Assembly (NCBI GenBank): GCA_018883755.1
Contig: JAHLFR010000035.1
Coordinates: forward strand, 1-64,000
Length of the DNA stretch: 64,000 nucleotides
Reading direction: 5' to 3'
Source of the DNA: Candidatus Methanocorpusculum faecipullorum
GTDB taxonomy: Archaea > Halobacteriota > Methanomicrobia > Methanomicrobiales > Methanocorpusculaceae
In this document: positions 1 through 64,000 of the stretch, piece after piece
How the letters are laid out: the number at the start of each line of letters is the position of its first letter
How positions within the stretch are numbered: the stretch's first letter is position 1
Translations under genes and position numbers: made by a program
The notes under the pieces: model-generated
Told to the model about the DNA's origin: nothing
Databases searched by the model: none
The model's input: only the letters and a program-made list of their open reading frames with translations

Positions 1-1316
1 AACATATCCGGAACCGACGGCTCTGTTGCGACGCCTGTCTCTCCCAGGGGTTTGCCGCACATAGCACAAAAACGATCATCCGGATGGTTTCGTGCGCCGC
101 AAACAGTACAATACTTCACGGGCGCGTTTCCTCTCGCAGGCGGTGTCACGGTCGTCACAGAATACTGCTGTGCCGCCGCTGTACTCCCAAACATCTGTGA
201 CTGTTCGGGCGGAATTATCTCCTCAAACTTCCCAATCCACATCTCCCGCAGATCCATTGACGGGAAGATCAGATGCATCTCTTTTTCTCCGTCACGTGAT
301 GCAATTGTCAGACCAATCCCTGGCTCACCTAACTCTCCCGCGATGCGGACTGCTTTTTTCAGTGTATTTACTGCAAACTCCCCTGCAACCGCAAGTATTC
401 CGTTTGTGTTACTCATCAAGACAAACCGTGTATTTGTCAGATATGCTGTGAATGATGCACGTTTCACCCGAATGCCCGGAGAAGAGATGTATGTCTTCTC
501 CCCTGGCTGCAATGTAAGCATCTGTGGAGACTGGTTTACCTGTGTTCCATACCCCATCCCTCCAGCAGGCATACCCGCCCCCGGTGGAATCATTGGAGAG
601 ATCTGGGGAGTTACATGTGCCGGAAGTTTTGCCGATAACTCAACCATCCATGCTTCGCGCGAACCTGCAGAGGGGAACGTTAGGATCATCTGTTTCACTC
701 CTGTCTGTGAGCCGATTGTCAGTGCAATCGACGGTTCCCCCGACTCACTTTCCATCCGTGCTGCATCCATCAGTTCTGCAATTGCAAACTCCCGACCGAT
801 CTGACCGGAAGCATTCTGGAGAATTAAACGAAGATTCGTCAGATACAGTGTATAGTATGTACGTTTGATGCGAATTCCCGCTGTATTCAAAATCTCCATC
901 TCACCCGGTGAATATACTGGAGCCTGCGGTGATGCAGATGATGCTGTCGCGGTTGCGCGCTGGGATGATGGCTGCGCTCCTGAAACCGCAAACGGCTTTT
1001 CCCCCATGGCCTTCTTTATTTGATCTGTCCAGGCCTGCTGTTCTCCTGCTTTGAAGATATCTCCTACCGGGAATGACCACACCATCTCCTTATGGCCATT
1101 TGGAGTTGACAAAACAATTTTCAAACCTGGCTCATTGCTAGGCAGGCTTACTGGATTTGCACTCACAATATTTGTGATTTTAAATTCGCGGGGTGCAGAA
1201 CCGCCTTCAATAATCAGCCGTTCACTTGTAATAGTACCAGTGTACTGCTGTTTTTTCACCATGATTGGCGAAGAATAGTAGCGAACCTCGCCTTCATGCA
1301 TCTCTACGGGAGACAT
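1..1316 (-). CDS. Triple PH-like domain protein with C-terminal zinc ribbon (3' end outside window)
   Basis: The reading frame stays open from the ATG at 1314-1316 to the window edge, so the C-terminus is missing. Three homologous modules of about 95-100 residues follow one another. Each begins with a 'GE-x-hydrophobic' turn, has an 'R/K-x3-T-x-YLTN-x-R' type core (YLTNLRLIL and YLTNTRFVL in copies 2 and 3), and ends in a helix with a conserved Trp (AWTDQI, AWMVEL, MWIGKF). This resembles bacterial/archaeal PH-like folds. Pro/Ala-rich linkers separate the modules. Near the window edge lies a double-knuckle zinc ribbon (YCTVCG, then FCAMCG). The protein is probably cytoplasmic, since no signal peptide or membrane segment is seen. 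Function is unknown; a binding or scaffold role is inferred from the fold only. Confidence 0.85.
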   Translation of the reverse strand, partial: MSPVEMHEGEVRYYSSPIMVKKQQYTGTITSERLIIEGGSAPREFKITNIVSANPVSLPSNEPGLKIVLSTPNGHKEMVWSFPVGDIFKAGEQQAWTDQIKKAMGEKPFAVSGAQPSSQRATATASSASPQAPVYSPGEMEILNTAGIRIKRTYYTLYLTNLRLILQNASGQIGREFAIAELMDAARMESESGEPSIALTIGSQTGVKQMILTFPSAGSREAWMVELSAKLPAHVTPQISPMIPPGAGMPAGGMGYGTQVNQSPQMLTLQPGEKTYISSPGIRVKRASFTAYLTNTRFVLMSNTNGILAVAGEFAVNTLKKAVRIAGELGEPGIGLTIASRDGEKEMHLIFPSMDLREMWIGKFEEIIPPEQSQMFGSTAAAQQYSVTTVTPPARGNAPVKYCTVCGARNHPDDRFCAMCGKPLGETGVATEPSVPDM

Positions 1317-1422
1317 AGTATATTTATTACCTATTAACCTGATGTTATAAAAATCTGTCAAAGAGAAAAAAAACTCCCCTCATACAAGGATTTAATAGGA
1401 TATGCGATGCATTTTTCTCTGT
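1317..1422. promoter_or_regulatory. Divergent promoter region
   Basis: This A/T-rich spacer separates the minus-strand PH-like gene from the plus-strand DUF308 gene. A TATA-like run at 1345-1354 reads well on the minus strand and sits about 30 bases before the ATG at 1316, which suits a leaderless transcript. On the plus strand either the same run or TTTAATA at 1391-1397 could serve the DUF308 gene. The second spacing would make an mRNA starting near the ATG at 1423. Inferred from spacing only. Confidence 0.35.
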
Positions 1423-1977
1423 ATGACTGAAACTGAAACCCCGATTGGCGGGGATATCTTCAAGTCCCTTCTCATTAAAGGCATCATGATGATAATTCTT
1501 GGAGTTATCATGCTGGTATTTACCTTCAGCTCAATCCTTGCACTAGACTATCTGTTTGGTATTGTGCTCATCGTTCTTGGTATCCAGCTTCTTACTTCCG
1601 GGTCTACATTCCTCGGTGAGTACAAACGTACCTGGTGGGTCATTCTTCTTGGTATTCTTGCAATCATCATTGGTATCTTTGCATTCGTGTTCCCGGCAAT
1701 GATGACGCTTTATATTGTGTATCTGATCGCAATTACGTCCTTTATCAGTGGATTTACGGATCTGGCACTTGCCATCTCTGACAAGTGCGGACTTGCAAAC
1801 CGTGCACTTGTTGCAGTATCTGGTGTTCTCGGAATTATTCTTGGTATTCTGTTCATCATCTCCCCATTCGTTGGAGCGTTCGTTATTGTTCAGGTGACAG
1901 GTATCTTCCTGCTTGCATTTGGTATCCTTGCAATTGCGGAGGGATTCCTGGCGAAAAAAGCTGTTCAAACAGCTTAA
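1423..1977 (+). CDS. DUF308 / HdeD-like membrane protein, copy 1
   Basis: A very hydrophobic protein of about 184 residues with roughly six transmembrane segments joined by short loops. Repeated 'GIxxIxxG' stretches and a 'WWVILLGI' segment after the second helix are typical of the DUF308/HdeD family (HdeD is linked to acid resistance in enterobacteria). The ATG at 1423 is preferred over an in-frame ATG at 1402 because the N-terminus then matches the downstream paralogue in length and a TATA-like element lies 26-32 bases upstream. The next gene is a paralogue, so this is a tandem duplication. The family's function in methanogens is unknown. Confidence 0.85.
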   Translation: MTETETPIGGDIFKSLLIKGIMMIILGVIMLVFTFSSILALDYLFGIVLIVLGIQLLTSGSTFLGEYKRTWWVILLGILAIIIGIFAFVFPAMMTLYIVYLIAITSFISGFTDLALAISDKCGLANRALVAVSGVLGIILGILFIISPFVGAFVIVQVTGIFLLAFGILAIAEGFLAKKAVQTA

Positions 1978-2030
1978 CCTCTTTTTATCCCAAACCAAGA
2001 TGATATATCCTCCAAGAGCAAGGGTATTAT

Positions 2031-2600
2031 ATGAACAACATCGTTATTCTTGAGCAGACCCTGCTTCCGGATGCCTGGAAGACACTGCTCCTCAAAGGAA
2101 TCGTTCTGCTGGTGCTTGGCATCTTCTGTTTGGTATTTCCGTTCGCTGCACTGAACGTTGGTGCATATGTTATTGCAATACTTCTTCTGTTTGTATCCAT
2201 TGCTGCACTTTTCTCAGGATTTGCTGCGTTTGGTGAACCAAAAACAACGTGGTGGATGGTACTGCTTGGTATCATAGGTATTATCATTGCACTTGCATCT
2301 TTTGTTCAGCCGGAAGGTATGATCTGGATTGCAACCGTCTTTATTGGTGTAGTCGCCCTTCTCAGCGGGGTAACAGATGTTATTTCTGCCTTCAGCCGCG
2401 GAATGTCTGCAGGTCAGCGGGTACTGATGCTGATTCTTGGAATTATCGGTATTATCGTTGGTATGTTCTTCCTTCTCTTCCCGGAGGAAGGTGCTCCGAT
2501 TCTTACCCTTGTTCTTGGTATCCTTCTTGCTATTGCAGGTGTTGTATCCCTGATTCAGGGCTATGTCTACAAAAAAGAGTATCCTCATCTTGTTGAATAA
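2031..2600 (+). CDS. DUF308 / HdeD-like membrane protein, copy 2
   Basis: A 189-residue integral membrane protein paralogous to the preceding gene. It shares the LL-hydrophobic-KGI entry into the first helix, the TTWWMVLLGI segment and the glycine-rich helical repeats 'GIIGIIxG'. About six transmembrane segments are expected, with a short basic C-terminus (YVYKKEYPH). It lies 53 bases after copy 1 on the same strand; AAGAGCAAGG upstream is a weak ribosome-binding signal. The pair may be co-transcribed. Specific function is unknown. Confidence 0.87.
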   Translation: MNNIVILEQTLLPDAWKTLLLKGIVLLVLGIFCLVFPFAALNVGAYVIAILLLFVSIAALFSGFAAFGEPKTTWWMVLLGIIGIIIALASFVQPEGMIWIATVFIGVVALLSGVTDVISAFSRGMSAGQRVLMLILGIIGIIVGMFFLLFPEEGAPILTLVLGILLAIAGVVSLIQGYVYKKEYPHLVE

Positions 2601-2681
2601 GGATACAACTCTCTCATTTTTTGGGTTCCTCATCCCAAACCTTTTATCAGTCTTTGTCCCATGAAAAACGTAGAAATATCT

Positions 2682-3260
2682 ATGGCTGATACCACACGAA
2701 AACTTGCGGATGTCGCTGACGTTCTTGGGATATCCGAGGACGAATGCCGGCGGATAGCTGATGAGTATGAAACCGTTCTCCCCTGTAAAAAGATCGGCAA
2801 GGTCCGAGTGTACGATGAAAACATGGTTGATCGGTTTAGAAAGATCGCCGATCTTCGTGCGCAGGGCCTACCGCAGGATGTGATAATTGAAGCAATCAAA
2901 GGCGGGAAAAGCCTTGAAGAACGGGCACGGGAGGACATGAGGCGCATGGGGGTTGAGGTACCGAAAGAACCGCAGATGCAGGTTCCAAAGCCGGTCCCCC
3001 GGACAGAAACCGAGGAGGAGCTCATCCTTGCGGTCAGATCGGCAGAGGCAGCTGTTCAGACGATGGATCACCGGATGGCAGCAATGCGGGAGCGACTTGC
3101 TGAGGATAATGCGGCAGTTTTGGATGCAGTTGCTGAGGTTGCAAAAGAAGTTGCAGCACTTCGCAGTGAGGTACACACACTCTGGGATCAGATTGCATCA
3201 CTGGAACAGTACTTCAGAAATCAGGATGCACAAAAGAAGTCCGGATTCTGGAAAAGGTAA
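2682..3260 (+). CDS. MerR-like winged-helix regulator with C-terminal coiled coil
   Basis: An N-terminal MerR-type helix-turn-helix (about residues 3-60) carries the pattern 'KLADVADVLGIS...DECRRI...RVYDENMVDRFRKIADLRAQGL'. A Pro-rich linker (EVPKEPQMQVPKPVP) follows, then a long heptad-like coiled coil (about 110-185) and a basic tail (KKSGFWKR). The start at 2682 is chosen over the ATG at 2661 because a TATA-like TTTTATC near 2643 would place transcription start after 2661. The architecture suggests a dimeric or multimeric DNA-binding protein. Target genes are unknown; the nearest neighbours are the DUF308 pair upstream. Confidence 0.75.
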   Translation: MADTTRKLADVADVLGISEDECRRIADEYETVLPCKKIGKVRVYDENMVDRFRKIADLRAQGLPQDVIIEAIKGGKSLEERAREDMRRMGVEVPKEPQMQVPKPVPRTETEEELILAVRSAEAAVQTMDHRMAAMRERLAEDNAAVLDAVAEVAKEVAALRSEVHTLWDQIASLEQYFRNQDAQKKSGFWKR

Positions 3261-3266
3261 TTCAGG

Positions 3267-3869
3267 TTATGGGCATCGTTTCCAGCAGATCTGAATCTTT
3301 GCTGATAATGCCTTCATTAGCAGATCCGCTTTTCTTGCTGAAGCTCGTCTCTCAGGTCCTCCTCGTCCGTATCCGGTACAGAGGAGGACGAGGGTTTCAT
3401 CTGATAGTTTTGCGCGAACCGATCGGACAACACTGCGGTGGGATCGATCCAGCCCGTCTGCTATCCGTATGATCCCTGCAATCAGACACACTTTTTGCCG
3501 GTCATGTTTGGAGAGATTGCCGTAGAGATTGTGACGGCGTTTGGGTGGCACTCCTCTGTGATAACGGACGGCAAGTGCCACAAGAATCCGCTCATACAGT
3601 GATAACGGCAGCATCCGATCCTCGATAATGAATGTCATCCCACACTTGTTATGAGAGACGGTTGAGATACTCCAGCCGATATCATGCAGAAGAGCCGCTG
3701 CTGCAAGAAGTCTTCGCATCCTCTTGCCGTATCCATGAGCGGATGAGAGATCATCATAGATCGCAAGAGAGAGACGACAGACCTGTTCTGCGTGATGGAA
3801 ATCCTCGGTGAGTACAACCGCTGCATCATGGATAGTCTGTAACTCCTGTTTGTTCAGATCTACCACCAA
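3267..3869 (-). CDS. HD-domain phosphohydrolase, Ppx/GppA C-terminal-like, linked to ppk
   Basis: A 200-residue protein with an HD-type metal site: His near FHHAEQV, then LLHDIGW (the HD pair), a later RYHRG and a 'IIRIADGLDRSH' segment. That last segment is characteristic of the HD domain attached to exopolyphosphatase/GppA (Ppx). The Ppx phosphatase domain itself is absent, so this is a stand-alone HD module. Its start overlaps the end of polyphosphate kinase by about 10 bases, indicating translational coupling. A role in polyphosphate or guanosine-phosphate turnover is inferred from context. Confidence 0.82.
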   Translation of the reverse strand: MVVDLNKQELQTIHDAAVVLTEDFHHAEQVCRLSLAIYDDLSSAHGYGKRMRRLLAAAALLHDIGWSISTVSHNKCGMTFIIEDRMLPLSLYERILVALAVRYHRGVPPKRRHNLYGNLSKHDRQKVCLIAGIIRIADGLDRSHRSVVRSVRAKLSDETLVLLCTGYGRGGPERRASARKADLLMKALSAKIQICWKRCP

Positions 3870-5959
3870 ACCTTTCTCATTGTGATAAACATCTGTTGTG
3901 CTCCCAGATTAGATTCGGGATGCTTGGGAGGAAGATATATACCGTCTGATGTAAGCAGATGTCCTTTTGCTGTGTCGTGGATGAAGGCAGGGAGAATTCT
4001 ATTGATGATTGCATTCTTGATTTTGCGATCCAGAACCGGACAGATGATCTCAACACGCCGCTTGAGATTACGTGACATCATATCTGGGCTACCAATGAAT
4101 ACCTGCTCGTCTCCATTGTTTCTGAAATAAAACACTCTGCTGTGTTCCAGGAACCTGCCGACGATTGAGATGACTCGGATGTTTTCGGAAAGGTTTGGGA
4201 CACCTGGGCGGAGCATACAGATACCGCGGACGATCAGATCTATCTTTACTCCTTCGTTCGATGCCTCATACAATGCGTTGATAATCGGTCGGTGAGTTAA
4301 GGAGTTGATCTTAAGAACAATATGCCCGTTTCCTGAGCGTTTCTGATGTTCGATCTCACGCCGTATGAGGTGTTTTAGGGAGTCTTCCATGAAGTCTGGG
4401 CTGACCAACAGATGTTTGTACTCCGGATGCTCTTCATCTCCGTTAAGATATGAAAACAGTGTGGCAACATCATGGCATATTCCTGGATCTGCTGTAAATA
4501 ACGAGATGTCTGAGTAGATCTTTGCTGTTTTTGCGTTGTAGTTACCGGTTGAAATGGTTGCATATCTGACTGTTTTATTTCCCTCTGCACGGGTAACAAG
4601 GCAGCATTTTGCATGTACTTTCAGGCCGGGAACACCATGGATTACAGTGACCCCTCCCTCACTCAGTTTTGTTGCCCACTGGAAGTTTGCCTCTTCGTCG
4701 AAACTCGCTTTCAGTTCAATGACTGCGGTGACATCTTTTCCGTTTTTGGCAGCTGAAATCAGTGCATCAGCAACCGGGGACTCAGGACCGAGGCGGTACA
4801 GTGTCATTTGGATTGTTTTTACTGCGGGATCGGTTGCAGCAGCGTTCAGGAAATTGACAAGTCCGTCAAAGCTGTCATATGGGGTAAAGAGCATATAGTC
4901 TCTGTCGGCAAGATGTTCAAAAATCCTGTTCACGTCAGAAAGTCCGATTGGGAGCGCTGGTGTGTAGGGTTCAAACTTCAGTTCTGGGCGTGAGACTGGG
5001 AATTTTTTCAGATCAGCAAGTCCGAGGGGTGAGGGTACATCATAGACCAGTTCCGGGAGGAGAGACAGGGCATTCACCAGATAACTTGTATACCCAAATG
5101 GAAGCCACTGTTCTGTCTCGAGCCGCGACGGAAGTTTTTTTGCCAATGTTTCCGGTGCTGCTTTGATGGCTGAGATCAGATCATCGGCATCGTCTCCTTT
5201 CAGATTCAGGTCAGAGTCACGGGTGAGACGAACGGGAACAACAGCTCGAAAGGCTTCATCCGGGAGAAAGAGATCGGAGTTTTTCCGCAGTTGTTCTTCA
5301 CGGAACATGTATGAGGTTTTCCGTTTTCCCACACGGACAAATCTTCCGTATGTATCCAGAATTTCCTGAATAGGTACAACGGCAAAACCGCGGTCCGACT
5401 TGGCGAGTAATCCCATTCCTTTCAGGTACTCGTTGTGTTCGATATCCTCAAACCGGTCTCCACGAATAACGGTTACCGGTGTCTGGGCAAGAATCTCTGA
5501 TAGTTCTTTTCTGAGTGTCTTCTTTTCAGACTCACTGCACTTGGTATATTTGGTAAATAGTATGCCGTTTTTCTCCAGTTCCGGTTTGAGTTCCTTTGCC
5601 CAGACCAAGGATATGTTGCGCATCAAAAAGATGGTACGGTCATAAATCATCTCCAGCTGGGTACGGCTGCCAACCACCTCTTCATACTCATCGCTTGGCC
5701 GGGTTGCTCCTCCCTGATATGCTGGTACCCGTACCATGAAGTATTCATCCAGATTGTCGGCAACAATTCCAAGGAAAGCGACCCGCTCCAATAGCGGGTT
5801 TTGGGGATTTCGTGCCTCTGTCAGGATACGTTCATTGAATTTCAGCCAGGACAGTTCCCGGTTGAAGTATCTGCCGCAGTCTTCACACAATGGCTTTTCT
5901 GCTCTGGAGATCTTTTTTTCCTTATTGGACTTTTTTTCCTTTTTGTGTTTTTTGCCCAT
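3860..5959 (-). CDS. ppk1: Polyphosphate kinase 1
   Basis: This 699-residue enzyme reversibly transfers the ATP gamma-phosphate to inorganic polyphosphate. The family signature NRELSWLKFNERIL is present at residues 33-46. The autophosphorylated histidine is H449 (in VHAKC) and the second catalytic histidine H606 (in EHSR). Their spacing of 157 residues equals that of E. coli H435 and H592. A Lys-rich N-terminal extension (residues 1-20) and an unusual CEDCG pair (C25, C28) precede the N domain. It is followed by, and overlaps, the HD-domain gene, forming a two-gene polyphosphate module. Confidence 0.97.
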   Translation of the reverse strand: MGKKHKKEKKSNKEKKISRAEKPLCEDCGRYFNRELSWLKFNERILTEARNPQNPLLERVAFLGIVADNLDEYFMVRVPAYQGGATRPSDEYEEVVGSRTQLEMIYDRTIFLMRNISLVWAKELKPELEKNGILFTKYTKCSESEKKTLRKELSEILAQTPVTVIRGDRFEDIEHNEYLKGMGLLAKSDRGFAVVPIQEILDTYGRFVRVGKRKTSYMFREEQLRKNSDLFLPDEAFRAVVPVRLTRDSDLNLKGDDADDLISAIKAAPETLAKKLPSRLETEQWLPFGYTSYLVNALSLLPELVYDVPSPLGLADLKKFPVSRPELKFEPYTPALPIGLSDVNRIFEHLADRDYMLFTPYDSFDGLVNFLNAAATDPAVKTIQMTLYRLGPESPVADALISAAKNGKDVTAVIELKASFDEEANFQWATKLSEGGVTVIHGVPGLKVHAKCCLVTRAEGNKTVRYATISTGNYNAKTAKIYSDISLFTADPGICHDVATLFSYLNGDEEHPEYKHLLVSPDFMEDSLKHLIRREIEHQKRSGNGHIVLKINSLTHRPIINALYEASNEGVKIDLIVRGICMLRPGVPNLSENIRVISIVGRFLEHSRVFYFRNNGDEQVFIGSPDMMSRNLKRRVEIICPVLDRKIKNAIINRILPAFIHDTAKGHLLTSDGIYLPPKHPESNLGAQQMFITMRKVWW

Positions 5960-6017
5960 GGGATGCCACGCCTGAAATGAAAGAGTATGGTTCGTGGAGA
6001 TACTTAGTTATTTAGTT

Positions 6018-6035
6018 CTATACAGATCTGTATAG
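6018..6035. promoter_or_regulatory. Perfect 18-bp palindrome, likely operator
   Basis: The sequence CTATACAGATCTGTATAG is its own reverse complement across 18 bases with no loop. That favours binding by a symmetric protein dimer over an RNA hairpin. It lies between a TATA-like TTATTTA (6008-6014) and the ATG at 6041, covering the expected transcription start. A bound regulator there would block transcription of the methylthiotransferase gene. Confidence 0.55.
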
Positions 6036-6040
6036 CAGAT

Positions 6041-7297
6041 ATGGATTCAACAGCTCTGACCGCAGCGGCACTCAACCAGCTGAGAAATATCAGATTGTAT
6101 GCGGAAACATACGGTTGCACATATAACTTTGGGGATACGGAAAAGATCATTGAGATTGCCAGATCTCAGGGCTGTACCATTGTAGAAACTGCAGAGGACG
6201 CTGATGCTGTTTTAATCAACACCTGTATTGTGGTAACCAGAACAGAGGAACACATGTATGAACGCATGCGTTTGTATGCTGATAAAATTCTGGTTGTGAC
6301 CGGTTGTCTTCCAGGGCTTTCAATAGACCGTGTGTTGTCGGCACATCCGGATGCGTATATTATTGATCCGGATCTGATTCACTCCTGTTACCGGGAGGTT
6401 GGGACGGTACATGCTGGAGATCATGCAGTTCTACAGATCGCAAAGGGGTGTAATGGCCACTGTACCTACTGCATTACCCGGCTTGCCCGGGGAAAGCTGG
6501 TGAGCTTTCCTCTTGAGGACATTGTGGCTCAGGCGCGTGCGTTTGTGGATGCAGGCGCGACCGAGATCCAGCTGACAGCACAGGATGTTAGTTCTTGGGG
6601 GATGGATCGTGATGATGGTCTTCGTCTACCGGATCTTCTGCGTGCTCTAATAAAAATCCCAGGTGAGTACCGTATCCGTATAGGGATGGCAAATCCTGAC
6701 ACACTGTTGCCAATTCTTGATGATTTTCTGGATGCAATTGCTGATCCAAAGATCTTTTTGTTCTTGCATGTGCCCGTCCAGTCAGGGTCGGATGCGGTAC
6801 TCCGGGCAATGGGGAGGAGGTACACGGCGGCACAGTATGAAGAGATCTGCCGCCGTGCCCGCGAACGATACCCTGATATCCGCATATCAACGGATTACAT
6901 TGCAGGGTTCTGTGGTGAGACCGCAGAGGACGCGGCAGCATCGGTTACACAGATTCTAGCTACCCGTCCCGGAAAGGTAAACATAACAAGGTTTTCTATG
7001 CGCCCAGGTACTCCTGCAGCAAAGATGAAAAATCTCCCTGAACCTGTTAAAAAGGAGCGTTCGCGAGCCTTGACGAATGCTGCAAATGTGGTGTATGATG
7101 CAAACAATGAGGAGTGGATTGGAAAAACAGTGGATGCGGTTGTGACCGAGGTTGTACGTGCCGGAAGTGTTACGGCACGCGACAGGACATATCAGAATAT
7201 TGTGATATTATCGGAGATTCCCATAGGTACTCGGATACGGGTAACGATCACTAGTCATCGTCGGCATTATCTTGTTGGCATGGTGGCGTTGGAGTAA
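6041..7297 (+). CDS. tRNA-t6A37 methylthiotransferase (MtaB/CDKAL1 type, radical SAM)
   Basis: It inserts a methylthio group on N6-threonylcarbamoyladenosine at tRNA position 37. Three cysteines of the UPF0004 domain (C26, C62, C89) would hold one 4Fe-4S cluster. The radical SAM motif CNGHCTYC (C137, C141, C144) holds the second. A C-terminal TRAM domain (about 355-418) would bind tRNA. Length (418) suits the archaeal/eukaryal e-MtaB branch. The gene is monocistronic with a palindrome just before its ATG, and its 3' end overlaps the convergent downstream gene by 31 bases. Confidence 0.93.
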   Translation: MDSTALTAAALNQLRNIRLYAETYGCTYNFGDTEKIIEIARSQGCTIVETAEDADAVLINTCIVVTRTEEHMYERMRLYADKILVVTGCLPGLSIDRVLSAHPDAYIIDPDLIHSCYREVGTVHAGDHAVLQIAKGCNGHCTYCITRLARGKLVSFPLEDIVAQARAFVDAGATEIQLTAQDVSSWGMDRDDGLRLPDLLRALIKIPGEYRIRIGMANPDTLLPILDDFLDAIADPKIFLFLHVPVQSGSDAVLRAMGRRYTAAQYEEICRRARERYPDIRISTDYIAGFCGETAEDAAASVTQILATRPGKVNITRFSMRPGTPAAKMKNLPEPVKKERSRALTNAANVVYDANNEEWIGKTVDAVVTEVVRAGSVTARDRTYQNIVILSEIPIGTRIRVTITSHRRHYLVGMVALE

Positions 7298-7695
7298 TGC
7301 ATCTCTTCCATCTCATCAAGGTAGGGGAGGAGTGCTTTCAGGTAGGTGCGGGGACCGACAGCTGTCTGTATCTCTCCGCTCTCTAAAATTTCAGCGTTTA
7401 GAGGTTCTGCGGCAAACATTTCTTCCACCCGTACGTTTGAACCTGCTATCTGGCGCATCTGTTTCTGCATGGTCTTGAACCACTCTTCAATTTCCATTAC
7501 TGGCCGAAAGTCGGGGTCAACCAACCGGTACTTTGCAAGATCTGCAGCAAGATCTGATGTCCGTGCGATCTCCTCATCCATATACAGATAAACATTGATG
7601 CGTTCTGTTTGGCGGAGCTCGCGAAGTACAAGTACATCAACGCGTTCGCCGGTTTTGGGAAGCTCTGTCATGGTGATGTACTTTTCCTCAGGCAA
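7267..7695 (-). CDS. Conserved hypothetical protein, 142 aa
   Basis: Not recognised. The predicted protein is acidic and soluble, with an N-terminal beta-rich part (RVDVLVLRELRQTERINVYLYMD), a helical middle (EEWFKTMQKQMRQ) and a Pro/Leu C-terminal helix. No cysteines, metal motif or signal peptide are present. An in-frame ATG at 7671 (MTELPK) is an alternative, shorter start. The gene converges with the methylthiotransferase gene and overlaps its 3' end by 31 bases. It is accepted as real because the frame is clean and no competing gene occupies 7298-7695. Confidence 0.65.
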   Translation of the reverse strand: MPEEKYITMTELPKTGERVDVLVLRELRQTERINVYLYMDEEIARTSDLAADLAKYRLVDPDFRPVMEIEEWFKTMQKQMRQIAGSNVRVEEMFAAEPLNAEILESGEIQTAVGPRTYLKALLPYLDEMEEMHYSNATMPTR

Positions 7696-7857
7696 ATGAC
7701 TTTATTGTTACGGGTTGACTGGTTTCTCTTTTCAAAATACGTTTATGAGAATTCATGCAGGTGGAATCATGATTCGTATTTCTGTTTCAATAGTGGGGGT
7801 TTTGCAATTTGGGTGCCTCTGTTTTGATGGGGGTCTTTTACCCTGATTTATTTTCAT

Positions 7858-8223
7858 TTAATTCAGGACAATCTGTGCTGGATTATTTACTACGATCTCT
7901 TTTTCTCCTGCGTATGTCTCTACGGTACCGCGCACCGTTACGTTGTCTCCCCGCAGAAGTTCTAGGTTTGCAGCACCCCCGGGTACAAATACGGACGTTC
8001 CGGATATGTTGAGAATAAGATGTCCACCGGTTCTGGTGAAGGTTATCTCTTCCACTGTACCCGTAAGCGTGACAAGTGATCCATCGGCACTGTCGTTTCT
8101 GTAAGGGACTGCTCCTCCGTCTGGAAAGAGGAATACAACCCCAAAATGGAAGATGGCAAGGGCTGTGATGACGCCTAAGAGAATAAGTGCGGCATGCCGC
8201 TCTGGCGGTGTCAGCATGATCAT
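7858..8223 (-). CDS. Membrane-anchored OB-fold protein
   Basis: A 121-residue protein. An N-terminal transmembrane anchor (about residues 11-32, LILLGVITALAIFHFGVVFLF) is followed by a compact beta-barrel. The barrel's strands (VTLTGTVEEITFT..., GDNVTVRGTVETYAGEKEIVV) match the OB-fold 'nucleic-acid-binding' pattern seen in small archaeal proteins. The N-terminus lies in the cytoplasm or the domain outside; orientation cannot be read with certainty. It is divergent to the HTH gene at 8311. Function is unknown; ligand binding is inferred from the fold. Confidence 0.75.
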   Translation of the reverse strand: MIMLTPPERHAALILLGVITALAIFHFGVVFLFPDGGAVPYRNDSADGSLVTLTGTVEEITFTRTGGHLILNISGTSVFVPGGAANLELLRGDNVTVRGTVETYAGEKEIVVNNPAQIVLN

Positions 8224-8280
8224 CCTGAATGTAAGGGTTCAGACCTACTTTTAGATTACCCTTTTTGGTACTGTAGATAT

Positions 8281-8310
8281 CTATATACGTTCATAAGTCA
8301 ATTGTTCGGT
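8281..8310 (+). promoter_or_regulatory. Promoter with CAATTG element before HTH gene 1
   Basis: A TATA-like CTATATAC (8281-8288) lies about 27 bases before the ATG at 8311, which suits a leaderless transcript. The palindromic hexamer CAATTG occupies 8299-8304, that is -12 to -7 relative to the ATG. This is exactly the position it has before the paralogous gene at 8762. The shared placement suggests an operator bound by these small HTH proteins themselves. Confidence 0.5.
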
Positions 8311-8550
8311 ATGACTAAAACAGAACTCCCCAAGTCATCGGTCAAAGTACTGTCAGTACTTGATCCGCATACCTCTTTAACACACAAGGAGATCTCACAG
8401 TTAACCGGGCTGTCTCCTCGAACTATTCGTTATGCACTGAAAAAACTGAAAGAACACGACATGCTTGTGGAGAAATTCAATTTCCGTGATGCGCGGCAGA
8501 TTTTGTACTCGCTGAAAGTGCCCTCAGCACCTATGCAAGCAGTGGTGTAA
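8311..8550 (+). CDS. Small winged-helix (MarR/ArsR-like) regulator, paralogue 1
   Basis: The protein is 79 residues and is essentially a single winged helix-turn-helix. The pattern 'LTHKEISQLTGLSPRTIRYALKKLKEHDMLVEKFNFRDARQILY' gives helices 2-3 and the wing. The start at 8311 is fixed by alignment with the paralogue at 8762-9001, which has the same length, and by the TATA spacing. No sensor domain is present, so it probably acts as a dimeric repressor or in autoregulation. Confidence 0.85.
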   Translation: MTKTELPKSSVKVLSVLDPHTSLTHKEISQLTGLSPRTIRYALKKLKEHDMLVEKFNFRDARQILYSLKVPSAPMQAVV

Positions 8551-8554
8551 GCTG

Positions 8555-8580
8555 AATTTCGGTAAAAATCACCCGAAATT
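8555..8580 (+). terminator. Stem-loop with T-rich tail after HTH gene 1
   Basis: AATTTCGG (8555-8562) pairs perfectly with CCGAAATT (8573-8580) around a 10-base loop. It is followed by TTCTTTTTC. It starts four bases after the stop codon, so transcription termination of the 8311 gene is the simplest reading. Confidence 0.5.
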
Positions 8581-8730
8581 TTCTTTTTCGGTTATGCAAT
8601 TTTAGCATTTAGTTTTCACATCTCTTTTTACAATCAGGATATTCTCTTTTTTTGCATTTGTTGTTCTGTTGGGGGCTGCTTCCTTCTTCTAAATTTATTT
8701 TGTTCGAACTTATACGAACTAAATTAGTAA

Positions 8731-8761
8731 TCTATAAATATTTTAAAAACAATTGTTTTGT
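8731..8761 (+). promoter_or_regulatory. Promoter with 14-bp palindrome before HTH gene 2
   Basis: A TATA box (TATAAATA, 8733-8740) lies about 25 bases before the ATG at 8762. Between them AAAACAATTGTTTT (8746-8759) is a perfect 14-base palindrome whose centre, CAATTG, is at -12 to -7, as in the promoter of paralogue 1. The site would overlap the transcription start, which fits a repressor operator. The remaining spacer from 8581 to 8730 is A/T-rich, with nothing recognised. Confidence 0.55.
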
Positions 8762-9001
8762 ATGCAAAGAACAGAAATGCCCCAATCGTGTATCACGATT
8801 CTCCATCTCCTGGAGAGCACCGGTTCGCAGACTCACAAGGATATCGTTGCGGGCACCGGACTTGCTCCGCGTACCGTTCGATATGCACTCAAACGTCTGA
8901 AGGAAAGCGGTCTTGTGATCGAGAAGTTCAACTTCCGCGATGCCCGTCAGGCAATCTACCAGCCGAAGATTGTTGCCCCGACAAATCAGGCATCTGCATA
9001 A
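8762..9001 (+). CDS. Small winged-helix (MarR/ArsR-like) regulator, paralogue 2
   Basis: This 79-residue paralogue of the protein at 8311-8550 has strongly conserved recognition and wing segments (LAPRTVRYALKRLKESGL, VIEKFNFRDARQ). The two differ mainly in the first 25 and last 12 residues, so they may read related sites. The ATG at 8762 is chosen because it aligns with the paralogue's start and has the right distance to the TATA box. No ligand-binding domain is visible. Confidence 0.87.
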   Translation: MQRTEMPQSCITILHLLESTGSQTHKDIVAGTGLAPRTVRYALKRLKESGLVIEKFNFRDARQAIYQPKIVAPTNQASA

Positions 9002-9048
9002 ACCATTTTTGAAAAGAATCTAGCATACACATTAACCCCTGTTTTATT

Positions 9049-10725
9049 TTATCTTCTCCTCTTCAGTTGCCAGATTATCAGCAGTAATATGAGTATTACG
9101 GCAACCAGTATGTGACGCGGATCAATCTGCTTGGCATCTCCGATATCCAGTTTTTCGGGATCTCCATCCCAGTCATACTGAAATATTTCTGAAAAGTATT
9201 TTGCAGCCTCCTCACTTTCAATGATAATTCCTATCTCTCTGTTATTATTAGGGGAGTTATAATTCCAGTTGACCGAACTGATGAGTACGTACTCCATATC
9301 CACTATCAGCCCTTTGTTATGCAGTTTTGTTATATACTCATCAGGCAATTTTAGTCGTGCAGCTATTGAGACATCGTCTCTTTTTGCCATTCTGTTAATG
9401 CTTGCAACCAGTTCGTCATTATCTGTATCTCCATCTGTGTTATAATACATCCCATCCAGCATAATTCGGATAGGTATCCCACAATCTCCTGCTTCAAGTA
9501 CGTAATTCAGCCAAATGTTTTGTGCGCCGTCTGGATACTCTGAGATATAGGCCTGCTGGAGATCAATTTGTTCCTCTGCGGTTTGTACTAGTTCAGGAAT
9601 GAGGTAACTTGTATCCGGAGATACGATTGGTGTGATCTTGACATTATGTACTGTGTGCGGAGGAAACCGGACTGGAATTTCTTCATCCTTCCAACTGCTC
9701 GGGAGCGGTTCTGTTCCCGGTACGTAGGGGTGAATATCGTATCCTGCAAGATCCTCTGAAAAAATTTTCAGAAAATAGTCGGCAACCTCAGGGCTCTGTA
9801 CTGCTGCCCCCCATCCTCGGTTCCCCCGTGTTCCCGGAAGTGGTATGCCGGTTGGTTTGAAATTTTCCGAGAGAACGAGCGTGATCTCTTCATCAGCCAC
9901 CAGATATTTCGTATGCAGATACCGGTAACGTGCAGGAAGAGTATCTGTGCTTTCAATCGTGTAAACCGCAGCTCCCGCGTTTGCAAGGTAATTAAGTACT
10001 CCTTTTTCTTCGGTACTTACCCCACCCACAGGTCCGCCTTCGACAAGGAGTGTGACATTGACTCCGCGCGATACAGCATCTGCGACCGATCCCGCAAGTT
10101 CTGGGTGGGTGAATTCGTACATGGAGATGGAGATGCTGGTGCGCGCGTTCGAGATGACTGAATCAACTACGCCAAATGAGGAGTCCGGTGAGGCAAAAAG
10201 CGTGACGGATTCGGCAGTGAATGTTTTGGGGGATATGCGGCTCTGACCTATTTTATAGATCCGTTCATCCCACGTGTCACCAGTGTAAATGTGAATCCTC
10301 CCATTTCCGGAGGAAAAGTCCTCGGGCCATGAAAATGACTGTACTGGTGAATCGCGATACAACAGGGTTATGTCGTCTTTACTGTTTGCCATCTGAAACC
10401 GACCGGTGAAAAGTGCATCGGGTACTGATGGATGTGTACTGTATATTTCGTAATCTGGATAGGATCCGTGAATGTTGTAGTATGCAGTTCCTTCGCGTGC
10501 AACGATTATTTCTCCTGTCGCTGTTGTTCCTGGAGGGAATCGGACAGACCCTTCTCCATCGGTTATTACCCAGCCATCCAAGCTGCCAATTCCTGATAGT
10601 ACAAAGTACTCATCCCCATCTCCATTTGCATACCCATCGGGGCAGATCTCTGTTATGAGGAATCCTGCGGAGACAGGGGCCGCAGTTAGGCAGAGGAGGA
10701 GACCCAGGAGTATCCAGACTCTCAT
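9049..10725 (-). CDS. Secreted, membrane-anchored phospholipase-D-fold protein with lamin-tail domain
   Basis: 558 residues. A signal peptide (1-20, ending APVSA) leads into a lamin-tail-like beta domain (about 21-130, 'ITEICPDG...GDEYFVLSG'). Two PLD half-sites follow: H271/K273 in LHTKYLVAD and H469/K471 in LHNKGLIVD with SSVNWN after it. A transmembrane helix at about 538-553 and a basic tail (LKRRR) end the protein, so the enzyme is probably tethered outside the cell. PLD-fold enzymes cleave phosphodiesters in lipids or nucleic acids. The lamin-tail domain is often paired with extracellular nucleases, so an ectonuclease is the favoured but unproven activity. Confidence 0.88.
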   Translation of the reverse strand: MRVWILLGLLLCLTAAPVSAGFLITEICPDGYANGDGDEYFVLSGIGSLDGWVITDGEGSVRFPPGTTATGEIIVAREGTAYYNIHGSYPDYEIYSTHPSVPDALFTGRFQMANSKDDITLLYRDSPVQSFSWPEDFSSGNGRIHIYTGDTWDERIYKIGQSRISPKTFTAESVTLFASPDSSFGVVDSVISNARTSISISMYEFTHPELAGSVADAVSRGVNVTLLVEGGPVGGVSTEEKGVLNYLANAGAAVYTIESTDTLPARYRYLHTKYLVADEEITLVLSENFKPTGIPLPGTRGNRGWGAAVQSPEVADYFLKIFSEDLAGYDIHPYVPGTEPLPSSWKDEEIPVRFPPHTVHNVKITPIVSPDTSYLIPELVQTAEEQIDLQQAYISEYPDGAQNIWLNYVLEAGDCGIPIRIMLDGMYYNTDGDTDNDELVASINRMAKRDDVSIAARLKLPDEYITKLHNKGLIVDMEYVLISSVNWNYNSPNNNREIGIIIESEEAAKYFSEIFQYDWDGDPEKLDIGDAKQIDPRHILVAVILILLLIIWQLKRRR

Positions 10726-10763
10726 ACTGGTTTTTGTGTTATGAGGCAGATTAATAGTATTGC

Positions 10764-11351
10764 ATGATCTTGGCCAGAGGTGTTGTTGTAAAGGTAGGGG
10801 GTAGCCTGATGGATGTTGCTGAATCTGTTATGCGTGTTCTCTCCCAGTCCCCTGTGCCGGTACTGATTGTTCCTGGGGGCGGGATTTTTGCCAATGGTAT
10901 CCGGGATCTTGGTGTTAATGGAACCGCCGCACACTGGATGGCTGTGTCTGCAATGGATCAGTACGGGTGGTTTTTGTCAACGTTTGGTGTCGCAGTGGAT
11001 GATGTTTGTTCAATGCCTCTGGCTGGTGCAAAAATTCTTCTTCCGTATCGGGTTTTGCGGGATGCAGATCCTCTTCCGCATTCCTGGGATGTGACGTCGG
11101 ATACAATATCTGCATGGATTGCAGGCAAGCTGGGCTGCCCTCTGATTCTTTTGAAATCTGTTGATGGAGTTTTTTTGGGAGGAGATCTGCTTGAGGAAAT
11201 CTCAGCGGATATTGAGACTGATGTAATTGATCCCTGCTGCAGGGATGTTCTGCGCAGATATGCGGTTCCAGCACATATTATCAATGGGAGATGTCCGGAT
11301 CGCCTGTCTGCCTATTTGCAGGGAGATTGCGTTCCCGGTACGAGGTTGTGA
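10764..11351 (+). CDS. mfnE: Amino-acid-kinase family protein, MfnE-like (methanofuran biosynthesis)
   Basis: 195 residues of the amino acid kinase fold. The N-terminal VVKVGGSL binds phosphate, PGGGIFANGIRDL lies near residue 40, and ILLKSVDGVFLG with a C-terminal IINGRCPDRLSAYLQG closes the nucleotide site. The short length and lack of regulatory domains fit MfnE, which phosphorylates aminomethylfuran phosphate in the methanofuran pathway. Other small archaeal amino-acid kinases such as isopentenyl phosphate kinase are longer and differ around the substrate loop. It is divergent from the PLD-fold gene with only 38 bases between. Confidence 0.7.
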   Translation: MILARGVVVKVGGSLMDVAESVMRVLSQSPVPVLIVPGGGIFANGIRDLGVNGTAAHWMAVSAMDQYGWFLSTFGVAVDDVCSMPLAGAKILLPYRVLRDADPLPHSWDVTSDTISAWIAGKLGCPLILLKSVDGVFLGGDLLEEISADIETDVIDPCCRDVLRRYAVPAHIINGRCPDRLSAYLQGDCVPGTRL

Positions 11352-11364
11352 TATTGTGCGTGCC

Positions 11365-11418
11365 AGAGGCCACACGTTTATAATTGTAGGGAGCTAATAA
11401 TCTAGAGAGTTTGATCGA
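11365..11418 (+). promoter_or_regulatory. Promoter of the zinc-finger/aEF-1beta operon
   Basis: A clear TATA element (TTTATAATT) around 11370 lies about 48 bases before the ATG at 11419. That leaves a leader of roughly 20 bases containing AGAGAGTTTGAT before the start. Confidence 0.45.
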
Positions 11419-11580
11419 ATGGCAGCTACGAAATGTACGTCATGTAATGCCCCACTCGCAGAGTGCGGTGCAACCGAGTTCAAGTGTCCTGACTGCGGTG
11501 AAGTTATCTACCGTTGTGCATACTGCCGTAAGCAGAGCATTAAATACACGTGTCCGAAGTGCGGATTCCAGGGACCATGA
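11419..11580 (+). CDS. Micro zinc-finger protein (HVO_2753-like)
   Basis: A 53-residue protein almost entirely made of two zinc knuckle pairs: CTSC...C, CPDCG, CAYC and CPKCG. The arrangement and the position directly before the elongation factor 1-beta gene (9 bases apart) match the HVO_2753-type zinc-finger proteins known from haloarchaea, suggested there to bind RNA. The first CTSC segment and the final CPKCGFQGP tail are the conserved ends. A ribosome- or RNA-associated role is inferred from context. Confidence 0.85.
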   Translation: MAATKCTSCNAPLAECGATEFKCPDCGEVIYRCAYCRKQSIKYTCPKCGFQGP

Positions 11581-11589
11581 GGAAATAAT

Positions 11590-11850
11590 ATGGGCGAAGT
11601 TGCAGTAATTTTAAAGGTCATGCCGGAGTCTCCGGAAGTTGACATGGAAAAACTTCAGGCTGATATCAGAGCAAAGGTTTCCGGAATTCAGGATATGAGA
11701 GTTGAGCCGATTGGATTTGGCCTCTCTGCAATCAAGATCGCCATGATCACCGAGGATGAGGAAGGTTCCGGCGACAAGATTGAGGGGCTCTTTGCAGGAA
11801 TTGCAGGCATCGATCGTGCAGAGATTGAATCTCTGAACCGGATGCTCTAA
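11590..11850 (+). CDS. ef1b: Elongation factor 1-beta (aEF-1beta)
   Basis: The 86-residue guanine nucleotide exchange factor for aEF-1alpha. It consists of the compact alpha-beta sandwich only, as usual in archaea. It begins 'GEVAVILKVMPESPEVDMEKL' and contains VEPIGFGLSAIKI and the IEGLFAGIAGIDRAEIESLNR C-terminus typical of the family. An AGGAAATAAT ribosome-binding region precedes the ATG, and the gene follows the micro zinc finger as a two-gene operon. Confidence 0.95.
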   Translation: MGEVAVILKVMPESPEVDMEKLQADIRAKVSGIQDMRVEPIGFGLSAIKIAMITEDEEGSGDKIEGLFAGIAGIDRAEIESLNRML

Positions 11851-12037
11851 ATACTTATTTTCTTTTCACACTTCGATAGTGTTTCGCTGCGGTACGTGTT
11901 TGGGGTTTTGCAGCATCAAAACAAATGGAGGATACCATGTGTATTGTCTGTATGTTTCAGAAGGTTTGGTTCATTTTAGGATCATGCTTACGTAAAAGAT
12001 ATACCCGCGTCTCTCCAAACATATATCCTCACCATCT

Positions 12038-12112
12038 GGACATGTAGCCAAGCCAGGATATGGCATCAGCCTCCTAAGCTGAAGATCTAGGGTTCGAATC
12101 CCTACATGTCCG
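12038..12112 (+). tRNA. tRNA-Arg (CCT)
   Basis: GGACATG (12038-12044) pairs with CATGTCC (12105-12111), and the discriminator is G. The D-stem is GCCA/TGGC, the anticodon stem TCAGC/GCTGA with loop CTCCTAA (anticodon CCT), and the T-loop GGTTCGAATCC is standard. No intron is present. A TATA-like ACATATAT lies about 20 bases upstream, and a T-run (GTCTTTTTG) immediately follows the gene. The 187-base spacer before it holds no other feature I can support. Confidence 0.95.
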
Positions 12113-12130
12113 TCTTTTTGGAGATGCATT

Positions 12131-13267
12131 ATGGAATATCGACAGGTCACGGAAGGATCAACCACCTTTGAAGCCCCAGTACAGGACGAGCAAACCGCAT
12201 TCCCTCCAGGAACTGCTCCTGTCTTCTACAACACAAAGATGGAGTTCAACCGTGACATGACCGTTCTTCTCCTTTCCTGCATCTCACCAGAAAATTACCT
12301 CGATGCGATGGCAGCAACCGGTGTCCGCGGTCTTCGTGTATCCCATGAAACCGGGATTCCTGCAATCATTAACGATCGCGACCCTGCTGCTGTCGCAATG
12401 ATTGAGGAGAACGCGGAAAGAATCGGCGGTGATATCCGCGTTACCTGTGATGATGCCAACCGACTCATGTGTACTGAACGCTTCGATGCGATTGATCTCG
12501 ATCCGTTCGGTACTCCTGCTCCCTTCCTTGATGCTGCATCACGTTCCGCGAAACGCTACCTCTTTGTCACTGCAACGGACACTGCCCCTCTTTGCGGGGC
12601 ACATCTCAAAGCAGGTCTGCGGCGTTACTTTGCCACACCGAAAAATACCGAATACCATGCAGAAGTCGGACTTCGCATGATGATGGGTGCAATGGCAAAA
12701 GAACTCGTTAAATATGATCGCGGCATGGAACCGATTCTTAGTTTTGCCAAAAACCACTACTTCCGATCTCATGTGCGTGTACTTGGTCGTGTCACCGCTG
12801 CGGAAGCTACTATGGATCAGATTGGCTTTGTAATGCAGTGTCCCAAATGCCTCTACCGTGCAGAACAGAAAGGTTCTCTCCTCCCCCGCTCTCACACCTG
12901 TCCTTACTGCGGTGCGGAAACAGAAGCCATAGGTCCGCTTTGGATGGGTCCGCTTCAGGACAAGGAAATTATCTCCTCGCTTCTTGAAAAACTTCCTTCA
13001 ATGCAGTTTGGTACCGCAAAGCAGATGGACAAACTGCTCAGTCAGCTTCTCCGTGAGCCGGAGACCTGTAGCTTTTACGACTACCATGTTGTCTCCCGCA
13101 ACCTTCGTGTATCTCCTCCCGCAATGGACGAGATGCTGGATGGCCTGAACGATCTTGGATACTACACTGTCAGAACTCATTTCTCAGTCACCGGTATCAA
13201 AACCACGGCCCCACTTCATGTCATCGAAGCATGGATACTTGCATGGAATAAAGAACGGAATCTGTAG
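12131..13267 (+). CDS. trm1: tRNA (guanine26-N2)-dimethyltransferase Trm1
   Basis: A 378-residue SAM-dependent enzyme that dimethylates G26 of tRNA. The N-terminus (TEGSTTFEAP, then PVFYNTKMEFNRD) is the family signature. The Rossmann core shows DAMAATGVRGLR and the catalytic DLDPFGTPAPFLD. A zinc knuckle (CPKC...CPYCG) lies near residues 238-264. GGAGATG upstream is a good ribosome-binding site, and the gene lies 18 bases after tRNA-Arg. Length matches archaeal Trm1. Confidence 0.96.
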   Translation: MEYRQVTEGSTTFEAPVQDEQTAFPPGTAPVFYNTKMEFNRDMTVLLLSCISPENYLDAMAATGVRGLRVSHETGIPAIINDRDPAAVAMIEENAERIGGDIRVTCDDANRLMCTERFDAIDLDPFGTPAPFLDAASRSAKRYLFVTATDTAPLCGAHLKAGLRRYFATPKNTEYHAEVGLRMMMGAMAKELVKYDRGMEPILSFAKNHYFRSHVRVLGRVTAAEATMDQIGFVMQCPKCLYRAEQKGSLLPRSHTCPYCGAETEAIGPLWMGPLQDKEIISSLLEKLPSMQFGTAKQMDKLLSQLLREPETCSFYDYHVVSRNLRVSPPAMDEMLDGLNDLGYYTVRTHFSVTGIKTTAPLHVIEAWILAWNKERNL

Positions 13268-13369
13268 ATTTGTTGCAGAGGAAGTACAACCCGGAGCTGA
13301 TGTATTCAAACATTCCCAGTTCCAAAAAGAAAGATCTGCAAATCCCTGAAGCGAACGGTTCTCTCTACA

Positions 13370-14863
13370 TCAGAGTATCCCTGTGATTCTCTGTGGATGC
13401 GCATAAACTGTAAATCGCGGTGGCCGAGTGAAACAAATCAGTGTTACTCCGCATTCTTTCGCCGTTGCTATTCCTGCATCTGTTGCTGCCGCACGTGATA
13501 CCACGATTGGAACTCCTGCATTTGCTGCCTTCATAACCATCCCTGCCGGCTGCCTTCCAGTAGATCCAATTACACATTCCTGGGGATTAAGTCCCGCAAG
13601 AATCATGTATCCGATTACCTTGTCAACTGCATTATGCCGTCCGATATCGGATGCAAGGAATACCACACGATGATCATGGAACAGAACTGCACAGTGAAGA
13701 CCACCGGTTGCATCCCACACCTCTGCATTGATTGCATCCCGGATCACAAAGATCTCCTCTGGTGTAATTTCTCCTCTAGGATGTGCCCTGCCGCGCGCAT
13801 GCAGCGGTGTAAACCCTCCTGCTGATTCCAGCTCCCCGGCAACACATGCTGTACATGATGCTTCCACAAATACGTTTGCTCCCTCTGTGCGCACCGATAA
13901 AATATCTGAGGCAGAGCACACCAGGCCTGCGTCCACAAAAAAACCCACTGCCAATTCCCGCAGATGTTCACCACTCGCCACTGTTCTGATAAACTCTTTT
14001 CCATTCAGAAACAGCGTCACTAAATCCTCCGCAACTGCTGCATCCTCTACCGGAATTGATTTCCCCTCTCGATATCGAATACCACGGAGTGGTGCTGCAA
14101 GTACTCCACAGTTCTTTGCAGGTTGTGGCTCTCCCGCCTCTGGATTTAGTTCTGTGATTCGCTCAGGATGTGTGTATACTGTAAACCTGCCTTCGCGTAC
14201 GAATCCGATCAGTGTCACTCCCATCTCTTCCGCACGTTTCGCTCCCCTCACTGTTGCGGCAGCGCGTGCTGCAATCACCGGGATTCCTGCATTCACTGCC
14301 TTTGTCACCATGCCTGCCGGTTGTCTTCCAGTACTGCCGAGCATACACTCTTTCGCAGGCAGATTATGCAGTACCATCCAGCCAATCACTTTGTCCACTG
14401 CATTGTGTCGTCCAATATCATTTGCCACAACAACACAACGGTGATCATACCACAGTCCTGCACAATGCATACCGCCGGTATCTTTCCATACTTTTGTGTT
14501 CAGTGCTTCCCGAAGTGTAAAAATTTCGTTGGGTGCAATCTGTACCCCTTCTGTTGTAATACAACGGGCTGGTTTTGCTGGTGCAAACCCGTCCGGCGTT
14601 ACATCGCACCGTAACTCCGCCTCCACAAACACCTTTGTTCCCTCTACACGGACCGATAAAATACGTTCCGCAATTCCTGCTGCCGTGAAAAATCCTGCGC
14701 CAAGCTCTGTGAGCATGTCACAGGTTGCTGCCATCCGCAGATACTCTCTTCCGTTCAGAAACAGTGTAATTGTATCTTCGCGTACCACAACATCATCAAT
14801 CTCTGTGACATTTCCGTTCTGATACCGGTATCCTCTGCAGGAAGTAATCATATCCTCTTCCAT
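13370..14863 (-). CDS. fdhD: Tandem-fused double FdhD-like protein
   Basis: 497 residues made of two complete FdhD domains (about 8-240 and 258-497). Both halves keep DIGRHNAVDKVIG (149-161 and 406-418), a GSTGRQPAGMV block, a TGGxHCA block (C134, C391) and a HPxRI end. FdhD passes sulfur to the Mo/W cofactor of formate dehydrogenase. The usual CGxCG sulfurtransferase loop is missing from both copies. Copy 1 has a lone C101 in that loop; copy 2 has no cysteine there but a CTAC (C337, C340) slightly earlier. The gene is divergent from the ycaO operon. Activity is therefore uncertain though membership of the family is clear. Confidence 0.88.
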   Translation of the reverse strand: MEEDMITSCRGYRYQNGNVTEIDDVVVREDTITLFLNGREYLRMAATCDMLTELGAGFFTAAGIAERILSVRVEGTKVFVEAELRCDVTPDGFAPAKPARCITTEGVQIAPNEIFTLREALNTKVWKDTGGMHCAGLWYDHRCVVVANDIGRHNAVDKVIGWMVLHNLPAKECMLGSTGRQPAGMVTKAVNAGIPVIAARAAATVRGAKRAEEMGVTLIGFVREGRFTVYTHPERITELNPEAGEPQPAKNCGVLAAPLRGIRYREGKSIPVEDAAVAEDLVTLFLNGKEFIRTVASGEHLRELAVGFFVDAGLVCSASDILSVRTEGANVFVEASCTACVAGELESAGGFTPLHARGRAHPRGEITPEEIFVIRDAINAEVWDATGGLHCAVLFHDHRVVFLASDIGRHNAVDKVIGYMILAGLNPQECVIGSTGRQPAGMVMKAANAGVPIVVSRAAATDAGIATAKECGVTLICFTRPPRFTVYAHPQRITGIL

Positions 14864-14990
14864 GTTTTCCCTCTTTTCACGGCGTGAATAACCATATGTT
14901 TATACGAACAGGATATAAATTCAGCGAACAAACTCAAAAACAGAACTGACGTACGACAACGAAACCCTCAATAGCCTTCGCGCCCGAACA
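14864..14990. promoter_or_regulatory. Divergent promoter region between fdhD and ycaO
   Basis: A TATA-like GGATATAAATT around 14910 reads toward ycaO with a leader of about 50 bases. A second (CGTATAAAC on the minus strand, about 14897-14905) reads toward fdhD. The overlap of the two elements allows joint control. No strong palindrome is seen. Confidence 0.4.
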
Positions 14991-16217
14991 ATGATGATAA
15001 TGATAGAGCTTCAGCCGTCTCCCAAAACTTACTGCGGACAGACCGAGCGAAGCAAAACTCCTGAAGAGACGCTTGCATTCATCGAACCGCTGACAAAGAT
15101 CGCGGGCATCACTCGTGTTGCCGATATCACTGACCTTGATCGGATTAAAATCCCGGTATACTCCTGCATACGTCCGACCGCTGCAGACGGTGCAATTTCG
15201 GTATACAATGGCAAAGGAGGAACTGAAGCAGAAGCACGTGTTGCCGGTATTATGGAAGGGATTGAGCGTTACTCAGCTGAGGCCATGCCACGCGATCTGA
15301 CGCTGGTGTCGTATGATATGCTCTCGCTCACTGAAGATGCCCTTAATCCGGTTGATCTCATACTCCCCAAGAATATTGACCCCCATGCAGAACTTCCCTG
15401 GGTGGATGCGTGGGATATTGCAAATAACCGTTCCATCAAAGTCCCGCTCTGTGCGGTTATGCATCCAAACCCTCACTACATGCCATCGCTGTTTCGTTCC
15501 AGTTCGAACGGTATTGCATCCGGCAATACCAGAGAAGAAGCAATCTTCTATGCTCTTACTGAGCTTATCGAACGTGATGCCTGGTCCCTTGTGGAAACCA
15601 CCCGTATCACTGGTCCGGCTGTTACCGGCCTTACCGGAGCTGCGGCAGAGATGCTTGCAAAGTTTACTGCTGCAGGGGTGGAGGTCACCCTCAAAGACAT
15701 CACTTCAGACATTGGTATCCCGACCATTGCCGCGGTTGCAGATGATGTCACCCTCAAAGATCCGCGTCTTCTGACTATTGGAATGGGCACTCACACGAAC
15801 CCTGAAATTGCTGTCATACGTGCGTTATCCGAGGTTGCCCAAAGCCGTGCAACCCAGATTCACGGGGCACGGGAAGATGCAACCATTGCTGCATTTCGCG
15901 AAATGATGGGGTATGATCGCGTTAAGCGCATGAACGCATACTGGTTCCGCGTGGAAGAAACCCGGGACTTCTCTGAGATCCCTGGCTGCGCAACGTCAGA
16001 CTTCCGGACAGATATTCTAGCAATTATCGATCGTCTGCGTGCAGCGGGACTTGATCGCGTACTGGTTGTTGACCTCACTGATCCAGAGCTTGGTGTGCCG
16101 GTAGTACGTGTTGTCGTCCCAGGGCTTGAGTGTTTCACGATTGATAATGAACGCAGAGGAAAGAGGTGCCTTGATGCCGAACGCCGTCGTCTTCATCGGT
16201 CCAAGTCTTCCGTTTGA
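14991..16217 (+). CDS. ycaO: YcaO-type thioamidation protein (methanogenesis marker 1)
   Basis: A 408-residue YcaO family ATPase. In methanogens this protein, with TfuA, installs the thioamide (thioglycine) in methyl-coenzyme M reductase McrA. Family features include the N-terminal PVYSCIRPTAADGAISVYNGKG block, a GIMEGIERYSAE motif, SSSNGIASGNTREEAIFYALTELIERDAW and a terminal region rich in VVVPGLE. In-frame ATGs at 14991, 14994 and 15000 are all possible starts. The end overlaps tfuA by 44 bases in another frame, so the pair is translationally coupled. Confidence 0.93.
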   Translation: MMIMIELQPSPKTYCGQTERSKTPEETLAFIEPLTKIAGITRVADITDLDRIKIPVYSCIRPTAADGAISVYNGKGGTEAEARVAGIMEGIERYSAEAMPRDLTLVSYDMLSLTEDALNPVDLILPKNIDPHAELPWVDAWDIANNRSIKVPLCAVMHPNPHYMPSLFRSSSNGIASGNTREEAIFYALTELIERDAWSLVETTRITGPAVTGLTGAAAEMLAKFTAAGVEVTLKDITSDIGIPTIAAVADDVTLKDPRLLTIGMGTHTNPEIAVIRALSEVAQSRATQIHGAREDATIAAFREMMGYDRVKRMNAYWFRVEETRDFSEIPGCATSDFRTDILAIIDRLRAAGLDRVLVVDLTDPELGVPVVRVVVPGLECFTIDNERRGKRCLDAERRRLHRSKSSV

Positions 16218-16812
16218 GGAGGCAAAACAGATTTTGCCGGATGCAGAGTATCTGCCTCCGGCAAAGCGCGGTGATCTTACCGAGGCTGTCAGAGCAGGTG
16301 CAAAGATTATCGTCTTAATTGACGGTGTTTTCTTCCAGGATCGGGCCGTTGGCCACCGCGAGATCCTCAGTGCTCTGCGGGCAGGTGTTGCCGTGTACGG
16401 TTCCTCTTCAATGGGTGCTTTACGGGCGTCTGAGATGGACACTCTAGGTATGGTTGGCGTTGGTTCCATTTACCGCTGGTATCGCGACGGGATTATCATC
16501 GCTGATGACGAAGTGGGTCTCGTCTATGATCCTGAAACCCATGTGGCACTTTCTGAGCCCATGGTCAATATCAGGGCAACATTTGCAAAAGCCCGTGCAT
16601 CAGATATTATTGATGATGCCGAAGAGAAGGAACTTCTTCGCGCCTGTAAAGCGATTTATTATCAAGATCGCACTTATCGGCGTGTTCTCCGTGACGCAGA
16701 AATTTCTGCTGATAAAAAAACGACTCTTGCCGCTTGGATCAAAACGAATGCGGTGGATCAGAAACGGCTTGATGCCATTGCCTGCCTGAATACAGTGAGG
16801 GATGCCTTATGA
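16174..16812 (+). CDS. tfuA: TfuA-like protein, YcaO partner
   Basis: A 212-residue TfuA-like core protein. It begins 'PNAVVFIGPSLPFEEAKQI' and contains the family's IVLIDGVFFQDRAVGHREIL and the GSSSMGALRASEM motif. TfuA works with YcaO in thioamide formation; a role in delivering sulfide to the YcaO-activated amide is the current view. The ATG at 16174 with GAGGTG eight bases upstream is chosen over GTG at 16108 and ATG at 16147. It overlaps ycaO by 44 bases and the next gene by 4. Confidence 0.92.
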   Translation: MPNAVVFIGPSLPFEEAKQILPDAEYLPPAKRGDLTEAVRAGAKIIVLIDGVFFQDRAVGHREILSALRAGVAVYGSSSMGALRASEMDTLGMVGVGSIYRWYRDGIIIADDEVGLVYDPETHVALSEPMVNIRATFAKARASDIIDDAEEKELLRACKAIYYQDRTYRRVLRDAEISADKKTTLAAWIKTNAVDQKRLDAIACLNTVRDAL

Positions 16813-17534
16813 CAGAGCGCTATCTCCGTCAGATCCCTGTGATTGGAGATGACGGACAGAAAAAACTTGAGGACGCAACAGTGTTTCTTGCCGGATGTGG
16901 TGGACTTGGATCTCCTGTTGCCTTTTATCTTGCAGCTGCAGGGGTTGGTCATCTCCGCATTGCTGACTGTGATGTTGTGGAGGAGACCAACCTTAACCGC
17001 CAGATCCTGCACCGGCCCGACAGAATTGGTATGCCGAAAGCTGCGTCCGCAAAGCTAACTCTTGAAGCTTTCAATCCGGACATTGATGTAACGGCATTTT
17101 CTGCCTTCATTGATAGAAACACTGTCCGCCGTATGATTGGGGATGCTGACATCATCGTTGATGCAATGGACAATTTTTCTGCCAGGTACATCTTAAACGA
17201 GATCTCCCAGACGCTTGATATCCCGCTCATGCACGGTGGTGTTGCCGGCCTTACCGGTCAGGTAACTCTGATCATTCCTCGGAAAACCGCCTGTCTGTCT
17301 TGCATCTTCCCGGATGCAAAAACAACAACAGTTACACCGATTCTGGGTGCCGCTGCCGGAGTGATTGGATCAATCCAGGCTGAGGAGACCATCAAATACC
17401 TAACCGGCACAGGAGATACGCTTGCCGGAAAACTTCTGCTCTGGGATGGTGCGGTAAACAGAATGGATGTTTTCTCTGTGAAAAAGAGCCGACGCTGTCC
17501 TGTCTGTTCCAATATCTGCGAGGATAAACCATGA
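16809..17534 (+). CDS. moeB: E1-like adenylyltransferase (MoeB/ThiF/HesA family)
   Basis: 241 residues. The nucleotide-binding loop GCGGLGSP is at 29-36, followed by DCDVVEETNLNRQ with the adenylation Arg. DAMDNFSARY lies near 120, and zinc pairs CLSC and CPVC come in the second half. Such enzymes adenylate the C-terminal glycine of ubiquitin-like sulfur carriers. The next gene is one such carrier (MoaD/ThiS type). The start overlaps tfuA by 4 bases, so the enzyme may supply sulfur both to molybdopterin and, by inference, to thioamidation. Confidence 0.92.
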   Translation: MTERYLRQIPVIGDDGQKKLEDATVFLAGCGGLGSPVAFYLAAAGVGHLRIADCDVVEETNLNRQILHRPDRIGMPKAASAKLTLEAFNPDIDVTAFSAFIDRNTVRRMIGDADIIVDAMDNFSARYILNEISQTLDIPLMHGGVAGLTGQVTLIIPRKTACLSCIFPDAKTTTVTPILGAAAGVIGSIQAEETIKYLTGTGDTLAGKLLLWDGAVNRMDVFSVKKSRRCPVCSNICEDKP

Positions 17535-17809
17535 GTGAAATAACAATTCTTGCCTTTGCCAGCTTCCGTGAAAAATTCGGTGAAAAAAATACTGTTACCA
17601 TCTCCAACGGTGCAACAATTCTGTCAGTTCTTCACAGCTTTGCAGAGTCTGTTCCGGCTGCCCGTGATGAACTGTTTGATGGTGACAGCCTTCGCGGGCA
17701 TGTCATTCTGATGTACAACCGTGAAAGAATCGATGCAGATGATGCAAAAGAAATTGCCGTCTCTGACGGTGACGAGATCGTGCTGTACCCGCCGGTCTCA
17801 GGAGGATAA
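17531..17809 (+). CDS. moaD: MoaD/ThiS-family sulfur carrier
   Basis: A 92-residue ubiquitin-fold protein ending in GG (YPPVSGG), the group that becomes a thiocarboxylate. The LAFASFREKFGEKN start and the HVILMYNRERID...DGDEIVLYPPVSGG end are typical of MoaD. It overlaps the E1 gene by 4 bases and lies 3 bases before moaE. That gives a standard molybdopterin synthase pair, but its position after ycaO and tfuA leaves open a second client. Confidence 0.93.
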   Translation: MSEITILAFASFREKFGEKNTVTISNGATILSVLHSFAESVPAARDELFDGDSLRGHVILMYNRERIDADDAKEIAVSDGDEIVLYPPVSGG

Positions 17810-17812
17810 ACA

Positions 17813-18214
17813 ATGGTCCTGTCTGTTCAAAAAGAGGATATTGATATTGGCGCCCTGATTGCTGCATCTCGAACACATGCTGATGGTGCACAACTGGTGT
17901 TTGTCGGCTGTGTTCGTGATGATGGCATGGACGAACTTGAAATTGAAGCGTTTGTACCGGTGGCGGAAAAGGATCTTGCCGACATTGCTGCAGAGGCAAA
18001 GGAACAGTTTCACCTGAACTCTGTGGATATTGTGCACCGGTATGGTCGTCTTGCACTTGGTGAGACGATCGTGGTGATTATTGTGGGTGCGAGTCACCGG
18101 CCTGAGGCCTATGATGGGTCACGGTACATCATTGAGCGGCTGAAGGAACGGGTTCCTATCTGGAAACAGGAAATCTCTGACGGAAAAAAAGGTGCATGGG
18201 TACACGGTGCATGA
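17813..18214 (+). CDS. moaE: Molybdopterin synthase catalytic subunit MoaE
   Basis: A 133-residue large subunit of molybdopterin synthase, which uses MoaD thiocarboxylate to build the dithiolene. GCVRDDGMDELEIEAFVP matches the N-terminal core, while HRYGRLALGETIVV and SHRPEAYDG are family blocks. The catalytic lysine region RLKERVPIWKQE lies near residues 108-119. AGGAGGATAAACA precedes the ATG at 17813, and its stop overlaps the next gene's ATG by 4 bases. Confidence 0.94.
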   Translation: MVLSVQKEDIDIGALIAASRTHADGAQLVFVGCVRDDGMDELEIEAFVPVAEKDLADIAAEAKEQFHLNSVDIVHRYGRLALGETIVVIIVGASHRPEAYDGSRYIIERLKERVPIWKQEISDGKKGAWVHGA

Positions 18215-19140
18215 TCGATCTTCCGCAATCTGTTCGTGTTGCTGTCTGCCAGCTTGCCCCTATTCTGTTTGACAAAGCATCAACAGTACAGAAAACCATT
18301 GAGGCCATAGATGAGGCAGCCCGTCATGGTGCGGAGCTTGTGGTGTTTCCTGAGTCTTTCATTCCTGCATATCCGCGCGGTCTCTCGTTTGGATACGTTG
18401 TCGGTAGCCGAAGTATGGAGGGCAGATATGACTGGAAACGCTACTATGACAACTCCATGATTGTGCCAAGTCCTGATACGGATCTTATCGGCAGTGCCGC
18501 TGCCAAAGCACATGTCTATGTTTCCATCGGTGTGACTGAACGCGATGCTACTTCTGCAACCCTCTACTGTACAAATCTCTTTTTTGGTCCGGATGGTACT
18601 CTTTTGGGGAAGCATCGGAAACTGAAACCAACCGGAACTGAACGGTGCATCTGGGGGGAAGGGGACGGAAGCACTCTTCCGATCATTCGCACGCCGTTTG
18701 GCGTGATGGGTTCTCTTATCTGCTGGGAAAATTATATGCCGCTTGCGCGTGCTGCGATGTACCAGAAAGGAGTTTCTCTTTATCTTGCACCTACTGCTGA
18801 TTCGCGCGATGAATGGCAGGCAACCATGCGCCACATAGCCTTGGAAGGCAGATGCTTTGTGATTGGTTGCAATCAGTACGTGACCAAATCGATGTATCCT
18901 CCTGATCTGTACTGTGGAGGTGAATTGAAGGATCTGCCGGAGAACATGTGTCCCGGAGGTAGCTGTATCTACGATCCGTTCGGCCGCTGCGTTGCAGGTC
19001 CTGTTTTTGACCGTGAAGAAATTCTGTATGCAGATCTTGCGCTCGATGACATCGTTTTATCCCGTATGGATTTTGATCCCTCTGGACATTACAGCCGTCC
19101 TGATGTTTTTGTGCTGAAAGTCTGTGAACCTGATCGATAG
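18211..19140 (+). CDS. Nitrilase (nitrile aminohydrolase type)
   Basis: A 309-residue carbon-nitrogen hydrolase with catalytic triad E48 (FPESFIPAYPRG), K137 (HRKLKPT) and C171 (CWENYMPLAR). The flanking residues, including WGEGDG near 150, are those of true nitrilases (EC 3.5.5.1, plant NIT4 and bacterial nitrilases), which turn nitriles into acids and ammonia. They are not those of amidases. The ATG at 18211 overlaps the moaE stop by 4 bases, placing it at the end of the ycaO operon. Its substrate is unknown. Such enzymes are uncommon in methanogens, so horizontal acquisition is possible. Confidence 0.88.
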   Translation: MIDLPQSVRVAVCQLAPILFDKASTVQKTIEAIDEAARHGAELVVFPESFIPAYPRGLSFGYVVGSRSMEGRYDWKRYYDNSMIVPSPDTDLIGSAAAKAHVYVSIGVTERDATSATLYCTNLFFGPDGTLLGKHRKLKPTGTERCIWGEGDGSTLPIIRTPFGVMGSLICWENYMPLARAAMYQKGVSLYLAPTADSRDEWQATMRHIALEGRCFVIGCNQYVTKSMYPPDLYCGGELKDLPENMCPGGSCIYDPFGRCVAGPVFDREEILYADLALDDIVLSRMDFDPSGHYSRPDVFVLKVCEPDR

Positions 19141-19329
19141 ATTTCACGTACCTGGCTGTATTTTCCAGTGAATGGAGTATGGGCACTGACTCTCATATTT
19201 TTCAGCCGCGAGTTCTCGGGACTTGGGAGTAATGCACGGGTCTTAATTGTGTGTTTCTATGCGTTTTTCCTATCTCTTCCGATAGTGAGCCGCACATTAG
19301 ATATAGCAATCCCGACAAACAACTCAATC

Positions 19330-20193
19330 ATGTTAGTGTATGTCAATGGAAAATTTGTCCCTGAAGAGCAGGCGACTGTATCCATTTTTGATCACGGTTT
19401 TCTCTACGGTGACGGTGTGTTTGAGGGAATTCGTGCATACAACGGCCGTGTGTTCCGTTTAATGGAACATGTGGACCGGCTCTTTGACTCAGCAAAAGCA
19501 ATTGATCTTATTCCGCCGGTTACCAAAGACGAGATGGCCGAGATCATCAAAGAGACTCTGCGCCGGAACAACCTGAAAAATGCTTACATCCGTCCGATCA
19601 TCAGTCGTGGTATCGGATCGATGGGCCTCGACCCTCACCACTGTGAAAAACCGACGGTCATCTGTGCAGCATCTGAATGGGGTGCGATGTATGGCGACTT
19701 GTATGAAAAAGGTCTGACTGCAGTAACCGTTTGTGTCCGCCGCAACACTCCTGACTCTCTCCCGCCCAACATCAAATCACTGAACTATCTCAACAACATC
19801 CTTGGTAAGATCGAGGCAAACTACAAAGGCGGTGACGAAGCTATCTTCCTTGACCGTACCGGAAAACTTGCTGAGGGCTCCGGTGACAACATCTATCTGG
19901 TCAAAGGCGGTAAACTCTACACCCCGCCGACCATCAACAACCTCAAGGGAATTACGCGCCATGTCCTGCTTGAACTTCTGGACAAACTTGAGATTCCCTA
20001 TGAAATCTGTGAGCTTGGTCTGTTTGATCTGTATACTGCTGACGAGGTTATGGTTACCGGAACAGCCGCAGAAATCTGTGCAATCACCAAAATTGATGGC
20101 AGAGTGATTGGCGATGGAAAACCTGGCGCAGTGTACCGCAGACTGATCCCTGCATTCCAGGAAGTCACCCAGAACGAAGGCGACGCATACTAA
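19330..20193 (+). CDS. ilvE: Branched-chain amino acid aminotransferase
   Basis: A 287-residue fold-type IV PLP enzyme that makes valine, leucine and isoleucine from their oxo-acids. Features are [20 protein letters not shown] near the N-terminus, the PLP lysine K149 ([11 protein letters not shown]), [13 protein letters not shown], and FLTGTAAEI-like [11 protein letters not shown] near the C-terminus. The ATG at 19330 is chosen because the upstream in-frame extension is not conserved-looking and has no ribosome-binding signal. The 190-base gap before it holds no other gene I can support. Confidence 0.94.
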
Positions 20194-20274
20194 CCCTCAT
20201 CAGATTGATATCATAATCTTTTTATTTTTTCACGACAACCTCTATAGGCAATACTGCGATGCAGCAGTGATTGG

Positions 20275-20347
20275 GCTGATATAGTGTAGAGGCCAATCAT
20301 GCTGGCCTTTCACGCCAGCGACTCGGGTTCGAATCCCGATATCAGCA
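20275..20347 (+). tRNA. tRNA-Glu (TTC)
   Basis: The acceptor stem GCTGATA (20275-20281) pairs with TATCAGC (20340-20346), with A as the discriminator. The anticodon stem is CTGGC/GCCAG around loop CTTTCAC, giving anticodon TTC. The T-arm CTCGGGTTCGAATCCCGA... is standard. No intron and no encoded CCA are present. Confidence 0.95.
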
Positions 20348-20415
20348 CTAACCTTTTTGTTTTATCTTACCTGTTTCTGAATGTTTATCTTTGTTGGATC
20401 ACAAAAGATCACAGT

Positions 20416-20670
20416 ATGTATCTTGTAATCGTACGAGGACGGGATAACCCCAGAGAGGTTTTAGAGCTCGCAAACGGTATTGAAGCTGTTCACTACTCCG
20501 ATACTGAGGGCTGGCTTATCTTGGACGTGACCCTCATTGACGAAGCAACACATGCCAAAAAACCGTGTAAATTAAGTTACCACCTGGGTAACGGTGAGAT
20601 CTGGTACGACAATGGTGACGAGGTTAAGATCAACAACGTGACTGGTATCTTCACCACTGTTCAGGCATAA
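20416..20670 (+). CDS. Hypothetical protein, 84 aa
   Basis: Not recognised. A small soluble protein with alternating short beta segments (MYLVIVRGR, WLILDVTLID, CKLSYHLGNGEIWYDNGDEVKI) and one cysteine. No signal peptide or membrane segment is seen. The ATG at 20416 follows tRNA-Glu by 68 bases and the next gene starts 39 bases after its stop. The reading frame is compact and codon use resembles its neighbours. Confidence 0.6.
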   Translation: MYLVIVRGRDNPREVLELANGIEAVHYSDTEGWLILDVTLIDEATHAKKPCKLSYHLGNGEIWYDNGDEVKINNVTGIFTTVQA

Positions 20671-20709
20671 TATCCATCTCTTTTTTGTAGGGGACACCCA
20701 AGTACTGGT

Positions 20710-21033
20710 ATGACATTTCACCCCACGAACAACCCGGTGTTCTGGAAACAGACCGCTGATGAACTATTGGCATCTTCCCGTTTTGAAAAGGCTCACGCAG
20801 CGTACCTTCAATTGTGCGAACTAACACCAAATGATGCAGAGGCGTGGCGCGGTATGGCACAGGCTCTTACAGGTCTTGAACGGTACAGTGATGCCATTGC
20901 CGCATATGAGCGTACTCTCGTCCTTCTGCCGGATGATACTGTCGCGCTTAACGGTCTTGCGGGCTGTTACGAAAAACTTGGTGAGTTTGAGAAGATGACT
21001 GCGTGCCGGATACGGCTTAGTGAACTGGACTAA
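20710..21033 (+). CDS. Small TPR-repeat protein
   Basis: 107 residues containing two to three tetratricopeptide repeats, with 'A-x3-Y-x2-L' and 'W-G/L-x-A-L-x-L' patterns (for example AEAWRGMAQALTGLERYSDAIAAYERTL, NGLAGCYEKLGEF). TPR domains mediate protein-protein contacts. The partner is unknown. The gene is 39 bases after the 84-residue gene and is possibly co-transcribed. Confidence 0.75.
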   Translation: MTFHPTNNPVFWKQTADELLASSRFEKAHAAYLQLCELTPNDAEAWRGMAQALTGLERYSDAIAAYERTLVLLPDDTVALNGLAGCYEKLGEFEKMTACRIRLSELD

Positions 21034-21458
21034 AGAGAACCTATGCCGATACGTAGGTGGGTAAACCATCCGATTCAGAAAATTACTGGGCTATGATCCA
21101 GATATTCTGCAAGTACGAATCTGTCTATTGCACCCGGTTTCAGTAAAGAAAATTTTTAGATCCTTTTTGGATACAGGATCGATCCCTCTTCCTTGCCCAG
21201 ATTCATCATCCCAAACCAGGATAAGCCGGGAAGAGTTCTGGGTGATCTACATGAATCCGTCACGTGTTCTCCCAGAACATATGACACCTTTCCGGAATCT
21301 ACAGACTAGAGGTTACATTCGCATTATATGTGGAAAATCTTCTTTGAGGCAGCGAATGTACTGGGCACGCAGGCATTGTACGGTTATTCCCGAAGGGAAT
21401 AATTATCTTACATCCACTCTAACCTATAGTGGTTATCAACCTCAGTTAGTGGTTCTTC
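21034..21458. other. Gene-free, hairpin-rich stretch before alaS
   Basis: About 425 bases without a convincing reading frame. It contains four inverted repeats: ATCC-5T-GGAT (21160-21172), the palindrome GGATCGATCC (21176-21185), GTTCTGGG/CCCAGAAC (21235-21242 with 21271-21278) and TTATTCCC-GAA-GGGAATAA (21384-21402). A TATA-like CTATAGT near 21423 probably drives alaS with a short leader, so most of the stretch is not its 5' UTR. It lacks the signature cores of SRP RNA or RNase P RNA. A non-coding RNA or a decayed gene are both possible. Confidence 0.3.
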
Positions 21459-24200
21459 ATGCTTGAGAATGAATATCAGCTTGAATATTTCAAGCGGGAA
21501 GGATTTGTCCGCAAAATCTGTAAAAAATGCGGAATGCCATTCTGGACCCGGGACCCGGAACGTGAAGTCTGTGGTGACGCTCCCTGTGAGCCATACCAGT
21601 TCATCGGCAATCCCATGTTTGCCAGACACAGTGTGGAAGAGATGCGGGAGGCCTACCTCTCCTACTTCGAGAGAAATGGTCACACCCGTATTAGCCGGTA
21701 TCCTGTCGCCGCACGGTGGCGCGATGATATTTACCTGACCATCGCATCCATTGCTGATTTCCAGCCGTACGTAACTGGCGGGATCTGTCCACCTCCGGCA
21801 AACCCCTTAACCATTTCCCAACCCTGTATCCGGCTCAATGACCTCGATAATGTTGGTCGGTCTGGCCGTCATTTCACCTGCTTTGAGATGATGGCGCATC
21901 ATGCCTTCAACACCGATGATCACCCGGTTTATTGGAAGGATCACTGTGTTGAACTGTGCAGTGGTTTTGTTGAGTCCATTGGCGGTGATCTTGCCAATCT
22001 CACGTTCAAGGAAAATCCGTGGTTCGGCGGAGGAAATGCGGGTGCAAGTGTTGAGGTTCTGATGGGCGGACTTGAGGTTGCAACGCTCGTTTTCATGAAC
22101 CTCTCACGGAAGAACTCCGGTAAACCGCAGGTTATGATCGACGGCAAAGACTACTATGAGATGCCGCTTCGGATTGTGGATACCGGATATGGTCTTGAGC
22201 GGTTTGCCTGGGCATCACAGGGAACCCCGACCGCATATGATGCCGTCTTCCCTGAAATGATCCCACGTCTTCTGAATGCCGCAGGAATGGAAGATCGTCT
22301 TGACAATCCAGAGTTTGCCCACATCCTCGGAATGAACGCAAAGTTCGCCGGACTCATGGACATCCGCGGTGAAAAGCTGCATGATCTCCGGCAGAAAGTT
22401 GCCGATGCAACCGGTGTCTCGCTTGCGAAACTGGAAGAGATGATTGTTCCAATGGAAAACATCTATGCACTGTGCGATCACACCCGTTGCCTTGCCTACA
22501 TGCTCGGCGACTTAATCGTTCCTTCCAACGTCCGCGAAGGATATCTTGCACGTCTGGTCCTGCGTCGCAGTATCCGGATGATGCAGGAGGCAGGCGTTGA
22601 TGAGGATCTTGGTGATCTTGTTGTGGCCCAGATGGAGAAGATTGGTCTCTCTCAGTTTGAGCAGGAACCAGCAATTGTACGTGAGATCATCAGCCGTGAG
22701 GTTGAGAAGTATGATGCAACCATCGAGCGCGGAACCCGTACCGTGCAGCGGGTCGGTCAGACCTATGTTAAGAAAAATCAGCCAGTCCCGCTTGAGGAGC
22801 TCATCACGCTTTATGACTCTCATGGGATTCCGGTTGATCTGATGGGCAGGATCCTGACCGAGACCGGTGCACAGTTCGAGATTCCGGATGACTTCGACTC
22901 CCAGATCGCAGATATGCACTCTGAGAATGAAGGAGAAAAACCGGTGTCCCCGCTTTCCAAGTATGCCGACCGGATTGCAGGCCTGCCCGCAACCCGTAAG
23001 AGCTACTATGAGCGGCCGACCGACATGGAGTTTGAGGCTACCGTTGTGGACGTCTTTGACGATTACGTCATTCTCGACCACACGTTGTTCTACCCCGAAG
23101 GAGGAGGCCAGCCGTCCGATACCGGAATGTTTGTCACAATGGATGCAATGATCCGTGTGGAGGAAGTCGTCAAGTCCGGTGATGTGATTCTCCATAAGGT
23201 TCGCGGTCCCGGTCTGAAACGCGGTGATCGGGTAAAGGGTGTGGTTGACGAGGAGCGCCGCTGGGCCCTTATGCGTCACCACTCTGGAACCCATGTAATT
23301 CTTCGCGCAGCAAAAGAGGTTCTTGGTCCTCACATTCACCAGGCTGGTTCTCAGTTATCCACTGATACTGCCAGGCTTGATATCCGGCATTATACCCACA
23401 TCACACCGGAACAGCTTAAACAGATTGAAATTGTAGCAAACCGTCTGGTGATGGAAAATCTCCCTGTCATGATCAAGGTGGAGAGCCGTACCAAGGCTGA
23501 GCAGAAGTTCGGTTTTGCTCTGTATCAGGGAGGAGTTCCACCAGGAAAAGAGCTGCGGATTGTGCAGATGGGTGCTGAGGTACAGGCATGCGCAGGAACG
23601 CACTGTCAGAGTACCGGTGAGATAGGTCCCATCAAGCTTCTGCGTCTTGAGCATATTCAGGACGGTGTGGAGCGTGTTGAGTTTGCAGCAGGATTTGCCG
23701 CACTTGAAGCAATGCAGCACATCCAGACGCTTCTGAATACTTCTGCCGATACGTTGTCTGTGCAGACCGAAAACCTCCCAGCGTCTGTTGAGCGATTCTT
23801 TACCGAGTGGAAGGATCAGCGCAAGGAGATTGAACGTCTGAGGGCCAAGATTGCAGATCTGGAACTTTCCCGATTGGAGGGTGTTATGGTGAACGGCACT
23901 GAGGTTGTCATCAAACAGGTGGATGTCTCACGCAAGGAACTTGTGACTGTTGCCGGTGCAGTTGCTGGTCGCGGAGGTATTGCTGTTCTTCTAACAACCG
24001 CAGATGGCATTGGTGTTGTCGCCGCATCCGGTGTCACCGATAAAGTTCATGCCGGACAGCTTGTTTCGGCAGTGTGCGCTGAACTTGGTGGTAAAGGCGG
24101 AGGTAAAGAAAATCTTGCACAGGGAGCCGGTACTGACCCTGCAAAAATTCCTGATGCGATAGCAAAAGCAGATGATTTCATCAGAGCAAAGCTCTGCTAA
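21459..24200 (+). CDS. alaS: Alanyl-tRNA synthetase, archaeal type
   Basis: The 913-residue enzyme charges tRNA-Ala. The archaeal N-terminal zinc-ribbon-like segment (CKKCGMPFWTRDPEREVCG, then CEPYQFIGNP) is present. The class II core follows with MMAHHAFN and FGGGNAGASVEVL. The editing domain shows HHSGTH and CAGTHC, and the glycine-rich C-Ala tail has GGKGGGKENLAQGAG. The start at ATG 21459 gives the usual archaeal N-terminus MLENEYQLEYFKREG. It appears monocistronic. Confidence 0.97.
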   Translation: MLENEYQLEYFKREGFVRKICKKCGMPFWTRDPEREVCGDAPCEPYQFIGNPMFARHSVEEMREAYLSYFERNGHTRISRYPVAARWRDDIYLTIASIADFQPYVTGGICPPPANPLTISQPCIRLNDLDNVGRSGRHFTCFEMMAHHAFNTDDHPVYWKDHCVELCSGFVESIGGDLANLTFKENPWFGGGNAGASVEVLMGGLEVATLVFMNLSRKNSGKPQVMIDGKDYYEMPLRIVDTGYGLERFAWASQGTPTAYDAVFPEMIPRLLNAAGMEDRLDNPEFAHILGMNAKFAGLMDIRGEKLHDLRQKVADATGVSLAKLEEMIVPMENIYALCDHTRCLAYMLGDLIVPSNVREGYLARLVLRRSIRMMQEAGVDEDLGDLVVAQMEKIGLSQFEQEPAIVREIISREVEKYDATIERGTRTVQRVGQTYVKKNQPVPLEELITLYDSHGIPVDLMGRILTETGAQFEIPDDFDSQIADMHSENEGEKPVSPLSKYADRIAGLPATRKSYYERPTDMEFEATVVDVFDDYVILDHTLFYPEGGGQPSDTGMFVTMDAMIRVEEVVKSGDVILHKVRGPGLKRGDRVKGVVDEERRWALMRHHSGTHVILRAAKEVLGPHIHQAGSQLSTDTARLDIRHYTHITPEQLKQIEIVANRLVMENLPVMIKVESRTKAEQKFGFALYQGGVPPGKELRIVQMGAEVQACAGTHCQSTGEIGPIKLLRLEHIQDGVERVEFAAGFAALEAMQHIQTLLNTSADTLSVQTENLPASVERFFTEWKDQRKEIERLRAKIADLELSRLEGVMVNGTEVVIKQVDVSRKELVTVAGAVAGRGGIAVLLTTADGIGVVAASGVTDKVHAGQLVSAVCAELGGKGGGKENLAQGAGTDPAKIPDAIAKADDFIRAKLC

Positions 24201-24304
24201 CCCTTTTTTTGATTCGTTATTCTATCATCATCCCTCCGCGATGTGTCATGTACCTTTGCGCGGTGATCCATGTCACACACTCGCAGGGGGCAATTCCGAG
24301 GGGT

Positions 24305-24357
24305 CCATATACGAGAACTTTTACCCTTTTCCAGACGCATAATATAAGCAGTATCTA
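24305..24357 (+). promoter_or_regulatory. Promoter of the kor-suc-dac operon
   Basis: CATATACGAG around 24305-24314 is a TATA-like element about 45-50 bases before the ATG at 24358. A second A/T run, ATAATATAAG (24339-24348), lies too close to the start to be the TATA box for a leadered message. The spacer from 24201 holds no gene. Weakly supported. Confidence 0.3.
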
Positions 24358-24630
24358 ATGAAGCTCGTCATCAATGAACGCCGCTGCAAAGGCTGCAACC
24401 TTTGCACCCAGGTATGTCCGTATCGGATATTCCAGGAAGGGAGACGGCCGGGTCCCCGCGGTTATGTAATACCTGTCCTTGACCATCCTGAGCGCTGCAC
24501 CAACTGCCGCCTGCAGATAATGTATGGTCGCCAGCTCTGCGGGATGTGTCAGATGACCTGTCCGGATCAGGCCATCTCATGGGTGGAGGAAAAACCCTAC
24601 GAGGCACACAAAGTGGTGATTGAATATTGA
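24358..24630 (+). CDS. korD: 2-oxoacid:ferredoxin oxidoreductase delta (ferredoxin) subunit
   Basis: A 90-residue dicluster ferredoxin with CKGCNLCTQVCP for the first 4Fe-4S cluster and CTNC...CGMCQMTCP for the second. It is the electron-carrying subunit of the complex encoded with the next three genes. Its stop codon overlaps the TTG start of korA. The order D-A-B-C is usual for archaeal 2-oxoglutarate:ferredoxin oxidoreductases. Confidence 0.93.
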   Translation: MKLVINERRCKGCNLCTQVCPYRIFQEGRRPGPRGYVIPVLDHPERCTNCRLQIMYGRQLCGMCQMTCPDQAISWVEEKPYEAHKVVIEY

Positions 24631-25760
24631 CTGATAAAATCGAATTCCTCAATGGAAATACCGCCTGTGCTGAGGGTGCAATTGCTGCTGGGTGCCGCTT
24701 CTTTGCCGGATACCCGATTACTCCGTCCACGGAGGTTGCTGAGCGAATGGCAGCCCGCCTTCCCAAAGTCGGCGGGACCTTCATCCAGATGGAGGATGAG
24801 CTTGCCAGTATGGCTGCAATCATTGGAGGCGCTTGGGCAGGCGCACGTACGATGACTGCAACCTCAGGCCCTGGTTTCTCTCTCATGATGGAAAACATAG
24901 GTTATGCTGCCATGACCGAGACTCCCTGCGTGGTTGTCAATGTTCAGCGTGGAGGCCCATCCACGGGTCAGCCCACAATGGCGGCTCAGGGAGATATGAT
25001 GCAGGCACGGTTCGGTTCTCATGGAGATTACAGCATCATTGCCCTTTCTCCATCCTCTGTGCAGGAGATGTTTGATCTGACTGTCAAAGCCTTTAATCTT
25101 GCAGACCGATTCCGGACCCCCGTTTTTCTCATGGCGGATGAAACAATTGGTCACATGAGGGAAAAGGTTGTTTTACGGGACAACGTCGAGATTACTCCAC
25201 GTCGTGAACTCTCTACAGGTGATCTTCCCTGCCAGCCGGACGTGGAGGGAGTTCCAGGTTTCGGTACATTCGGAAACGGACACGGTGTTCACATCACCGG
25301 ACTCACCCATGACGAGCGGGGATATCCGGCAACCGACTCCGCAGCCCTGCACGAGAGCCTTGTCAGACGTCAGGTCGGGAAAATTGAGAACTTCCGAAAT
25401 GAGATCGCAGATGTTGACATCGTAAACCCTGATGCAGAAATTGTTTTCATAAGCTATGGAGCACCAACCAGAGCAGTCCAGCAGCTTCTGGCTGACTATC
25501 CGGGAGTATACGGCCACTTAAATCTTAGAATTGTCTGGCCGTTCCCGGACGCAAAACTTTCCGAGTTCCATGCAGTGAAAGCATTTGTCGTTCCCGAAAT
25601 GAACCTCGGCCAGATAGCTCGCGAGGTCCGTATGCATACCAACGTCCCGGTTGTCACAGCCCCCAAACTCGGTGGTGCACTGCACACCGTTGACGAGCTT
25701 AAGCACGCCGCAGACGTTGCGGAAACCGCTACTGGTACATTCACGGAGGTGCTGCTGTGA
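24627..25760 (+). CDS. korA: 2-oxoglutarate:ferredoxin oxidoreductase subunit alpha
   Basis: A 377-residue alpha subunit carrying part of the active site. GYPITPSTEVAERMA, TATSGPGFSLMMENIGYA and GGPSTGQPT are signature blocks of Kor/Vor alpha chains. The start is TTG at 24627, overlapping the korD stop as TTGA; no ATG or GTG fits the conserved N-terminus (TDKIEFLNGNTACAEGAI). Linkage with sucCD supports 2-oxoglutarate over branched-chain oxo-acids as substrate. Confidence 0.93.
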   Translation: MTDKIEFLNGNTACAEGAIAAGCRFFAGYPITPSTEVAERMAARLPKVGGTFIQMEDELASMAAIIGGAWAGARTMTATSGPGFSLMMENIGYAAMTETPCVVVNVQRGGPSTGQPTMAAQGDMMQARFGSHGDYSIIALSPSSVQEMFDLTVKAFNLADRFRTPVFLMADETIGHMREKVVLRDNVEITPRRELSTGDLPCQPDVEGVPGFGTFGNGHGVHITGLTHDERGYPATDSAALHESLVRRQVGKIENFRNEIADVDIVNPDAEIVFISYGAPTRAVQQLLADYPGVYGHLNLRIVWPFPDAKLSEFHAVKAFVVPEMNLGQIAREVRMHTNVPVVTAPKLGGALHTVDELKHAADVAETATGTFTEVLL

Positions 25761-26545
25761 CCCTCGAAGACTGGTACCGCCAAGATCGCCTGCCTCACAT
25801 CTACTGTGCAGGTTGCGGGAACGGAACCATCCTTAACTGCACACTCCGGGCAGTAAACGAACTTGGGCTGGACCGCGACAAAACAACTTTTGTCTCTGGA
25901 ATTGGTTGTTCTTCACGTGCTGCCGGATACACCTCTAGTGACTCTCTGCACACCACGCACGGTCGTGCACTGCCGTTTGCAACCGGTGTTAAACTTGTAA
26001 AACCGGAAAATAACGTCATCGTCTTTACTGGGGACGGTGATCTTTCCGCAATAGGTGGTAACCATTTCATTCATGCATGCCGGAGAAACATTGATCTCAC
26101 CGTTGTCTGCATGAACAACAGTATCTACGGGATGACCGGAGGTCAGGGAAGTCCCTGCACTCCGTACGGTGCAATTACTACTACCACTCCCTACGGTATG
26201 CATGAAATGCCGTTTGATCTTTGTGCTGTTGCCGAAGCAGCCGGTGCAAACTATGTTGCACGCTGGACCTCGTTCCACGTCAAGGAGCTCACTGCAGCAA
26301 TCCGTGCAGGAATTGAAACACCCGGTCTCTCCTTCATTGAGGTCATGGCACAGTGCCCCACGTCCTTTGGCAGTAAAAACAAAATGAAGCAGGTCTCTCA
26401 GATGATCGACATGTTCCGTACGAATGCGGTTCTGAAAGGAAAAGCCGATCGTGATGCGGCTGCCGGCATTCCGCTTGCTCCGGGAAAGTTCGTTGTTGGT
26501 GAACTTGTCCGGCGCAGCAACCCGGTTCTAGGAGGTAGACCATGA
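25757..26545 (+). CDS. korB: 2-oxoglutarate:ferredoxin oxidoreductase subunit beta (thiamine-PP binding)
   Basis: A 262-residue thiamine diphosphate subunit. CAGCGNGTI near the N-terminus and the thiamine-PP motif GDGDLSAIGGNHFIHACRRN near residue 95 are visible. NNSIYGMTGGQGSPCTPYG is the cluster/cofactor-proximal loop of the family. It starts with GTG at 25757, overlapping the korA stop by 4 bases, and ends overlapping korC by 4 bases. Confidence 0.95.
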   Translation: MTLEDWYRQDRLPHIYCAGCGNGTILNCTLRAVNELGLDRDKTTFVSGIGCSSRAAGYTSSDSLHTTHGRALPFATGVKLVKPENNVIVFTGDGDLSAIGGNHFIHACRRNIDLTVVCMNNSIYGMTGGQGSPCTPYGAITTTTPYGMHEMPFDLCAVAEAAGANYVARWTSFHVKELTAAIRAGIETPGLSFIEVMAQCPTSFGSKNKMKQVSQMIDMFRTNAVLKGKADRDAAAGIPLAPGKFVVGELVRRSNPVLGGRP

Positions 26546-27078
26546 GGCAGGAGATACGATTCTCTGGGCTCGGAGGTCAGGGTATCATTACTGCAGCTGT
26601 CATTCTCGGTCGTGCTGCAGCACTCTATGGGGGAAAACATGTTGTCCAGACACAAAGTTACGGACCCGAAGCTCGTGGTGGTGCAAGTGCATCCGCTGTC
26701 ATCATCTCCGATGAACCGATCCATTATCCAAAGGTCACTGATCCACACATCTATGCGATAATGTCCGAAGAAGCGTTCAAGAAGTACGGTGCAAACGCCG
26801 CAAAAGATGCGATCATGCTGATTGATCCTGGGTATGTTACCAGCCGCCCGGACTGTACCTGTTATATGGTCCCGGCAACAGCCGTTGCAAAGGAACGGCT
26901 TGGAAAGCCGGTGTTTGCCAACGTCATCATGCTTGGCGGCCTTCTGGAGGCTACCGGCATCATCAGCTATGAAGCGCTTGAGCATGCTGTTCTTGACAGC
27001 GTTCCCAAAGGCACAGAAGAAAATAATAAAAAAGCTCTTTCCATTGGTATGGAGCTGGTTAGAGAGCAGAGAACATGA
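26542..27078 (+). CDS. korC: 2-oxoglutarate:ferredoxin oxidoreductase subunit gamma
   Basis: The 178-residue gamma chain begins 'RQEIRFSGLGGQGIITAAVILGRAA'. The family block QTQSYGPEARGGASASAVIISDEPI lies near residue 35. It completes the DABC complex, in which CO2, reduced ferredoxin and succinyl-CoA are interconverted with 2-oxoglutarate. Overlaps of 4 bases on both sides (korB, sucC) show a tightly coupled operon. Confidence 0.95.
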   Translation: MRQEIRFSGLGGQGIITAAVILGRAAALYGGKHVVQTQSYGPEARGGASASAVIISDEPIHYPKVTDPHIYAIMSEEAFKKYGANAAKDAIMLIDPGYVTSRPDCTCYMVPATAVAKERLGKPVFANVIMLGGLLEATGIISYEALEHAVLDSVPKGTEENNKKALSIGMELVREQRT

Positions 27079-28163
27079 AATTCCGCGAACACGAAGCAAA
27101 ACAGATCTTCCGGGATGCAGGTATCCCGGTTCCGAACAGTGAACTCATCAACCGTGCTGGTGAAGCTGCCGCAGCTCAGGCCCGGGTTGCAGACCATGTC
27201 GTCCTCAAAGCACAGGTGGATGTTGGTGGTCGTGGAAAGGCAGGTGGAATTCTTCCTGCCACCGATGAAAATATTTCTGAAGTTGCAAAAGAACTGTTTG
27301 GCAAGACCATTAAAGGGCTGCCTGTGGAGCAGGTGCTGGTTGAGGAAGCGCTCGATATTCAGCATGAGTACTACCTCAGTATCACCATTGATCGTTCGGC
27401 CAAGATGCCCGTAATTCTTTTCTCCGAAGAAGGCGGTGTGGAGATTGAGACACTTGCGAAGGAAAGACCGGAGGCTCTCCGCCGTGCATTTATCGATCCA
27501 TTCTTCCGTGATGTCCCTGACTTTATCCTGCGTAATGTTTTGGGTTCTGCCCCGAAGTCTATCGGGCCGGTTATCAACGCTCTCTATCATGTTTACTGTA
27601 AAACAGATGCAATCCTTGCTGAGATCAATCCGCTTGTGATGACACCGAAAGGAATCATTGCTGCGGACGGTAAGATCGTACTGGATGACAATGCCCTTGT
27701 CCGTCAGGGTATCTCTGAGAACCGCGACTTAACTCCTCGTGAGGCCGAGGCGGAGAAGCATGGATTTTCATACGTGGAGCTGGGTGGTGACATTGGTGTT
27801 ATCGGTAATGGAGCTGGCCTGACAATGGCAACACTCGACATCATTGCCCATTATAACGGTCGTGCTGCAAACTTCCTCGATGTAGGAGGTGGGGCTGGGT
27901 TTGAACGTGTTGCCCGTGCGGTGCGTCTTGTTGCGTCCATTCCCGGAGTAAAGGTGATTGTGGTCAACCTTCTTGGAGGTATTACGCGCTGTGATGAGGT
28001 TGCTCACGGTATCATCGATGCCGGTGTTCCGCAGCCGGTGATTGTCCGACTTGCTGGAACAAATGAGGCTGAAGGTCGTAGGCTCCTGGAAGAGAAGGGT
28101 TATTCCATGCTTGATACGATGGATCAGGCGATTCGTGCAGCAGTGGAGGTGGCAAACAAATGA
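27075..28163 (+). CDS. sucC: Succinyl-CoA synthetase beta subunit
   Basis: The 362-residue ATP-grasp subunit begins 'MKFREHEAKQIFRDAGIPVPNSEL'. QVDVGGRGKAGGI, EINPLVMTPKG and the ANFLDVGGGAGFERV C-terminal CoA-ligase block are diagnostic. With SucD it converts succinyl-CoA and succinate with ATP formation or use. Its position after korC implies a 2-oxoglutarate-succinate segment of the TCA pathway. The direction, biosynthetic or oxidative, cannot be read from the sequence. Confidence 0.95.
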   Translation: MKFREHEAKQIFRDAGIPVPNSELINRAGEAAAAQARVADHVVLKAQVDVGGRGKAGGILPATDENISEVAKELFGKTIKGLPVEQVLVEEALDIQHEYYLSITIDRSAKMPVILFSEEGGVEIETLAKERPEALRRAFIDPFFRDVPDFILRNVLGSAPKSIGPVINALYHVYCKTDAILAEINPLVMTPKGIIAADGKIVLDDNALVRQGISENRDLTPREAEAEKHGFSYVELGGDIGVIGNGAGLTMATLDIIAHYNGRAANFLDVGGGAGFERVARAVRLVASIPGVKVIVVNLLGGITRCDEVAHGIIDAGVPQPVIVRLAGTNEAEGRRLLEEKGYSMLDTMDQAIRAAVEVANK

Positions 28164-29035
28164 TCTATGCAGATAAGGACACAGAAATTCTGGTGCAGGG
28201 AGCTACCGGTTCACAGGGCGCATTCCACATCAATCTGATGAACCAGTACGCAAAAGCAGTCGGCGGTGCTGGTGTTGTTGCCGGCATGACTCCTGGAAAA
28301 GGCGGCCAGCAGGTACATGGCGTACCGGTGTACAACACTGTCTGGGATGCAATGGATCACCATGATATTGGTGCGTCCGTCATCTTTGTTCCGGCAGGCG
28401 GGTGCGGCGATGCCATTATGGAAGCAGCTGACGCACGGATTCCAACGGCAGTTGTTATTACTGAGCACATTCCGGTGCATGATGTGATGCGGGCAATCGC
28501 CTATGCAAAAACCTGTGGAACGAAAGTCATCGGCCCGAACTGTCCTGGATTTTTGATCCCTGACGAGTGCAAACTTGGCATCATCCCTACAAACCTCTGC
28601 TCCAAGGGTGATATCGGCGTTGTTTCGCGCAGTGGAACACTGACATATGAGGTTATTTCGGAGCTGTCTCTTGCGGGACTTGGTCAATCTGGTATTATCG
28701 GTATCGGCGGAGATCCGATTATCGGTCAGACATTTTCTGACGTGATGGACGTATTCGTTGAGGATGGTAGAACCCGCGCTACTGTACTGATCGGCGAAGT
28801 TGGTGGAAATCTGGAGATCCGCGGTGCGAAGCGTGCCTTATCTCTTGGCATGCCGGTTGTAGCCTACATTGCTGGAATCTCTGCTCCCAAGGAAAAACGC
28901 ATGGGCCATGCCGGTGCAATTGTTGAAGGTGGCGAGAGTGATGCCGCGTCCAAGATTGAGCGGCTGAGAGAACTCGGTATTCCGGTTGCAACCCGCCCGT
29001 CAGAAATTCCGCTCCTGGTGAAGGAGGTCATATGA
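28160..29035 (+). CDS. sucD: Succinyl-CoA synthetase alpha subunit
   Basis: The 291-residue alpha chain has a CoA-binding Rossmann domain (ILVQGATGSQGAFH). IGPNCPGFLIP and GVVSRSGTLTYEV are present, and the phospho-histidine is H240 in KRMGHAGAI. It overlaps sucC and the following diadenylate cyclase gene by 4 bases each. Confidence 0.95.
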   Translation: MIYADKDTEILVQGATGSQGAFHINLMNQYAKAVGGAGVVAGMTPGKGGQQVHGVPVYNTVWDAMDHHDIGASVIFVPAGGCGDAIMEAADARIPTAVVITEHIPVHDVMRAIAYAKTCGTKVIGPNCPGFLIPDECKLGIIPTNLCSKGDIGVVSRSGTLTYEVISELSLAGLGQSGIIGIGGDPIIGQTFSDVMDVFVEDGRTRATVLIGEVGGNLEIRGAKRALSLGMPVVAYIAGISAPKEKRMGHAGAIVEGGESDAASKIERLRELGIPVATRPSEIPLLVKEVI

Positions 29036-29838
29036 AGGAAAAAGATCGTACACTGCTTCTCGCTGCCGACGAGCTTGCCAGAACAGTGGACGCTCTTGCA
29101 ATCATTTCTTTCCTAAACAAAGATACTGAAATCAATCTAAACACGCCGGTTGTCTGGATTCGTGACATCCAACCAGAAATTCTTCGTGATCGTACGATGG
29201 TAACGCTGGTTGATTACTGTTCCAATCACATCATTGACGCAGTATTACAGTACAAGATTCTGACAAAAATGCAGAGCGGAACTGTTGTTGCAGTGTTCCC
29301 GTACGCTTTGCTGATCTATGATATTGAAGACACGAACAGTCAGTTCAACATTGAACAGTACGCTGGCATCGCTGATCTTGATGTCTTACACTCGGTACTC
29401 TCTCTTGCGCTTGAAATTGCCCGCGAGGGTCGCGAAGGACGTGCCATTGGAACCGCGTTCATCATCGGCGACATTGAGGAACTCAAACGGTGGTCCCATC
29501 AGGGTGTCTTAAATCCTTACGAGGGTCACCCCGAATCAGTCCGCGATGTGCGGATAAAAGAGAATTGGGAGAGTGTTAAAGAGTTCGCCCAGCTTGACGG
29601 AGTGTTCCTGATCGACAAGAATGGTATCATCGGCGCTTCCGGCAGATACCTGGATGCCGACGGTCGTGATGTCCATCTCCAAAGTGGTCTTGGAGGCCGT
29701 CATCTGGCTACAGCAGCTATCACAAAGGTTGCACCCGCGATTGGAATTACTGTCTCTGAAAGTGGCGGTGTTGTCCGTGTGTTTGTGGCGGGAACCGCCG
29801 TCGCACAGATCCGGACAGACATCCGTCTCTCTTTCTGA
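29032..29838 (+). CDS. dacZ: Diadenylate cyclase, DacZ-like (c-di-AMP synthase)
   Basis: 268 residues. An N-terminal alpha-beta domain (about 1-150) precedes a C-terminal DAC domain. DGVFLID (D189-G190-V191) stands for the DGA motif and GGRHLATAAIT (R223-H224-L225) for the RHR motif; SESGGVVRVF is also typical. The domain order matches the archaeal DacZ class rather than bacterial DisA or CdaA. c-di-AMP controls osmolyte and potassium balance in other microbes. The gene is translationally coupled to sucD, an unusual setting. The Leu in place of the second Arg of RHR should be kept in mind when assigning activity. Confidence 0.82.
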   Translation: MKEKDRTLLLAADELARTVDALAIISFLNKDTEINLNTPVVWIRDIQPEILRDRTMVTLVDYCSNHIIDAVLQYKILTKMQSGTVVAVFPYALLIYDIEDTNSQFNIEQYAGIADLDVLHSVLSLALEIAREGREGRAIGTAFIIGDIEELKRWSHQGVLNPYEGHPESVRDVRIKENWESVKEFAQLDGVFLIDKNGIIGASGRYLDADGRDVHLQSGLGGRHLATAAITKVAPAIGITVSESGGVVRVFVAGTAVAQIRTDIRLSF

Positions 29839-29898
29839 TCTTTTTTATGCTACTCAAAAGAGTACAATGTTTTTTGGGAGAGATTCCTGTTAAAAAAG

Positions 29899-30489
29899 TT
29901 AGAGTGTTCCTTTTGTGCTCGGGACATCATCGCGTCCGGGCACGAGTGAAAGGGCCTCGCCCAGCGCCACTCCGAATGCCTTGAAGATTGCTTCACATTT
30001 GTGGTGATCGTTTACTCCTGAAAAGATCACATGCGTGGTAATTCCTGCATTAATGCAGAGACTGTAGAGGAAGTGCTCAAAGAGATCATTGGGGATACCG
30101 CCGGTTACAATTCCGGTGAATGCACCGTCCATCACCAGATATCCGCGTCCGCCTACATCAAGTGCAACAGTTGCTCGTGACTCATCCATCGGAATTATGG
30201 CATGGGCAAACCTCCGGATACCACGTCCGTCACCAACTGCCTGCTTGATTGCTGATCCGAGCACAATTCCCACATCCTCAATGGTATGATGGGGATCAAC
30301 CTCCAGATCACCTTTTGCCAGTACAGTCAGGGAGAATCCTCCGTGGCGGGCAAAGGAGTTCAGCATATGATCAAAGAATGCTACACCTGTATCAATGGAA
30401 ATCTCACCACGCAGATCCGGATTAAATACAATACGAATGTTTGTCTCTTTGGTCTCCCGCACAACTTCTGCTGATCTCATGATTCGCAT
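29899..30489 (-). CDS. hisB: Imidazoleglycerol-phosphate dehydratase
   Basis: A 196-residue histidine biosynthesis enzyme (step 6). The metal-binding repeats are present: [52 protein letters not shown] and [12 protein letters not shown]. It begins inside the last 13 bases of hisA. The 60-base gap after its end contains a short A/T-rich stretch shared with the convergent dac gene. Confidence 0.96.
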
Positions 30490-31193
30490 GCCTCTTTCAG
30501 TGCCTCATTTAGATGAATCTTTCCGCTGTACAATGCAGAACCCAGCACACAACCAGCGGCACCGAGACGGCGGAGGGCAGAAACATCTGCAACAGAGCTC
30601 ACACCTCCCGCAACCACCACTGGGATGGACACTGCCTCGATCAATGCTTTCACTGGTTCCTGGACAATTCCTGCCTGAAGACCTTCCACATCCACATTCG
30701 TATACAGAAGCGATCCCGCACCAAGCTGTTCAAACAACTGCGCCCACTCGATGTAGTCTCCGGCTGTCTCTTGCCACCCGGACACCGCAATCTCACCGGC
30801 ACGGGCATCCACCCCTGCCATGATCCGCTCACTGCCAAACTCATCTGCAAGAGCAGTCAAAGCCTTTGGCTCTTTGGTTGCAAATGTGCTCACAATGATT
30901 CGATCAACACCTGCATCCAGCCACCCGCGTGCGTCTGCAATACTGCGGATACCGCCGCCAACCTGTACAAATACATCTGTCTCCGCAACAACCTCTCGGA
31001 TTACTTTCACATTCTCCGACGATGTCGAAAATGCTCCGTCAAGATTCACCACATGGAGGTTTTTGGCACCGGCATTGATCCACCGCTCAGCGTTCTCGAG
31101 TGGCGTACCGTAGATGGTTGCAGTGGAACGCTCTCCCTGCACCAGCTGTACACACATACCGCGCAGTACATCAACCGCAGGGAAGATCTCCAT
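30477..31193 (-). CDS. hisA: ProFAR isomerase (HisA)
   Basis: A 238-residue TIM barrel that isomerises N'-ProFAR to PRFAR. It begins '[21 protein letters not shown]' with the catalytic Asp in [16 protein letters not shown] and [17 protein letters not shown] (second catalytic Asp) follow, and [12 protein letters not shown] binds phosphate. It overlaps hisG by one base and hisB by 13. Confidence 0.96.
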
Positions 31194-32062
31194 CAGCGCA
31201 CCATCCGTGTTATGTCAAGGACAAGGATGTCCCGGGCACCGTTGCGCTTGAGCTGGTTGATCAGCTGATACACTCGCTCGTGGGGAACAACCGCGTGCAG
31301 TGCAACCGAATCGGATCCGGCAATCTCCATGATGGTCGGTCCTCCAAGACCGGGGATCAGACCACGGATTTCCTCGAGCTTTGCCTTCTCAACATTGAGC
31401 ATCAGATAACACTGGCCTTTTGCAGCGATGACACTTTCAAAGGCAAGGAGAATCTCCTCGATCTTCTCATGCTTTGTGCGAAGTGCATCGCGGTTTGCAA
31501 TAACATTTGTCGTACTGGAGAGCAGTTCCTCAACGATCCTGAGTTTGTTAATCTCAAGTGTGGTACCTGACGAAGTAAGATCCACAATTGCGTCGGCAAC
31601 ACCGAGCTGCGGTGCCGCCTCACAGGCGCCGCTGACCTCGATGAGTGTCACATCAACACCGGCATCTGCAAAATATTTTCTGCAGATACCGGGGAACTCT
31701 GTTGCAACCCTCATACCTTCAAGATCCTTCAGTGTACTTACCGGTGATTTCTCCGGCACTGCAAGAACCAGCCGGGCTGAGCCAAACCTGAGATCAAGGA
31801 GTGTCTCAACATCCGATCCGCGCTCGGCTACCATGTCAACGCCGGTGATGCCAATGTCGGCAACACCTTTTGCAACATACTCGGGGATATCAATCGGCCG
31901 CACGAACAGAACCTCAATCTGGGGATCGACGGTCTTTGCGATCAGCTGACGGGATGCACTCATCAGAATGTGAATGCCTGATTTGTTCATCAGATCGTTG
32001 ATCGGCTCTGCTATCCGTCCCTTGTTGGGGATGGCAAGCCGGACTTTGGCTGCGTCTGACAT
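31193..32062 (-). CDS. hisG: ATP phosphoribosyltransferase, long form
   Basis: A 289-residue enzyme, the first step of histidine synthesis from ATP and [42 protein letters not shown] and [15 protein letters not shown] mark the catalytic part. The C-terminal 70-80 residues form the histidine-sensing ACT-like domain of the long form, which does not need HisZ. It starts 3 bases after the metK stop. Confidence 0.96.
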
Positions 32063-32065
32063 ACT

Positions 32066-33283
32066 TTAGAAGGTCTTTAATTTGCCTTCGATAACAAGGC
32101 GGGTGATGTCCGTGATGTTTTCGAGACGGTGGTTGACGATCTCCTCAACTTCGGACTGGTACTCTTTGAAGTCATAGCCGCGTTTGGTGATGCACTGCAC
32201 ACTTGCAACCAGCGGGTAGTCAATCGGGTGGCCGATCTGGGAAAGAAGTCTGACATACATCTCTTCAATTCCGTCAACCTTCTGGCAGGCTTCACGTGCG
32301 ATCTCGGTTGAGAGCAGGTTGTAGATCTTACCGATGTGGTTGATTGGGTTCTTTCCGGAGGTTGCTTCCATGGACATCGGTCTGTTCGGCGTGATAAGAC
32401 CGTTGCAGCGGTTACCGCGTCCAACAGATCCGTCGTCACCCATCTCTGCGGATGTTCCGTTGACGGTGAGGAAGACAGAGGTGGTCTTCTTTCTGATGAT
32501 ATCAGCGGTGTTGATCTCAACTTTGACTTTGCGATCGGTGTACTTCTTGGCGACCTTGGTGAAGGACTCCTCCATCTTCTCTTTCATCTCGACATAGTCG
32601 GTGATGTCAGAGCAGTAGCGGTCAACCATTGCGGCTGCAACGGTGATGGTGATCGTATTGATCTCACGCAGTCCCATGAGTTTGATATCGTATCCGAGCA
32701 TCGGGTTTTTGGGGCGGAACTCGTTTGCGATGTAGTCATCGAGGCCAAGGATGATCTGTTCAACCTGGGAGAAGGGTGCGTGACCAACACCAAATGAGGT
32801 ATCGTTCGCCCGCGGGACGGTGGTGTGGCCCTTCTTGGTGTTGAAGACATCACAGAGATCGGTGGAGCCGGAACCCATGCGGCAGTCGACGATGATGTCG
32901 CGATCCATGTCAAAGGTAGGAATGGTGGTCTTCAGATATTCCCGTGCAGCATTGACTGCAATTGCATCGGTTGCAAACACTTTGTCACCGAACTTGCGGG
33001 TTGCACGACCGGTCAGGAGGAAGTAGATCGGTTTGATGATCTTTCCACCGCCGAATGCCGGAGCGGACTCACCTGCAACGACCTCGCCCTGATCGGTGTT
33101 GTGGTGGAGAACTCCTCCGTCACACTCAGCCATATATTCCTTGCAAAGTGCGCGGGAAACTGCTTCTGCAACACCGTCAGCAAGGCTGTCCGGGTGGCCG
33201 ATACATTTACGCTCGACAAGCTCGACTTTCTGTTTTTCGATAGGAGTCTGAGAGAGATGCTTAACGCTGATATTTCTCTTCAC
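32066..33283 (-). CDS. metK: S-adenosylmethionine synthetase, archaeal type
   Basis: A 405-residue archaeal MAT that makes AdoMet from methionine and ATP. Its blocks differ from bacterial Met[47 protein letters not shown] and [21 protein letters not shown] at 33283 is taken as start ([10 protein letters not shown]) because archaeal homologues begin there and GAGAAGTGAT lies 6 bases upstream as a Shine-Dalgarno match. TTG at 33301 is the alternative. TATA-like TTTATAC lies about 39 bases upstream. It leads the metK-hisG-hisA-hisB cluster. Confidence 0.95.
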
Positions 33284-33485
33284 TTTTGAATCACTTCTCA
33301 ATCATCTGACTTTTAAGTATAAAAAGATATGTGTTGAAAATCATGGGATTTTGCTATGTTGACGGTGTGTGGCGTTGTGATTTTCAGACATCAAAAGAAA
33401 TTTTTTCGCTGGAATGAATAGATCCGTATCTCTTGTCACATGATCCGGACCTCAGGCTAAGGATGGAAAAAAAGGAGAGAAAAAA

Positions 33486-33983
33486 TTATTCTTTCTGGGA
33501 GCCGAGCCGGTGGTCGATGAAGATCAGGGCTTCCGGAGACTTTCCTGCTTTTTCGAGCATGTCAACGATGTCTCTTACTGTCTCTTCTTCCTCAACCTGT
33601 TCGGTAACGAACCACTGGAGTTCTCCAATTGCTGCATAGTCTTTCTCGGCAACAGCCGTTTCCATGATCTTGTTGATCATTGCAGTGACTTTGATCTCGT
33701 GTCCATAGACTGCTTTGAAGATCTCAAGAAGATCTTTTGCACCGGTAGCCGGTTTTTCGATTGCATCAAACTTCACATCGACTCCTTTGCGGACGAGGTA
33801 GTCGTAGAACCGGGTTGCGTGGGTCAGTTCCTCGGATGCGTGTGCACGCAGCCATGCTGCTGCACCATTCCATTTCATTGCACTTGCATCTGCGGAGAAC
33901 TGCAGGTACAGGTATGCGGAGTACATCTCTGCATTGATCTGCTTTAAAATTGCATCATATACGCCTGATTTTTTTGTTGCCAT
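33486..33983 (-). CDS. ftn: Ferritin (non-haem, FtnA-like)
   Basis: 165 residues of four-helix ferritin. Ferroxidase residues lie in QINAEMYSAYLYLQFS, HASEELTHATRFYDYLV and the later EEEETVRDIVDMLEKAG. A short tail ends HRLGSQKE. It stores iron and limits oxidative damage. It appears monocistronic. The flanking gaps (33302-33485 and 33984-34175) hold no gene. Confidence 0.95.
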   Translation of the reverse strand: MATKKSGVYDAILKQINAEMYSAYLYLQFSADASAMKWNGAAAWLRAHASEELTHATRFYDYLVRKGVDVKFDAIEKPATGAKDLLEIFKAVYGHEIKVTAMINKIMETAVAEKDYAAIGELQWFVTEQVEEEETVRDIVDMLEKAGKSPEALIFIDHRLGSQKE

Positions 33984-34175
33984 GGTCTTTCAGATCTCCT
34001 GCCGGAACGTTTCATTCCGGTGTTGGATATTACCATATTCTTCACGCGAGTGTATTAACCTAAGGGTGGTGGCAAGGTTAGATCTTTTATGGTTCTTTTG
34101 TTTCAAGATGTAAGATGGATCTGATATTCCGAGGATAATGTTTTGAAAAAAAGAAACGGTTGTAATCAAACCGTT

Positions 34176-35405
34176 TTACTGCTGCATCGTGATGGCAGTG
34201 ATGCCTGCATCTTTGAGTGCGGCCTTTAACTGTACATCCTGAATTGATCCAAGCTGCGGGTCGGCAATCACAACGTTGTCGCCTGCCGCACTGCGGTCGG
34301 TAACCCACTGTACAAAGCTTTCCCAGTCATTTGCCGGGGAGTTCATGCTTGCCACGAGTCCGGATCCTTCAAGCTGAATCGGAGCGAGGATCTTTAAGCT
34401 GACAGAACCAGTGCTCTTATCGATTGCACTGATATAAGGCGGTGTTCCCGCAACAGCGTACTGGATGGTGTTCTGTGAAAGCAGGGTCATCAGCTGTGGT
34501 CCGCCGGAACCTTCTACAAAGGTGACGTCAGCAATCTTCTCACCGTTGATGAACAGTTCGGCTTCGGACACCTTTCCGGTACTTTCCGTGGTCGGTTTGA
34601 GGTAGGAGTTGTAGGTGTCTTTGAAGTACTGCCAGTCTTTCAACAGAACAAACAGTGGTGCATCGTGATCGCTTGGGAGGTAGCCGATCGAGATTGTGTT
34701 CTCTACCGGTGCGGGAGTGTTGAGGGTGCCTGCTTCAATCTGTGCAGTTGCTGCTTCGTACGGACCGAAGTCATAGAGTAGCTCGTTGGACTCCTCTGCG
34801 GTAGTGGATGCAAGTTTTCCGGTGATCAGATTCAGCTCACGCTGGGACTTGATGAACTCCTCGTTGCTTGCAATCCATGCATCAGTAACGGTGCTTGAGA
34901 ACATGATCGTTGGGATCGAGGCATTCATGGCATCGACTGAGTTAACCGTGATGTTACCGTACACCATGTTCTGTTTGGAGAACAGCCAGTCAGCCGTCAG
35001 TTCTGCGGCTTTGTCGGGATAGTCATTGATGTACTTATCACCAAGGATCATCAGAGCAACAATGCTGGTTGTGAGATCCGTGTTCTTCAGTGCTTCGGAG
35101 TTTGCGCCAATTGCACAGCAGGTGTGTTCTTTCCACATGCCTTCCGGAGGAAGATCCTGGCTGTAGGCTACAACCTTTCCGACATCCCCTTCAACACCGA
35201 CAGCTACGAACGGCTGCCAAATGATGTATCCGTCAACTTGTCCTGTTGCAAGAAGTCCCGGCATGGTGCCTGCTCCGGTGTAGAGAATCTCTACGGTCGG
35301 AGTCTTATCGGAGTCTGCTGGATCCGATACGCATCCGGCAGCAAAAACCAGTGCGACACACACGACAAGAAGACCTGCAACTGAGAGCAGATGCTTTTTG
35401 TGCAT
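34176..35405 (-). CDS. ABC-type substrate-binding lipoprotein with swapped (circularly permuted) lobes
   Basis: 409 residues. A lipoprotein signal has the lipobox ending at C25 (FAAGC). Residues 36-215 match the second half of NMT1/SsuA-type binding proteins (GQVDGYIIWQPF, HTCCAIGA, DFGPYEAA). Residues 237-409 match the first half (ISIGYLPSDHDAPLF, GGPQLMTLL, AGTPPYISAID, GSIQDVQLKAAL). The natural order is thus reversed, with a Pro-rich linker (TLNTPAPVEN) joining them. Such proteins bind sulfonates, nitrate, taurine or thiamine precursors; the ligand here is unknown. No permease or ATPase gene is adjacent, so it must pair with a transporter elsewhere, if any. Confidence 0.85.
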   Translation of the reverse strand: MHKKHLLSVAGLLVVCVALVFAAGCVSDPADSDKTPTVEILYTGAGTMPGLLATGQVDGYIIWQPFVAVGVEGDVGKVVAYSQDLPPEGMWKEHTCCAIGANSEALKNTDLTTSIVALMILGDKYINDYPDKAAELTADWLFSKQNMVYGNITVNSVDAMNASIPTIMFSSTVTDAWIASNEEFIKSQRELNLITGKLASTTAEESNELLYDFGPYEAATAQIEAGTLNTPAPVENTISIGYLPSDHDAPLFVLLKDWQYFKDTYNSYLKPTTESTGKVSEAELFINGEKIADVTFVEGSGGPQLMTLLSQNTIQYAVAGTPPYISAIDKSTGSVSLKILAPIQLEGSGLVASMNSPANDWESFVQWVTDRSAAGDNVVIADPQLGSIQDVQLKAALKDAGITAITMQQ

Positions 35406-35614
35406 ACATTCCTGTATGCTTACAAGAGTATTTAACTCATCGTAATGTATTGTATATATTTTGTTCAGTTATTGTTACTGATGATGTTTACAAGTGATGT
35501 ATTGTATACTGTCTAAGTTCCAGAACATCGTTTCCGAAACCATGTGACTGCGCTGTTTTGGCGCGCCAATGGTTTTACTTAATGTAGTCGCAGGACGAAT
35601 ATCATTCCGCGATT
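35406..35614. promoter_or_regulatory. Intergenic region with paired 12-base direct repeats
   Basis: ATGTATTGTATA occurs at 35445-35456 and again at 35497-35508, exactly 52 bases apart, near five turns of B-DNA. The first copy overlaps the TATA region expected for the minus-strand binding-protein gene. AAACCAT (35537-35543) and ATGGTTT (35569-35575) form an inverted repeat nearer to panE. These may be regulator sites. Confidence 0.4.
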
Positions 35615-36523
35615 ATGCGGATACTGATACTCGGTGCCGGGGCGGTTGGTCTTACCGTTGCGGCAAAACTTTCGGCGCATGCGGAGGTGTATGCGGTATG
35701 CCGGAAAAGATATGCGGATGCTATATCCGCTGACGGATTTGTTATGACCGGCATCTGGGGCGAGGGGACCTACCACTTTCCCTGTGGTGAATGTGTACCA
35801 TCCGGATCATGGGATTATATTATCATCTCCACAAAGTCTGCGGCGACGCGTGAGATCTGTGAGAGTTACCAGCATCTGTTTGGGGATGCTGAGGTCGTGA
35901 GTCTGCAAAACGGCATAGGTAATGAGGAGGTTATCCGCGAGTATACAAATCATGTGATCGGGGCTATGATCATCACAGGATTTGAGTGGCGGGCGGATAA
36001 TGCTGTGCACGTGTCGGTGGACGGAGGTGAGACTGTGTTCGGCCGGTTCCCGGAAGGGTGTGATACGGCAGTTGAAACTCTGGCAAATCTGTTTTCCTCT
36101 GCGGGCATGCGCGCTCTTGCAAGTCCTACGGTGCGGAGTACTGTCTGGTCAAAGGCGTTTTACAGCTGTTCACTCAACCCGCTGGGTGCGGTGATGGCGT
36201 GTCCGTATGGGGATCTGCTGAAAGCCCCGGCATGGAATATCATTACTGAAATTGTGCACGAGGCGTTTGCTGTTTCAAAAGCAGAAGGGGTTGAGTTGCC
36301 GCAAAAGAGTGCTGAGGAGTACCTGGCATTTCTGCAAAATGAAAAAATCCCCCCGACTGCTGAGCATTACAGTTCCATGTATCAGGATATTGTGGGCGGA
36401 AGACTCACGGAGGTCGACTACATTAACGGGGCGATTGTGCATCTTGGGGAAAAACACGGAATTCCCACTCCGGTAAACCGTATGGTAGTAAATCTGACGC
36501 ACTTTAAGGAGGAGCTGCGGTGA
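35615..36523 (+). CDS. panE: 2-dehydropantoate 2-reductase
   Basis: A 302-residue NADPH-dependent enzyme making pantoate for coenzyme A. The NADP-binding GAGAVG is at residues 7-12. The catalytic lysine sits in VWSKAFYSCSLNPLGA, and the C-terminal GRLTEVDYINGAIVHLG holds the conserved Glu. It ends overlapping the mobA-like gene by 4 bases. Confidence 0.93.
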   Translation: MRILILGAGAVGLTVAAKLSAHAEVYAVCRKRYADAISADGFVMTGIWGEGTYHFPCGECVPSGSWDYIIISTKSAATREICESYQHLFGDAEVVSLQNGIGNEEVIREYTNHVIGAMIITGFEWRADNAVHVSVDGGETVFGRFPEGCDTAVETLANLFSSAGMRALASPTVRSTVWSKAFYSCSLNPLGAVMACPYGDLLKAPAWNIITEIVHEAFAVSKAEGVELPQKSAEEYLAFLQNEKIPPTAEHYSSMYQDIVGGRLTEVDYINGAIVHLGEKHGIPTPVNRMVVNLTHFKEELR

Positions 36524-37152
36524 CTGGGGTTGTGCGTTCGGCAATGATTCTTGCCGGCGGTGATGCAAAGCGGGTGAACGGACGGGAGAAGTATTTCTTC
36601 TTCTACAAGGGATGTTCGTTTATCTCCCGCTTGGTGATGGTGTTTTCGGGCATCTGTGATGAGATTTTAATCGTTGCAAAGAGTCCGGAGCAGGCAACAC
36701 ATTTTGACGGATTGCCTGTACGGTGTACCTGGGATAAAAAGCGGGGATTAGGCCCAATCGGTGGGATTTCCTCTGGTATTGAAGAGGTGAAGGGTGAGTT
36801 TGTGTTTATTGCTGCCTGTGATATGCCGACGATTCATCGTTCGATTGTGACCTATTTGTTTGATCACATCGGTGAGTATGATGCAATTATTCCCGAGTGG
36901 GAGAACACGGATATTGAACCGCTGCATGCGGTGTACCGTGTTTCTGCAGTGCGGCAGTATGTAGAGGAGCATGAGTCCCTGTCACTTCGGGATATGGTGA
37001 ACTCTCTGCATACGCTTCGGGTGAGTCCTGAAGAGTTCCGGCAGTTTGATCCAAATCTTGAGACCTTTCAGAACATCAATACGCTGGATGAACTGCAGGC
37101 TCTTGGTCCTGATGCTGCATATCTTGAGAAACATCCTGAAAAACAGGGATAA
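36520..37152 (+). CDS. mobA: MobA-like molybdenum cofactor guanylyltransferase
   Basis: A 210-residue nucleotidyltransferase. The nucleotide loop MILAGGDAKRVNGREK is a MobA-like LAGGxxxR...K. GPIGGISSGI and the metal-binding AACDMPTI follow, with EPLHAVYRV further on. It probably attaches GMP to the Mo/W pterin for formate dehydrogenase and formylmethanofuran dehydrogenase. GTG at 36520 is taken as start by the 4-base overlap with panE; an ATG ten codons in is possible. A CofC-type guanylyltransferase is less likely given length and motifs. Confidence 0.85.
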   Translation: MTGVVRSAMILAGGDAKRVNGREKYFFFYKGCSFISRLVMVFSGICDEILIVAKSPEQATHFDGLPVRCTWDKKRGLGPIGGISSGIEEVKGEFVFIAACDMPTIHRSIVTYLFDHIGEYDAIIPEWENTDIEPLHAVYRVSAVRQYVEEHESLSLRDMVNSLHTLRVSPEEFRQFDPNLETFQNINTLDELQALGPDAAYLEKHPEKQG

Positions 37153-37223
37153 TTTTTTACATTTCCGAATCTTTTTGTTCGGAGTTCGGTCTGGTCACAG
37201 GGGACTGCGTGCATTTAATTTGC

Positions 37224-37604
37224 CTATCTTTTTGTTTCTATTGTGTAGGATGTCAATCCTCTCAGGCACCCGTTCTTTTCGTAGAACTTTTCCACCCTGG
37301 GCTGTGATCCAAAATACAGCATTGTTGGTGTACTGTCCTTGGCGAGTTGCAGTAGTTTACTACCGATACCCTGCTTTTGGTACTCTGGAAGAACAAGTAT
37401 CTCTGTAATTGTTCCAAAATAATAACCGTCTGAGAGAATACGCAGGCAGCCCACCAGCATATTGTTATCGTAAGCAGTTATGTTCAATGTTTTTGTCAAT
37501 GCTATCCGTGTCTTTTCCCTGTCATACTCGCCCGGCCACACGTTGTTGACAAATTCTATAAATTGAGATGCCGTAAGCTCCTTGTCATCCACGATATATT
37601 TCAT
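37224..37604 (-). CDS. GNAT-family N-acetyltransferase
   Basis: 126 residues with the GNAT core: beta strand GCLRILSDGYYFGTITEILVLPEYQ, then the acetyl-CoA loop KQGIGSKLLQLA (Q/R-x-x-G-x-G/A) and a C-terminal FYEKNGC motif common in this family. The substrate cannot be predicted. It is a lone gene between convergent mobA and the RFC gene. Confidence 0.85.
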   Translation of the reverse strand: MKYIVDDKELTASQFIEFVNNVWPGEYDREKTRIALTKTLNITAYDNNMLVGCLRILSDGYYFGTITEILVLPEYQKQGIGSKLLQLAKDSTPTMLYFGSQPRVEKFYEKNGCLRGLTSYTIETKR

Positions 37605-37731
37605 TGTTAGTCATCTCAACCAAATTCAACAACCCTTTTGTTGCAGGTTTCCCCTCCTGTGTTCTCATGTACCTGGTTTTACCGCACTGTTTTTCCACAT
37701 TAGATGATGGGATGTACTTCACAGCAGATGA

Positions 37732-39189
37732 TTAAAAGAAATCCAGTGTCGCCTGCGTAGGAGTTTTTTTCTTTTCTTCCTGCGGAGGGTCGACATTCTC
37801 TTTTATCGGTTCTGCGGCAGACACCACACCAGGTGTCGTGGATGCGGACGTTGTTTCCTGATGAAATGCTTCAAGACCTGCTGTACGTTCCTCCTCGGCT
37901 TTTCGTGCGGCAGCACGTTTTGCTGCTGAGATCTTTTTCATCTTGGTTTCTTTTTCTTTGGCAATCTTTTGGGCTTCTTTAAAGACTGAGGTCGCCTCAG
38001 TTTTATCGTGCAGGAGAATGGTAAGCTGATCTGCGTCCAGGTCATGGCGCTCGCAGAAAGCAAGCGGTGCATCCGTAGCAAAGCGGGACAGGAGATCAAG
38101 ATAGACTTTCTGTATCTGAGAGTCGGGGATACTGTAACTTTCTCCAAGTTTTGCAGCAAGCGTTCTCCTGACACTTTTCTGTTTTTTTGCGGTTCCCATC
38201 CGTTTCCACCGCGACGGCGGCATTATGCGGGGACGGAATCCTGCTGAGGTGAACTCTTTAGCAACGCCTGAGGTCATCAGGGAGGTAGCATACCGCCAAA
38301 GAGTGTAGTACTGCCGCATCATGGTTCTGCCAAGATAGATGTCGGCTCGGGAGAGGGCAGTGTACGTGCCTGTCCGCTGGTTTTGGTTTGTAACAGCTGC
38401 TGCAGACTCCTCGATCCACTGCATGACGGTATCCGGTTTCTCCTCACATTCGCGCGAGAGTTTCTGGATTTTCTCATCCGGGTACCCTGCATACACGCCT
38501 GCGACAAGATCAAAGATACTTGCCCGTTCATCCTTCTGCGAGGTGTTGATATCATCTGAAGCAATTACGGATTTTCCGGTTGCTGAAGCGAAGAGCATGT
38601 TGACCGCGGACCGCAGATCTCCTGCGGCACTTTCTGCAATGGCACTCAGGGCATCACTGCTGCAGGTTATCTGTTCTGCGGAACAGATCTCCCGCATACG
38701 TTTTTCAAGCGTTGATGTGGTTATAGCGCGGAACGGGATCGGGTCACACAGCTTTCGGATGGAGTCTGAGACCCCGTACGCATCGTTTGCGATGAGTATT
38801 ACCGGCTGTCGTGCATCTTTGAGTATTTCTGTGATAGCGCGTGCCCCTCCCCGATCGGCATTTCCCTCAAGGTTGTCGGCTTCGTCAAGAATTATGAGTT
38901 TTCTTTCTGCGCCAAAGAGACTGGTTGTGGTTGCAGAGTTTCCGGCAACACGTTCAATGATGGTTTTGGTCCGGGCGTCGCTTGCGTTGAGTTCTAGGAC
39001 TTCCCAGTTCATGTCTCGGGCGAGAGCATGGGCTGCTGATGTTTTTCCAATACCTGGTTTTCCGGTGAGAAGCAGTGGTCGGGAGTCAACCGTCCAGTTC
39101 CGTGCCCAGTCTGTCATCTGTCTAACTGCAGCGTTATTGCCGAGAATGTCTGCGAGATGTTCGGGTCGGTACCGTTCTGCCCAGTCCAT
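37732..39189 (-). CDS. rfcL: Replication factor C large subunit
   Basis: The 485-residue clamp-loader large subunit for PCNA. The AAA+ core has Walker A GKPGIGKT, Walker B DEAD, and sensor-like NDAYGVSDSIRKLC. An RFC collar domain follows, and then a Lys/Glu-rich tail from about residue 395. The last residues QATLDFF form a PCNA-interacting (PIP) box. It appears monocistronic. Confidence 0.95.
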   Translation of the reverse strand: MDWAERYRPEHLADILGNNAAVRQMTDWARNWTVDSRPLLLTGKPGIGKTSAAHALARDMNWEVLELNASDARTKTIIERVAGNSATTTSLFGAERKLIILDEADNLEGNADRGGARAITEILKDARQPVILIANDAYGVSDSIRKLCDPIPFRAITTSTLEKRMREICSAEQITCSSDALSAIAESAAGDLRSAVNMLFASATGKSVIASDDINTSQKDERASIFDLVAGVYAGYPDEKIQKLSRECEEKPDTVMQWIEESAAAVTNQNQRTGTYTALSRADIYLGRTMMRQYYTLWRYATSLMTSGVAKEFTSAGFRPRIMPPSRWKRMGTAKKQKSVRRTLAAKLGESYSIPDSQIQKVYLDLLSRFATDAPLAFCERHDLDADQLTILLHDKTEATSVFKEAQKIAKEKETKMKKISAAKRAAARKAEEERTAGLEAFHQETTSASTTPGVVSAAEPIKENVDPPQEEKKKTPTQATLDFF

Positions 39190-39202
39190 GATTACTAACT
39201 AA

Positions 39203-39607
39203 TCTTACGTCGCGGAACGTGATAAACATAAATGAATGATGGGTTTTTGGAAATCCTGTTTCTGGGTAAGAAAAATGTGTTAAAAACCTCTGTTTTGAAT
39301 TCTACTCTTTTTCTCATCTGATTTACATATATTTATTCACGTTTGTGTATCAGTTTCTTGGCCTTTCTGCAGAGGGTTAAACCATCTGTGGCTGATATTT
39401 CTCAAATCCCTGTCTTTATGTGGTGTGATTCCCTTTTTTAAATGATAAATATATGATAATGTGTGAAACTCGTTTTTATTTCTGTTCTAAATGCAAATTT
39501 TCCAGGATGTATCTCGCCCAATCCTAATCGTGCATCTTATCACCGTTGAACGGGAATACAATAGGTAACAACTGGGGCTGCCATGCCCCTTGGTGACAGA
39601 GAGAACA
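39203..39607 (+). promoter_or_regulatory. Long 5' region of the marker-2/mtxX operon
   Basis: About 400 bases with no plausible gene. Several A/T-rich blocks (for example ATAAATATATGATAA around 39444-39459 and TACATATATTTATTC around 39325-39339) could hold promoters. Just before the start, GGGGC-6-GCCCC (about 39574-39589) can form a hairpin next to the ribosome-binding GGTGA. A leader with RNA-level control is possible; no known riboswitch class was recognised. Confidence 0.35.
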
Positions 39608-40594
39608 ATGGTTGCAGACAATTATACCCCTGAATCAGTTGCAAACGCAGTCAGGCAGTACGACGGTGTCAGACGCAAACAGGCAATAGGAACCCTCGTT
39701 CGTGCGCTTCATATCGACAACCTCGACGTCATCGCATCATATGGTGAGGATGCCGCCGTTATTCAGAACGGACGTACTGCACTTCTGCTTGCAGCAGATG
39801 GAATCTGGAACAAACTCATGGAAGTTGACCCGTACTGGGCAGGTTACTGTGCCATTCTCGTTAACGTTCACGATATTGCTGCAATGGGGGGGAGACCCGT
39901 TGCGATGGTTGATGTTCTCTCCGCATCAAACGATGAGCTTATGGAGGAAGTCAGCCGCGGTATGCGCGATGCGGCAACCGCTTTTGATGTTCCTGTTGTC
40001 GGGGGTCACCTCCACCCCGATGCTCCGTATAACGTCATTGATGTCTCGATTCTTGGTGTGGCCGAACTTGAAAACATCATCTACAGCAGCAAAGCAGAAC
40101 CGGGTAACGCCATCATCGTTGCCATTGATCTCAACGGCCGTATCCATCCCTCAGCACCCATGAACTGGGACTCTGTCACCATGAAACCTCCGGAAGTCCT
40201 TCGCGCCCAGATAGGTGTCATGAAAGATCTTGGTGAACACCACCATCTTACCGCCGGAAAAGATATCTCCAACCCAGGTGTCATTGGAACCCTTGGAATG
40301 CTCATTGAGTCCAGTGGTGTTGGCGCCGTTGTTGATCTTACCGCAGTACCTCACCCTGATCTTGATGCTCTTGGCATCACCTTCGAACAATGGGTGCGTA
40401 TGTACCCTGGAATGGGTTTTATCATGACTGCGGATCAGTCCCAGGTCGACATAGTCTGCAAAAAATTCCGTGCAGTTGGTATGGCTGCTCAGATAATCGG
40501 TACTGTTACCAACACCAAACGACTCACTCTTGTCAAAGGGGATTCTGAGACTGTACTCTTCAATTTCTGTGCAGAGGGTATCACTAATATATGA
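39608..40594 (+). CDS. AIR-synthase-related protein, methanogenesis marker 2
   Basis: 328 residues of the PurM/HypE/SelD fold. GEDAAVIQNGRTALLLAADGIWNKL provides the substrate/ATP loop. NVHDIAAMGGRPVAMVDVLS and DISNPGVIGTLGMLIESSG are typical of this methanogen-specific AIR synthase family. The biochemical reaction is not established. The ATG at 39608 with GGTGAC upstream is preferred over TTG/GTG codons at 39590-39595. It overlaps mtxX by 4 bases. Confidence 0.85.
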   Translation: MVADNYTPESVANAVRQYDGVRRKQAIGTLVRALHIDNLDVIASYGEDAAVIQNGRTALLLAADGIWNKLMEVDPYWAGYCAILVNVHDIAAMGGRPVAMVDVLSASNDELMEEVSRGMRDAATAFDVPVVGGHLHPDAPYNVIDVSILGVAELENIIYSSKAEPGNAIIVAIDLNGRIHPSAPMNWDSVTMKPPEVLRAQIGVMKDLGEHHHLTAGKDISNPGVIGTLGMLIESSGVGAVVDLTAVPHPDLDALGITFEQWVRMYPGMGFIMTADQSQVDIVCKKFRAVGMAAQIIGTVTNTKRLTLVKGDSETVLFNFCAEGITNI

Positions 40595-41358
40595 TGACGA
40601 TTGGAATCGGTTGTGGTGCGGATGCTTGGAAAGTCGTCCAAAGTGCGAATGAAACCGCAACCGAAGACCTGCATATCCGCTGTTACTGCTGCCCTGGGGC
40701 TGTTGACGATTTGTCTTCCGGTCCCTTTGTTGAGCTTGCTGTCTGTTCTCTACCTTATCAACGCATCGTTGATGATCTCCTTGCTGGGAAGATCAATGGT
40801 GCTGTTCGCGGGACTCTTCCTGCCAATGAGACATTGCGGTATCTTAAAAAAGCCTGTGGTGTCGATCGTCTCGAGCGGATAGCTCTTCTTGAAACGGTTG
40901 ATCACCAGTGCTTTTTCCTTGCACCTGTTGGTGTTGATGAGGGATGGACCATTCAGGAAAAAATCTCTTTGATCAATGACGGTCGGGAGCTTGCCCGCCG
41001 GTTTGGTCTCTCTGAGAAGACCGCTGTTCTTTCTGGCGGCAGAATCGGTGATATTGGGAGACATCCTATTGTGGATAAAACCATCTCTGATGCCCAGGAG
41101 ATCGCACAGCTTACCGGTGCTGTTCATGGAGAAATTCTTATTGAGGATGCAGTAAGGGACTGCGGTGTTATCATTGCTCCTGATGGTATCTCTGGAAATC
41201 TGATCTTTCGGACCCTCACATTCCTTGGTCATGGAGTAGGACATGGTGCACCTGTTGTTAACATATCTCCCGTTTTTGTGGACAGTTCGCGCGCATCTGC
41301 GGACTATGGAGGATCTCTCCGCCTTGCAGCAGCCTTGTCAACTGGAAAAAAGCATTAA
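40591..41358 (+). CDS. mtxX: MtxX-like protein (methanogenesis marker 4)
   Basis: 255 residues related to phosphotransacetylase folds. The C-terminal half (VHGEILIEDAVRDCG, IIAPDGISGNLIFRTLTFLG) resembles PTA/PTB active-site regions. MtxX is conserved across methanogens and was named as methyltransferase-related, but its reaction is unknown. The ATG at 40591 overlaps the previous stop by 4 bases. An additional upstream CCPGAVDDLSSG segment is part of the protein. Confidence 0.78.
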   Translation: MMTIGIGCGADAWKVVQSANETATEDLHIRCYCCPGAVDDLSSGPFVELAVCSLPYQRIVDDLLAGKINGAVRGTLPANETLRYLKKACGVDRLERIALLETVDHQCFFLAPVGVDEGWTIQEKISLINDGRELARRFGLSEKTAVLSGGRIGDIGRHPIVDKTISDAQEIAQLTGAVHGEILIEDAVRDCGVIIAPDGISGNLIFRTLTFLGHGVGHGAPVVNISPVFVDSSRASADYGGSLRLAAALSTGKKH

Positions 41359-41479
41359 ATTTTGTTATTTTTCAAATCTGGTCCGTTACCATAATTAATT
41401 TCAAATATCGTCCATATTCTTTGCAAAAAGTCATATTCGGTTCACCAAAGCCGGCAAACTGCGAAAAACACCCCATACA

Positions 41480-41529
41480 TGAGATATATTTATATAGTAT
41501 TTTGAACTATTTTTTCATTGGTAATAATT
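41480..41529 (+). promoter_or_regulatory. Histone gene promoter
   Basis: A strong TATA stretch (ATATATTTATATAG, about 41484-41497) lies about 35-45 bases before the ATG at 41530, giving a short leader of roughly 15-20 bases. This is what one expects for an abundant chromatin protein. Confidence 0.6.
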
Positions 41530-41733
41530 ATGGCAGACTTACCAAAAGCAGCAGTTGTCAGACTTGCAAAGAAAGCAGGCGCAGAACGCGTCGGTGAAGA
41601 TGCAGCAGATGCCCTCGTAGCAAAGGCAGAGGCCTACATTGAGGAGATCGCAAAGAAAGCATACGAGTATGCACAGCACGCAGGTCGTAAGACCATCAAG
41701 GCAGAGGATATTGACCTCGCCACTAAAGAATAA
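41530..41733 (+). CDS. hmf: Archaeal histone
   Basis: A 67-residue histone-fold protein (MADLPKAAVVRLAKKAGAER... to the C-terminal IDLATKE). It has the three-helix pattern and conserved GRKTIKAEDI of archaeal HMf-type histones, with no tail extensions. It binds and wraps DNA as dimers or longer oligomers. The ATG at 41530 is used; a GTG/TTG extension upstream adds only four residues. Confidence 0.95.
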   Translation: MADLPKAAVVRLAKKAGAERVGEDAADALVAKAEAYIEEIAKKAYEYAQHAGRKTIKAEDIDLATKE

Positions 41734-42092
41734 ACTGATTTTCCTGAAAAATCAGGGGTGTGGAAAAATCGTTGGATCATAGTCTGGCGATTTTGGGATG
41801 CTGGTATCCTTGGGATACCACAATAAATCCTTTCACGATTATTGTAGATATTTTTTCAAAACAGAGTTTTTAAGGTATTCGTGTAGTCTTTTTCTGAACG
41901 GTCTGATACTTTTTTGCTATCCTCTCTTTTTCTGTTTTCTGTTCGTTCATAGGATGTATCCTGATACTACATATGCCATATGTAGGTAGATTCATCAATC
42001 GTCTCTGAACACATTTTTACTGATACAAGCATACAAAAAAACATGCGTGTTTCTTGTAACTGGATAAGAAGAAAAAAATTGAAAGGGATGGG
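41734..42092. other. Gene-free region with three perfect stem-loops after the histone gene
   Basis: CTGATTTT-5-AAAATCAG (41735-41755) lies directly after the histone stop and may end transcription. TGGTATCC-TTG-GGATACCA (41802-41820) and CTACATAT-GCC-ATATGTAG (41967-41985) are perfect 8-base stems with tiny loops. No reading frame in the region looks real. The stems could be terminators or part of a small RNA. Confidence 0.4.
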
Positions 42093-42437
42093 TTATACCT
42101 TGTTCAGTACAACAGCTCCTGCCAAACTTGACAGGGTCTTTCCATCATCGGAAAGTTTGTAGGTTCCTCCCGGCAGGGTTTTGTCTGAGCTGGTGATTGA
42201 ATAGGTGTTGTCTGCGGTCTTTTCCCAGGCAAAAGTAACTGATTCGCCAGATTCGATAAGGTCACTGTGGAGCGTAATGGTTCCTGTACCATCGTTTGCA
42301 AACTCAGCAGAAATGTAGATGCCAAGCACAGGTTTTGTCTCCCATGTGCCAACGATTGGATCAGATCCAATGCAACCGGCAGCAGAAACAAGCACCAGCG
42401 CCGCACACAGAACAGCTGCTAATAATAGCTTCTTCAT
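42093..42437 (-). CDS. Small secreted lipoprotein, lipocalin-like
   Basis: 114 residues. The lipoprotein signal peptide (MKKLLLAAVLCAALVLVSAAGC) has its lipid-attached cysteine at residue 22. The mature part begins 'GSDPIVGTWET' and continues in beta strands (GTGTITLH, SVTFAWEKTADNTYSI), as in small lipocalin-like domains. It is probably anchored to the outer face of the cell membrane. Function is unknown. Confidence 0.8.
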   Translation of the reverse strand: MKKLLLAAVLCAALVLVSAAGCIGSDPIVGTWETKPVLGIYISAEFANDGTGTITLHSDLIESGESVTFAWEKTADNTYSITSSDKTLPGGTYKLSDDGKTLSSLAGAVVLNKV

Positions 42438-42497
42438 AATATTAACCTCTTCGTGGAAATATAAAATTGTTTCGAAAAAAGAGTGATCCGGAATGGA

Positions 42498-44018
42498 TCA
42501 GTCGTCATAGGGGATTGGCGTGTCTGTTTCACATACGTGTTCCTCACAATACCAGTCGCGGAATTCCTGTTTTGTCGGCTTCCACGATTCTTTTCTGAAT
42601 TTTTTCAGCAGGTATGGAGGCAGGAGTATAATCAACAGTACTGCAGCAAGCATTCCAATGACATAGAGAACAGTCTCAGTCAGTGTGTAGGTTCCGCTTG
42701 GGAACAGACCTACCACAAAGGAAAATATCAGCGAGGCATATGCGATTCCTGCAACCAGCCACATCCCCACTTTTCCACCCTGAACTTTGTAGGGACGGGT
42801 AACGTTTCCTTTGGTTTTGCGGAGTTTTACGAACGCTGCAAACATGAACATGTACATCACCGCATTGATCAGTGCTGTAATTGCTGTAAGTACCCAGTAT
42901 CCCTGATTAATTGAGGGAACCAGTACCATTGAAAGAGCAAATGCAGACGAAACAATACCCTGTACAATCAGAACACCGACCGGCATGCCGTACTTATTCA
43001 TCTTACGGAAGATTGGCGGCAGATCCCCGGACATTGCTGCAGGCAGCATACCTTTTGCAGGGCCAACCAGCCACACGGAAAGCTGGGCAATGATTCCAAC
43101 TGCAAGCATAATGGAGACTGGTACAATCAGCCACCCAAGCTGGAACTCGGTAAAGATTACCTGGAATGTCTGTACAATTCCTGCGTTTAGCCCAATCTGA
43201 TCTGCAGGTACTACCAGTGCTACTGCGAGTGTACCTACGATAGAGACAATACAGATGATGGCGGCTGCAAGGAACATTGCTATTGGATAGTCACGTCTTG
43301 GATTTGCTGTCTCACGGGCATGGTATCCAGCCATTTCCATTCCTGCAAACATCAGAATAAGGCTTGCTGCAAAGGTAACTGTACTCAGATCAAACTGCGG
43401 AATAAGACGATCGATCGAAAACTCACCAATAGCGCTTGGGTTTCCTCCGGTGACCCAGAGGATCATCAAGACAACTAGAATACCAACCGGGATCAAAGCA
43501 CCAAATGCAGTACCGACTGTTGCCAGCAGATTGGATGCCCGAGATCCAAAGAAGTTAAAGATGGTTACTGCCCAGAAGCTGGCCAGCATAACTACTACCA
43601 TAAAGACTGGATCATCTGAAAGCAGTGGAGCAAGTAGAACGTAGGTAATTGTTGCGGCAAAGAAGGAGACGACCGTCGGGAACCAGACAAGATTGTTCAC
43701 CCAGGAGCACCAGATTGTAATGAAGCTTCCGTCCTTTGGATAGGCTTCCTTTACCCAAGAGTAGATACCTCCTGATTTTGGCCAGGTTGATGCAAGTTCT
43801 GCTGCAACTAATGCGGTTGGGATCAGGAAACAGACAGTGAACAGAACATACCAGAAGATCATGTTCCATCCTTCCATTGCCATGGTCGGGAAATTGCGCA
43901 AACTTAAAACTGCAGCAACGTTAATCATGGCAAGGGAGAGAATGCCAAGCGTTTTTTTGTTTGGCGATTTAGCCGCGTCAGCGGATGACGGGGGAGTTGA
44001 ATCAGTCATTTGTGTCAC
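42498..44018 (-). CDS. APC-superfamily amino acid transporter/antiporter
   Basis: 506 residues with about 12 transmembrane segments. The N-terminal ALSLRNFPTMAMEGW and LIPTALVAAELASTWPKSGGIYSW blocks are of the APC family, closest in feel to the glutamate/GABA-type antiporters. A middle GMEMAGYHARETANPRRDYP loop follows helix 6. The hydrophilic tail (residues about 475-506) has CEEHVCETDTPIPYDD. Transport of an amino acid or its decarboxylation product is expected; the substrate is unknown. Confidence 0.87.
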   Translation of the reverse strand: MTQMTDSTPPSSADAAKSPNKKTLGILSLAMINVAAVLSLRNFPTMAMEGWNMIFWYVLFTVCFLIPTALVAAELASTWPKSGGIYSWVKEAYPKDGSFITIWCSWVNNLVWFPTVVSFFAATITYVLLAPLLSDDPVFMVVVMLASFWAVTIFNFFGSRASNLLATVGTAFGALIPVGILVVLMILWVTGGNPSAIGEFSIDRLIPQFDLSTVTFAASLILMFAGMEMAGYHARETANPRRDYPIAMFLAAAIICIVSIVGTLAVALVVPADQIGLNAGIVQTFQVIFTEFQLGWLIVPVSIMLAVGIIAQLSVWLVGPAKGMLPAAMSGDLPPIFRKMNKYGMPVGVLIVQGIVSSAFALSMVLVPSINQGYWVLTAITALINAVMYMFMFAAFVKLRKTKGNVTRPYKVQGGKVGMWLVAGIAYASLIFSFVVGLFPSGTYTLTETVLYVIGMLAAVLLIILLPPYLLKKFRKESWKPTKQEFRDWYCEEHVCETDTPIPYDD

Positions 44019-44209
44019 CTATTTTCGTTGGTTACAATTGATCGCACAGACACGGTAACAGATGATTTCAACTCTCCAAAAGAGACTGTTTCTGAAATAC
44101 ATCAGTCCCATATCCGGTCAGTCACATACCAAGTATCGAGGTGTATTTAAATAAGTGTATAGATGGTGACAAAAATAAAAAAATTCAGAATAACAATAAT
44201 ATAATTTCC

Positions 44210-45586
44210 TCAGAAGAGTATACGCCGCAATTTCCGGATGTTTTCTAGAACAGACTTTGAATATGGAGGGTAACGGAGTGAGGGATCCGGAGAGTATTTC
44301 CGCGTGATAACTGTTCGTTTCCGGGAGAATGTTTCAATGCTGTGCTGAGCGTGATAACATCCCATTCCACTTGTACCAACTCCTCCAAATGGGGCATTGT
44401 TATTTGCCACCTGTATCATACAGTCGTTGATACATACTCCTCCAGATGGATGAATAGAGATCAGGTGTTCTGCAAATACGGTGTCCTCGGTAAAGAGATA
44501 AAGAGCAAGCGGTGTTGGAGATAGCAGTTTATCAAGGTCAGAGATTGTATTCCAGGTAATTACGGGAAGTATCGGGCCAAATATTTCTCTGCGGGTTATT
44601 GGATCTTGGCATGTTGCCGCAAGGAGAGTCGGAGCAAGCTTTCTTTCTCTGGGATTGTGTGTTCCGCATTGTTTGAGAATGCGTTCCGATACACAGTAGT
44701 TAAGTAAACGTTCATACTCCTCCGCTGTTATGATTTTTCCATAGTCCGGATGTGTTGCTGGATTTTCTCCATAGAATGCGGTGATCTCTGCTGCAATTTT
44801 GTTCACGAGTATGTCACGAACAGAATCATGTACGAGTAGATAGTCCGGGGCAACACAGGTCTGTCCTGCATTTACGCATTTCCCCCAGGCTATTCGGCGT
44901 GCTGCAACGTTTAGGTTTGCCGTTTCATCAACAATGCAGGGATTCTTTCCCCCAAGCTCAAGTGTTATGGGTGTCAGATGCTGTGCGGCTGCAACTGCAA
45001 TCTTCCTTCCGGTTTCGATACCACCGGTAAAGAAGATGTAATCATACGTTTCTTCAAGGCTGATTTGGGGAAAGACCGATACCCATACATCGGGAAACAC
45101 GTCGGAAAGGATTGTCTGTACTATCCGCATGGTCTTCGGAGCACGCCGCGACGGTTTTACGGCGACAACGTTTCCACAGGCAACTGCACCTGCAACCGGC
45201 ATCATAAGAAGGTGAAACGGATAATTCCAAGGGGCAATGACCAGTACAAGACCATAGGGTTCAATGCGTACTTCTGTTTTTGCAGAGAAGAGGAGGAGCG
45301 GGGTTTTTACCTTCTTTGGTTTGGTCCAGGAGTCCAGATTTTTTTCAAGTGTTTCAATTTCCTGTAATACTGGTGCTATTTCAAAGGCATATGTCTCAAA
45401 CGCCGGTCTGCCGAGATCTGAGGTGAGTGCATGCAGAATCTCTGCTTCATACTGCAGGATTGTTTCCCTGAGTTTTACAAGTGCGGCTTTTCGTACAGAA
45501 AGTGTCCGAGTTGCACCGCTTGCAAAATAGGTTCGCATCTCTGCGAGGATATTCTGTTCTGCTCTGTTCACCTCTCTGTGTGCCAT
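44210..45586 (-). CDS. Aldehyde dehydrogenase (class 3-like)
   Basis: 458 residues of NAD(P)-dependent aldehyde dehydrogenase. The catalytic Glu is in LELGGKNPCIVD and the nucleophilic Cys in NAGQTCVAPDYLLV. PWNYPFHLLMMP is the substrate-cofactor region and PFGGVGTSGMG the closing loop. The short length and lack of N-terminal extension match class 3 fatty/aromatic aldehyde dehydrogenases. It lies downstream of a minus-strand 36-codon frame. Confidence 0.93.
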   Translation of the reverse strand: MAHREVNRAEQNILAEMRTYFASGATRTLSVRKAALVKLRETILQYEAEILHALTSDLGRPAFETYAFEIAPVLQEIETLEKNLDSWTKPKKVKTPLLLFSAKTEVRIEPYGLVLVIAPWNYPFHLLMMPVAGAVACGNVVAVKPSRRAPKTMRIVQTILSDVFPDVWVSVFPQISLEETYDYIFFTGGIETGRKIAVAAAQHLTPITLELGGKNPCIVDETANLNVAARRIAWGKCVNAGQTCVAPDYLLVHDSVRDILVNKIAAEITAFYGENPATHPDYGKIITAEEYERLLNYCVSERILKQCGTHNPRERKLAPTLLAATCQDPITRREIFGPILPVITWNTISDLDKLLSPTPLALYLFTEDTVFAEHLISIHPSGGVCINDCMIQVANNNAPFGGVGTSGMGCYHAQHSIETFSRKRTVITRKYSPDPSLRYPPYSKSVLENIRKLRRILF

Positions 45587-45607
45587 GGGTGAACATTGGG
45601 CGCGTGG

Positions 45608-45718
45608 CTATAAATCCTCTCTGGCGGAGTCCTTTTTAGATCCTGATATTTTTCTTACCAGAATCAATGGTATCAGAACGAGCATCCCCACAGGCAAGTG
45701 CGTTACTGTGCGGACCAT
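45608..45718 (-). CDS. Possible 36-residue membrane peptide
   Basis: An ATG at 45716-45718 opens 36 codons ending TAG at 45608. The product has a short hydrophobic run (LPVGMLVLIPLILV) followed by a basic/acidic tail (RKISGSKKDSAREDL). It fits between the ATPase and aldehyde dehydrogenase genes on the same strand. There is no homology evidence, so it may be chance. Confidence 0.2.
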   Translation of the reverse strand: MVRTVTHLPVGMLVLIPLILVRKISGSKKDSAREDL

Positions 45719-45729
45719 TCCAAAATAGA

Positions 45730-46683
45730 TTATAGTTCTTGAACTGCCCTGCCTGCGCACTCAGCAACCTTTGCTGACCGGGTTGTCATAAGAATATTTG
45801 TCCGTTTCCCTGCATCTCGCACAATCTGCATTAACACTTCGATGTGGGTGTCATCAAGTGCCGTATCGATATCGTCAATAACAATTACCTCCGGCAGATC
45901 CTTCGAAGAGAACAAAACTGCATAGGCAAGAAATCGCAGTGTTCCTTCAGAGAAGTATTGATAGGGAATAAGCATTGCCTGGTTGGCTGATTCCCACATA
46001 AGTCTGTTATGTCCTCCTTCATGAACCACTACAAATCGTATGAATGATGGTTCAACCTCTGCAACCGCCCTCTCCACCGCAGAAAATGCCTTAGGCTGAC
46101 TCTCAGCAAACCGCAGAAGACACGCTTCCAAATTACCGCCAGTTGGATAGAGCCTTCTTCCTGTATCATTTGTTTCCGGATTTCGCATTGAAGACGGAAC
46201 AAGATGCCCGATCCACCAATTATTCATTCCACGCATGATCGGATAGACATCACGCAGTTCCGGTTCCATTGGGACACCAAAGATACTCTCACGCTCATTG
46301 GTCCTGATCTCAATCTTTTCCAGTTGGGTCTCATCCTTTTGATCCTGAACCACCAGTTGTTCACGAGAAAGGATCAGATGCTCTGCATCCTTTGGATCCT
46401 GGATCAGAACTGCCCGATATGACTCGCGGCCTTGCTGCACACCAAGAACAATCTCTCTGGTACTGGATGATCCGAAGTGAAAGAGTGCTCCGCAGTTTCC
46501 AAACACTCTGGTCCAGTCCTCAAGAGATCGCCCTGCAATTGCAGACAGCATCTCGAATGCTGTGACAACTGACGACTTTCCTGCACCATTTTTCCCGTAA
46601 AAAACCAAAAGACCGTCCACCGGTACTCTATACTCCGAAAAATACCGAAGACCTGAGATAGTAACTGTGAGCATTTTTTCCAT
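45730..46683 (-). CDS. AAA/ABC-type ATPase (RecF/SMC-like head)
   Basis: 317 residues. The Walker A is YGKNGAGKSS near residue 30, and the Walker B with following residues is VIVIDDIDTALDD near 265. A signature-like segment FSEGTLRFLAYAVLF lies between. The protein is the ATPase head of the RecF/AAA_15 group without a coiled coil. Roles in such families include DNA repair, toxin-antitoxin and defence, but nothing here decides between them. Three in-frame ATG codons stand near the start; the first is taken. Confidence 0.8.
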   Translation of the reverse strand: MEKMLTVTISGLRYFSEYRVPVDGLLVFYGKNGAGKSSVVTAFEMLSAIAGRSLEDWTRVFGNCGALFHFGSSSTREIVLGVQQGRESYRAVLIQDPKDAEHLILSREQLVVQDQKDETQLEKIEIRTNERESIFGVPMEPELRDVYPIMRGMNNWWIGHLVPSSMRNPETNDTGRRLYPTGGNLEACLLRFAESQPKAFSAVERAVAEVEPSFIRFVVVHEGGHNRLMWESANQAMLIPYQYFSEGTLRFLAYAVLFSSKDLPEVIVIDDIDTALDDTHIEVLMQIVRDAGKRTNILMTTRSAKVAECAGRAVQEL

Positions 46684-46686
46684 AAA

Positions 46687-46770
46687 TGCGAGGGATGGGA
46701 TTCGAACCCATGAACTCCTTGAGACAGGGTCCTAAGCCCTGCGCCGTTAACCTGGCTTGGCAACCCTCGC
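46687..46770 (-). tRNA. tRNA-Leu (TAG)
   Basis: On the minus strand GCGAGGG pairs with CCCTCGC, with A as the discriminator. The anticodon stem CAGGG/CCCTG holds loop CTTAGGA, anticodon TAG. The 84-base length and the extra variable arm are those of a leucine tRNA, and the T-arm GGTTCGAATCC is standard. No intron. Confidence 0.95.
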
Positions 46771-46890
46771 GCTGCGATACTGCCCTGTGTTCTCTATTAT
46801 GTGGAGCGGATCTATGATGAACTTTCTTGTGAGGTTGTCTTCGCATGCGAACATTACATTTATCCGCTTCCATGCCGAGGTATTATCCAT

Positions 46891-47043
46891 ATGGTAGTCG
46901 AACACATCTGCGGTTTCAAAAGAGAGATCTACTGCCGCGAGTGTGGTACAGAACTCATCCAGAACTCACACGGTCAGCTCCTCTGTCCGAAGTGCGGCCG
47001 CCGTCCGGCAATTCTGTGTCCCAACTGCGGCAGGCTCTGGTAA
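46891..47043 (+). CDS. Small double zinc-ribbon protein
   Basis: 50 residues with three CxxC knuckles: YCRECG, LCPKCG and LCPNCG. The ATG at 46891 follows GAGGT about 10 bases upstream. It is divergent from tRNA-Leu and convergent with the DUF1922-like gene 7 bases away. Such micro zinc-ribbon proteins are common in archaea; partners are unknown. Confidence 0.75.
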   Translation: MVVEHICGFKREIYCRECGTELIQNSHGQLLCPKCGRRPAILCPNCGRLW

Positions 47044-47050
47044 TATCTGA

Positions 47051-47323
47051 TCATGCTGTCCCGTTCAGCCAGGCAAGATATCTCTCGCGTATAAGATCCA
47101 CCTCAGCGGGTGTCAGATCCAGACGTCCACTCCGGTGCAAATACCGCTCCACCTCTTTTATTAACACCTCTGCCTGGGAAAAATCATCCACCTCCAAATA
47201 AATCGGAACCCGTTCAAGGGAGATTACCTCACCACAGACCGGACAGAGCTTCCACTTCCCATATTGATCCGTATAGGTGAACTGAAGGCAGCCTGGGCAG
47301 CGGATTACACGATAGGTACTCAT
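47051..47323 (-). CDS. DUF1922-like zinc-ribbon protein
   Basis: 90 residues. The N-terminal ribbon has CPGC (C9, C12) and CPVCG. It is followed by the strand LERVPIYLEVDD and a helical C-terminus (FSQAEVLIKEVERYLHRSG...). The ribbon followed by 'V-x-V-x2-A/D' elements resembles DUF1922, a rubredoxin-like fold from methanogens. Function is unknown. Confidence 0.7.
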   Translation of the reverse strand: MSTYRVIRCPGCLQFTYTDQYGKWKLCPVCGEVISLERVPIYLEVDDFSQAEVLIKEVERYLHRSGRLDLTPAEVDLIRERYLAWLNGTA

Positions 47324-47425
47324 GCGGTTATATCAGTTGATCAACCTGAATACTAAAAAAAGTATCCTTTAACTCCCAGTACAAAACCCCCGATTTTATA
47401 ATCACACAGATGCATAACACACATA

Positions 47426-48163
47426 ATGTCAATTCAGGTAACCGGAATTTCCGGAATTCCGCTCATACAAAAGGGTGATAGTCTTCCTGATCTCATCTGT
47501 GCAAATACCCGTTTTGAGAACGGAGACATCATCTGTGTCGCCTCAACAATCGTATCTAAAGCCAAAGGCTATGTCCGGCCGCTTGCAGAGATCATACCAA
47601 CGCCTGATGCAGAGAGAATCGCCTCAAAAACTGGAGAGGACCCGCGGTTTGTGCAGGGGGTTCTGGACTCTTCTGTTGATATTATTATAGAATATCCGTT
47701 TATTCTCTCTGAACTTCCGTTTGGTCACGTAGGAGTGCGCGCCGGAGTTGACAACAGTAACATCGAAGGAGAAAATATCATTCTTCTTCCCAAAGACCCT
47801 ATGGCAGAAGCTCGGGAGATCCGTGAAAAAATTCATCATGCCACCGGTGTAGATGTTGGTGTTATTATCACCGATACCTGTGGTCGTGCTTTTCGCCGTG
47901 GTCAGACCGGCAGTGCCATCGGCTGGGCCGGGATGACTGCCATCCGTGACTTCCGCGGTGATCATGATCTGTTCGGTCTGGAACTTGAGATCACCGAAGA
48001 AGCGGTTGTCGATGAGATCGCAGCCTTTTCCAACTTTATTATGGGTGAAAGTAACAACGGAGTGCCGGTTGTCAAGTTCTCCGGCTGTGGAACTTGGAAA
48101 GGTCATGACTCCCTCTACTTTACCAAGGAAGAAGATCTTATCCGAAAAGCTCTTCACATCTAA
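47426..48163 (+). CDS. cofE: Coenzyme F420:L-glutamate ligase
   Basis: A 245-residue enzyme adding gamma-linked glutamates to F420-0 using GTP. The blocks GIPLIQKGDSL, DIICVASTIVSKAKGYVRPL, VRAGVDNSNIEGEN, ITDTCGRAFRRGQTGSAIGWAGM and the C-terminal GTWKGHDSLYF match archaeal CofE. It is apparently monocistronic with a TATA-like element near 47395 (GATTTTATAATC). Confidence 0.96.
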   Translation: MSIQVTGISGIPLIQKGDSLPDLICANTRFENGDIICVASTIVSKAKGYVRPLAEIIPTPDAERIASKTGEDPRFVQGVLDSSVDIIIEYPFILSELPFGHVGVRAGVDNSNIEGENIILLPKDPMAEAREIREKIHHATGVDVGVIITDTCGRAFRRGQTGSAIGWAGMTAIRDFRGDHDLFGLELEITEEAVVDEIAAFSNFIMGESNNGVPVVKFSGCGTWKGHDSLYFTKEEDLIRKALHI

Positions 48164-48212
48164 AATAAACCATTTTTTTCTTTCAGACCAACGTCTGACT
48201 TCGTTCAAAATT

Positions 48213-48241
48213 TCAAAAAAATGACTGTCAGTAATGACAGT
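48213..48241 (-). terminator. Stem-loop and T-run after the Sec61-beta gene
   Basis: ACTGTCA-GTAA-TGACAGT (48224-48241) is a perfect 7-base stem. Read on the minus strand it is followed by CATTTTTTTG, a typical oligo-T terminator for the Sec61-beta gene. It lies between that gene and the convergent cofE. Confidence 0.55.
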
Positions 48242-48276
48242 GCATATCCCTGCAGGTTCTCTGAACCCAAAACAAT

Positions 48277-48438
48277 TTAGAAGAAGAGGTTCAGCAGGTA
48301 GATTGCAACACCAACAACTGCGACGACAATCAGAACAGTCTTCGGACTGATATGAATTGCTGTCCGGTTGTCGGCATCATAATATGTAACAAGACCTGCG
48401 GATGAACTTAATCCTCTGCCCGACTTCTTTGATGCCAT
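48277..48438 (-). CDS. secG: Preprotein translocase Sec61-beta/SecG subunit
   Basis: 53 residues. The N-terminus MASKKSGRGLSSSAGLVTYYD is followed by HISPKTVLIVVAVVGVAIYLL and ends NLFF. This is the classic archaeal Sec61-beta pattern: a basic Ser/Gly-rich cytosolic segment followed by one C-terminal transmembrane helix. It is the small accessory subunit of the SecYE channel. The frame is short, so it is easily missed. Confidence 0.93.
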   Translation of the reverse strand: MASKKSGRGLSSSAGLVTYYDADNRTAIHISPKTVLIVVAVVGVAIYLLNLFF

Positions 48439-48492
48439 ACCATATTATGTTCCCGCTTCAAACATATAAAATCAGGAGGAAGATACAGAGAT

Positions 48493-49518
48493 ATGCAGGA
48501 TGGAGAATTACAGGGACTCGCATTCTGCGGTGAAACATTTTCTCCGCGCAATGTATCCATTATCATTGAAAAGGGAATAATTACTGAAATTTCGGACAGT
48601 GCGCAGCCGGTAAACCAGTGGATAGCTCCGGCATTTTTCAACGCACATACGCACATTGCCGACACCGTTGCAATGGATACGCCGGTGGGTGATCACTCAC
48701 TTGCAGAGCTTGTTGCACCTCCGAACGGACTGAAACACCGGATTCTCCGTGCAACCTCGGATGATTGCCTGTGTAATGCTATGAGGGAGACAATGCAGTT
48801 TATGTATGCGACCGGAACATCCGCATTTGCCGAGTTTCGGGAAGGCGGAGTACATGGAGTTCAGCTTCTTCAACAGGTGTTCACTTCTGAAATCCGTCCC
48901 GTAATCTTCGGGAGAGATGGTGGTGAGTTTGTTGCGGATGGACTTGGGCTTAGCAGTGCCAAACATCCAGCAGAAGATCTCGCCGCAGTGGAACATGCAC
49001 GTGCCGCAGGAAAACGGATTGCTATTCATGCGGGGGAATCGGGGACGAAAGACATCGATGCAGCTTTTGCCTTGGATCCTGATTTTATCATTCACGCAAC
49101 CTACTTTGAAGATCGGCACATACGCGAGGCTGCTGATCGTGGCATACCTCTGGTTATCTGCCCGCGTTCCAACTGGATACTTGGGGGAACAAATAGCGCT
49201 GCCCGTCCTCAGGTACGAAAAATGATCGAAGCGGGATGTACTCTCTGGCTTGGTACTGACAATGTCATGTTTGTCCCTCCTGATATGTTTGCGGAATGCG
49301 CATTCCTCACCACTGTGTACAAACTCTCACCGGAAGAAATTCTCTCCATGGCAACCGGCGGATTCTCTCTTCTTGGACGTAAAGGCATCATCGAGGAGGG
49401 GGAACCCGCAAATCTCATCTGTCTTGATCCCGGATACGTAAAGGAGTGGACCCAGTCTCCAGCTCTTTCCCTTGTTTCACGAATCGGCAGTCGTTCTGTT
49501 CGTTCAGTGTACAGCTGA
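48493..49518 (+). CDS. Amidohydrolase-superfamily metal-dependent deaminase/hydrolase
   Basis: 341 residues. The metal ligands are the HxH pair H52/H54 (FNAHTHIAD), a His in AIHAGES, a His in IIHATYF and the Asp in WLGTDNV. The layout is like ATZ/TRZ chlorohydrolases and adenosine/cytosine-type deaminases. A nucleobase- or aminoimidazole-like substrate is likely but unknown. The C-terminus contains the LGRKGIIEEGEPANLICLDP block common to the superfamily. Confidence 0.88.
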   Translation: MQDGELQGLAFCGETFSPRNVSIIIEKGIITEISDSAQPVNQWIAPAFFNAHTHIADTVAMDTPVGDHSLAELVAPPNGLKHRILRATSDDCLCNAMRETMQFMYATGTSAFAEFREGGVHGVQLLQQVFTSEIRPVIFGRDGGEFVADGLGLSSAKHPAEDLAAVEHARAAGKRIAIHAGESGTKDIDAAFALDPDFIIHATYFEDRHIREAADRGIPLVICPRSNWILGGTNSAARPQVRKMIEAGCTLWLGTDNVMFVPPDMFAECAFLTTVYKLSPEEILSMATGGFSLLGRKGIIEEGEPANLICLDPGYVKEWTQSPALSLVSRIGSRSVRSVYS

Positions 49519-49568
49519 ACAGACTCATCCGATATTTTTTATCCTTAAAACACGACAGTAAAATTATC

Positions 49569-49985
49569 ATGTTCTCCAGAATTCTTGTGGCCTTGGATGG
49601 ATCTGAGATCAGTCATACAGCATATGCACGAGCTCTTGAGTTTGCTAAAGCAGACAAAGCCGAGTTACATGTGGTAACGGTTGTTAACACCCCTCACCTG
49701 TGGAAAGATGACAGTCCCGCAAATCAGACCCAGGCCAGTACAGATGCAAATCTGCTGATCAACGAACTTGAGAGTGATGCAAAAGAGGCCGGTATCTCCT
49801 TTATTCCGCATATTGTTACCGGTCATCCGGGAGATCGGATCGTAAGTACTGCTGATGAGATTGATGCTGATCTGATCGTTGTCGGCTCCCTTGGAAAGTC
49901 CAACCTGGACCGCCTGCTTCTCGGCAGTGTTTCTGCCTATGTAACCCAGTACAGTCAGCGGAATATTCTGGTTATTCGCGGGTGA
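49569..49985 (+). CDS. Universal stress protein, copy 1
   Basis: 138 residues of UspA fold starting MFSRILVALDGSEIS. The ATP-binding motif G-x2-G-x9-G-S is seen in GSLGKSNLDRLLLGS. The ATG at 49569 is chosen; an upstream in-frame extension is not conserved. Its neighbour at 50069 is a paralogue. Confidence 0.93.
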   Translation: MFSRILVALDGSEISHTAYARALEFAKADKAELHVVTVVNTPHLWKDDSPANQTQASTDANLLINELESDAKEAGISFIPHIVTGHPGDRIVSTADEIDADLIVVGSLGKSNLDRLLLGSVSAYVTQYSQRNILVIRG

Positions 49986-50068
49986 AACGAATGCCCTGCC
50001 TGCTCCGAACTCTTTTTAAGTTTTGGAGAGGTAAATAATCATAACGAGATAATCGGAGGTATACAGTC

Positions 50069-50497
50069 ATGTTTTCCAAAATACTGGTAGCAATTGATGG
50101 TTCCGAGATCAGCCGTCGTGCATTCTCGCGGGCAATCGATCTGGCAAAACAGAGTAAAGCCGAACTCCACGTAGTCTATGTGATTGAGTCGGGAATTGTC
50201 AGTCCTGCACCGGTGGATACCACCTGGGAACTGATCTACGAGCGGTTTGAAAAGGAGGGACACCAGGTTATTGCAGAACTTGTCGAGGATGCAAAAGAAA
50301 AAGGTGTCACCGTTGAGCCGCACATTGAGGCAGGTCATGCAGGAGATACTATCATTGAGATTTCAACCAAGATAGGTGCAGACTTGATCGTTGTTGGTTC
50401 CCTTGGGAAATCCAAACTGGATCGTCTGCTTCTCGGCAGCGTCTCCTCCTATGTGGTTAACTACAGCAAAACCAACATCTTAATTGTTCGGACCTAA
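50069..50497 (+). CDS. Universal stress protein, copy 2
   Basis: A 142-residue paralogue of copy 1 with the same start (MFSKILVAIDGSEIS) and ATP motif (GSLGKSKLDRLLLGS). An excellent ribosome-binding site, GGAGGT, precedes it at about 50055-50060. The pair of UspA genes and the following CBS and thioredoxin genes make a stress/energy-sensing neighbourhood. Confidence 0.94.
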   Translation: MFSKILVAIDGSEISRRAFSRAIDLAKQSKAELHVVYVIESGIVSPAPVDTTWELIYERFEKEGHQVIAELVEDAKEKGVTVEPHIEAGHAGDTIIEISTKIGADLIVVGSLGKSKLDRLLLGSVSSYVVNYSKTNILIVRT

Positions 50498-50779
50498 AAA
50501 ATTCTTAGAAATTTTCTTAGAGATCCCTTTCTTTTTTCCTGCGCGTGGTGTCTGATCCTCGCGAAGCTGATGGAATTGTACCGTGTCATCAATACCTGAT
50601 TCTACAATGATATTAACGTTTTTTTGTATTTGCAGTGTTTCCCTGATGGATTTCATTCCGTGTACCAGATAGAACTGTTTTTACATCAATAACCCTAACG
50701 TAATTCTAACTTTTCCCTGCGGGAAATGTACAGCCCATGTCACAGACAAGAAAATTCGTAGAATATACGGGGGTGTTTC
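50498..50779 (+). promoter_or_regulatory. Leader region of the CBS gene
   Basis: 282 bases with no gene seen. TTTCCC-TGC-GGGAAA (50712-50726) forms a short perfect hairpin 54 bases before the ATG at 50780. A/T-rich blocks near 50606-50630 and 50676-50690 could be promoters. Confidence 0.35.
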
Positions 50780-51640
50780 ATGACAACTGAAGAGATGCTT
50801 GCAAAAGACTACATGACAAAGGATGTCGTTTCTGTAGAGATCCCTTCCAGCCGCGACGATGTCCTTAGGATACTGAAGCGTACCGGTATCTCCGGGGTGC
50901 CGGTAGTAAAAGGTAATCAGCTGATCGGGATTGTCACCAGAAAAGACATCCTGCATAATGCAGAAGAAAACCAGATTGCACTTCTGATGAGTTCTGAACC
51001 GTTGACCATCCGTCCTAATGCAACGTTATCTGAGGCTGCGCAAATTATGACCGACTGTAATATCCGCCGTCTTCCAGTGGTGGACGGAGAGAAACTGGTC
51101 GGCCTTCTGAGTGTTTCTGATCTGGTCAGTGCAGTTGCCAAAATCAATGACAAGCGCGAAATCCGCGACCGTTTTGTTCACAAACAGACCTTTGCCATCT
51201 GGGAAGAAACCCCGCTTCCTGTTGTCGGCAGAATCATGGAACTTGCCGAAGTGGATGCAATGCCGATCTTAAACTCCGAAAACAAACTGACTGGCATCAT
51301 CTCTGAACGTGATTTGATCCGCTGTTCCCGCATTGAGGATGACGTGCAGACCAGTGACTTCTCCACAGGAACAGACGATGATGAGTGGACCTGGGAGAGT
51401 ATCCGCGACAACCATACTATCTCGTATGGTATCTCCAAAGTGGAGCTTCCCAATCGTCCAGTGAAAGATGTCATGGTAACAAAAGTTATCTCCGTCCCAA
51501 ACAATGCTGAGATCAGTGACTGTGCCTTAAAGATGAAGCGTGGTCGGGTGGATCAGATGCCGATCATCGACAATGATCAGAGGCTGTCTGGTATGCTGTT
51601 CGATCGTGATGTGATTACGGCATTATACGAGTCAGAATAA
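50780..51640 (+). CDS. Four-CBS-domain protein
   Basis: 286 residues consisting of four CBS motifs, each with 'V-x-V/I-P...A/D...M...I/V...P-V/I-V-D...L-x-G-I/L'. They are YMTKDVVSVEIP (1), LMSSEPLTIRP (2), FVHKQTFAIWEE (3) and VMVTKVISVPN (4). Two Bateman modules are expected. Between domains 3 and 4 is an acidic linker (DDVQTSDFSTGTDDDE). Such proteins bind adenine nucleotides or SAM and act as energy sensors. No attached enzyme domain is present. Confidence 0.92.
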   Translation: MTTEEMLAKDYMTKDVVSVEIPSSRDDVLRILKRTGISGVPVVKGNQLIGIVTRKDILHNAEENQIALLMSSEPLTIRPNATLSEAAQIMTDCNIRRLPVVDGEKLVGLLSVSDLVSAVAKINDKREIRDRFVHKQTFAIWEETPLPVVGRIMELAEVDAMPILNSENKLTGIISERDLIRCSRIEDDVQTSDFSTGTDDDEWTWESIRDNHTISYGISKVELPNRPVKDVMVTKVISVPNNAEISDCALKMKRGRVDQMPIIDNDQRLSGMLFDRDVITALYESE

Positions 51641-51726
51641 TCGCATTTCCCCTGAAAATATTTCTCCTATTTTTTCTCCATTCCTCAAAGAGAAGTTATA
51701 TTAATCTGCCTGTCATACGAGTATCT

Positions 51727-51996
51727 ATGACAAAACCCGTATTATATGATTTCTTTGCAACCTGGTGCGGTCCGTGCAGGATTCAGAGCCCGATTATTGA
51801 TGCACTTGCGGAAAAGATCGGTGACAAGGTTGATGTAAAGAAGGTGGATGTGGACCAGTTCCCAGATCTTTCCAACAAATATCAGATCAGTGTTGTCCCG
51901 ACCCTTATCATCGAAAAAGATGGGAAAATCATCCACCGGCTTGAGGGTGTAACGGATGCGGCACGTCTTGAAGCACTTCTGATTCCACTCTACTAA
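51727..51996 (+). CDS. trx: Thioredoxin
   Basis: An 89-residue short thioredoxin with the active site WCGPC (C14, C17). A cis-Pro follows in SVVPTLIIEKDGK. It is cytosolic with no signal. The family reduces disulfides in target proteins. Confidence 0.95.
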   Translation: MTKPVLYDFFATWCGPCRIQSPIIDALAEKIGDKVDVKKVDVDQFPDLSNKYQISVVPTLIIEKDGKIIHRLEGVTDAARLEALLIPLY

Positions 51997-52133
51997 TCTT
52001 CAATATTTTTTGATTGGGAGTAACACGTACAGGATAGCTGTACTTCTCCTCCCTGCTTTGACCCAGTGGCATAGCCGTCTTTTGTGATTCACTTTCACAA
52101 AGCCCTTTTTATCTGAGGTTCAATACAGTAACC

Positions 52134-52469
52134 ATGACTCAGATCACCGTTGAGGTTGTCGGCTACACCTATCGTCCGTGCGGTCCGTTCCCCTGTGATG
52201 CCGACCGTTCCTGCGGACTTGACGCCTGCTATCAGAAAGAAAAACTCTCTTTTGCCTTCCCGGCATTGTGCGATGCCCTCAAGAATAAGTATGGGGATAA
52301 GGTTTCTGTTGAGCTGGTCCCGCTTGACAAAGAGATCCCCGACCGCATCAAAGACATTGTCCGCGCTGAACATCCGCCGCTTCCGATCATTTTGATTAAT
52401 GGAAAATGTGTTCCAGTCGGTGCAGTCTCAGTCCCGCGGATCAGTGAATACATCGATCCTCTCCTCTAA
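52134..52469 (+). CDS. Cysteine-rich thioredoxin-fold protein
   Basis: 111 residues with C16 and C21 in CGPFPC, then C27 and C32 in CGLDAC, and three further cysteines. The C-terminal half ends PLPIILINGKCVPVGAVSVPR, like the cis-Pro and strand region of thioredoxin-like folds. The N-terminal cysteine block is not a standard CxxC. It may be a redox or metal-binding protein. It lies 138 bases after thioredoxin. Confidence 0.6.
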   Translation: MTQITVEVVGYTYRPCGPFPCDADRSCGLDACYQKEKLSFAFPALCDALKNKYGDKVSVELVPLDKEIPDRIKDIVRAEHPPLPIILINGKCVPVGAVSVPRISEYIDPLL

Positions 52470-52492
52470 AAAAAATATTTTTTTCTGGTTGT

Positions 52493-53050
52493 TTACTGCC
52501 GGTAGAGTTTTGTGTAGTGTAAAACTTTACAGCAGTGCTCGGCAAGCGAGGTATACAGGTATGCCTGATCCAGATCCTTTCCCGCGGCAAATGTTCCGTG
52601 TCCTCTTGCAATGACAACGTTTGCGCAAGATAATCCCGCTGCAACTGCGTCAGCGAGTTCCTGTGTTCCCGGTGCTCCGTCCACCACTGCAATGGACGGG
52701 GCGAGCATTTTGCCTTCACTGTCGATGGTAAGGATTTCATTTTCCACCAGTAGGGAGAGTGCGACTGCATAGGGCGGGTGGGCATGAACGATTGCTGCAT
52801 GCTGTTCTGCTTCGTTGTAGATTGCTGTGTGTACCCGCCACTCACTGGATGCTCCCGGAGTAACTCTGCCGTTTAACGGCATGAGAACTACCTGTGCCGG
52901 ATCTGCATCGAGGTAGGAGCCAGTCCGTGTAATAAAATAGCCGTCAGCGTAGCGTGCGCTCATATTTCCAAAGTTTCCGCCGACGAGATGTTCGGTAAAT
53001 AGTCGTTTTCCGATGCGGGAGAGATCGGAAAAGATTTCCTGATCAGTCAT
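52493..53050 (-). CDS. Class II aldolase/adducin-family protein
   Basis: 185 residues. Zinc ligands appear in the HAHPPYAVAL pair and the later ARGHGTFAAG. NFGNMSARYADGYFITRTGSYL and SSEWRVHTAIY are family blocks of fuculose-phosphate aldolases. In archaea, members feed aldol chemistry of sugar phosphates. The specific substrate is not determined. The ATG at 53048-53050 is chosen because the upstream extension adds 25 poorly fitting residues. Confidence 0.88.
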   Translation of the reverse strand: MTDQEIFSDLSRIGKRLFTEHLVGGNFGNMSARYADGYFITRTGSYLDADPAQVVLMPLNGRVTPGASSEWRVHTAIYNEAEQHAAIVHAHPPYAVALSLLVENEILTIDSEGKMLAPSIAVVDGAPGTQELADAVAAGLSCANVVIARGHGTFAAGKDLDQAYLYTSLAEHCCKVLHYTKLYRQ

Positions 53051-53090
53051 ATGCGGAATATATTTGCTGTATTCTCCTAAAGATACTGGT

Positions 53091-53759
53091 ATGGATAAGT
53101 ACTCCGAGGTTGTTCTGTGGCTCAACGATCATGCCGATTCCCGCAATGCCGAGGGTATGAGACGCTTTGGTATCTCCGGCGGGAAGATTCTTGGAATTTC
53201 GGTTGTAAACCTGCGGAGGTATGCCAAAACACTTGGAAAAGATCAGGGACTTTCTGTTTTCCTCTGGAATACAGGGATTCACGAAGCAAGAATTCTTGCG
53301 TCCATGACAGCTGATCCGGCATGTGCTGATGATGCCCTTCTTGAGTCATGGGTTTTGGATCTCGATTCATGGGATGTCTGTGATCAGGTCTGTAAGAACT
53401 TCTTTGCGCACTGCAGCGGAACTCAGGAACGGGCCGTACGCTGGTGCAGCCGTGAGGAAGAGTTCGTTCGACGTGCAGGTTTTGTTCTCATCTGCGAGAT
53501 GGCCATTCACCACAAAGATATGCCGGACGAAGCTTTTCTTCTGTATCTGGATCTGATTCGCCGGTACTCAACCGACGATCGGAATTTTGTAAAAAAAGCG
53601 GTCAACTGGGCACTGCGTGAAATTGGAAAACGCAGACACGGTATCAGCAGAGAGTGTCTGGATCTTTCTGATGAACTGGCGGTCTCTGAGAATCCCACTG
53701 CACGATGGATTGGTAGAAATGCCGGACAGGAACTCCGGGATAAAATGAAGAAAAAATGA
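53091..53759 (+). CDS. AlkD-like DNA alkylation repair protein
   Basis: 222 residues of HEAT-like repeats in the pattern of AlkD DNA glycosylases (GISGGKILGISVVNLRRYAK, WNTGIHEARILASM, LDSWDVCDQVCKNFF, FVKKAVNWALREIGKR). It would remove alkylated purines. The ATG at 53091 has no clear Shine-Dalgarno; a TTG at 53064 is the alternative. It converges on argF, one base from its end. Confidence 0.9.
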   Translation: MDKYSEVVLWLNDHADSRNAEGMRRFGISGGKILGISVVNLRRYAKTLGKDQGLSVFLWNTGIHEARILASMTADPACADDALLESWVLDLDSWDVCDQVCKNFFAHCSGTQERAVRWCSREEEFVRRAGFVLICEMAIHHKDMPDEAFLLYLDLIRRYSTDDRNFVKKAVNWALREIGKRRHGISRECLDLSDELAVSENPTARWIGRNAGQELRDKMKKK

Positions 53760-54677
53760 TTACAGATTTTGTCCCATCAGCCGGACAAGAACTGCTTTTT
53801 GTGCATGCAGACGGTTCTCTGCCTGATCCCAGACTCCGCTCTGCATGGAGTCGATAACCTCGTCTGTAATCTCCTCTCCGCGATGGGCAGGCAAACAATG
53901 CAGAACAATTGCGTCCGGAGCAGCGCGTTTGAGGAGCGGCATATCAAGACAGAATCCGTTGAAGTCCTTCAGCTTGGTGTCCTTGATGTCCTCCTCGCCC
54001 ATGGAAATCCATGTGTCTGTGTAGATAGCGTGTGCGTCCTCTACTGCCTTCTTTGGATCATCATACTCCACAATCTTTCCGCCGTTCTCCCGTGCAAACC
54101 GGATTGCAGCCGGATCCGGTTCGTAACCCTTCGGTGTTGCAACCGCAATTTCCATTCCCGTTTGGACCGTTGCCATAATCAGTGAGTTACAGACATTGTT
54201 GCCGTCACCGATCCAGGCAACCCGCAGACCGTTGAGATCCCCAAACTTCTCCTTCAGAGTAAGAGAATCTGCAAGAATCTGGCACGGGTGTTCCTTGTCG
54301 GACAGTGCATTGATCACCGGAATGGATGCATACTTTGCAAACTCCGTAATCGTCTCATGTTTGTATGTCCGCATAATTGCACCATGGACATATCGGGACA
54401 TCACCCGTGCAGTATCCGCTATCGTCTCACCACGCCCGAGCTGAGTATCCCGTGAGTTCAGGTACAGCGCATATCCACCAAGATCATACATGCCTACGTC
54501 AAAGGAGATGCGGGTCCGTGTCGATGCTTTCTCAAAGATCATTGCCAGCGTTTTTCCTGCGAGCAGCGGGTGAGGAACTCCCGCATACCGCTGGCGTTTC
54601 AGCCGTGCAGCGAGTGTAAGGATGTCGTCGTACTCTTCGCACGAGAGATCCGTAATTGAGATAAAGTCCTTTTTCAT
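53760..54677 (-). CDS. argF: Ornithine carbamoyltransferase
   Basis: A 305-residue enzyme making citrulline from ornithine and carbamoyl phosphate. [21 protein letters not shown] holds the carbamoyl phosphate motif [20 protein letters not shown] and the [11 protein letters not shown] motif near the end are present. The start [12 protein letters not shown] at 54675-54677 overlaps the purD stop (ATGA). Confidence 0.96.
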
Positions 54678-55972
54678 CCCCGCAGCTCCTTCATGTGCGC
54701 AATTCTTTTCGCAAACAGTGCCTCTGTTCCGATATCTGCGCGGTGACGGACATTGCCGGACACATTCCTGCATGCGGTCTCTGCTGCGGTCTCCGCCTCG
54801 GCAAGATCGGCACCGACTCCGACAAATGCCATAGTCCGGGATGTCTGTGTCTGCAGTACTCCGTTCTCCTCCACCACGTTTGCATAGTAGAGAATCGTAT
54901 TTTCGTGTGATCCTAGTGTGATCGGATCGCCTGCATGCGGATGCTCGGGGTAGTCTTTTGGTACAATGTACTTGCAGACCGTTGCCTGTTTTTTGAAGGA
55001 GACATCCTCCGGGGTGAGCGTTCCGGCCACGATGTGTTCTGCAATGGTAACAAAGTCAGAGTCCAGAAGCGTCAACACATTCATTGCTTCCGGATCCCCA
55101 AACCTGGCATTGAACTCAATGACTTTTGGTCCGTCTGCTGTATTCATAAACTGCCCGTACAGTACTCCTTTGTAAGGACAACCTTCCTTTGCAAGTGCTG
55201 CAACAGTCTCCTGCATGATTGCAAACGCTGCGTTGTAGTCCGCTTCGGTTACAAACGGGAAGGTGTGATCTGCAAGCGTATACGATCCCATCCCGCCGGT
55301 GTTCGGGCCGACATCCCCGTCAAACGCACGCTTGTGATCCTGCACAAGAGGCATGGGGACCAGTGTCTTTCCATCCACAAACGCCATTAACGTAAACTCC
55401 TCACCAAGAAGCCGTTCTTCCAGAATGATCGTCTGATCCCTGAGCGTCATCGCATAAGCCACTGCCCCTTCGCGGTCAACCTGCTCGCCCATCACCTTGA
55501 CTCCCTTGCCGCCGGTAAGACCGGTTGGCTTTACCGCAAGATCCCCTGTATAGGATCTGATATACTCAGCAGCCTCTTCGGGATTTTTGCAGAGTTTGTA
55601 TGCAGGACAGCCGTCAATTCCATATTTCTGCATCAGACTTCTGCAAAATCCTTTGTCAGTCTCAATGCGTGCTGCTGCCTTTGACGGACCTACACATCCG
55701 ATACCTGCTGCAACCAGTGCATCAGAGACACCTGCCGCGAGCGGGGCTTCAGGACCCACAACCGCATAATCAATGTCGTGCTCTTTTGCAAATGCGAGCA
55801 CAGCATCGGCATCTGTTTCGGGATGAATCAGTACTTCGCGGCAGAGCTTTGCGATTCCTGGGTTCTTCTTACCCATTACGCAGTACAGATCTGTTTTTGT
55901 ATTCTTCGAGAGTGCGAGTGTGATTGCGTGTTCCCGTCCTCCTCCACCCACAACAAGTATTCTCATGTTCAT
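54674..55972 (-). CDS. purD: Phosphoribosylamine-glycine ligase
   Basis: A 432-residue ATP-grasp enzyme of purine synthesis. The N-terminal [63 protein letters not shown] and [11 protein letters not shown] blocks are all present. It follows pyrE by 25 bases and overlaps argF by 4. Two ATG codons (MNMRIL) stand at the start. Confidence 0.96.
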
Positions 55973-55997
55973 ATCTGTCTCCTGTTTTGCAAATAAT

Positions 55998-56510
55998 TTA
56001 GCGGTTTAACAACTCACTTGCTCTGACCAGAGGATGCAGCGTTACGCCCTCTGCTGCAAGCAGTGCTTCCGCCCCGCTGTCGCGATCGACGACAACAACA
56101 ACTGAGTCAACAATAGCTCCCGCTTTGCGCAGCTCATCAATTCCATACTTTGAGGAACCACCCGATGTTGTTACATCCTCAATTAAGAGGACATGCTTTC
56201 CGGCAACATCACCGATGACCATCTGGCTTTTTCCGTGATCCTTTGCTGCGGCACGGATGACAGCACAGGGTTTTCCGCTTGCAAGCGATACTGCAACCGC
56301 GAGCGGTACTCCTCCCACGGCAACACCGGCAACAGCATCAAACGTGTAGCGTTCGGCAACCTCTTTTGCAATCTCGCCAAGCAGTGCAGGCTGCATGATT
56401 GCTGTCTTTACATCGATGTAATATTTGCTTTTTACACCGGAAGCAAGAGTAAAATCTCCGAACTCCACGGCTTTATATTGGATTAACAGATCTAATACCG
56501 GATTTTCCAT
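55998..56510 (-). CDS. pyrE: Orotate phosphoribosyltransferase
   Basis: A 170-residue PRPP-using enzyme of pyrimidine synthesis. [30 protein letters not shown], the [12 protein letters not shown] flexible loop and the PRPP motif [14 protein letters not shown] are visible. It heads the pyrE-purD-argF cluster. Confidence 0.96.
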
Positions 56511-56659
56511 GATCTCCGCAAAACTCCTGATGAAATATTGTGTACTATAGGAGGTCGAAGAACATTAAATATTCCCAGGATTTTCTGGTATCGTTTTCTA
56601 CATCTCTTGATCTGTGGGTGCTCTTACCTCTGTAAAATATGGATAACCGGAAATTCCGG

Positions 56660-57217
56660 TTACCAGGGAACCTGTTTGATACCTATCAGGTATCCGATAA
56701 TGTTTGCCCCGCGGTGGAGAAGCGGTGTCCAGATGAGAATTGCAATAAAGATCCAGATGGTCATGTTTGCAGCAATCCACGGCCAGGCAAAGACTGCAAG
56801 AAGCACGAGGGATCCTGCGACCAGATCGTACATATCCGCAATTGGCCACTTTTCCCCGCGATCTTTTCCTGCGCGGCGTTTAAAGAAACTTTTTACCATG
56901 TCTCCAAGGAGCGCACCGGCGGCAAGGGCGGTTATGGTTACAATGGTCTGTTCCGGCAACCAGTCCCAGTGAAATGTCTGTGCAAGAAAGATCTGGAGAA
57001 GACCAAACAGAATTCCAACAACGATTCCTCCGATAAGTCCGCGCCATGTTTTTCCGTCCCCAAGATATCTGCGTCCGTCTTTTGCACATTTTCCAAAGTC
57101 CACCGGAGTACCGCCGCCGAATGGAACGGCTCCTGCATTTGCAACATACGCGGGAACCATTATCCAGAATGCTGCAACAAACGTCGTCACAACTGCAAGA
57201 ATTGTCTCCACGATCAT
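56660..57217 (-). CDS. carS: CDP-archaeol synthase
   Basis: A 185-residue membrane enzyme transferring CMP from CTP to digeranylgeranylglyceryl phosphate. About five transmembrane helices are seen. The motif GDGKTWRG lies near residue 53, and GDMVKSFFKRRAGKDRGEKWPIADMYDLV is the catalytic loop. It is divergent from the Tes-like gene, which acts on the same lipid class. Confidence 0.93.
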   Translation of the reverse strand: MIVETILAVVTTFVAAFWIMVPAYVANAGAVPFGGGTPVDFGKCAKDGRRYLGDGKTWRGLIGGIVVGILFGLLQIFLAQTFHWDWLPEQTIVTITALAAGALLGDMVKSFFKRRAGKDRGEKWPIADMYDLVAGSLVLLAVFAWPWIAANMTIWIFIAILIWTPLLHRGANIIGYLIGIKQVPW

Positions 57218-57258
57218 CAGATCACCTGATCCATAGTTTATTTAATAGAAAGCAGAAA

Positions 57259-57296
57259 GATATAATAACTTACATTTTGGCGGTCTGATCCGCCAA
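57259..57296 (+). promoter_or_regulatory. Promoter and inverted repeat of the Tes-like gene
   Basis: A TATA box (GATATAATAAC, about 57259-57269) is followed by TTGGCGG-TCTGAT-CCGCCAA (57277-57296), a perfect 7-base inverted repeat spanning the expected transcription start near 57288. That position favours an operator, though a 5' hairpin is also possible. GGAGAT precedes the ATG by about 9 bases. Confidence 0.5.
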
Positions 57297-57318
57297 TACC
57301 CAAGGAGATAGCGGGTCC

Positions 57319-58860
57319 ATGAAAATTATCAAAGAAACAAAAGGCATGTGTCCGGTCTGCGGCAAACTGCTCCCCGCAACAGTTACTGAAGAGGATGGAG
57401 CTATCTGGATTCGCAGAACCTGCCCGGACCATGGAGAGTTCCGATCCCTTTACTGGTCGGATGCAGAGATGTACCACCGGTTTGAGCAGTATGACCGTGA
57501 AGGCCGTGGTGTCTATAATCCGAACACCAATACTCCCGGTGAATGTACCCAGCGCTGTGGTTTATGTTCCCATCACAAATCCGGTACCCTTCTTGCAAAC
57601 ATCGATCTCACAAACCGGTGCAATCTGAACTGTGAATTCTGTTTCGCCAACGCTCGTGCCTGTGGATATATATATGAGCCGACGTTTGACGAAATTGTCT
57701 CAATGCTTTCACTGCTCAGAAATGAGGAACCGGTGCCGTGTCCGGCAGTTCAGTTCGCAGGCGGCGAGCCAACGATGCGCGATGATCTGGTAGAGATTAT
57801 TAAGAAAGCAAAGGAGTTCGGATTTTCTCAGGTCCAGATGGCATCAAACGGTATCAAGCTTGCACGCAATCCTGATCTTGCCAAAGAGCTGCGGGAGGCG
57901 GGTCTTTCAACTGTGTATCTGCACTTTGACGGAACCACCAAAGAGACAAATCCGCTTCTGGAAAAAACCAGTCTTCCGGCGATTGAAAACTGCCGGAAAG
58001 CAGGTCTTGGAATTGTTCTTGTACCAACAGTCATCAACGGCAAAAACGATCACCAGATTGGCGACATTATCCGGTTTGCCGCAAAGAACATTGATGTGAT
58101 TCGTGGTATCAACTTCCAGCCGGTAGCGTTTACCGGTGCTGCCAAGAATGATGATGTGGAGCGGGAACGTGTAACCGTTCCGGATCTGGTCAAACGGATG
58201 GAGGAACAGACCGGCGGCGCATTACGGAGGACTGACTTCTACCCGGTTCCGTCTATGATGTCCGTCTGTGATCTGATCGAGTCGTATACCGGTGAAGCAC
58301 AGATTATGTTCTGTGCCCACCCTCACTGCGGTGCTGCAACCTATGGTTTTGTCAATGAAAAAGGTGACATTGTCCCGGTCAATCGTTTCATTGATGTGGA
58401 TAAGTTCCTGAGCGAAGTTGCCAAGATGGCAGAGAAGTTCCGGAGTGCAGGGAAGACCGGCAGATACCTTGCTATGGTTACCGGTATTAACAACATGCGA
58501 AAAATTGTGGAGAAGGGAGAGGTCGAGGGTATTAAGATCGATATGAACAAGATGATCTACAATGCCCTGATCAAACACGACTACAACAGTATCGGTCAGT
58601 TCCACAAGAATGCCCTGTTTATCGGAACCATGCACTTCATGGACTGCTTCAACTACGACACCGATCGTGTTGAGCGGTGCTGTATCCACTATGCAACACC
58701 TGACGGCCGCCTGATTCCGTTTTGTACATACAACAGCGGTCCTGTGTATCGCGAACAGGTCTGGAAGAAGTACGCCAAACCGATGCCGGCCAAAAAGAAC
58801 GCATCTGATACCTCCTGTGCAGGATGTGATGCGTGCGGTTCCGTAGATACTACGGAATAA
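57319..58860 (+). CDS. tes: Radical SAM enzyme, tetraether synthase (Tes)-like
   Basis: 513 residues. The N-terminal zinc-like pair CPVCG...CPDHG and a CTQRCGLCSHH segment precede the radical SAM cluster motif CNLNCEFCFANA (near residue 100). C-terminal cysteines include CC (VERCCIHYA) and CAGCDACG. This multi-cluster layout is that of Tes, which joins archaeol tails into tetraethers, and its close relatives. Adjacency to carS supports a lipid role. A related Tes-like methylase or another multi-cluster radical SAM enzyme cannot be excluded. Confidence 0.78.
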   Translation: MKIIKETKGMCPVCGKLLPATVTEEDGAIWIRRTCPDHGEFRSLYWSDAEMYHRFEQYDREGRGVYNPNTNTPGECTQRCGLCSHHKSGTLLANIDLTNRCNLNCEFCFANARACGYIYEPTFDEIVSMLSLLRNEEPVPCPAVQFAGGEPTMRDDLVEIIKKAKEFGFSQVQMASNGIKLARNPDLAKELREAGLSTVYLHFDGTTKETNPLLEKTSLPAIENCRKAGLGIVLVPTVINGKNDHQIGDIIRFAAKNIDVIRGINFQPVAFTGAAKNDDVERERVTVPDLVKRMEEQTGGALRRTDFYPVPSMMSVCDLIESYTGEAQIMFCAHPHCGAATYGFVNEKGDIVPVNRFIDVDKFLSEVAKMAEKFRSAGKTGRYLAMVTGINNMRKIVEKGEVEGIKIDMNKMIYNALIKHDYNSIGQFHKNALFIGTMHFMDCFNYDTDRVERCCIHYATPDGRLIPFCTYNSGPVYREQVWKKYAKPMPAKKNASDTSCAGCDACGSVDTTE

Positions 58861-58971
58861 TCTTTTTTCATCTGTTAGCCTGTCTGGTTTCATCTTGAGG
58901 GAAAATGATGATACCAGAGGATCCATCCCGGAAACTTTATTCCTGCACCTCATGCAAGTATTACACAATAT

Positions 58972-61119
58972 ATGATCCTCTCAACCGGTCCTGGTTCCAC
59001 CCGTCTCTGCCGAAAAGTTGCAGACGCTCTCTCCCTTCCAGAAGAGTCAGTTGCAGCTGTTGCATCTCTGTTTGGCAACGGAGCAACCGTTCCTTTCATT
59101 GCCCGCTATCGAAAAGAGGCCACAGGTTCTCTTGATGAGGTTGCAATTGCCTCGGTGCGTGATGCGCTTATTCGTATCAAACAGGTTGACGATCGCAGGA
59201 GTAGTATTCTTGCTTCCCTCCGGGAACGAAAAGTTCTGACCGCGGATCTGCAAAACAAACTTCTCTCCGCAGATACTGTTGCAGAGCTCGAGGACATTTA
59301 TCTGCCCTACCGGCCAAAACGCAAAACTCGGGCGAGCGTTGCCCGTGACCGCGGACTAGCCCCGCTTGCAGCAGTTTTGCGCAAGCAGGATGTACGGCTT
59401 TCTCCGGAGGCTGCTGCTTTGACGTTTCTCACTCCTGATGTTCCAACTACTGCTGATGCACTTGCTGGAGCACGGGATATTATTGCGGAGGAGATCTCCG
59501 AAGATGCAGATCTTCGCGGGGTGATTCGCGGAATCTATGCCCGTTCCGCCCATCTTTCTTCCGCTGTGATTAAGGGAAAAGCTGAGGACTCCTCGGTGTA
59601 TGCAGGCTACTTTGCGTGGAATGAACTGATTAATCGTGCTGCGTCCCACCGTGTTCTTGCAGTGATGCGGGGAGAACGTGAAGGTGTTCTCCGTCTGCAT
59701 CTTGCCCCCCCGGAAGATACTGTTCTCAAAGAGTTGCTTCCGCGTGTTGTGACCGGCAATGGCCCTGCCTCGTCCGAGGTTGCAACCGCAGCGGCTGATG
59801 CCTATCGCCGTCTGATCGCTCCATCACTGGAGCGCGAGTTCTTCAACACCATCAAGGAACGTGCTGACACCGAGGCAATTTTGGTGTTCGCTGAAAATCT
59901 CCGTCATCTTCTGCTTGCAGCTCCAGCCGGTGAGAAACGGGTGCTTGCTATTGATCCGGGATACCGCACCGGTTGTAAATTTGTCTGCCTTGATGCAACA
60001 GGTGGTGTGGTAGAGAGCGGTGTTTTCTATCCGGAGACGAAACGTGCTCAGGCACGTGAGACCCTGATCCGGCTCTGTAAAATGCATGCGATCGATATTA
60101 TCGCGATCGGAAACGGAACTGCTGGCCGTGAAACGGAAAGATTTGTTAAGAGTATCTCCTTTGGAAGACCACTTCCAGTGCTGCTGACAAGTGAGTGCGG
60201 TGCATCTGTGTACTCGGCGTCGGCAGAAGCCCGCCGCGAGTTTCCAGATCTTGACATAACTCTCCGTGGTGCTGTGTCCATTGGCCGCCGTGTACAGGAT
60301 CCACTGGCAGAGCTCGTTAAGATTGATCCGAAGTCACTTGGTGTCGGTCAGTACCAGCACGATGTGGATCAGAATCGGCTCGCCGCAAAACTCGCCGATG
60401 TTGTTGAGCAGACGGTCAACGCTGTAGGAGTCAATCTCAATACAGCAAGTCCTGCACTGCTTTCTTACGTCTCGGGCATTGGTCCTGTGCTTGCCGAAAA
60501 AATTGTTGCCTATCGTACTGAACATGGTCCGTTCAAAAACCGCAGGGAACTGTTGGATGTGCCGGGTGTCGGTCCCAAGATTTTTGAACAGGCCGCGGGA
60601 TTTCTCCGTATCAGGAATGGTGACAACCCGCTTGATCTGACCGGTGTCCATCCCGAACGGTACCCAGTTGTGGAACAGATGGCAGCCGATCTTGGTGTTT
60701 TGCCAGGCCGGCTTGTTGGAGGTACAGAACTCCTGAAACGGATCGAACCGGAGAGATATGTCAGTCCGGACTGCGGCCTTGTGACCATCACTGATATTCT
60801 TGAGGAGTTGGCAAACCCTGGCCGAGATATTCGTGTAACTGGAGAGGAAGAATACTCCTTTGATCCGGCCGTTCATGCGATAACTGATCTTGCTGAGGGA
60901 ATGGTACTCCCGGGAATCGTTACAAATGTTACTGCATTTGGCGCATTTGTGGATGTGGGGGTACATCAGGACGGGCTTGTACACATTAGCGAACTTGCTG
61001 ATCGCTTTGTTGCCCATCCTTCGGAGATTGTGACAGTGGGAGATCGGACACGTGTAGTGGTTCTGGCGGTTGATATCTCCCGCAGCCGCATTAGTCTGAG
61101 TATAAAGCGGGCGGTGTAA
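58972..61119 (+). CDS. tex: Tex-family RNA-binding protein with S1 domain
   Basis: 715 residues with the Tex order. A helical N-terminal domain (VPFIARYRKEATGSLDE, YLPYRPKRKTRA) comes first. A YqgF-like nuclease-fold core follows (LAIDPGYRTGCK...IAIGNGTAGRETE), then helix-hairpin-helix repeats (VNLNTASPALLSYVSGIGPVLAEK). A C-terminal S1 domain (VLPGIVTNVTAFGAFVDVGVHQDGLVH) ends the protein. Tex is widespread in bacteria but scattered in archaea, so transfer is a possibility. It precedes the DUF2115 gene with no gap. Confidence 0.94.
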   Translation: MILSTGPGSTRLCRKVADALSLPEESVAAVASLFGNGATVPFIARYRKEATGSLDEVAIASVRDALIRIKQVDDRRSSILASLRERKVLTADLQNKLLSADTVAELEDIYLPYRPKRKTRASVARDRGLAPLAAVLRKQDVRLSPEAAALTFLTPDVPTTADALAGARDIIAEEISEDADLRGVIRGIYARSAHLSSAVIKGKAEDSSVYAGYFAWNELINRAASHRVLAVMRGEREGVLRLHLAPPEDTVLKELLPRVVTGNGPASSEVATAAADAYRRLIAPSLEREFFNTIKERADTEAILVFAENLRHLLLAAPAGEKRVLAIDPGYRTGCKFVCLDATGGVVESGVFYPETKRAQARETLIRLCKMHAIDIIAIGNGTAGRETERFVKSISFGRPLPVLLTSECGASVYSASAEARREFPDLDITLRGAVSIGRRVQDPLAELVKIDPKSLGVGQYQHDVDQNRLAAKLADVVEQTVNAVGVNLNTASPALLSYVSGIGPVLAEKIVAYRTEHGPFKNRRELLDVPGVGPKIFEQAAGFLRIRNGDNPLDLTGVHPERYPVVEQMAADLGVLPGRLVGGTELLKRIEPERYVSPDCGLVTITDILEELANPGRDIRVTGEEEYSFDPAVHAITDLAEGMVLPGIVTNVTAFGAFVDVGVHQDGLVHISELADRFVAHPSEIVTVGDRTRVVVLAVDISRSRISLSIKRAV

Positions 61120-61755
61120 ATGGGGTTCTGGAACCGGTTTGGAGCAGAAGATCGTACTGTCTGTGGTGTTGACTGGAATGCCCTTGCACGTATCTCGCGC
61201 AAAGGAGATCTTCTTGCGCAATTAAAGTCGTACGGAATGTTGTTTACTCCCGATGATCTTGAAGAGATGCTTGTCCGGTACGGTAAAAAACTCGTACACG
61301 TAAAAAAAGAGTATGCAACTGCTCTCCTTGCTTCAGCCCGTGTTCAGATTGTGGACGGTTACCATCGTATGATGATCGCTGAGCTTGCGTCCGTTCATGC
61401 GGAAGTTCGTCTACCGAAATCATGGCACGGGTTTGTGCAATCAGCAGCTGTACAGACCAGCGGGAAACGGCTTGCGGAACTCAAATATCTGATTGCAGCA
61501 TACACCATGTACATCGCAGAGGAACCGGCCCATCCGGTTGGAACACCGTTTCCGGGAGGTTATACTGTTGAGTTGCATGAGGGTGTATACTACTGCCCTG
61601 TCCGTGCAGCCCAGAGTGAGGTTGATGAAACTCTCTGCCGGTTCTGTCCGGCAGTACAGAGCCGTGAACGAGATCTTGTGCTTACCCGCGAACAGCGTGA
61701 ATTTGTGGAGCGCGGGGAGAAACTGGAGAACTATTTTTACAATTATCATGGGTGA
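61120..61755 (+). CDS. DUF2115 (UPF0305) family protein
   Basis: A 211-residue protein typical of the methanogen-specific UPF0305/DUF2115 family. Four cysteines include the pair CRFC near residue 170. It starts directly at the base after the tex stop, so co-translation is likely. The middle part (HVKKEYATALLASARVQIVDGYHR) and the TPFPGGYTVELHEGVYYCPV segment are conserved-looking. Function is unknown. Confidence 0.75.
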   Translation: MGFWNRFGAEDRTVCGVDWNALARISRKGDLLAQLKSYGMLFTPDDLEEMLVRYGKKLVHVKKEYATALLASARVQIVDGYHRMMIAELASVHAEVRLPKSWHGFVQSAAVQTSGKRLAELKYLIAAYTMYIAEEPAHPVGTPFPGGYTVELHEGVYYCPVRAAQSEVDETLCRFCPAVQSRERDLVLTREQREFVERGEKLENYFYNYHG

Positions 61756-61857
61756 GTCATAAAATAAAGACGGATTTTCTTCTACGGTTTTTGTTTTTTC
61801 ATCTCAGCCCATCCTGCCAATATCTATTTTAACTCACGGACACCATTTAGTAGTGCA

Positions 61858-62163
61858 ATGAACAGTGGCATCTGCCCAAAATGTGGTTTACCAAAAGAAC
61901 TCTGTATTTGTGAAGAAGTCGCAAAGGAACAGCAAAGAATCAGTGTGAAAGTGAGCAAGAGACGGTACGGGAAAGAGGTGACCGTTGTGGATGGTCTGGA
62001 CCCGTATGAGATCGATCTCGAAGATCTCTCCAAGTTCTTAAAAGGACGCCTTGCCTGCGGCGGCACGGTGAAGGAAAATTCCATTGAACTTCAGGGAAAT
62101 CATCGCGACAGAGTTAAGGAACTGCTGACCACACGCGGATACAGTATCGATAATATCAGCTAA
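61858..62163 (+). CDS. Translation initiation factor aIF1 (SUI1)
   Basis: 101 residues of the SUI1/eIF1 fold. An N-terminal zinc-like knuckle ([13 protein letters not shown]) is followed by [19 protein letters not shown], the [20 protein letters not shown] loop and the [15 protein letters not shown] end. The factor helps start-codon selection in archaea. Confidence 0.95.
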
Positions 62164-62190
62164 GTAAAAAAATATTTTTTTGAAATTTTT

Positions 62191-63126
62191 TCAGATCTTC
62201 TGTTTTAGTGCTTTTTCCTTTTCGATATTAATGCGTACTTTCAGCTCTGTATCATCGTTGCTGCAGTATGACAGTGCGGTGTTGAATGCCTCAACAGCAT
62301 CATTGATCTCACCGAGCTGCAGAAGTTCGTATCCTTTGTTGTACCAGATGTCCGGGGCGGTTGGCAGGGCAATCAGGACGCGGCGGAAACAGTCATGTGC
62401 TTCAAGATGTTTTCCCAAACAACTGAGTGCCAGTCCTTTGTTGTTCATGGCCCCCGTCATGGTCCGGTCATATTTGAGCGCACGATCGTATCTGGCAACG
62501 GCCTCCTCATACTTTCCAAGATCACGAAATGCATTTCCGCAGTTAAAGTAGCTTACCGCGTGTCCAGGGGCGATTTCAAGGACGGCTGAGTAGCATGCAA
62601 TGGCGTCCTCAAGTTTGCCTGCACTGTACAGTATGGTCGCCCGGTTAAACCAGTGCTCCGGTGCCCGGGGCTCCATATTACAGACGCGGGTCATGATCTC
62701 GTCTGCTTCTTTGAAGTTACCAACTTCTGCAAGCATTCTTGCATGACTTGTCAGATACACCACATTGTCTGGTTCATACTGAAGTGCTTCAACAAAGCAC
62801 ATATCAGCTGCATTGGTCTCACCGAATGCTGCAAGTGCATCCCCTTTATTGTGGTAATAAACAGCTGTTTTTGGCCGGAGTTCAATTGCTTTGTCATAGC
62901 AGGCTATTGCCTCCTCCCGCTTTCCTTGTTGTGAAAGAATGCGTCCCTTATCGTTCCACGCAGGTGCGTTGGACGGATCGGCAGCAAGTGCTTCGTCAAG
63001 ACACCAGAGCGCATCGCTGTACCGGTTGTACTGGAGATAGGACAGTGCTTCGCTGTACTTTCGTGCGGAGATCACCTCTGCGTCTTCGGCTGTACCGGTT
63101 TTTTTGATCCGGTCAAAAAATCCCAT
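62191..63126 (-). CDS. TPR-repeat protein
   Basis: 311 residues with about seven tetratricopeptide repeats. Examples are 'DALWCLDEALAADPSNAPAWNDKGRIL' and 'AIACYDKAIELRPKTAVYYHNKGDAL', with the A-L-x-L and Y/F-Pro spacing. The start is MGFFDRIKK at 63124-63126; an upstream extension in the frame is not needed. It probably acts as a scaffold or chaperone-like adaptor; partners unknown. Confidence 0.9.
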   Translation of the reverse strand: MGFFDRIKKTGTAEDAEVISARKYSEALSYLQYNRYSDALWCLDEALAADPSNAPAWNDKGRILSQQGKREEAIACYDKAIELRPKTAVYYHNKGDALAAFGETNAADMCFVEALQYEPDNVVYLTSHARMLAEVGNFKEADEIMTRVCNMEPRAPEHWFNRATILYSAGKLEDAIACYSAVLEIAPGHAVSYFNCGNAFRDLGKYEEAVARYDRALKYDRTMTGAMNNKGLALSCLGKHLEAHDCFRRVLIALPTAPDIWYNKGYELLQLGEINDAVEAFNTALSYCSNDDTELKVRINIEKEKALKQKI

Positions 63127-63403
63127 GGATGATCTTACATATCTGAGGCGATGAGGGATAGCCTTTTCCGATGATGTTTTCTCTTTCAAATCCCCAGCAT
63201 TTCCAGTCTTATCCATGGCAGAACCAAATCCATATGAAATGGGATATTTCCAAAAATAGGTGAACAAGTTACTCTGTTGCTCTTCCTTTTACAGTACTAA
63301 AAAAATCAAAAACGAAACGTCATTATGTAAAATATTTTGAATCGGGATCCGCACCAGTTGCATGGTCCCTGTATGATTCTGACTTTTTGAAATTCCGGGG
63401 GAA

Positions 63404-63925
63404 TTATTCTTCGGCAGCACCGTTCATGCGGGCGACGACTGATGCTACATATCTGCCGAAGTTAACACCATGTTCAATATCTGTCTCACTTAACTGTCCG
63501 TCTGCAGCAAGACCATAGTGACCTCCGGAGTGCTCTTCGTTTCCTTCCGAGTTTGCAATAGGATCGCCAACCACAATCATGCCGTGGATAAGCATAGCCT
63601 GTACGATGGAGAGAATTGCTGTTTCCTTGCCTCCGGTACGATCTCCTGCCGTGGTGAATGCAGCCCCGACTTTTCCACAGAGCCTGCCGCGAACGAATGT
63701 CGTATCATCGATAAGCTCTTTGAACTCAGATGCAACCCCGCCAAAGTACACGGGTGATCCAAGGATAATTCCATCATACCGGACAAAATCGCTTGCAGTC
63801 ACGCGGTTAAATGCAAGTACATCAACCTTTATGCCGGGAATCTCTGCGGCACCGCGGCCAATGGCCTCGGCAAGCAGTTTTGTTTTGCCCGTGCGGCTGT
63901 AGCAGGTGATAAGTATCGATGCCAT
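63404..63925 (-). CDS. Flavodoxin-family protein (WrbA/NADPH-dependent reductase-like)
   Basis: 173 residues. The FMN phosphate loop is CYSRTGKTKLLAEAIG, with GIILGSPVYFGGVASEFKELIDDT and AFTTAGDRTGGKETAILSIV as in type IV NAD(P)H:quinone oxidoreductases (WrbA). Start MASILITCYS at 63925. Quinone or other two-electron reduction is inferred. The bases from 63926 to the window end hold no gene I can support. Confidence 0.9.
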   Translation of the reverse strand: MASILITCYSRTGKTKLLAEAIGRGAAEIPGIKVDVLAFNRVTASDFVRYDGIILGSPVYFGGVASEFKELIDDTTFVRGRLCGKVGAAFTTAGDRTGGKETAILSIVQAMLIHGMIVVGDPIANSEGNEEHSGGHYGLAADGQLSETDIEHGVNFGRYVASVVARMNGAAEE

Positions 63926-64000
63926 GTCTTCATTATATGTATCTTCCTGCATGGCTTAAAGGTCGGCATTGGGTATCTGTTAGGACAACCTGGTTTAATT

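Follow-up and report, generated by a model that had tools for sequence, protein, structure and literature searches.

A winged-helix protein family of the Methanomicrobiales with a palindromic candidate operator in its own promoter, and the possible replacement of this operator in Methanocorpusculum

The window, a stretch of 64,000 nucleotides from Candidatus Methanocorpusculum faecipullorum (contig JAHLFR010000035.1), contains two tandem genes, P1 and P2, that were described in an initial annotation as encoding helix-turn-helix paralogues of equal length with a single domain. This description holds in its coordinates, in the length of 79 amino acids for each protein and in the winged-helix fold (Table 1). 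The two proteins are 51% identical and score 26.6 and 31.2 bits against HTH_24 (PF13412), both above the gathering cut-off of 21.9, while the Pfam cut-off of HTH_5 is exceeded by P2 only. In its AF2 model P2 is a plain winged helix (mean pLDDT 88) with the order H-H-H-beta-beta across residues 8-68, and residues 72-79 are of low confidence. The recognition helices of P1 and P2, which the initial annotation had proposed to compare, differ little (SPRTIRYALKKLKE and APRTVRYALKRLKE), and across the family both the recognition helix APRTVRYALK and the wing FNFRDARQ are near-invariant. A tree of 80 columns, for which about two thirds of the loci from outside the genus (L030-L115) were removed for thinning, places P1 and P2 in separate clades (98/100 for P1 and 100/95 for P2), with P1 on a long branch. 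As a diverged tandem paralogue of a single clade, P1 lies between the divergent OB-fold gene and P2; its absences from other genomes of the genus are soft, because some of these genomes are incomplete. In one P2 orthologue (L009, G122:C70) residue 7 is followed by an in-frame stop; this gene may be broken, or the stop may reflect a sequencing error.

Table 1. Genes and candidate promoter elements at the P1/P2 locus, in window coordinates; positions with a sign are relative to the start codon.
Feature	Position	Strand	Remarks
Small protein, divergent, hydrophobic stretch at N-terminus (OB-fold gene)	7858-8223	-	Weak OB-fold match (PF01336), below cut-off
TATA-like box of P1, TATATA	8282-8287	+	-29 to -24
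CAATTG upstream of P1	8299-8304		-12 to -7; CGATTG in the remaining 6/7 P1 orthologues
Degenerate box over the P1 start codon, TTGTTCG-GTATGACT-AAAACAG	8302-8323		11/14 in 7/7 P1 orthologues
P1, 79-aa winged-helix paralogue	8311-8550	+	ATG to end of stop codon; found in 7/25 Methanocorpusculum genomes
Main candidate operator of P2, TTGTTCG-AACTTATA-CGAACTA	8700-8721		-62 to -41; 13/14 to TTGTTCG-N8-CGAACAA
TATA-like box of P2, TATAAAT	8733-8739	+	-29 to -23
Perfect 14-mer upstream of P2, AAAACAATTGTTTT	8746-8759		Clade-limited; contains CAATTG at 8750-8755 (-12 to -7)
Degenerate box over the P2 start codon, TTGTTTT-GTATGCAA-AGAACAG	8753-8774		10/14 in window
P2, 79-aa winged-helix protein	8762-9001	+	ATG to end of stop codon; member occurring genus-wide and in most of the order
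PLD-like (PLDc_2) protein, convergent, downstream	9049-10725	-	Opposite-strand cluster at about that offset in 66/86 loci

The OB-fold gene is the conserved divergent neighbour of the family across the order. Outside the genus, 71 of the 79 loci in which it was found have 60-80 bp between its start and that of the family gene, and it was not found in 10 of 89. Downstream, the opposite-strand cluster seen in 66 of the 86 loci of the neighbour survey probably represents the same PLD-like protein as in the window. Where P1 is present, the distance from the OB-fold gene to P1 is 93-94 bp (7/7), and this interval contains an inverted repeat, CTAC-TT-GTAG, which is imperfect in the window (at about 8244-8256). 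The repeat recurs in the P1 orthologue promoters L006-L011, with both arms changed together in L010 and L011 (ATAC-TT-GTAT).

Both genes carry CAATTG at -12 to -7, and before P2 the hexamer forms part of a perfect 14-base palindrome. These observations of the initial annotation, which had read them as the layout of auto- or cross-repression, are exact base by base. The TATA-like boxes of both genes begin at -29, so that transcription likely starts at or beside the ATG and the transcripts of P1 and P2 are probably leaderless. CAATTG is not enriched in the window (23 occurrences against 29.1 expected) and occurs within 40 bases upstream of just one of the 68 called ORFs, at -31 and thus elsewhere than at -12 to -7 (the caller used ATG starts and a minimum of 80 aa, took a longer ORF for P1 and called none for P2). 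The hexamer is therefore no general promoter feature, and the equal frequency before unrelated genes that the initial annotation had named as an objection to its own proposal is not seen within the window. The 12-base core of the palindrome, AAACAATTGTTT, occurs a single time in the genome (1.25 Mb assembly, 80% complete), and, with the hexamer unenriched in the window, CAATTG is rejected as a genome-wide operator. Within the genus, AAACAATTGTTT is found in 7 of 25 genomes, in six of which it is the copy in the P2 promoter. P2 orthologues have CAATTG at -12 to -7 in 9 of 25 cases and other bases in 16, and among the seven P1 orthologues the window genome alone has it, so that CAATTG is not the conserved element.

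A conserved element is found when the family is followed through the order. P2 has a match in at least 185 of 199 genomes drawn from the Methanomicrobiales; a class-level search drew genomes of the same order only and added little. Outside the genus the promoters carry the site TGTTAAC-N3-GTTAACA. Once loci fetched by the site pattern, paralogue loci, loci of the genus and duplicate promoters had been dropped, 89 distinct promoters remained; the core of the site, GTTAACNNNGTTAAC, is exact in 77 of them, deviates at one base in nine, is masked in one and absent in two. Its left edge lies at -23/-24 in 74 of the 77 exact promoters and, given the spacing between the divergent starts, the site therefore falls inside a shared divergent promoter. 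The exact 17-mer TGTTAACNNNGTTAACA is present in 40 of 120 genomes, as compared with 1 of 120 for a reversed-pattern control, and in at least 87 of 120 when one mismatch is allowed; all 17 Methanocorpusculum genomes covered by the exact search lack it. Of the 40 genomes carrying the exact 17-mer, 34 have a copy directly upstream of the family gene (established for 24 of 30 loci, and for 10 of 10 remaining genomes by comparing the coordinates of family-gene and site matches), and in the other six the site lies solely away from it. Among the matches listed, neither this palindrome nor the one found in Methanocorpusculum shows a clear excess past the family's own promoter that would point to a wider regulon. 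Within the open-access library searched, nothing relevant was listed on the site strings or on this protein family.

In Methanocorpusculum the P2 promoters carry a different palindrome, TTGTTCG-N8-CGAACAA. At -62/-63 it matches at 10 or more of 14 positions in 23 of 25 promoters (the exceptions being L027 and L029), scored against a consensus derived from these very promoters, and 0.11% of random 22-mers from the same loci reach this score. In the window this candidate operator sits just 5' of the TATA region of P2. A second copy, about 42 bp upstream of the first (-103 to -107), reaches at least 10/14 in 16 of 25 promoters. Within 130 bases upstream, the top-scoring box outdoes all 100 shuffles in 24 of the 25 P2 promoters (exception L029), as against none of the seven P1 promoters, and the strong -62 palindrome is missing from P1 in 7/7. 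The expectation that P2 is more tightly controlled than P1 can thus be kept, but the reason lies in this additional palindrome and not in the 14-mer. The interval from the OB-fold gene to P2 in genomes without P1 is 149-192 bp with two boxes in 12 loci; L028 and L029 have longer intervals (312 and 314 bp), and L014 has the longest (683 bp). All 16 genomes that lack CAATTG have the -104 box, none of the nine that bear it do, and this swap probably represents one evolutionary change rather than many independent ones. Across the 25 genomes, TTGTTCG-N8-CGAACAA with up to two mismatches gives 109 sites among the matches listed, against 83 for the control. The boxes of the P2 promoters themselves would account for roughly this surplus, and no wider regulon is therefore visible.

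The same box suggests another reading of CAATTG. The TTGTT within CAATTGTT is best taken as the left half-site of a third, degenerate copy that spans the start codon (-9 to +13). This copy matches at 10-12 of 14 positions in the nine P2 genes that bear CAATTG and at 5-10 of 14 in the 16 that do not. The start-codon box is weak, and its right half (AAAACAG in P1, AGAACAG in P2) is coding sequence that is also constrained as protein. Such a box would explain why the distance from CAATTG to the ATG is identical in P1 and P2. CAATTG would then consist of the left half of the start-codon box and a few clade-specific bases, a view that, as part of the overall explanation preferred here, we consider evenly balanced between right and wrong. 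The observation made in the initial annotation is correct, but its motif was mis-parsed.

We propose, with about an even chance of being right, that this winged-helix family represses its own promoter and the OB-fold gene via palindromic operators, and that the operator has been replaced in Methanocorpusculum. A protein of the P1/P2 family would bind to palindromic operators in its own promoter as a dimer, perhaps assembled on the DNA, and would repress both its own gene and the divergent OB-fold gene by blocking assembly at the two promoters. In most of the order the operator would be TGTTAAC-N3-GTTAACA at about -24 to -8, within a promoter region of about 70 bp that also serves the OB-fold gene, so that a single bound dimer would occupy the promoters of both genes. 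For Methanocorpusculum the GTTAAC operator would have been lost, and the P2 promoter carries TTGTTCG-N8-CGAACAA in its stead, at -62, often also at -104, and in degenerate form over the start codon, while P1 carries the start-codon box alone. Judged from the promoters, autoregulation is plausible: the order-wide palindrome backs the self-regulatory part of the original proposal, although neither CAATTG nor the 14-mer is the conserved element. The proposed bistable-like pair lacks support: P1 was found in only 7 of 25 genomes, the genes are in tandem and do not oppose each other, and the near-identical recognition helices predict shared, not opposed, targets. A point against autorepression is that the candidate -62 box lies upstream of the TATA region, a position that would suit an activator too. 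Furthermore, the recognition helix is nearly unchanged, which makes a shift of the half-site from GTTAAC to TTGTTCG awkward, with TGTT common to both. That a regulator of little besides itself and its divergent neighbour swapped its operator in one genus while its helix stayed near-invariant, and would read the shared TGTT half with a new dimer spacing, is a tentative idea that we consider possible but rather doubtful.

The main rival to self-regulation assigns the TTGTTCG-N8-CGAACAA boxes to MsvR, the methanogen-specific V4R regulator, which acts in redox control; P2 would then be an MsvR target and the GTTAAC self-regulation would have been lost, a reading that we regard as unlikely but a serious contender. 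The published MsvR motif is TTCGN7-9CGAA, and TTCGTAN4TACGAA in Methanothermobacter (PMC3729527), and several P2 promoters carry exactly the latter; the Methanocorpusculum box thus equals the published MsvR box, and another protein may therefore bind to it. MsvR is moreover encoded in the genus, with 20 of 25 genomes above the family cut-off, and it is the best NCBIfam match of the P2 winged helix, far under the cut-off. P1 and P2 themselves are rejected as MsvR proteins, since their scores, 24.0 and 28.2 bits, lie far below the cut-off of 220 (NF053755) and come from N-terminal profile positions only; P2 resembles the winged-helix N-terminus of MsvR, but the 79-aa proteins lack its C-terminal V4R cysteine domain. 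The box is reported in all MsvR promoters (PMC3729527), whereas TTCGN7-9CGAA occurs within 250 bp upstream of just one of the 24 MsvR genes examined in the genus, five of the 24 have an everted repeat in its place, and elsewhere in the genomes the boxes show no clear excess among the matches listed. In one Methanocorpusculum clade (L239-L242, L262) an everted repeat, CGAACATTCTTATCTGTTCG, lies at about -82 of the MsvR genes.

Two further explanations concern the bases close to the start codon. These bases could be a core-promoter or initiator element of a leaderless gene, inherited by duplication and independent of any regulator; the run ending in TGT before the ATG is among the best-conserved stretches of the P2 promoters in the genus, it occupies the expected place of an initiator, and P1 and P2 are homologous, but this account does not predict TTGTTCG, the half-site of the -62 box, which P1 keeps in 7/7, and we consider it improbable. 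That CAATTG, within the 14-mer before P2, is itself the operator for mutual or self repression by both proteins would fit the way the exact hexamer recurs at one and the same position in both genes, as well as the unique 12-mer, but is very improbable given its conservation in only 1/7 P1 and 9/25 P2 orthologues, the CGATTG of the other P1 orthologues, and a left arm AAAACAA that varies where TTGTT persists in the clade.

For the proposed mode of action the closest worked example, by analogy, is Stf76/ORF80 of Sulfolobus plasmids. Stf76, an archaeal winged helix of 76 aa, binds to TTAAN7TTAA sites in its own promoter, where two such sites are reported 60 bp apart (PMC4027180). Like these proteins of 76-80 residues, P1 and P2 each comprise one winged-helix domain, about 80 residues long, and have no separate dimerisation domain or other addition; the promoters of the P2 family's genes likewise contain palindromic or repeated sites. 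The order-wide GTTAAC site contains TTAA-N5-TTAA and so differs in spacing from the Stf76 site as published (PMC4027180). The P2 model matches the Stf76 structure 2mlg in Foldseek (TM 0.69/0.71), but Stf76 is absent from the eight sequences found at E <= 0.01 in a profile search of PDB sequences, and the likeness is one of fold only. Stf76 is also plasmid-borne, whereas the P1/P2 family is chromosomal with conserved synteny. The best PDB fold matches of the P2 model in Foldseek are the MarR/ArsR-type winged helices BpsR, ZitR and AdcR. Proteins of this type have 130-160 residues, including added dimerisation helices that P1 and P2 do not have.

To our knowledge, few transcription factors of the Methanomicrobiales have been characterised, and the present family occurs in most genomes of the order together with a clear, near-unique cis site. 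The useful outcome of this sequence comparison is the order-wide candidate operator and its apparent replacement in Methanocorpusculum. It would offer a natural experiment in operator replacement, with many sequenced promoters on either side and a DNA-reading helix that has barely altered, and a clean test case for self-only regulators that drift as against those taken over by another regulator, here MsvR.

Several further occurrences of the sites and of the family were observed. A similar replacement by TTCG-N8-CGAA is seen in Methanomicrobium, in a single distinct promoter sequence (L115) that recurs in L155 and L156. In two loci of family f2 (L154, L159) GTTAAC-like sequence runs into the coding region and gives VN.VN-like residues at the N-terminus. 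Another group of paralogues, from other Methanomicrobiales (L209, L210, L213, L215-L218, L220 and partly L207), has a conserved CTATGAG-GATCGTTTTTGT about 40-60 bases upstream, the ATG of which is apparently out of frame with the gene, so that the element may be a binding site, a frameshift or a short ORF ahead of the gene. Distant relatives at 3-6 copies per genome appear in several other families (f13, f21 and f23) among the matches listed in a phylum search. Away from the family gene, L132 (G087:C4) has five copies of GTTAAC-N3-GTTAAC in about 150 bp, which could represent an array of operators or a repeat within coding sequence. Finally, an exact TGTTAAC-N3-GTTAACA (L189:973-989) lies in an intergenic region before a gene for an Mrp/NBP35-like ATPase, which was read in L189 alone; G052, G004 and G116 of the same genus have this site too, again exact, which makes the gene a possible second target.

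Follow-up and report, generated by a model that had tools for sequence, protein, structure and literature searches.

The minus-strand gene at positions 34176 to 35405 of the window (the whole 64,000-nucleotide stretch of DNA analysed here) raises the question of whether a substrate-binding protein (SBP) of an ABC importer has had its chain rearranged, and, if so, where the chain was cut, how often such an event has occurred and which transporter the protein serves. The open reading frame was accepted as a real gene on account of its ATG start, its signal peptide with lipobox and the presence of full-length orthologs in three named genomes, one of them that of Methanocorpusculum petauri (89, 81 and 89% identity). 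Its features are as follows.

34176..35405, minus strand: gene for a circularly permuted SsuA/NMT1_2-type substrate-binding lipoprotein (409 aa, ATG start)
35331..35405, minus strand: signal peptide and lipobox, residues 1-25 (FAAGC25), read from the sequence
34737..35300, minus strand: residues 36-223, equivalent to the C-terminal half of canonical SsuA-type proteins (canonical-only C-half profile and canonical alignment)
35115..35126, minus strand: H-T-C-C, residues 94-97, candidate ligand-site signature kept in permuted and canonical relatives
34698..34736, minus strand: residues 224-236, linker that joins the former C- and N-termini, flanked by the two half-profile matches
34179..34697, minus strand: residues 237-409, equivalent to the N-terminal half of canonical proteins, now C-terminal (canonical-only N-half profile)
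34236..34250, minus strand: GSIQD, residues 386-390, start of the lobe-2 helix just before the new C-terminus (conservation table)
34154..34176, minus strand: terminator-like hairpin and T run directly 3′ of the stop codon (pattern scan)

Order of the halves and position of the cut

The window protein scored 63.3 bits against the Pfam profile NMT1_2 (PF13379; cut-off 24.7 bits), which it matched twice and in reversed order: residues 36-138 aligned with profile positions 152-248 and the region 34194-34529 with positions 36-150, either stretch alone passing the cut-off. The halves, searched separately as the first-pass annotation had suggested, thus correspond to complementary parts of a single profile. 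To avoid circularity, half-profiles were then made from 26 canonical relatives only. Positions 2-161 of the 163 in the C-half profile matched residues 38-219 (66.5 bits), and positions 1-30 and 32-130 of the 133 in the N-half profile matched residues 238-403 (52.0 bits in all), against a best score of 9.2 bits among 2000 shuffles; a profile-profile comparison also returned two matches in swapped order, with E values of 2.8e-30 and 5.4e-19. These matches bear out the first-pass annotation, which had recognised the second half of the binding-protein family directly after the lipobox, had set the start of the first half correctly at residue 237, and had noted near the protein end the GSIQDVQLKAAL block, found here at residues 386-397. 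The protein fell far short of the cut-off of the SsuA_fam model TIGR01728 (37.6 versus 163.5 bits), and rotating its sequence raised this score to 46.5 bits; a control rotation with the same junction reached 45.1 bits, making rotation a weak test, and the half-profile test was preferred for this reason.

The whole canonical protein is accounted for, with nothing missing. DFGPYEAATAQ at residues 212-222 is the counterpart of the canonical C-terminus DLSFYEKATATA, and SIGYLPSDHD at residues 239-248 is the counterpart of canonical N-termini (NFGYQPSTHQ), in a segment, now C-terminal, that also holds GSIQDVQLKAALKDAGI; the linker at residues 224-236 is variable across the alignment of relatives. 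An assembly error was rejected because one and the same cut is found in 55 permuted open reading frames from many genera, single-contig genomes among them. With independent profiles, more than 50 permuted relatives and clear canonical relatives in agreement, the circular permutation proposed by the first-pass annotation is confirmed at the level of sequence. An AlphaFold2 model computed from an input of four near-identical sequences only had a pLDDT of 33, and searches of the PDB with permuted profiles returned only canonical proteins, each match being confined to a single half, and thus no solved structure of a permuted homologue.

The two termini of X. citri SsuA both belong to domain I, and its hinges are found at P107-T109 and G204-G211 (PMC3839906). 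Residues 41-74 of the window protein align with chain positions 163-197 of PDB 3E4R, and its last stretch ends just before these, which, together with the hinge positions, places the predicted cut inside domain II (lobe 2), between the helix that follows GSIQD and the subsequent strand, on the assumption that the chain index approximates the numbering in PMC3839906. The description of the protein as two lobes in reversed order did not hold, as on this mapping the cut falls inside lobe 2 and not between the lobes. The new termini would lie inside lobe 2, while the old ones, which sit together in lobe 1 of SsuA, would be joined by the short linker. G24 and C25 of the lipobox were invariant in all 12 relatives aligned, and the N-terminus reads as an archaeal lipoprotein signal, predicted to supply both export and a lipid anchor. 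Given the position of the new termini, this anchor would by homology hang from lobe 2 rather than lobe 1. Conservation over all rows was 0.87, 0.89 and 0.87 for H94, C96 and C97 of the candidate ligand-site signature, and 0.99 and 0.80 for Q389 and D390 of GSIQD.

Candidate ligand of the importer

Almost all permuted relatives carry the SBP gene in an operon with a permease and an ATPase gene. The gene product would serve an SsuABC-type ABC importer as its extracellular, lipid-anchored binding protein. It most likely retains the two-lobe clam fold and binds a small sulfonate, with coenzyme M (CoM) as the leading candidate. A role in the uptake of CoM or another sulfonate is suggested both by operons that adjoin CoM biosynthesis genes and by the canonical methanogen system: ssuABC is named in reviews as the transporter of CoM in almost all methanogens (PMC10658910), and ssuA and ssuC rise under CoM starvation in M. 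acetivorans (PMC12068725). At locus L109, genes for cysteate synthase and a fused sulfopyruvate decarboxylase lie directly upstream of the permuted SBP operon, and at L119 a sulfopyruvate decarboxylase gene and a 2-phosphosulfolactate phosphatase homologue lie beside it. From this context, CoM is predicted to be the most likely ligand in methanogens. L109 also encodes, at 4950-5825(+), downstream of its two biosynthesis genes and immediately before the permuted SBP gene, an NMT1_2-like protein of canonical order that has no signal peptide.

It is possible, if less probable, that the protein is permuted as described and binds taurine, isethionate, nitrate or bicarbonate instead. Several ligands are found within the NMT1_2/SsuA family, and among the permuted loci cysteate synthase or comDE genes adjoin the operon only at L109 and L119. 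The A. fulgidus-like genome G248 has a permuted SBP and lacks both CoM genes, so that the ligand may differ there and could be another sulfonate. These points are set against an H-x-C-C motif that is common to permuted and canonical members, canonical methanogen homologues included, a link to CoM genes that recurs in two distant lineages, and the description of methanogen ssuABC as CoM-specific (PMC12068725). Under the favoured assignment to CoM, uptake by the window organism would be supplementary and not strictly needed, since its genome encodes enzymes for CoM precursors (cysteate synthase and the sulfopyruvate decarboxylase comDE, both on contig C6).

Distribution, origin and the split operon

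Permuted orthologs with the same cut were found in more than 50 genomes, comprising most Methanomicrobiales families and Archaeoglobi-like lineages, all of them sharing one site; the permutation is ancient and shared by many relatives, not specific to the window gene. Families f1, f3, f4 and f6, all of the same order, have full-length permuted relatives of 40-90% identity, and f2 and f6 have a divergent permuted subfamily of about 30% identity. A further permuted group, compact at about 340 aa, is present in f9, f26 and f31; with G248 among them, we take these to be Archaeoglobi and their neighbours. Family f10 has one permuted member, at L119, and canonical relatives are found in f2, f5, f8, f10, f14 and others. 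In most proteins of the divergent subfamily (L047-L054 and L059-L061) the N-terminus looks like a plain membrane segment with no clear lipobox cysteine. At L119 the permease is in two pieces, 1001-1363(-) and 1763-2521(-), possibly owing to a frameshift or an assembly fault, and at the Archaeoglobus-like loci L105, L106 and L114 the permuted operon is immediately followed by genes that resemble a TRAP-type transporter and a TAXI-like binding protein. No relative turned up when viral contigs were scanned with a 12-row profile, and when plasmids were searched with the A. fulgidus-like protein the matches were joined from two pieces and covered at most 86% of the query.

The permuted rows formed two separate groups in the free SBP tree. 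When they were forced into one clade the likelihood lay 8.5 log units above that of the free tree (AU p 0.744), and the tree test does not reject a single permuted clade. A single origin of the permutation is most likely, either before the Methanomicrobiales and Archaeoglobi-like copies parted or before a transfer between them. That the same cut was instead made twice, independently in these two groups, seems unlikely: the groups remain unjoined in the free SBP and transporter trees, and independent permutation does occur in this SBP family (locus L117, below), but the position of the cut is equal within a few residues in both groups and the one-clade tree is the likelier of the two.

Within the Methanomicrobiales both permuted and canonical operons occupy one chromosomal locus, flanked by gatE-gatD-argH plus a helix-turn-helix gene and, on the opposite side, by L10e-fumA-fumB, the canonical forms sitting there in sister families. 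Within genus g16 the SBP operon at this locus is permuted in L041 and L071 and canonical in L160 and L162. The divergently placed helix-turn-helix protein (L041:4294-4824(-) and homologues), a likely regulator, is found beside canonical and permuted operons in distant archaea. Permutation in place at the argH/L10e locus was considered and dropped, because the permease-ATPase tree parts permuted and Methanocellaceae operons from canonical Methanomicrobiales and Methanosarcinales operons (SH-aLRT 96). Replacement of the operon in place fits this separation better and would be the simplest reading. As to mechanism, the route inferred is a tandem duplication, after which the copies fused in frame and the outer halves were lost. 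The tandem duplication and loss invoked by the first-pass annotation are thus a putative route that fits the evidence (a tandem gene pair at L067 and linker remnants at L117). At L067, from the same genus, two permuted SBP genes lie in tandem at 4974-6197(-) and 6335-7543(-), before the permease and ATPase genes, which indicates that the SBP locus does duplicate in this manner.

The observation that no transporter genes flank the SBP gene holds inside the window; the partner genes are found at another place in the genome. M. labreanum (G054, L164) has mobA-panE next to an SBP-permease-ATPase-L10e cluster. In the window the SBP gene has kept mobA-panE as neighbours but is followed by ferritin-like and AdoMet synthetase genes, while permease-ATPase-L10e-fumA-fumB lie on contig C33 from position 32624 (L146), with the permease and ATPase genes (G000:C33:32624-34162) intact and confirmed by Pfam. 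The operon is split in the same way in the M. petauri-like genome G024 (L165). As relatives including M. labreanum have the full operon and the window genome retains the permease and ATPase on C33, the missing transporter reflects a local rearrangement in the window lineage; a cognate permease and ATPase are thus found adjacent to the SBP in nearly all relatives and on C33 in the genome itself. The hairpin after the stop codon would suit transcription of the gene on its own in this lineage and is no evidence of function.

It is quite unlikely that the SBP of the window lineage no longer takes part in import and has become a stand-alone receptor, or is decaying, with the permease and ATPase engaged otherwise. 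The split operon and the terminator-like hairpin 3′ of the SBP gene would suit such a fate, and no further NMT1_2 protein was found in the window genome, which is only about 80% complete. The SBP gene is nevertheless intact and 81-90% identical in species with or near the same arrangement, and the permease and ATPase are intact with no replacement SBP found, although at this completeness one may have been missed. We therefore retain as the probable reading that of a permuted, lipid-anchored SBP of an SsuABC-type importer, a two-lobe clam for a sulfonate with CoM as first candidate, whose partners are encoded elsewhere in the genome. The bound sulfonate would be passed to the C33 permease and ATPase, the partner genes being present and the ligand and its delivery predicted.

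A probable second permutation and its implications

The N-half of the window protein is nearest to that of Methanocellaceae SsuA-like proteins (L118, at 41% identity, L122 and L163), which are canonical in order with the exception of L117. At L117:5371-6453(+), in a Methanocellaceae MAG (G184:C93), the SBP gene is in its usual place before the permease and ATPase genes and its product is cut elsewhere, opening after the signal peptide with GIKTIADLKGKKIALPSVGSIQD and closing with VHTNGSGLFYRKGLTP. The congener L122 (G157, a single contig) has the canonical order at the same locus, and its residues 51-143 and 144-346 are swapped in L117 with none lost. The L117 linker, ASGTPKVKDTV, resembles PTGTPGVKDLV, the stretch before the canonical N-terminus. 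On the basis of one MAG contig, this pattern is the outcome expected of tandem duplication, in-frame fusion and trimming, and the same contig points to a second, independent and recent permutation at another site, near the first hinge. A fusion of half-proteins from two different binding-protein families that converged on a two-lobe protein, the outcome that the first-pass annotation had named as fatal to its proposal, was rejected at the sequence level and is very improbable indeed: a similar doubt has been voiced over the permuted part of TpMglB-2 (PMC4990184), and the nearest canonical rows differ between the N-half and C-half of the window protein, but both halves match complementary parts of one Pfam and one canonical profile with nearly all of it covered once, and L117 retains every residue of its canonical congener.

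On balance we favour the view that this sulfonate/CoM importer family has been permuted at least twice, by an ancient lobe-2 cut in Methanomicrobiales and Archaeoglobi and a recent first-hinge cut in one Methanocellaceae genome, and that permuted and canonical operons interchange at one locus. A literature search found no description of a permuted SsuA/NMT1-type protein. The closest precedent was a sugar-binding protein of Treponema pallidum, TpMglB-2 (Tp0684; Type Ic/Cluster Bc), a type I protein that is likewise permuted and in which ligand binding and closure survive (PMC4990184). Like TpMglB-2, the window protein is a natural permutation, conserved in its clade, of a lipid-anchored ABC-importer binding protein, with a complete domain in rotated order. 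In contrast to the type I (MglB, sugar) fold, N-lobe cut and poorly similar permuted part of TpMglB-2, it is an archaeal SsuA/NMT1_2 protein, type II by homology, with a lobe-2 cut and two clearly homologous halves, and its family has a second, differently placed permutation; it thus has neither the type I/cluster B fold nor the TpMglB-2 cut. With canonical SsuA/TauA proteins (PDB 3E4R, 2X26 and 6SSY) and methanogen SsuABC it shares the NMT1_2 family, the transporter architecture and conserved motifs, differing in its swapped halves, some 25 extra residues in the N-half and its SsuA_fam score far under the cut-off.

Natural permutations of binding proteins are rare, TpMglB-2 being the one structural case found in the literature search. 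The presence of canonical and permuted forms at one locus, even within one genus, together with a recent second case, makes the origin of such permutations testable, and the family also makes it testable whether the position of the anchor or the order of the chain matters to an ABC importer. Retention of the swap across many archaea and the separate second swap suggest that this transporter component tolerates rewiring. If two permutations did occur, the family would be a natural experiment in which neither permease docking nor ligand closure depends on the order of the chain or on which lobe bears the anchor. The methanogen sulfonate/CoM importer is undercounted when annotation relies on profiles, a matter that bears on bromoethanesulfonate sensitivity.
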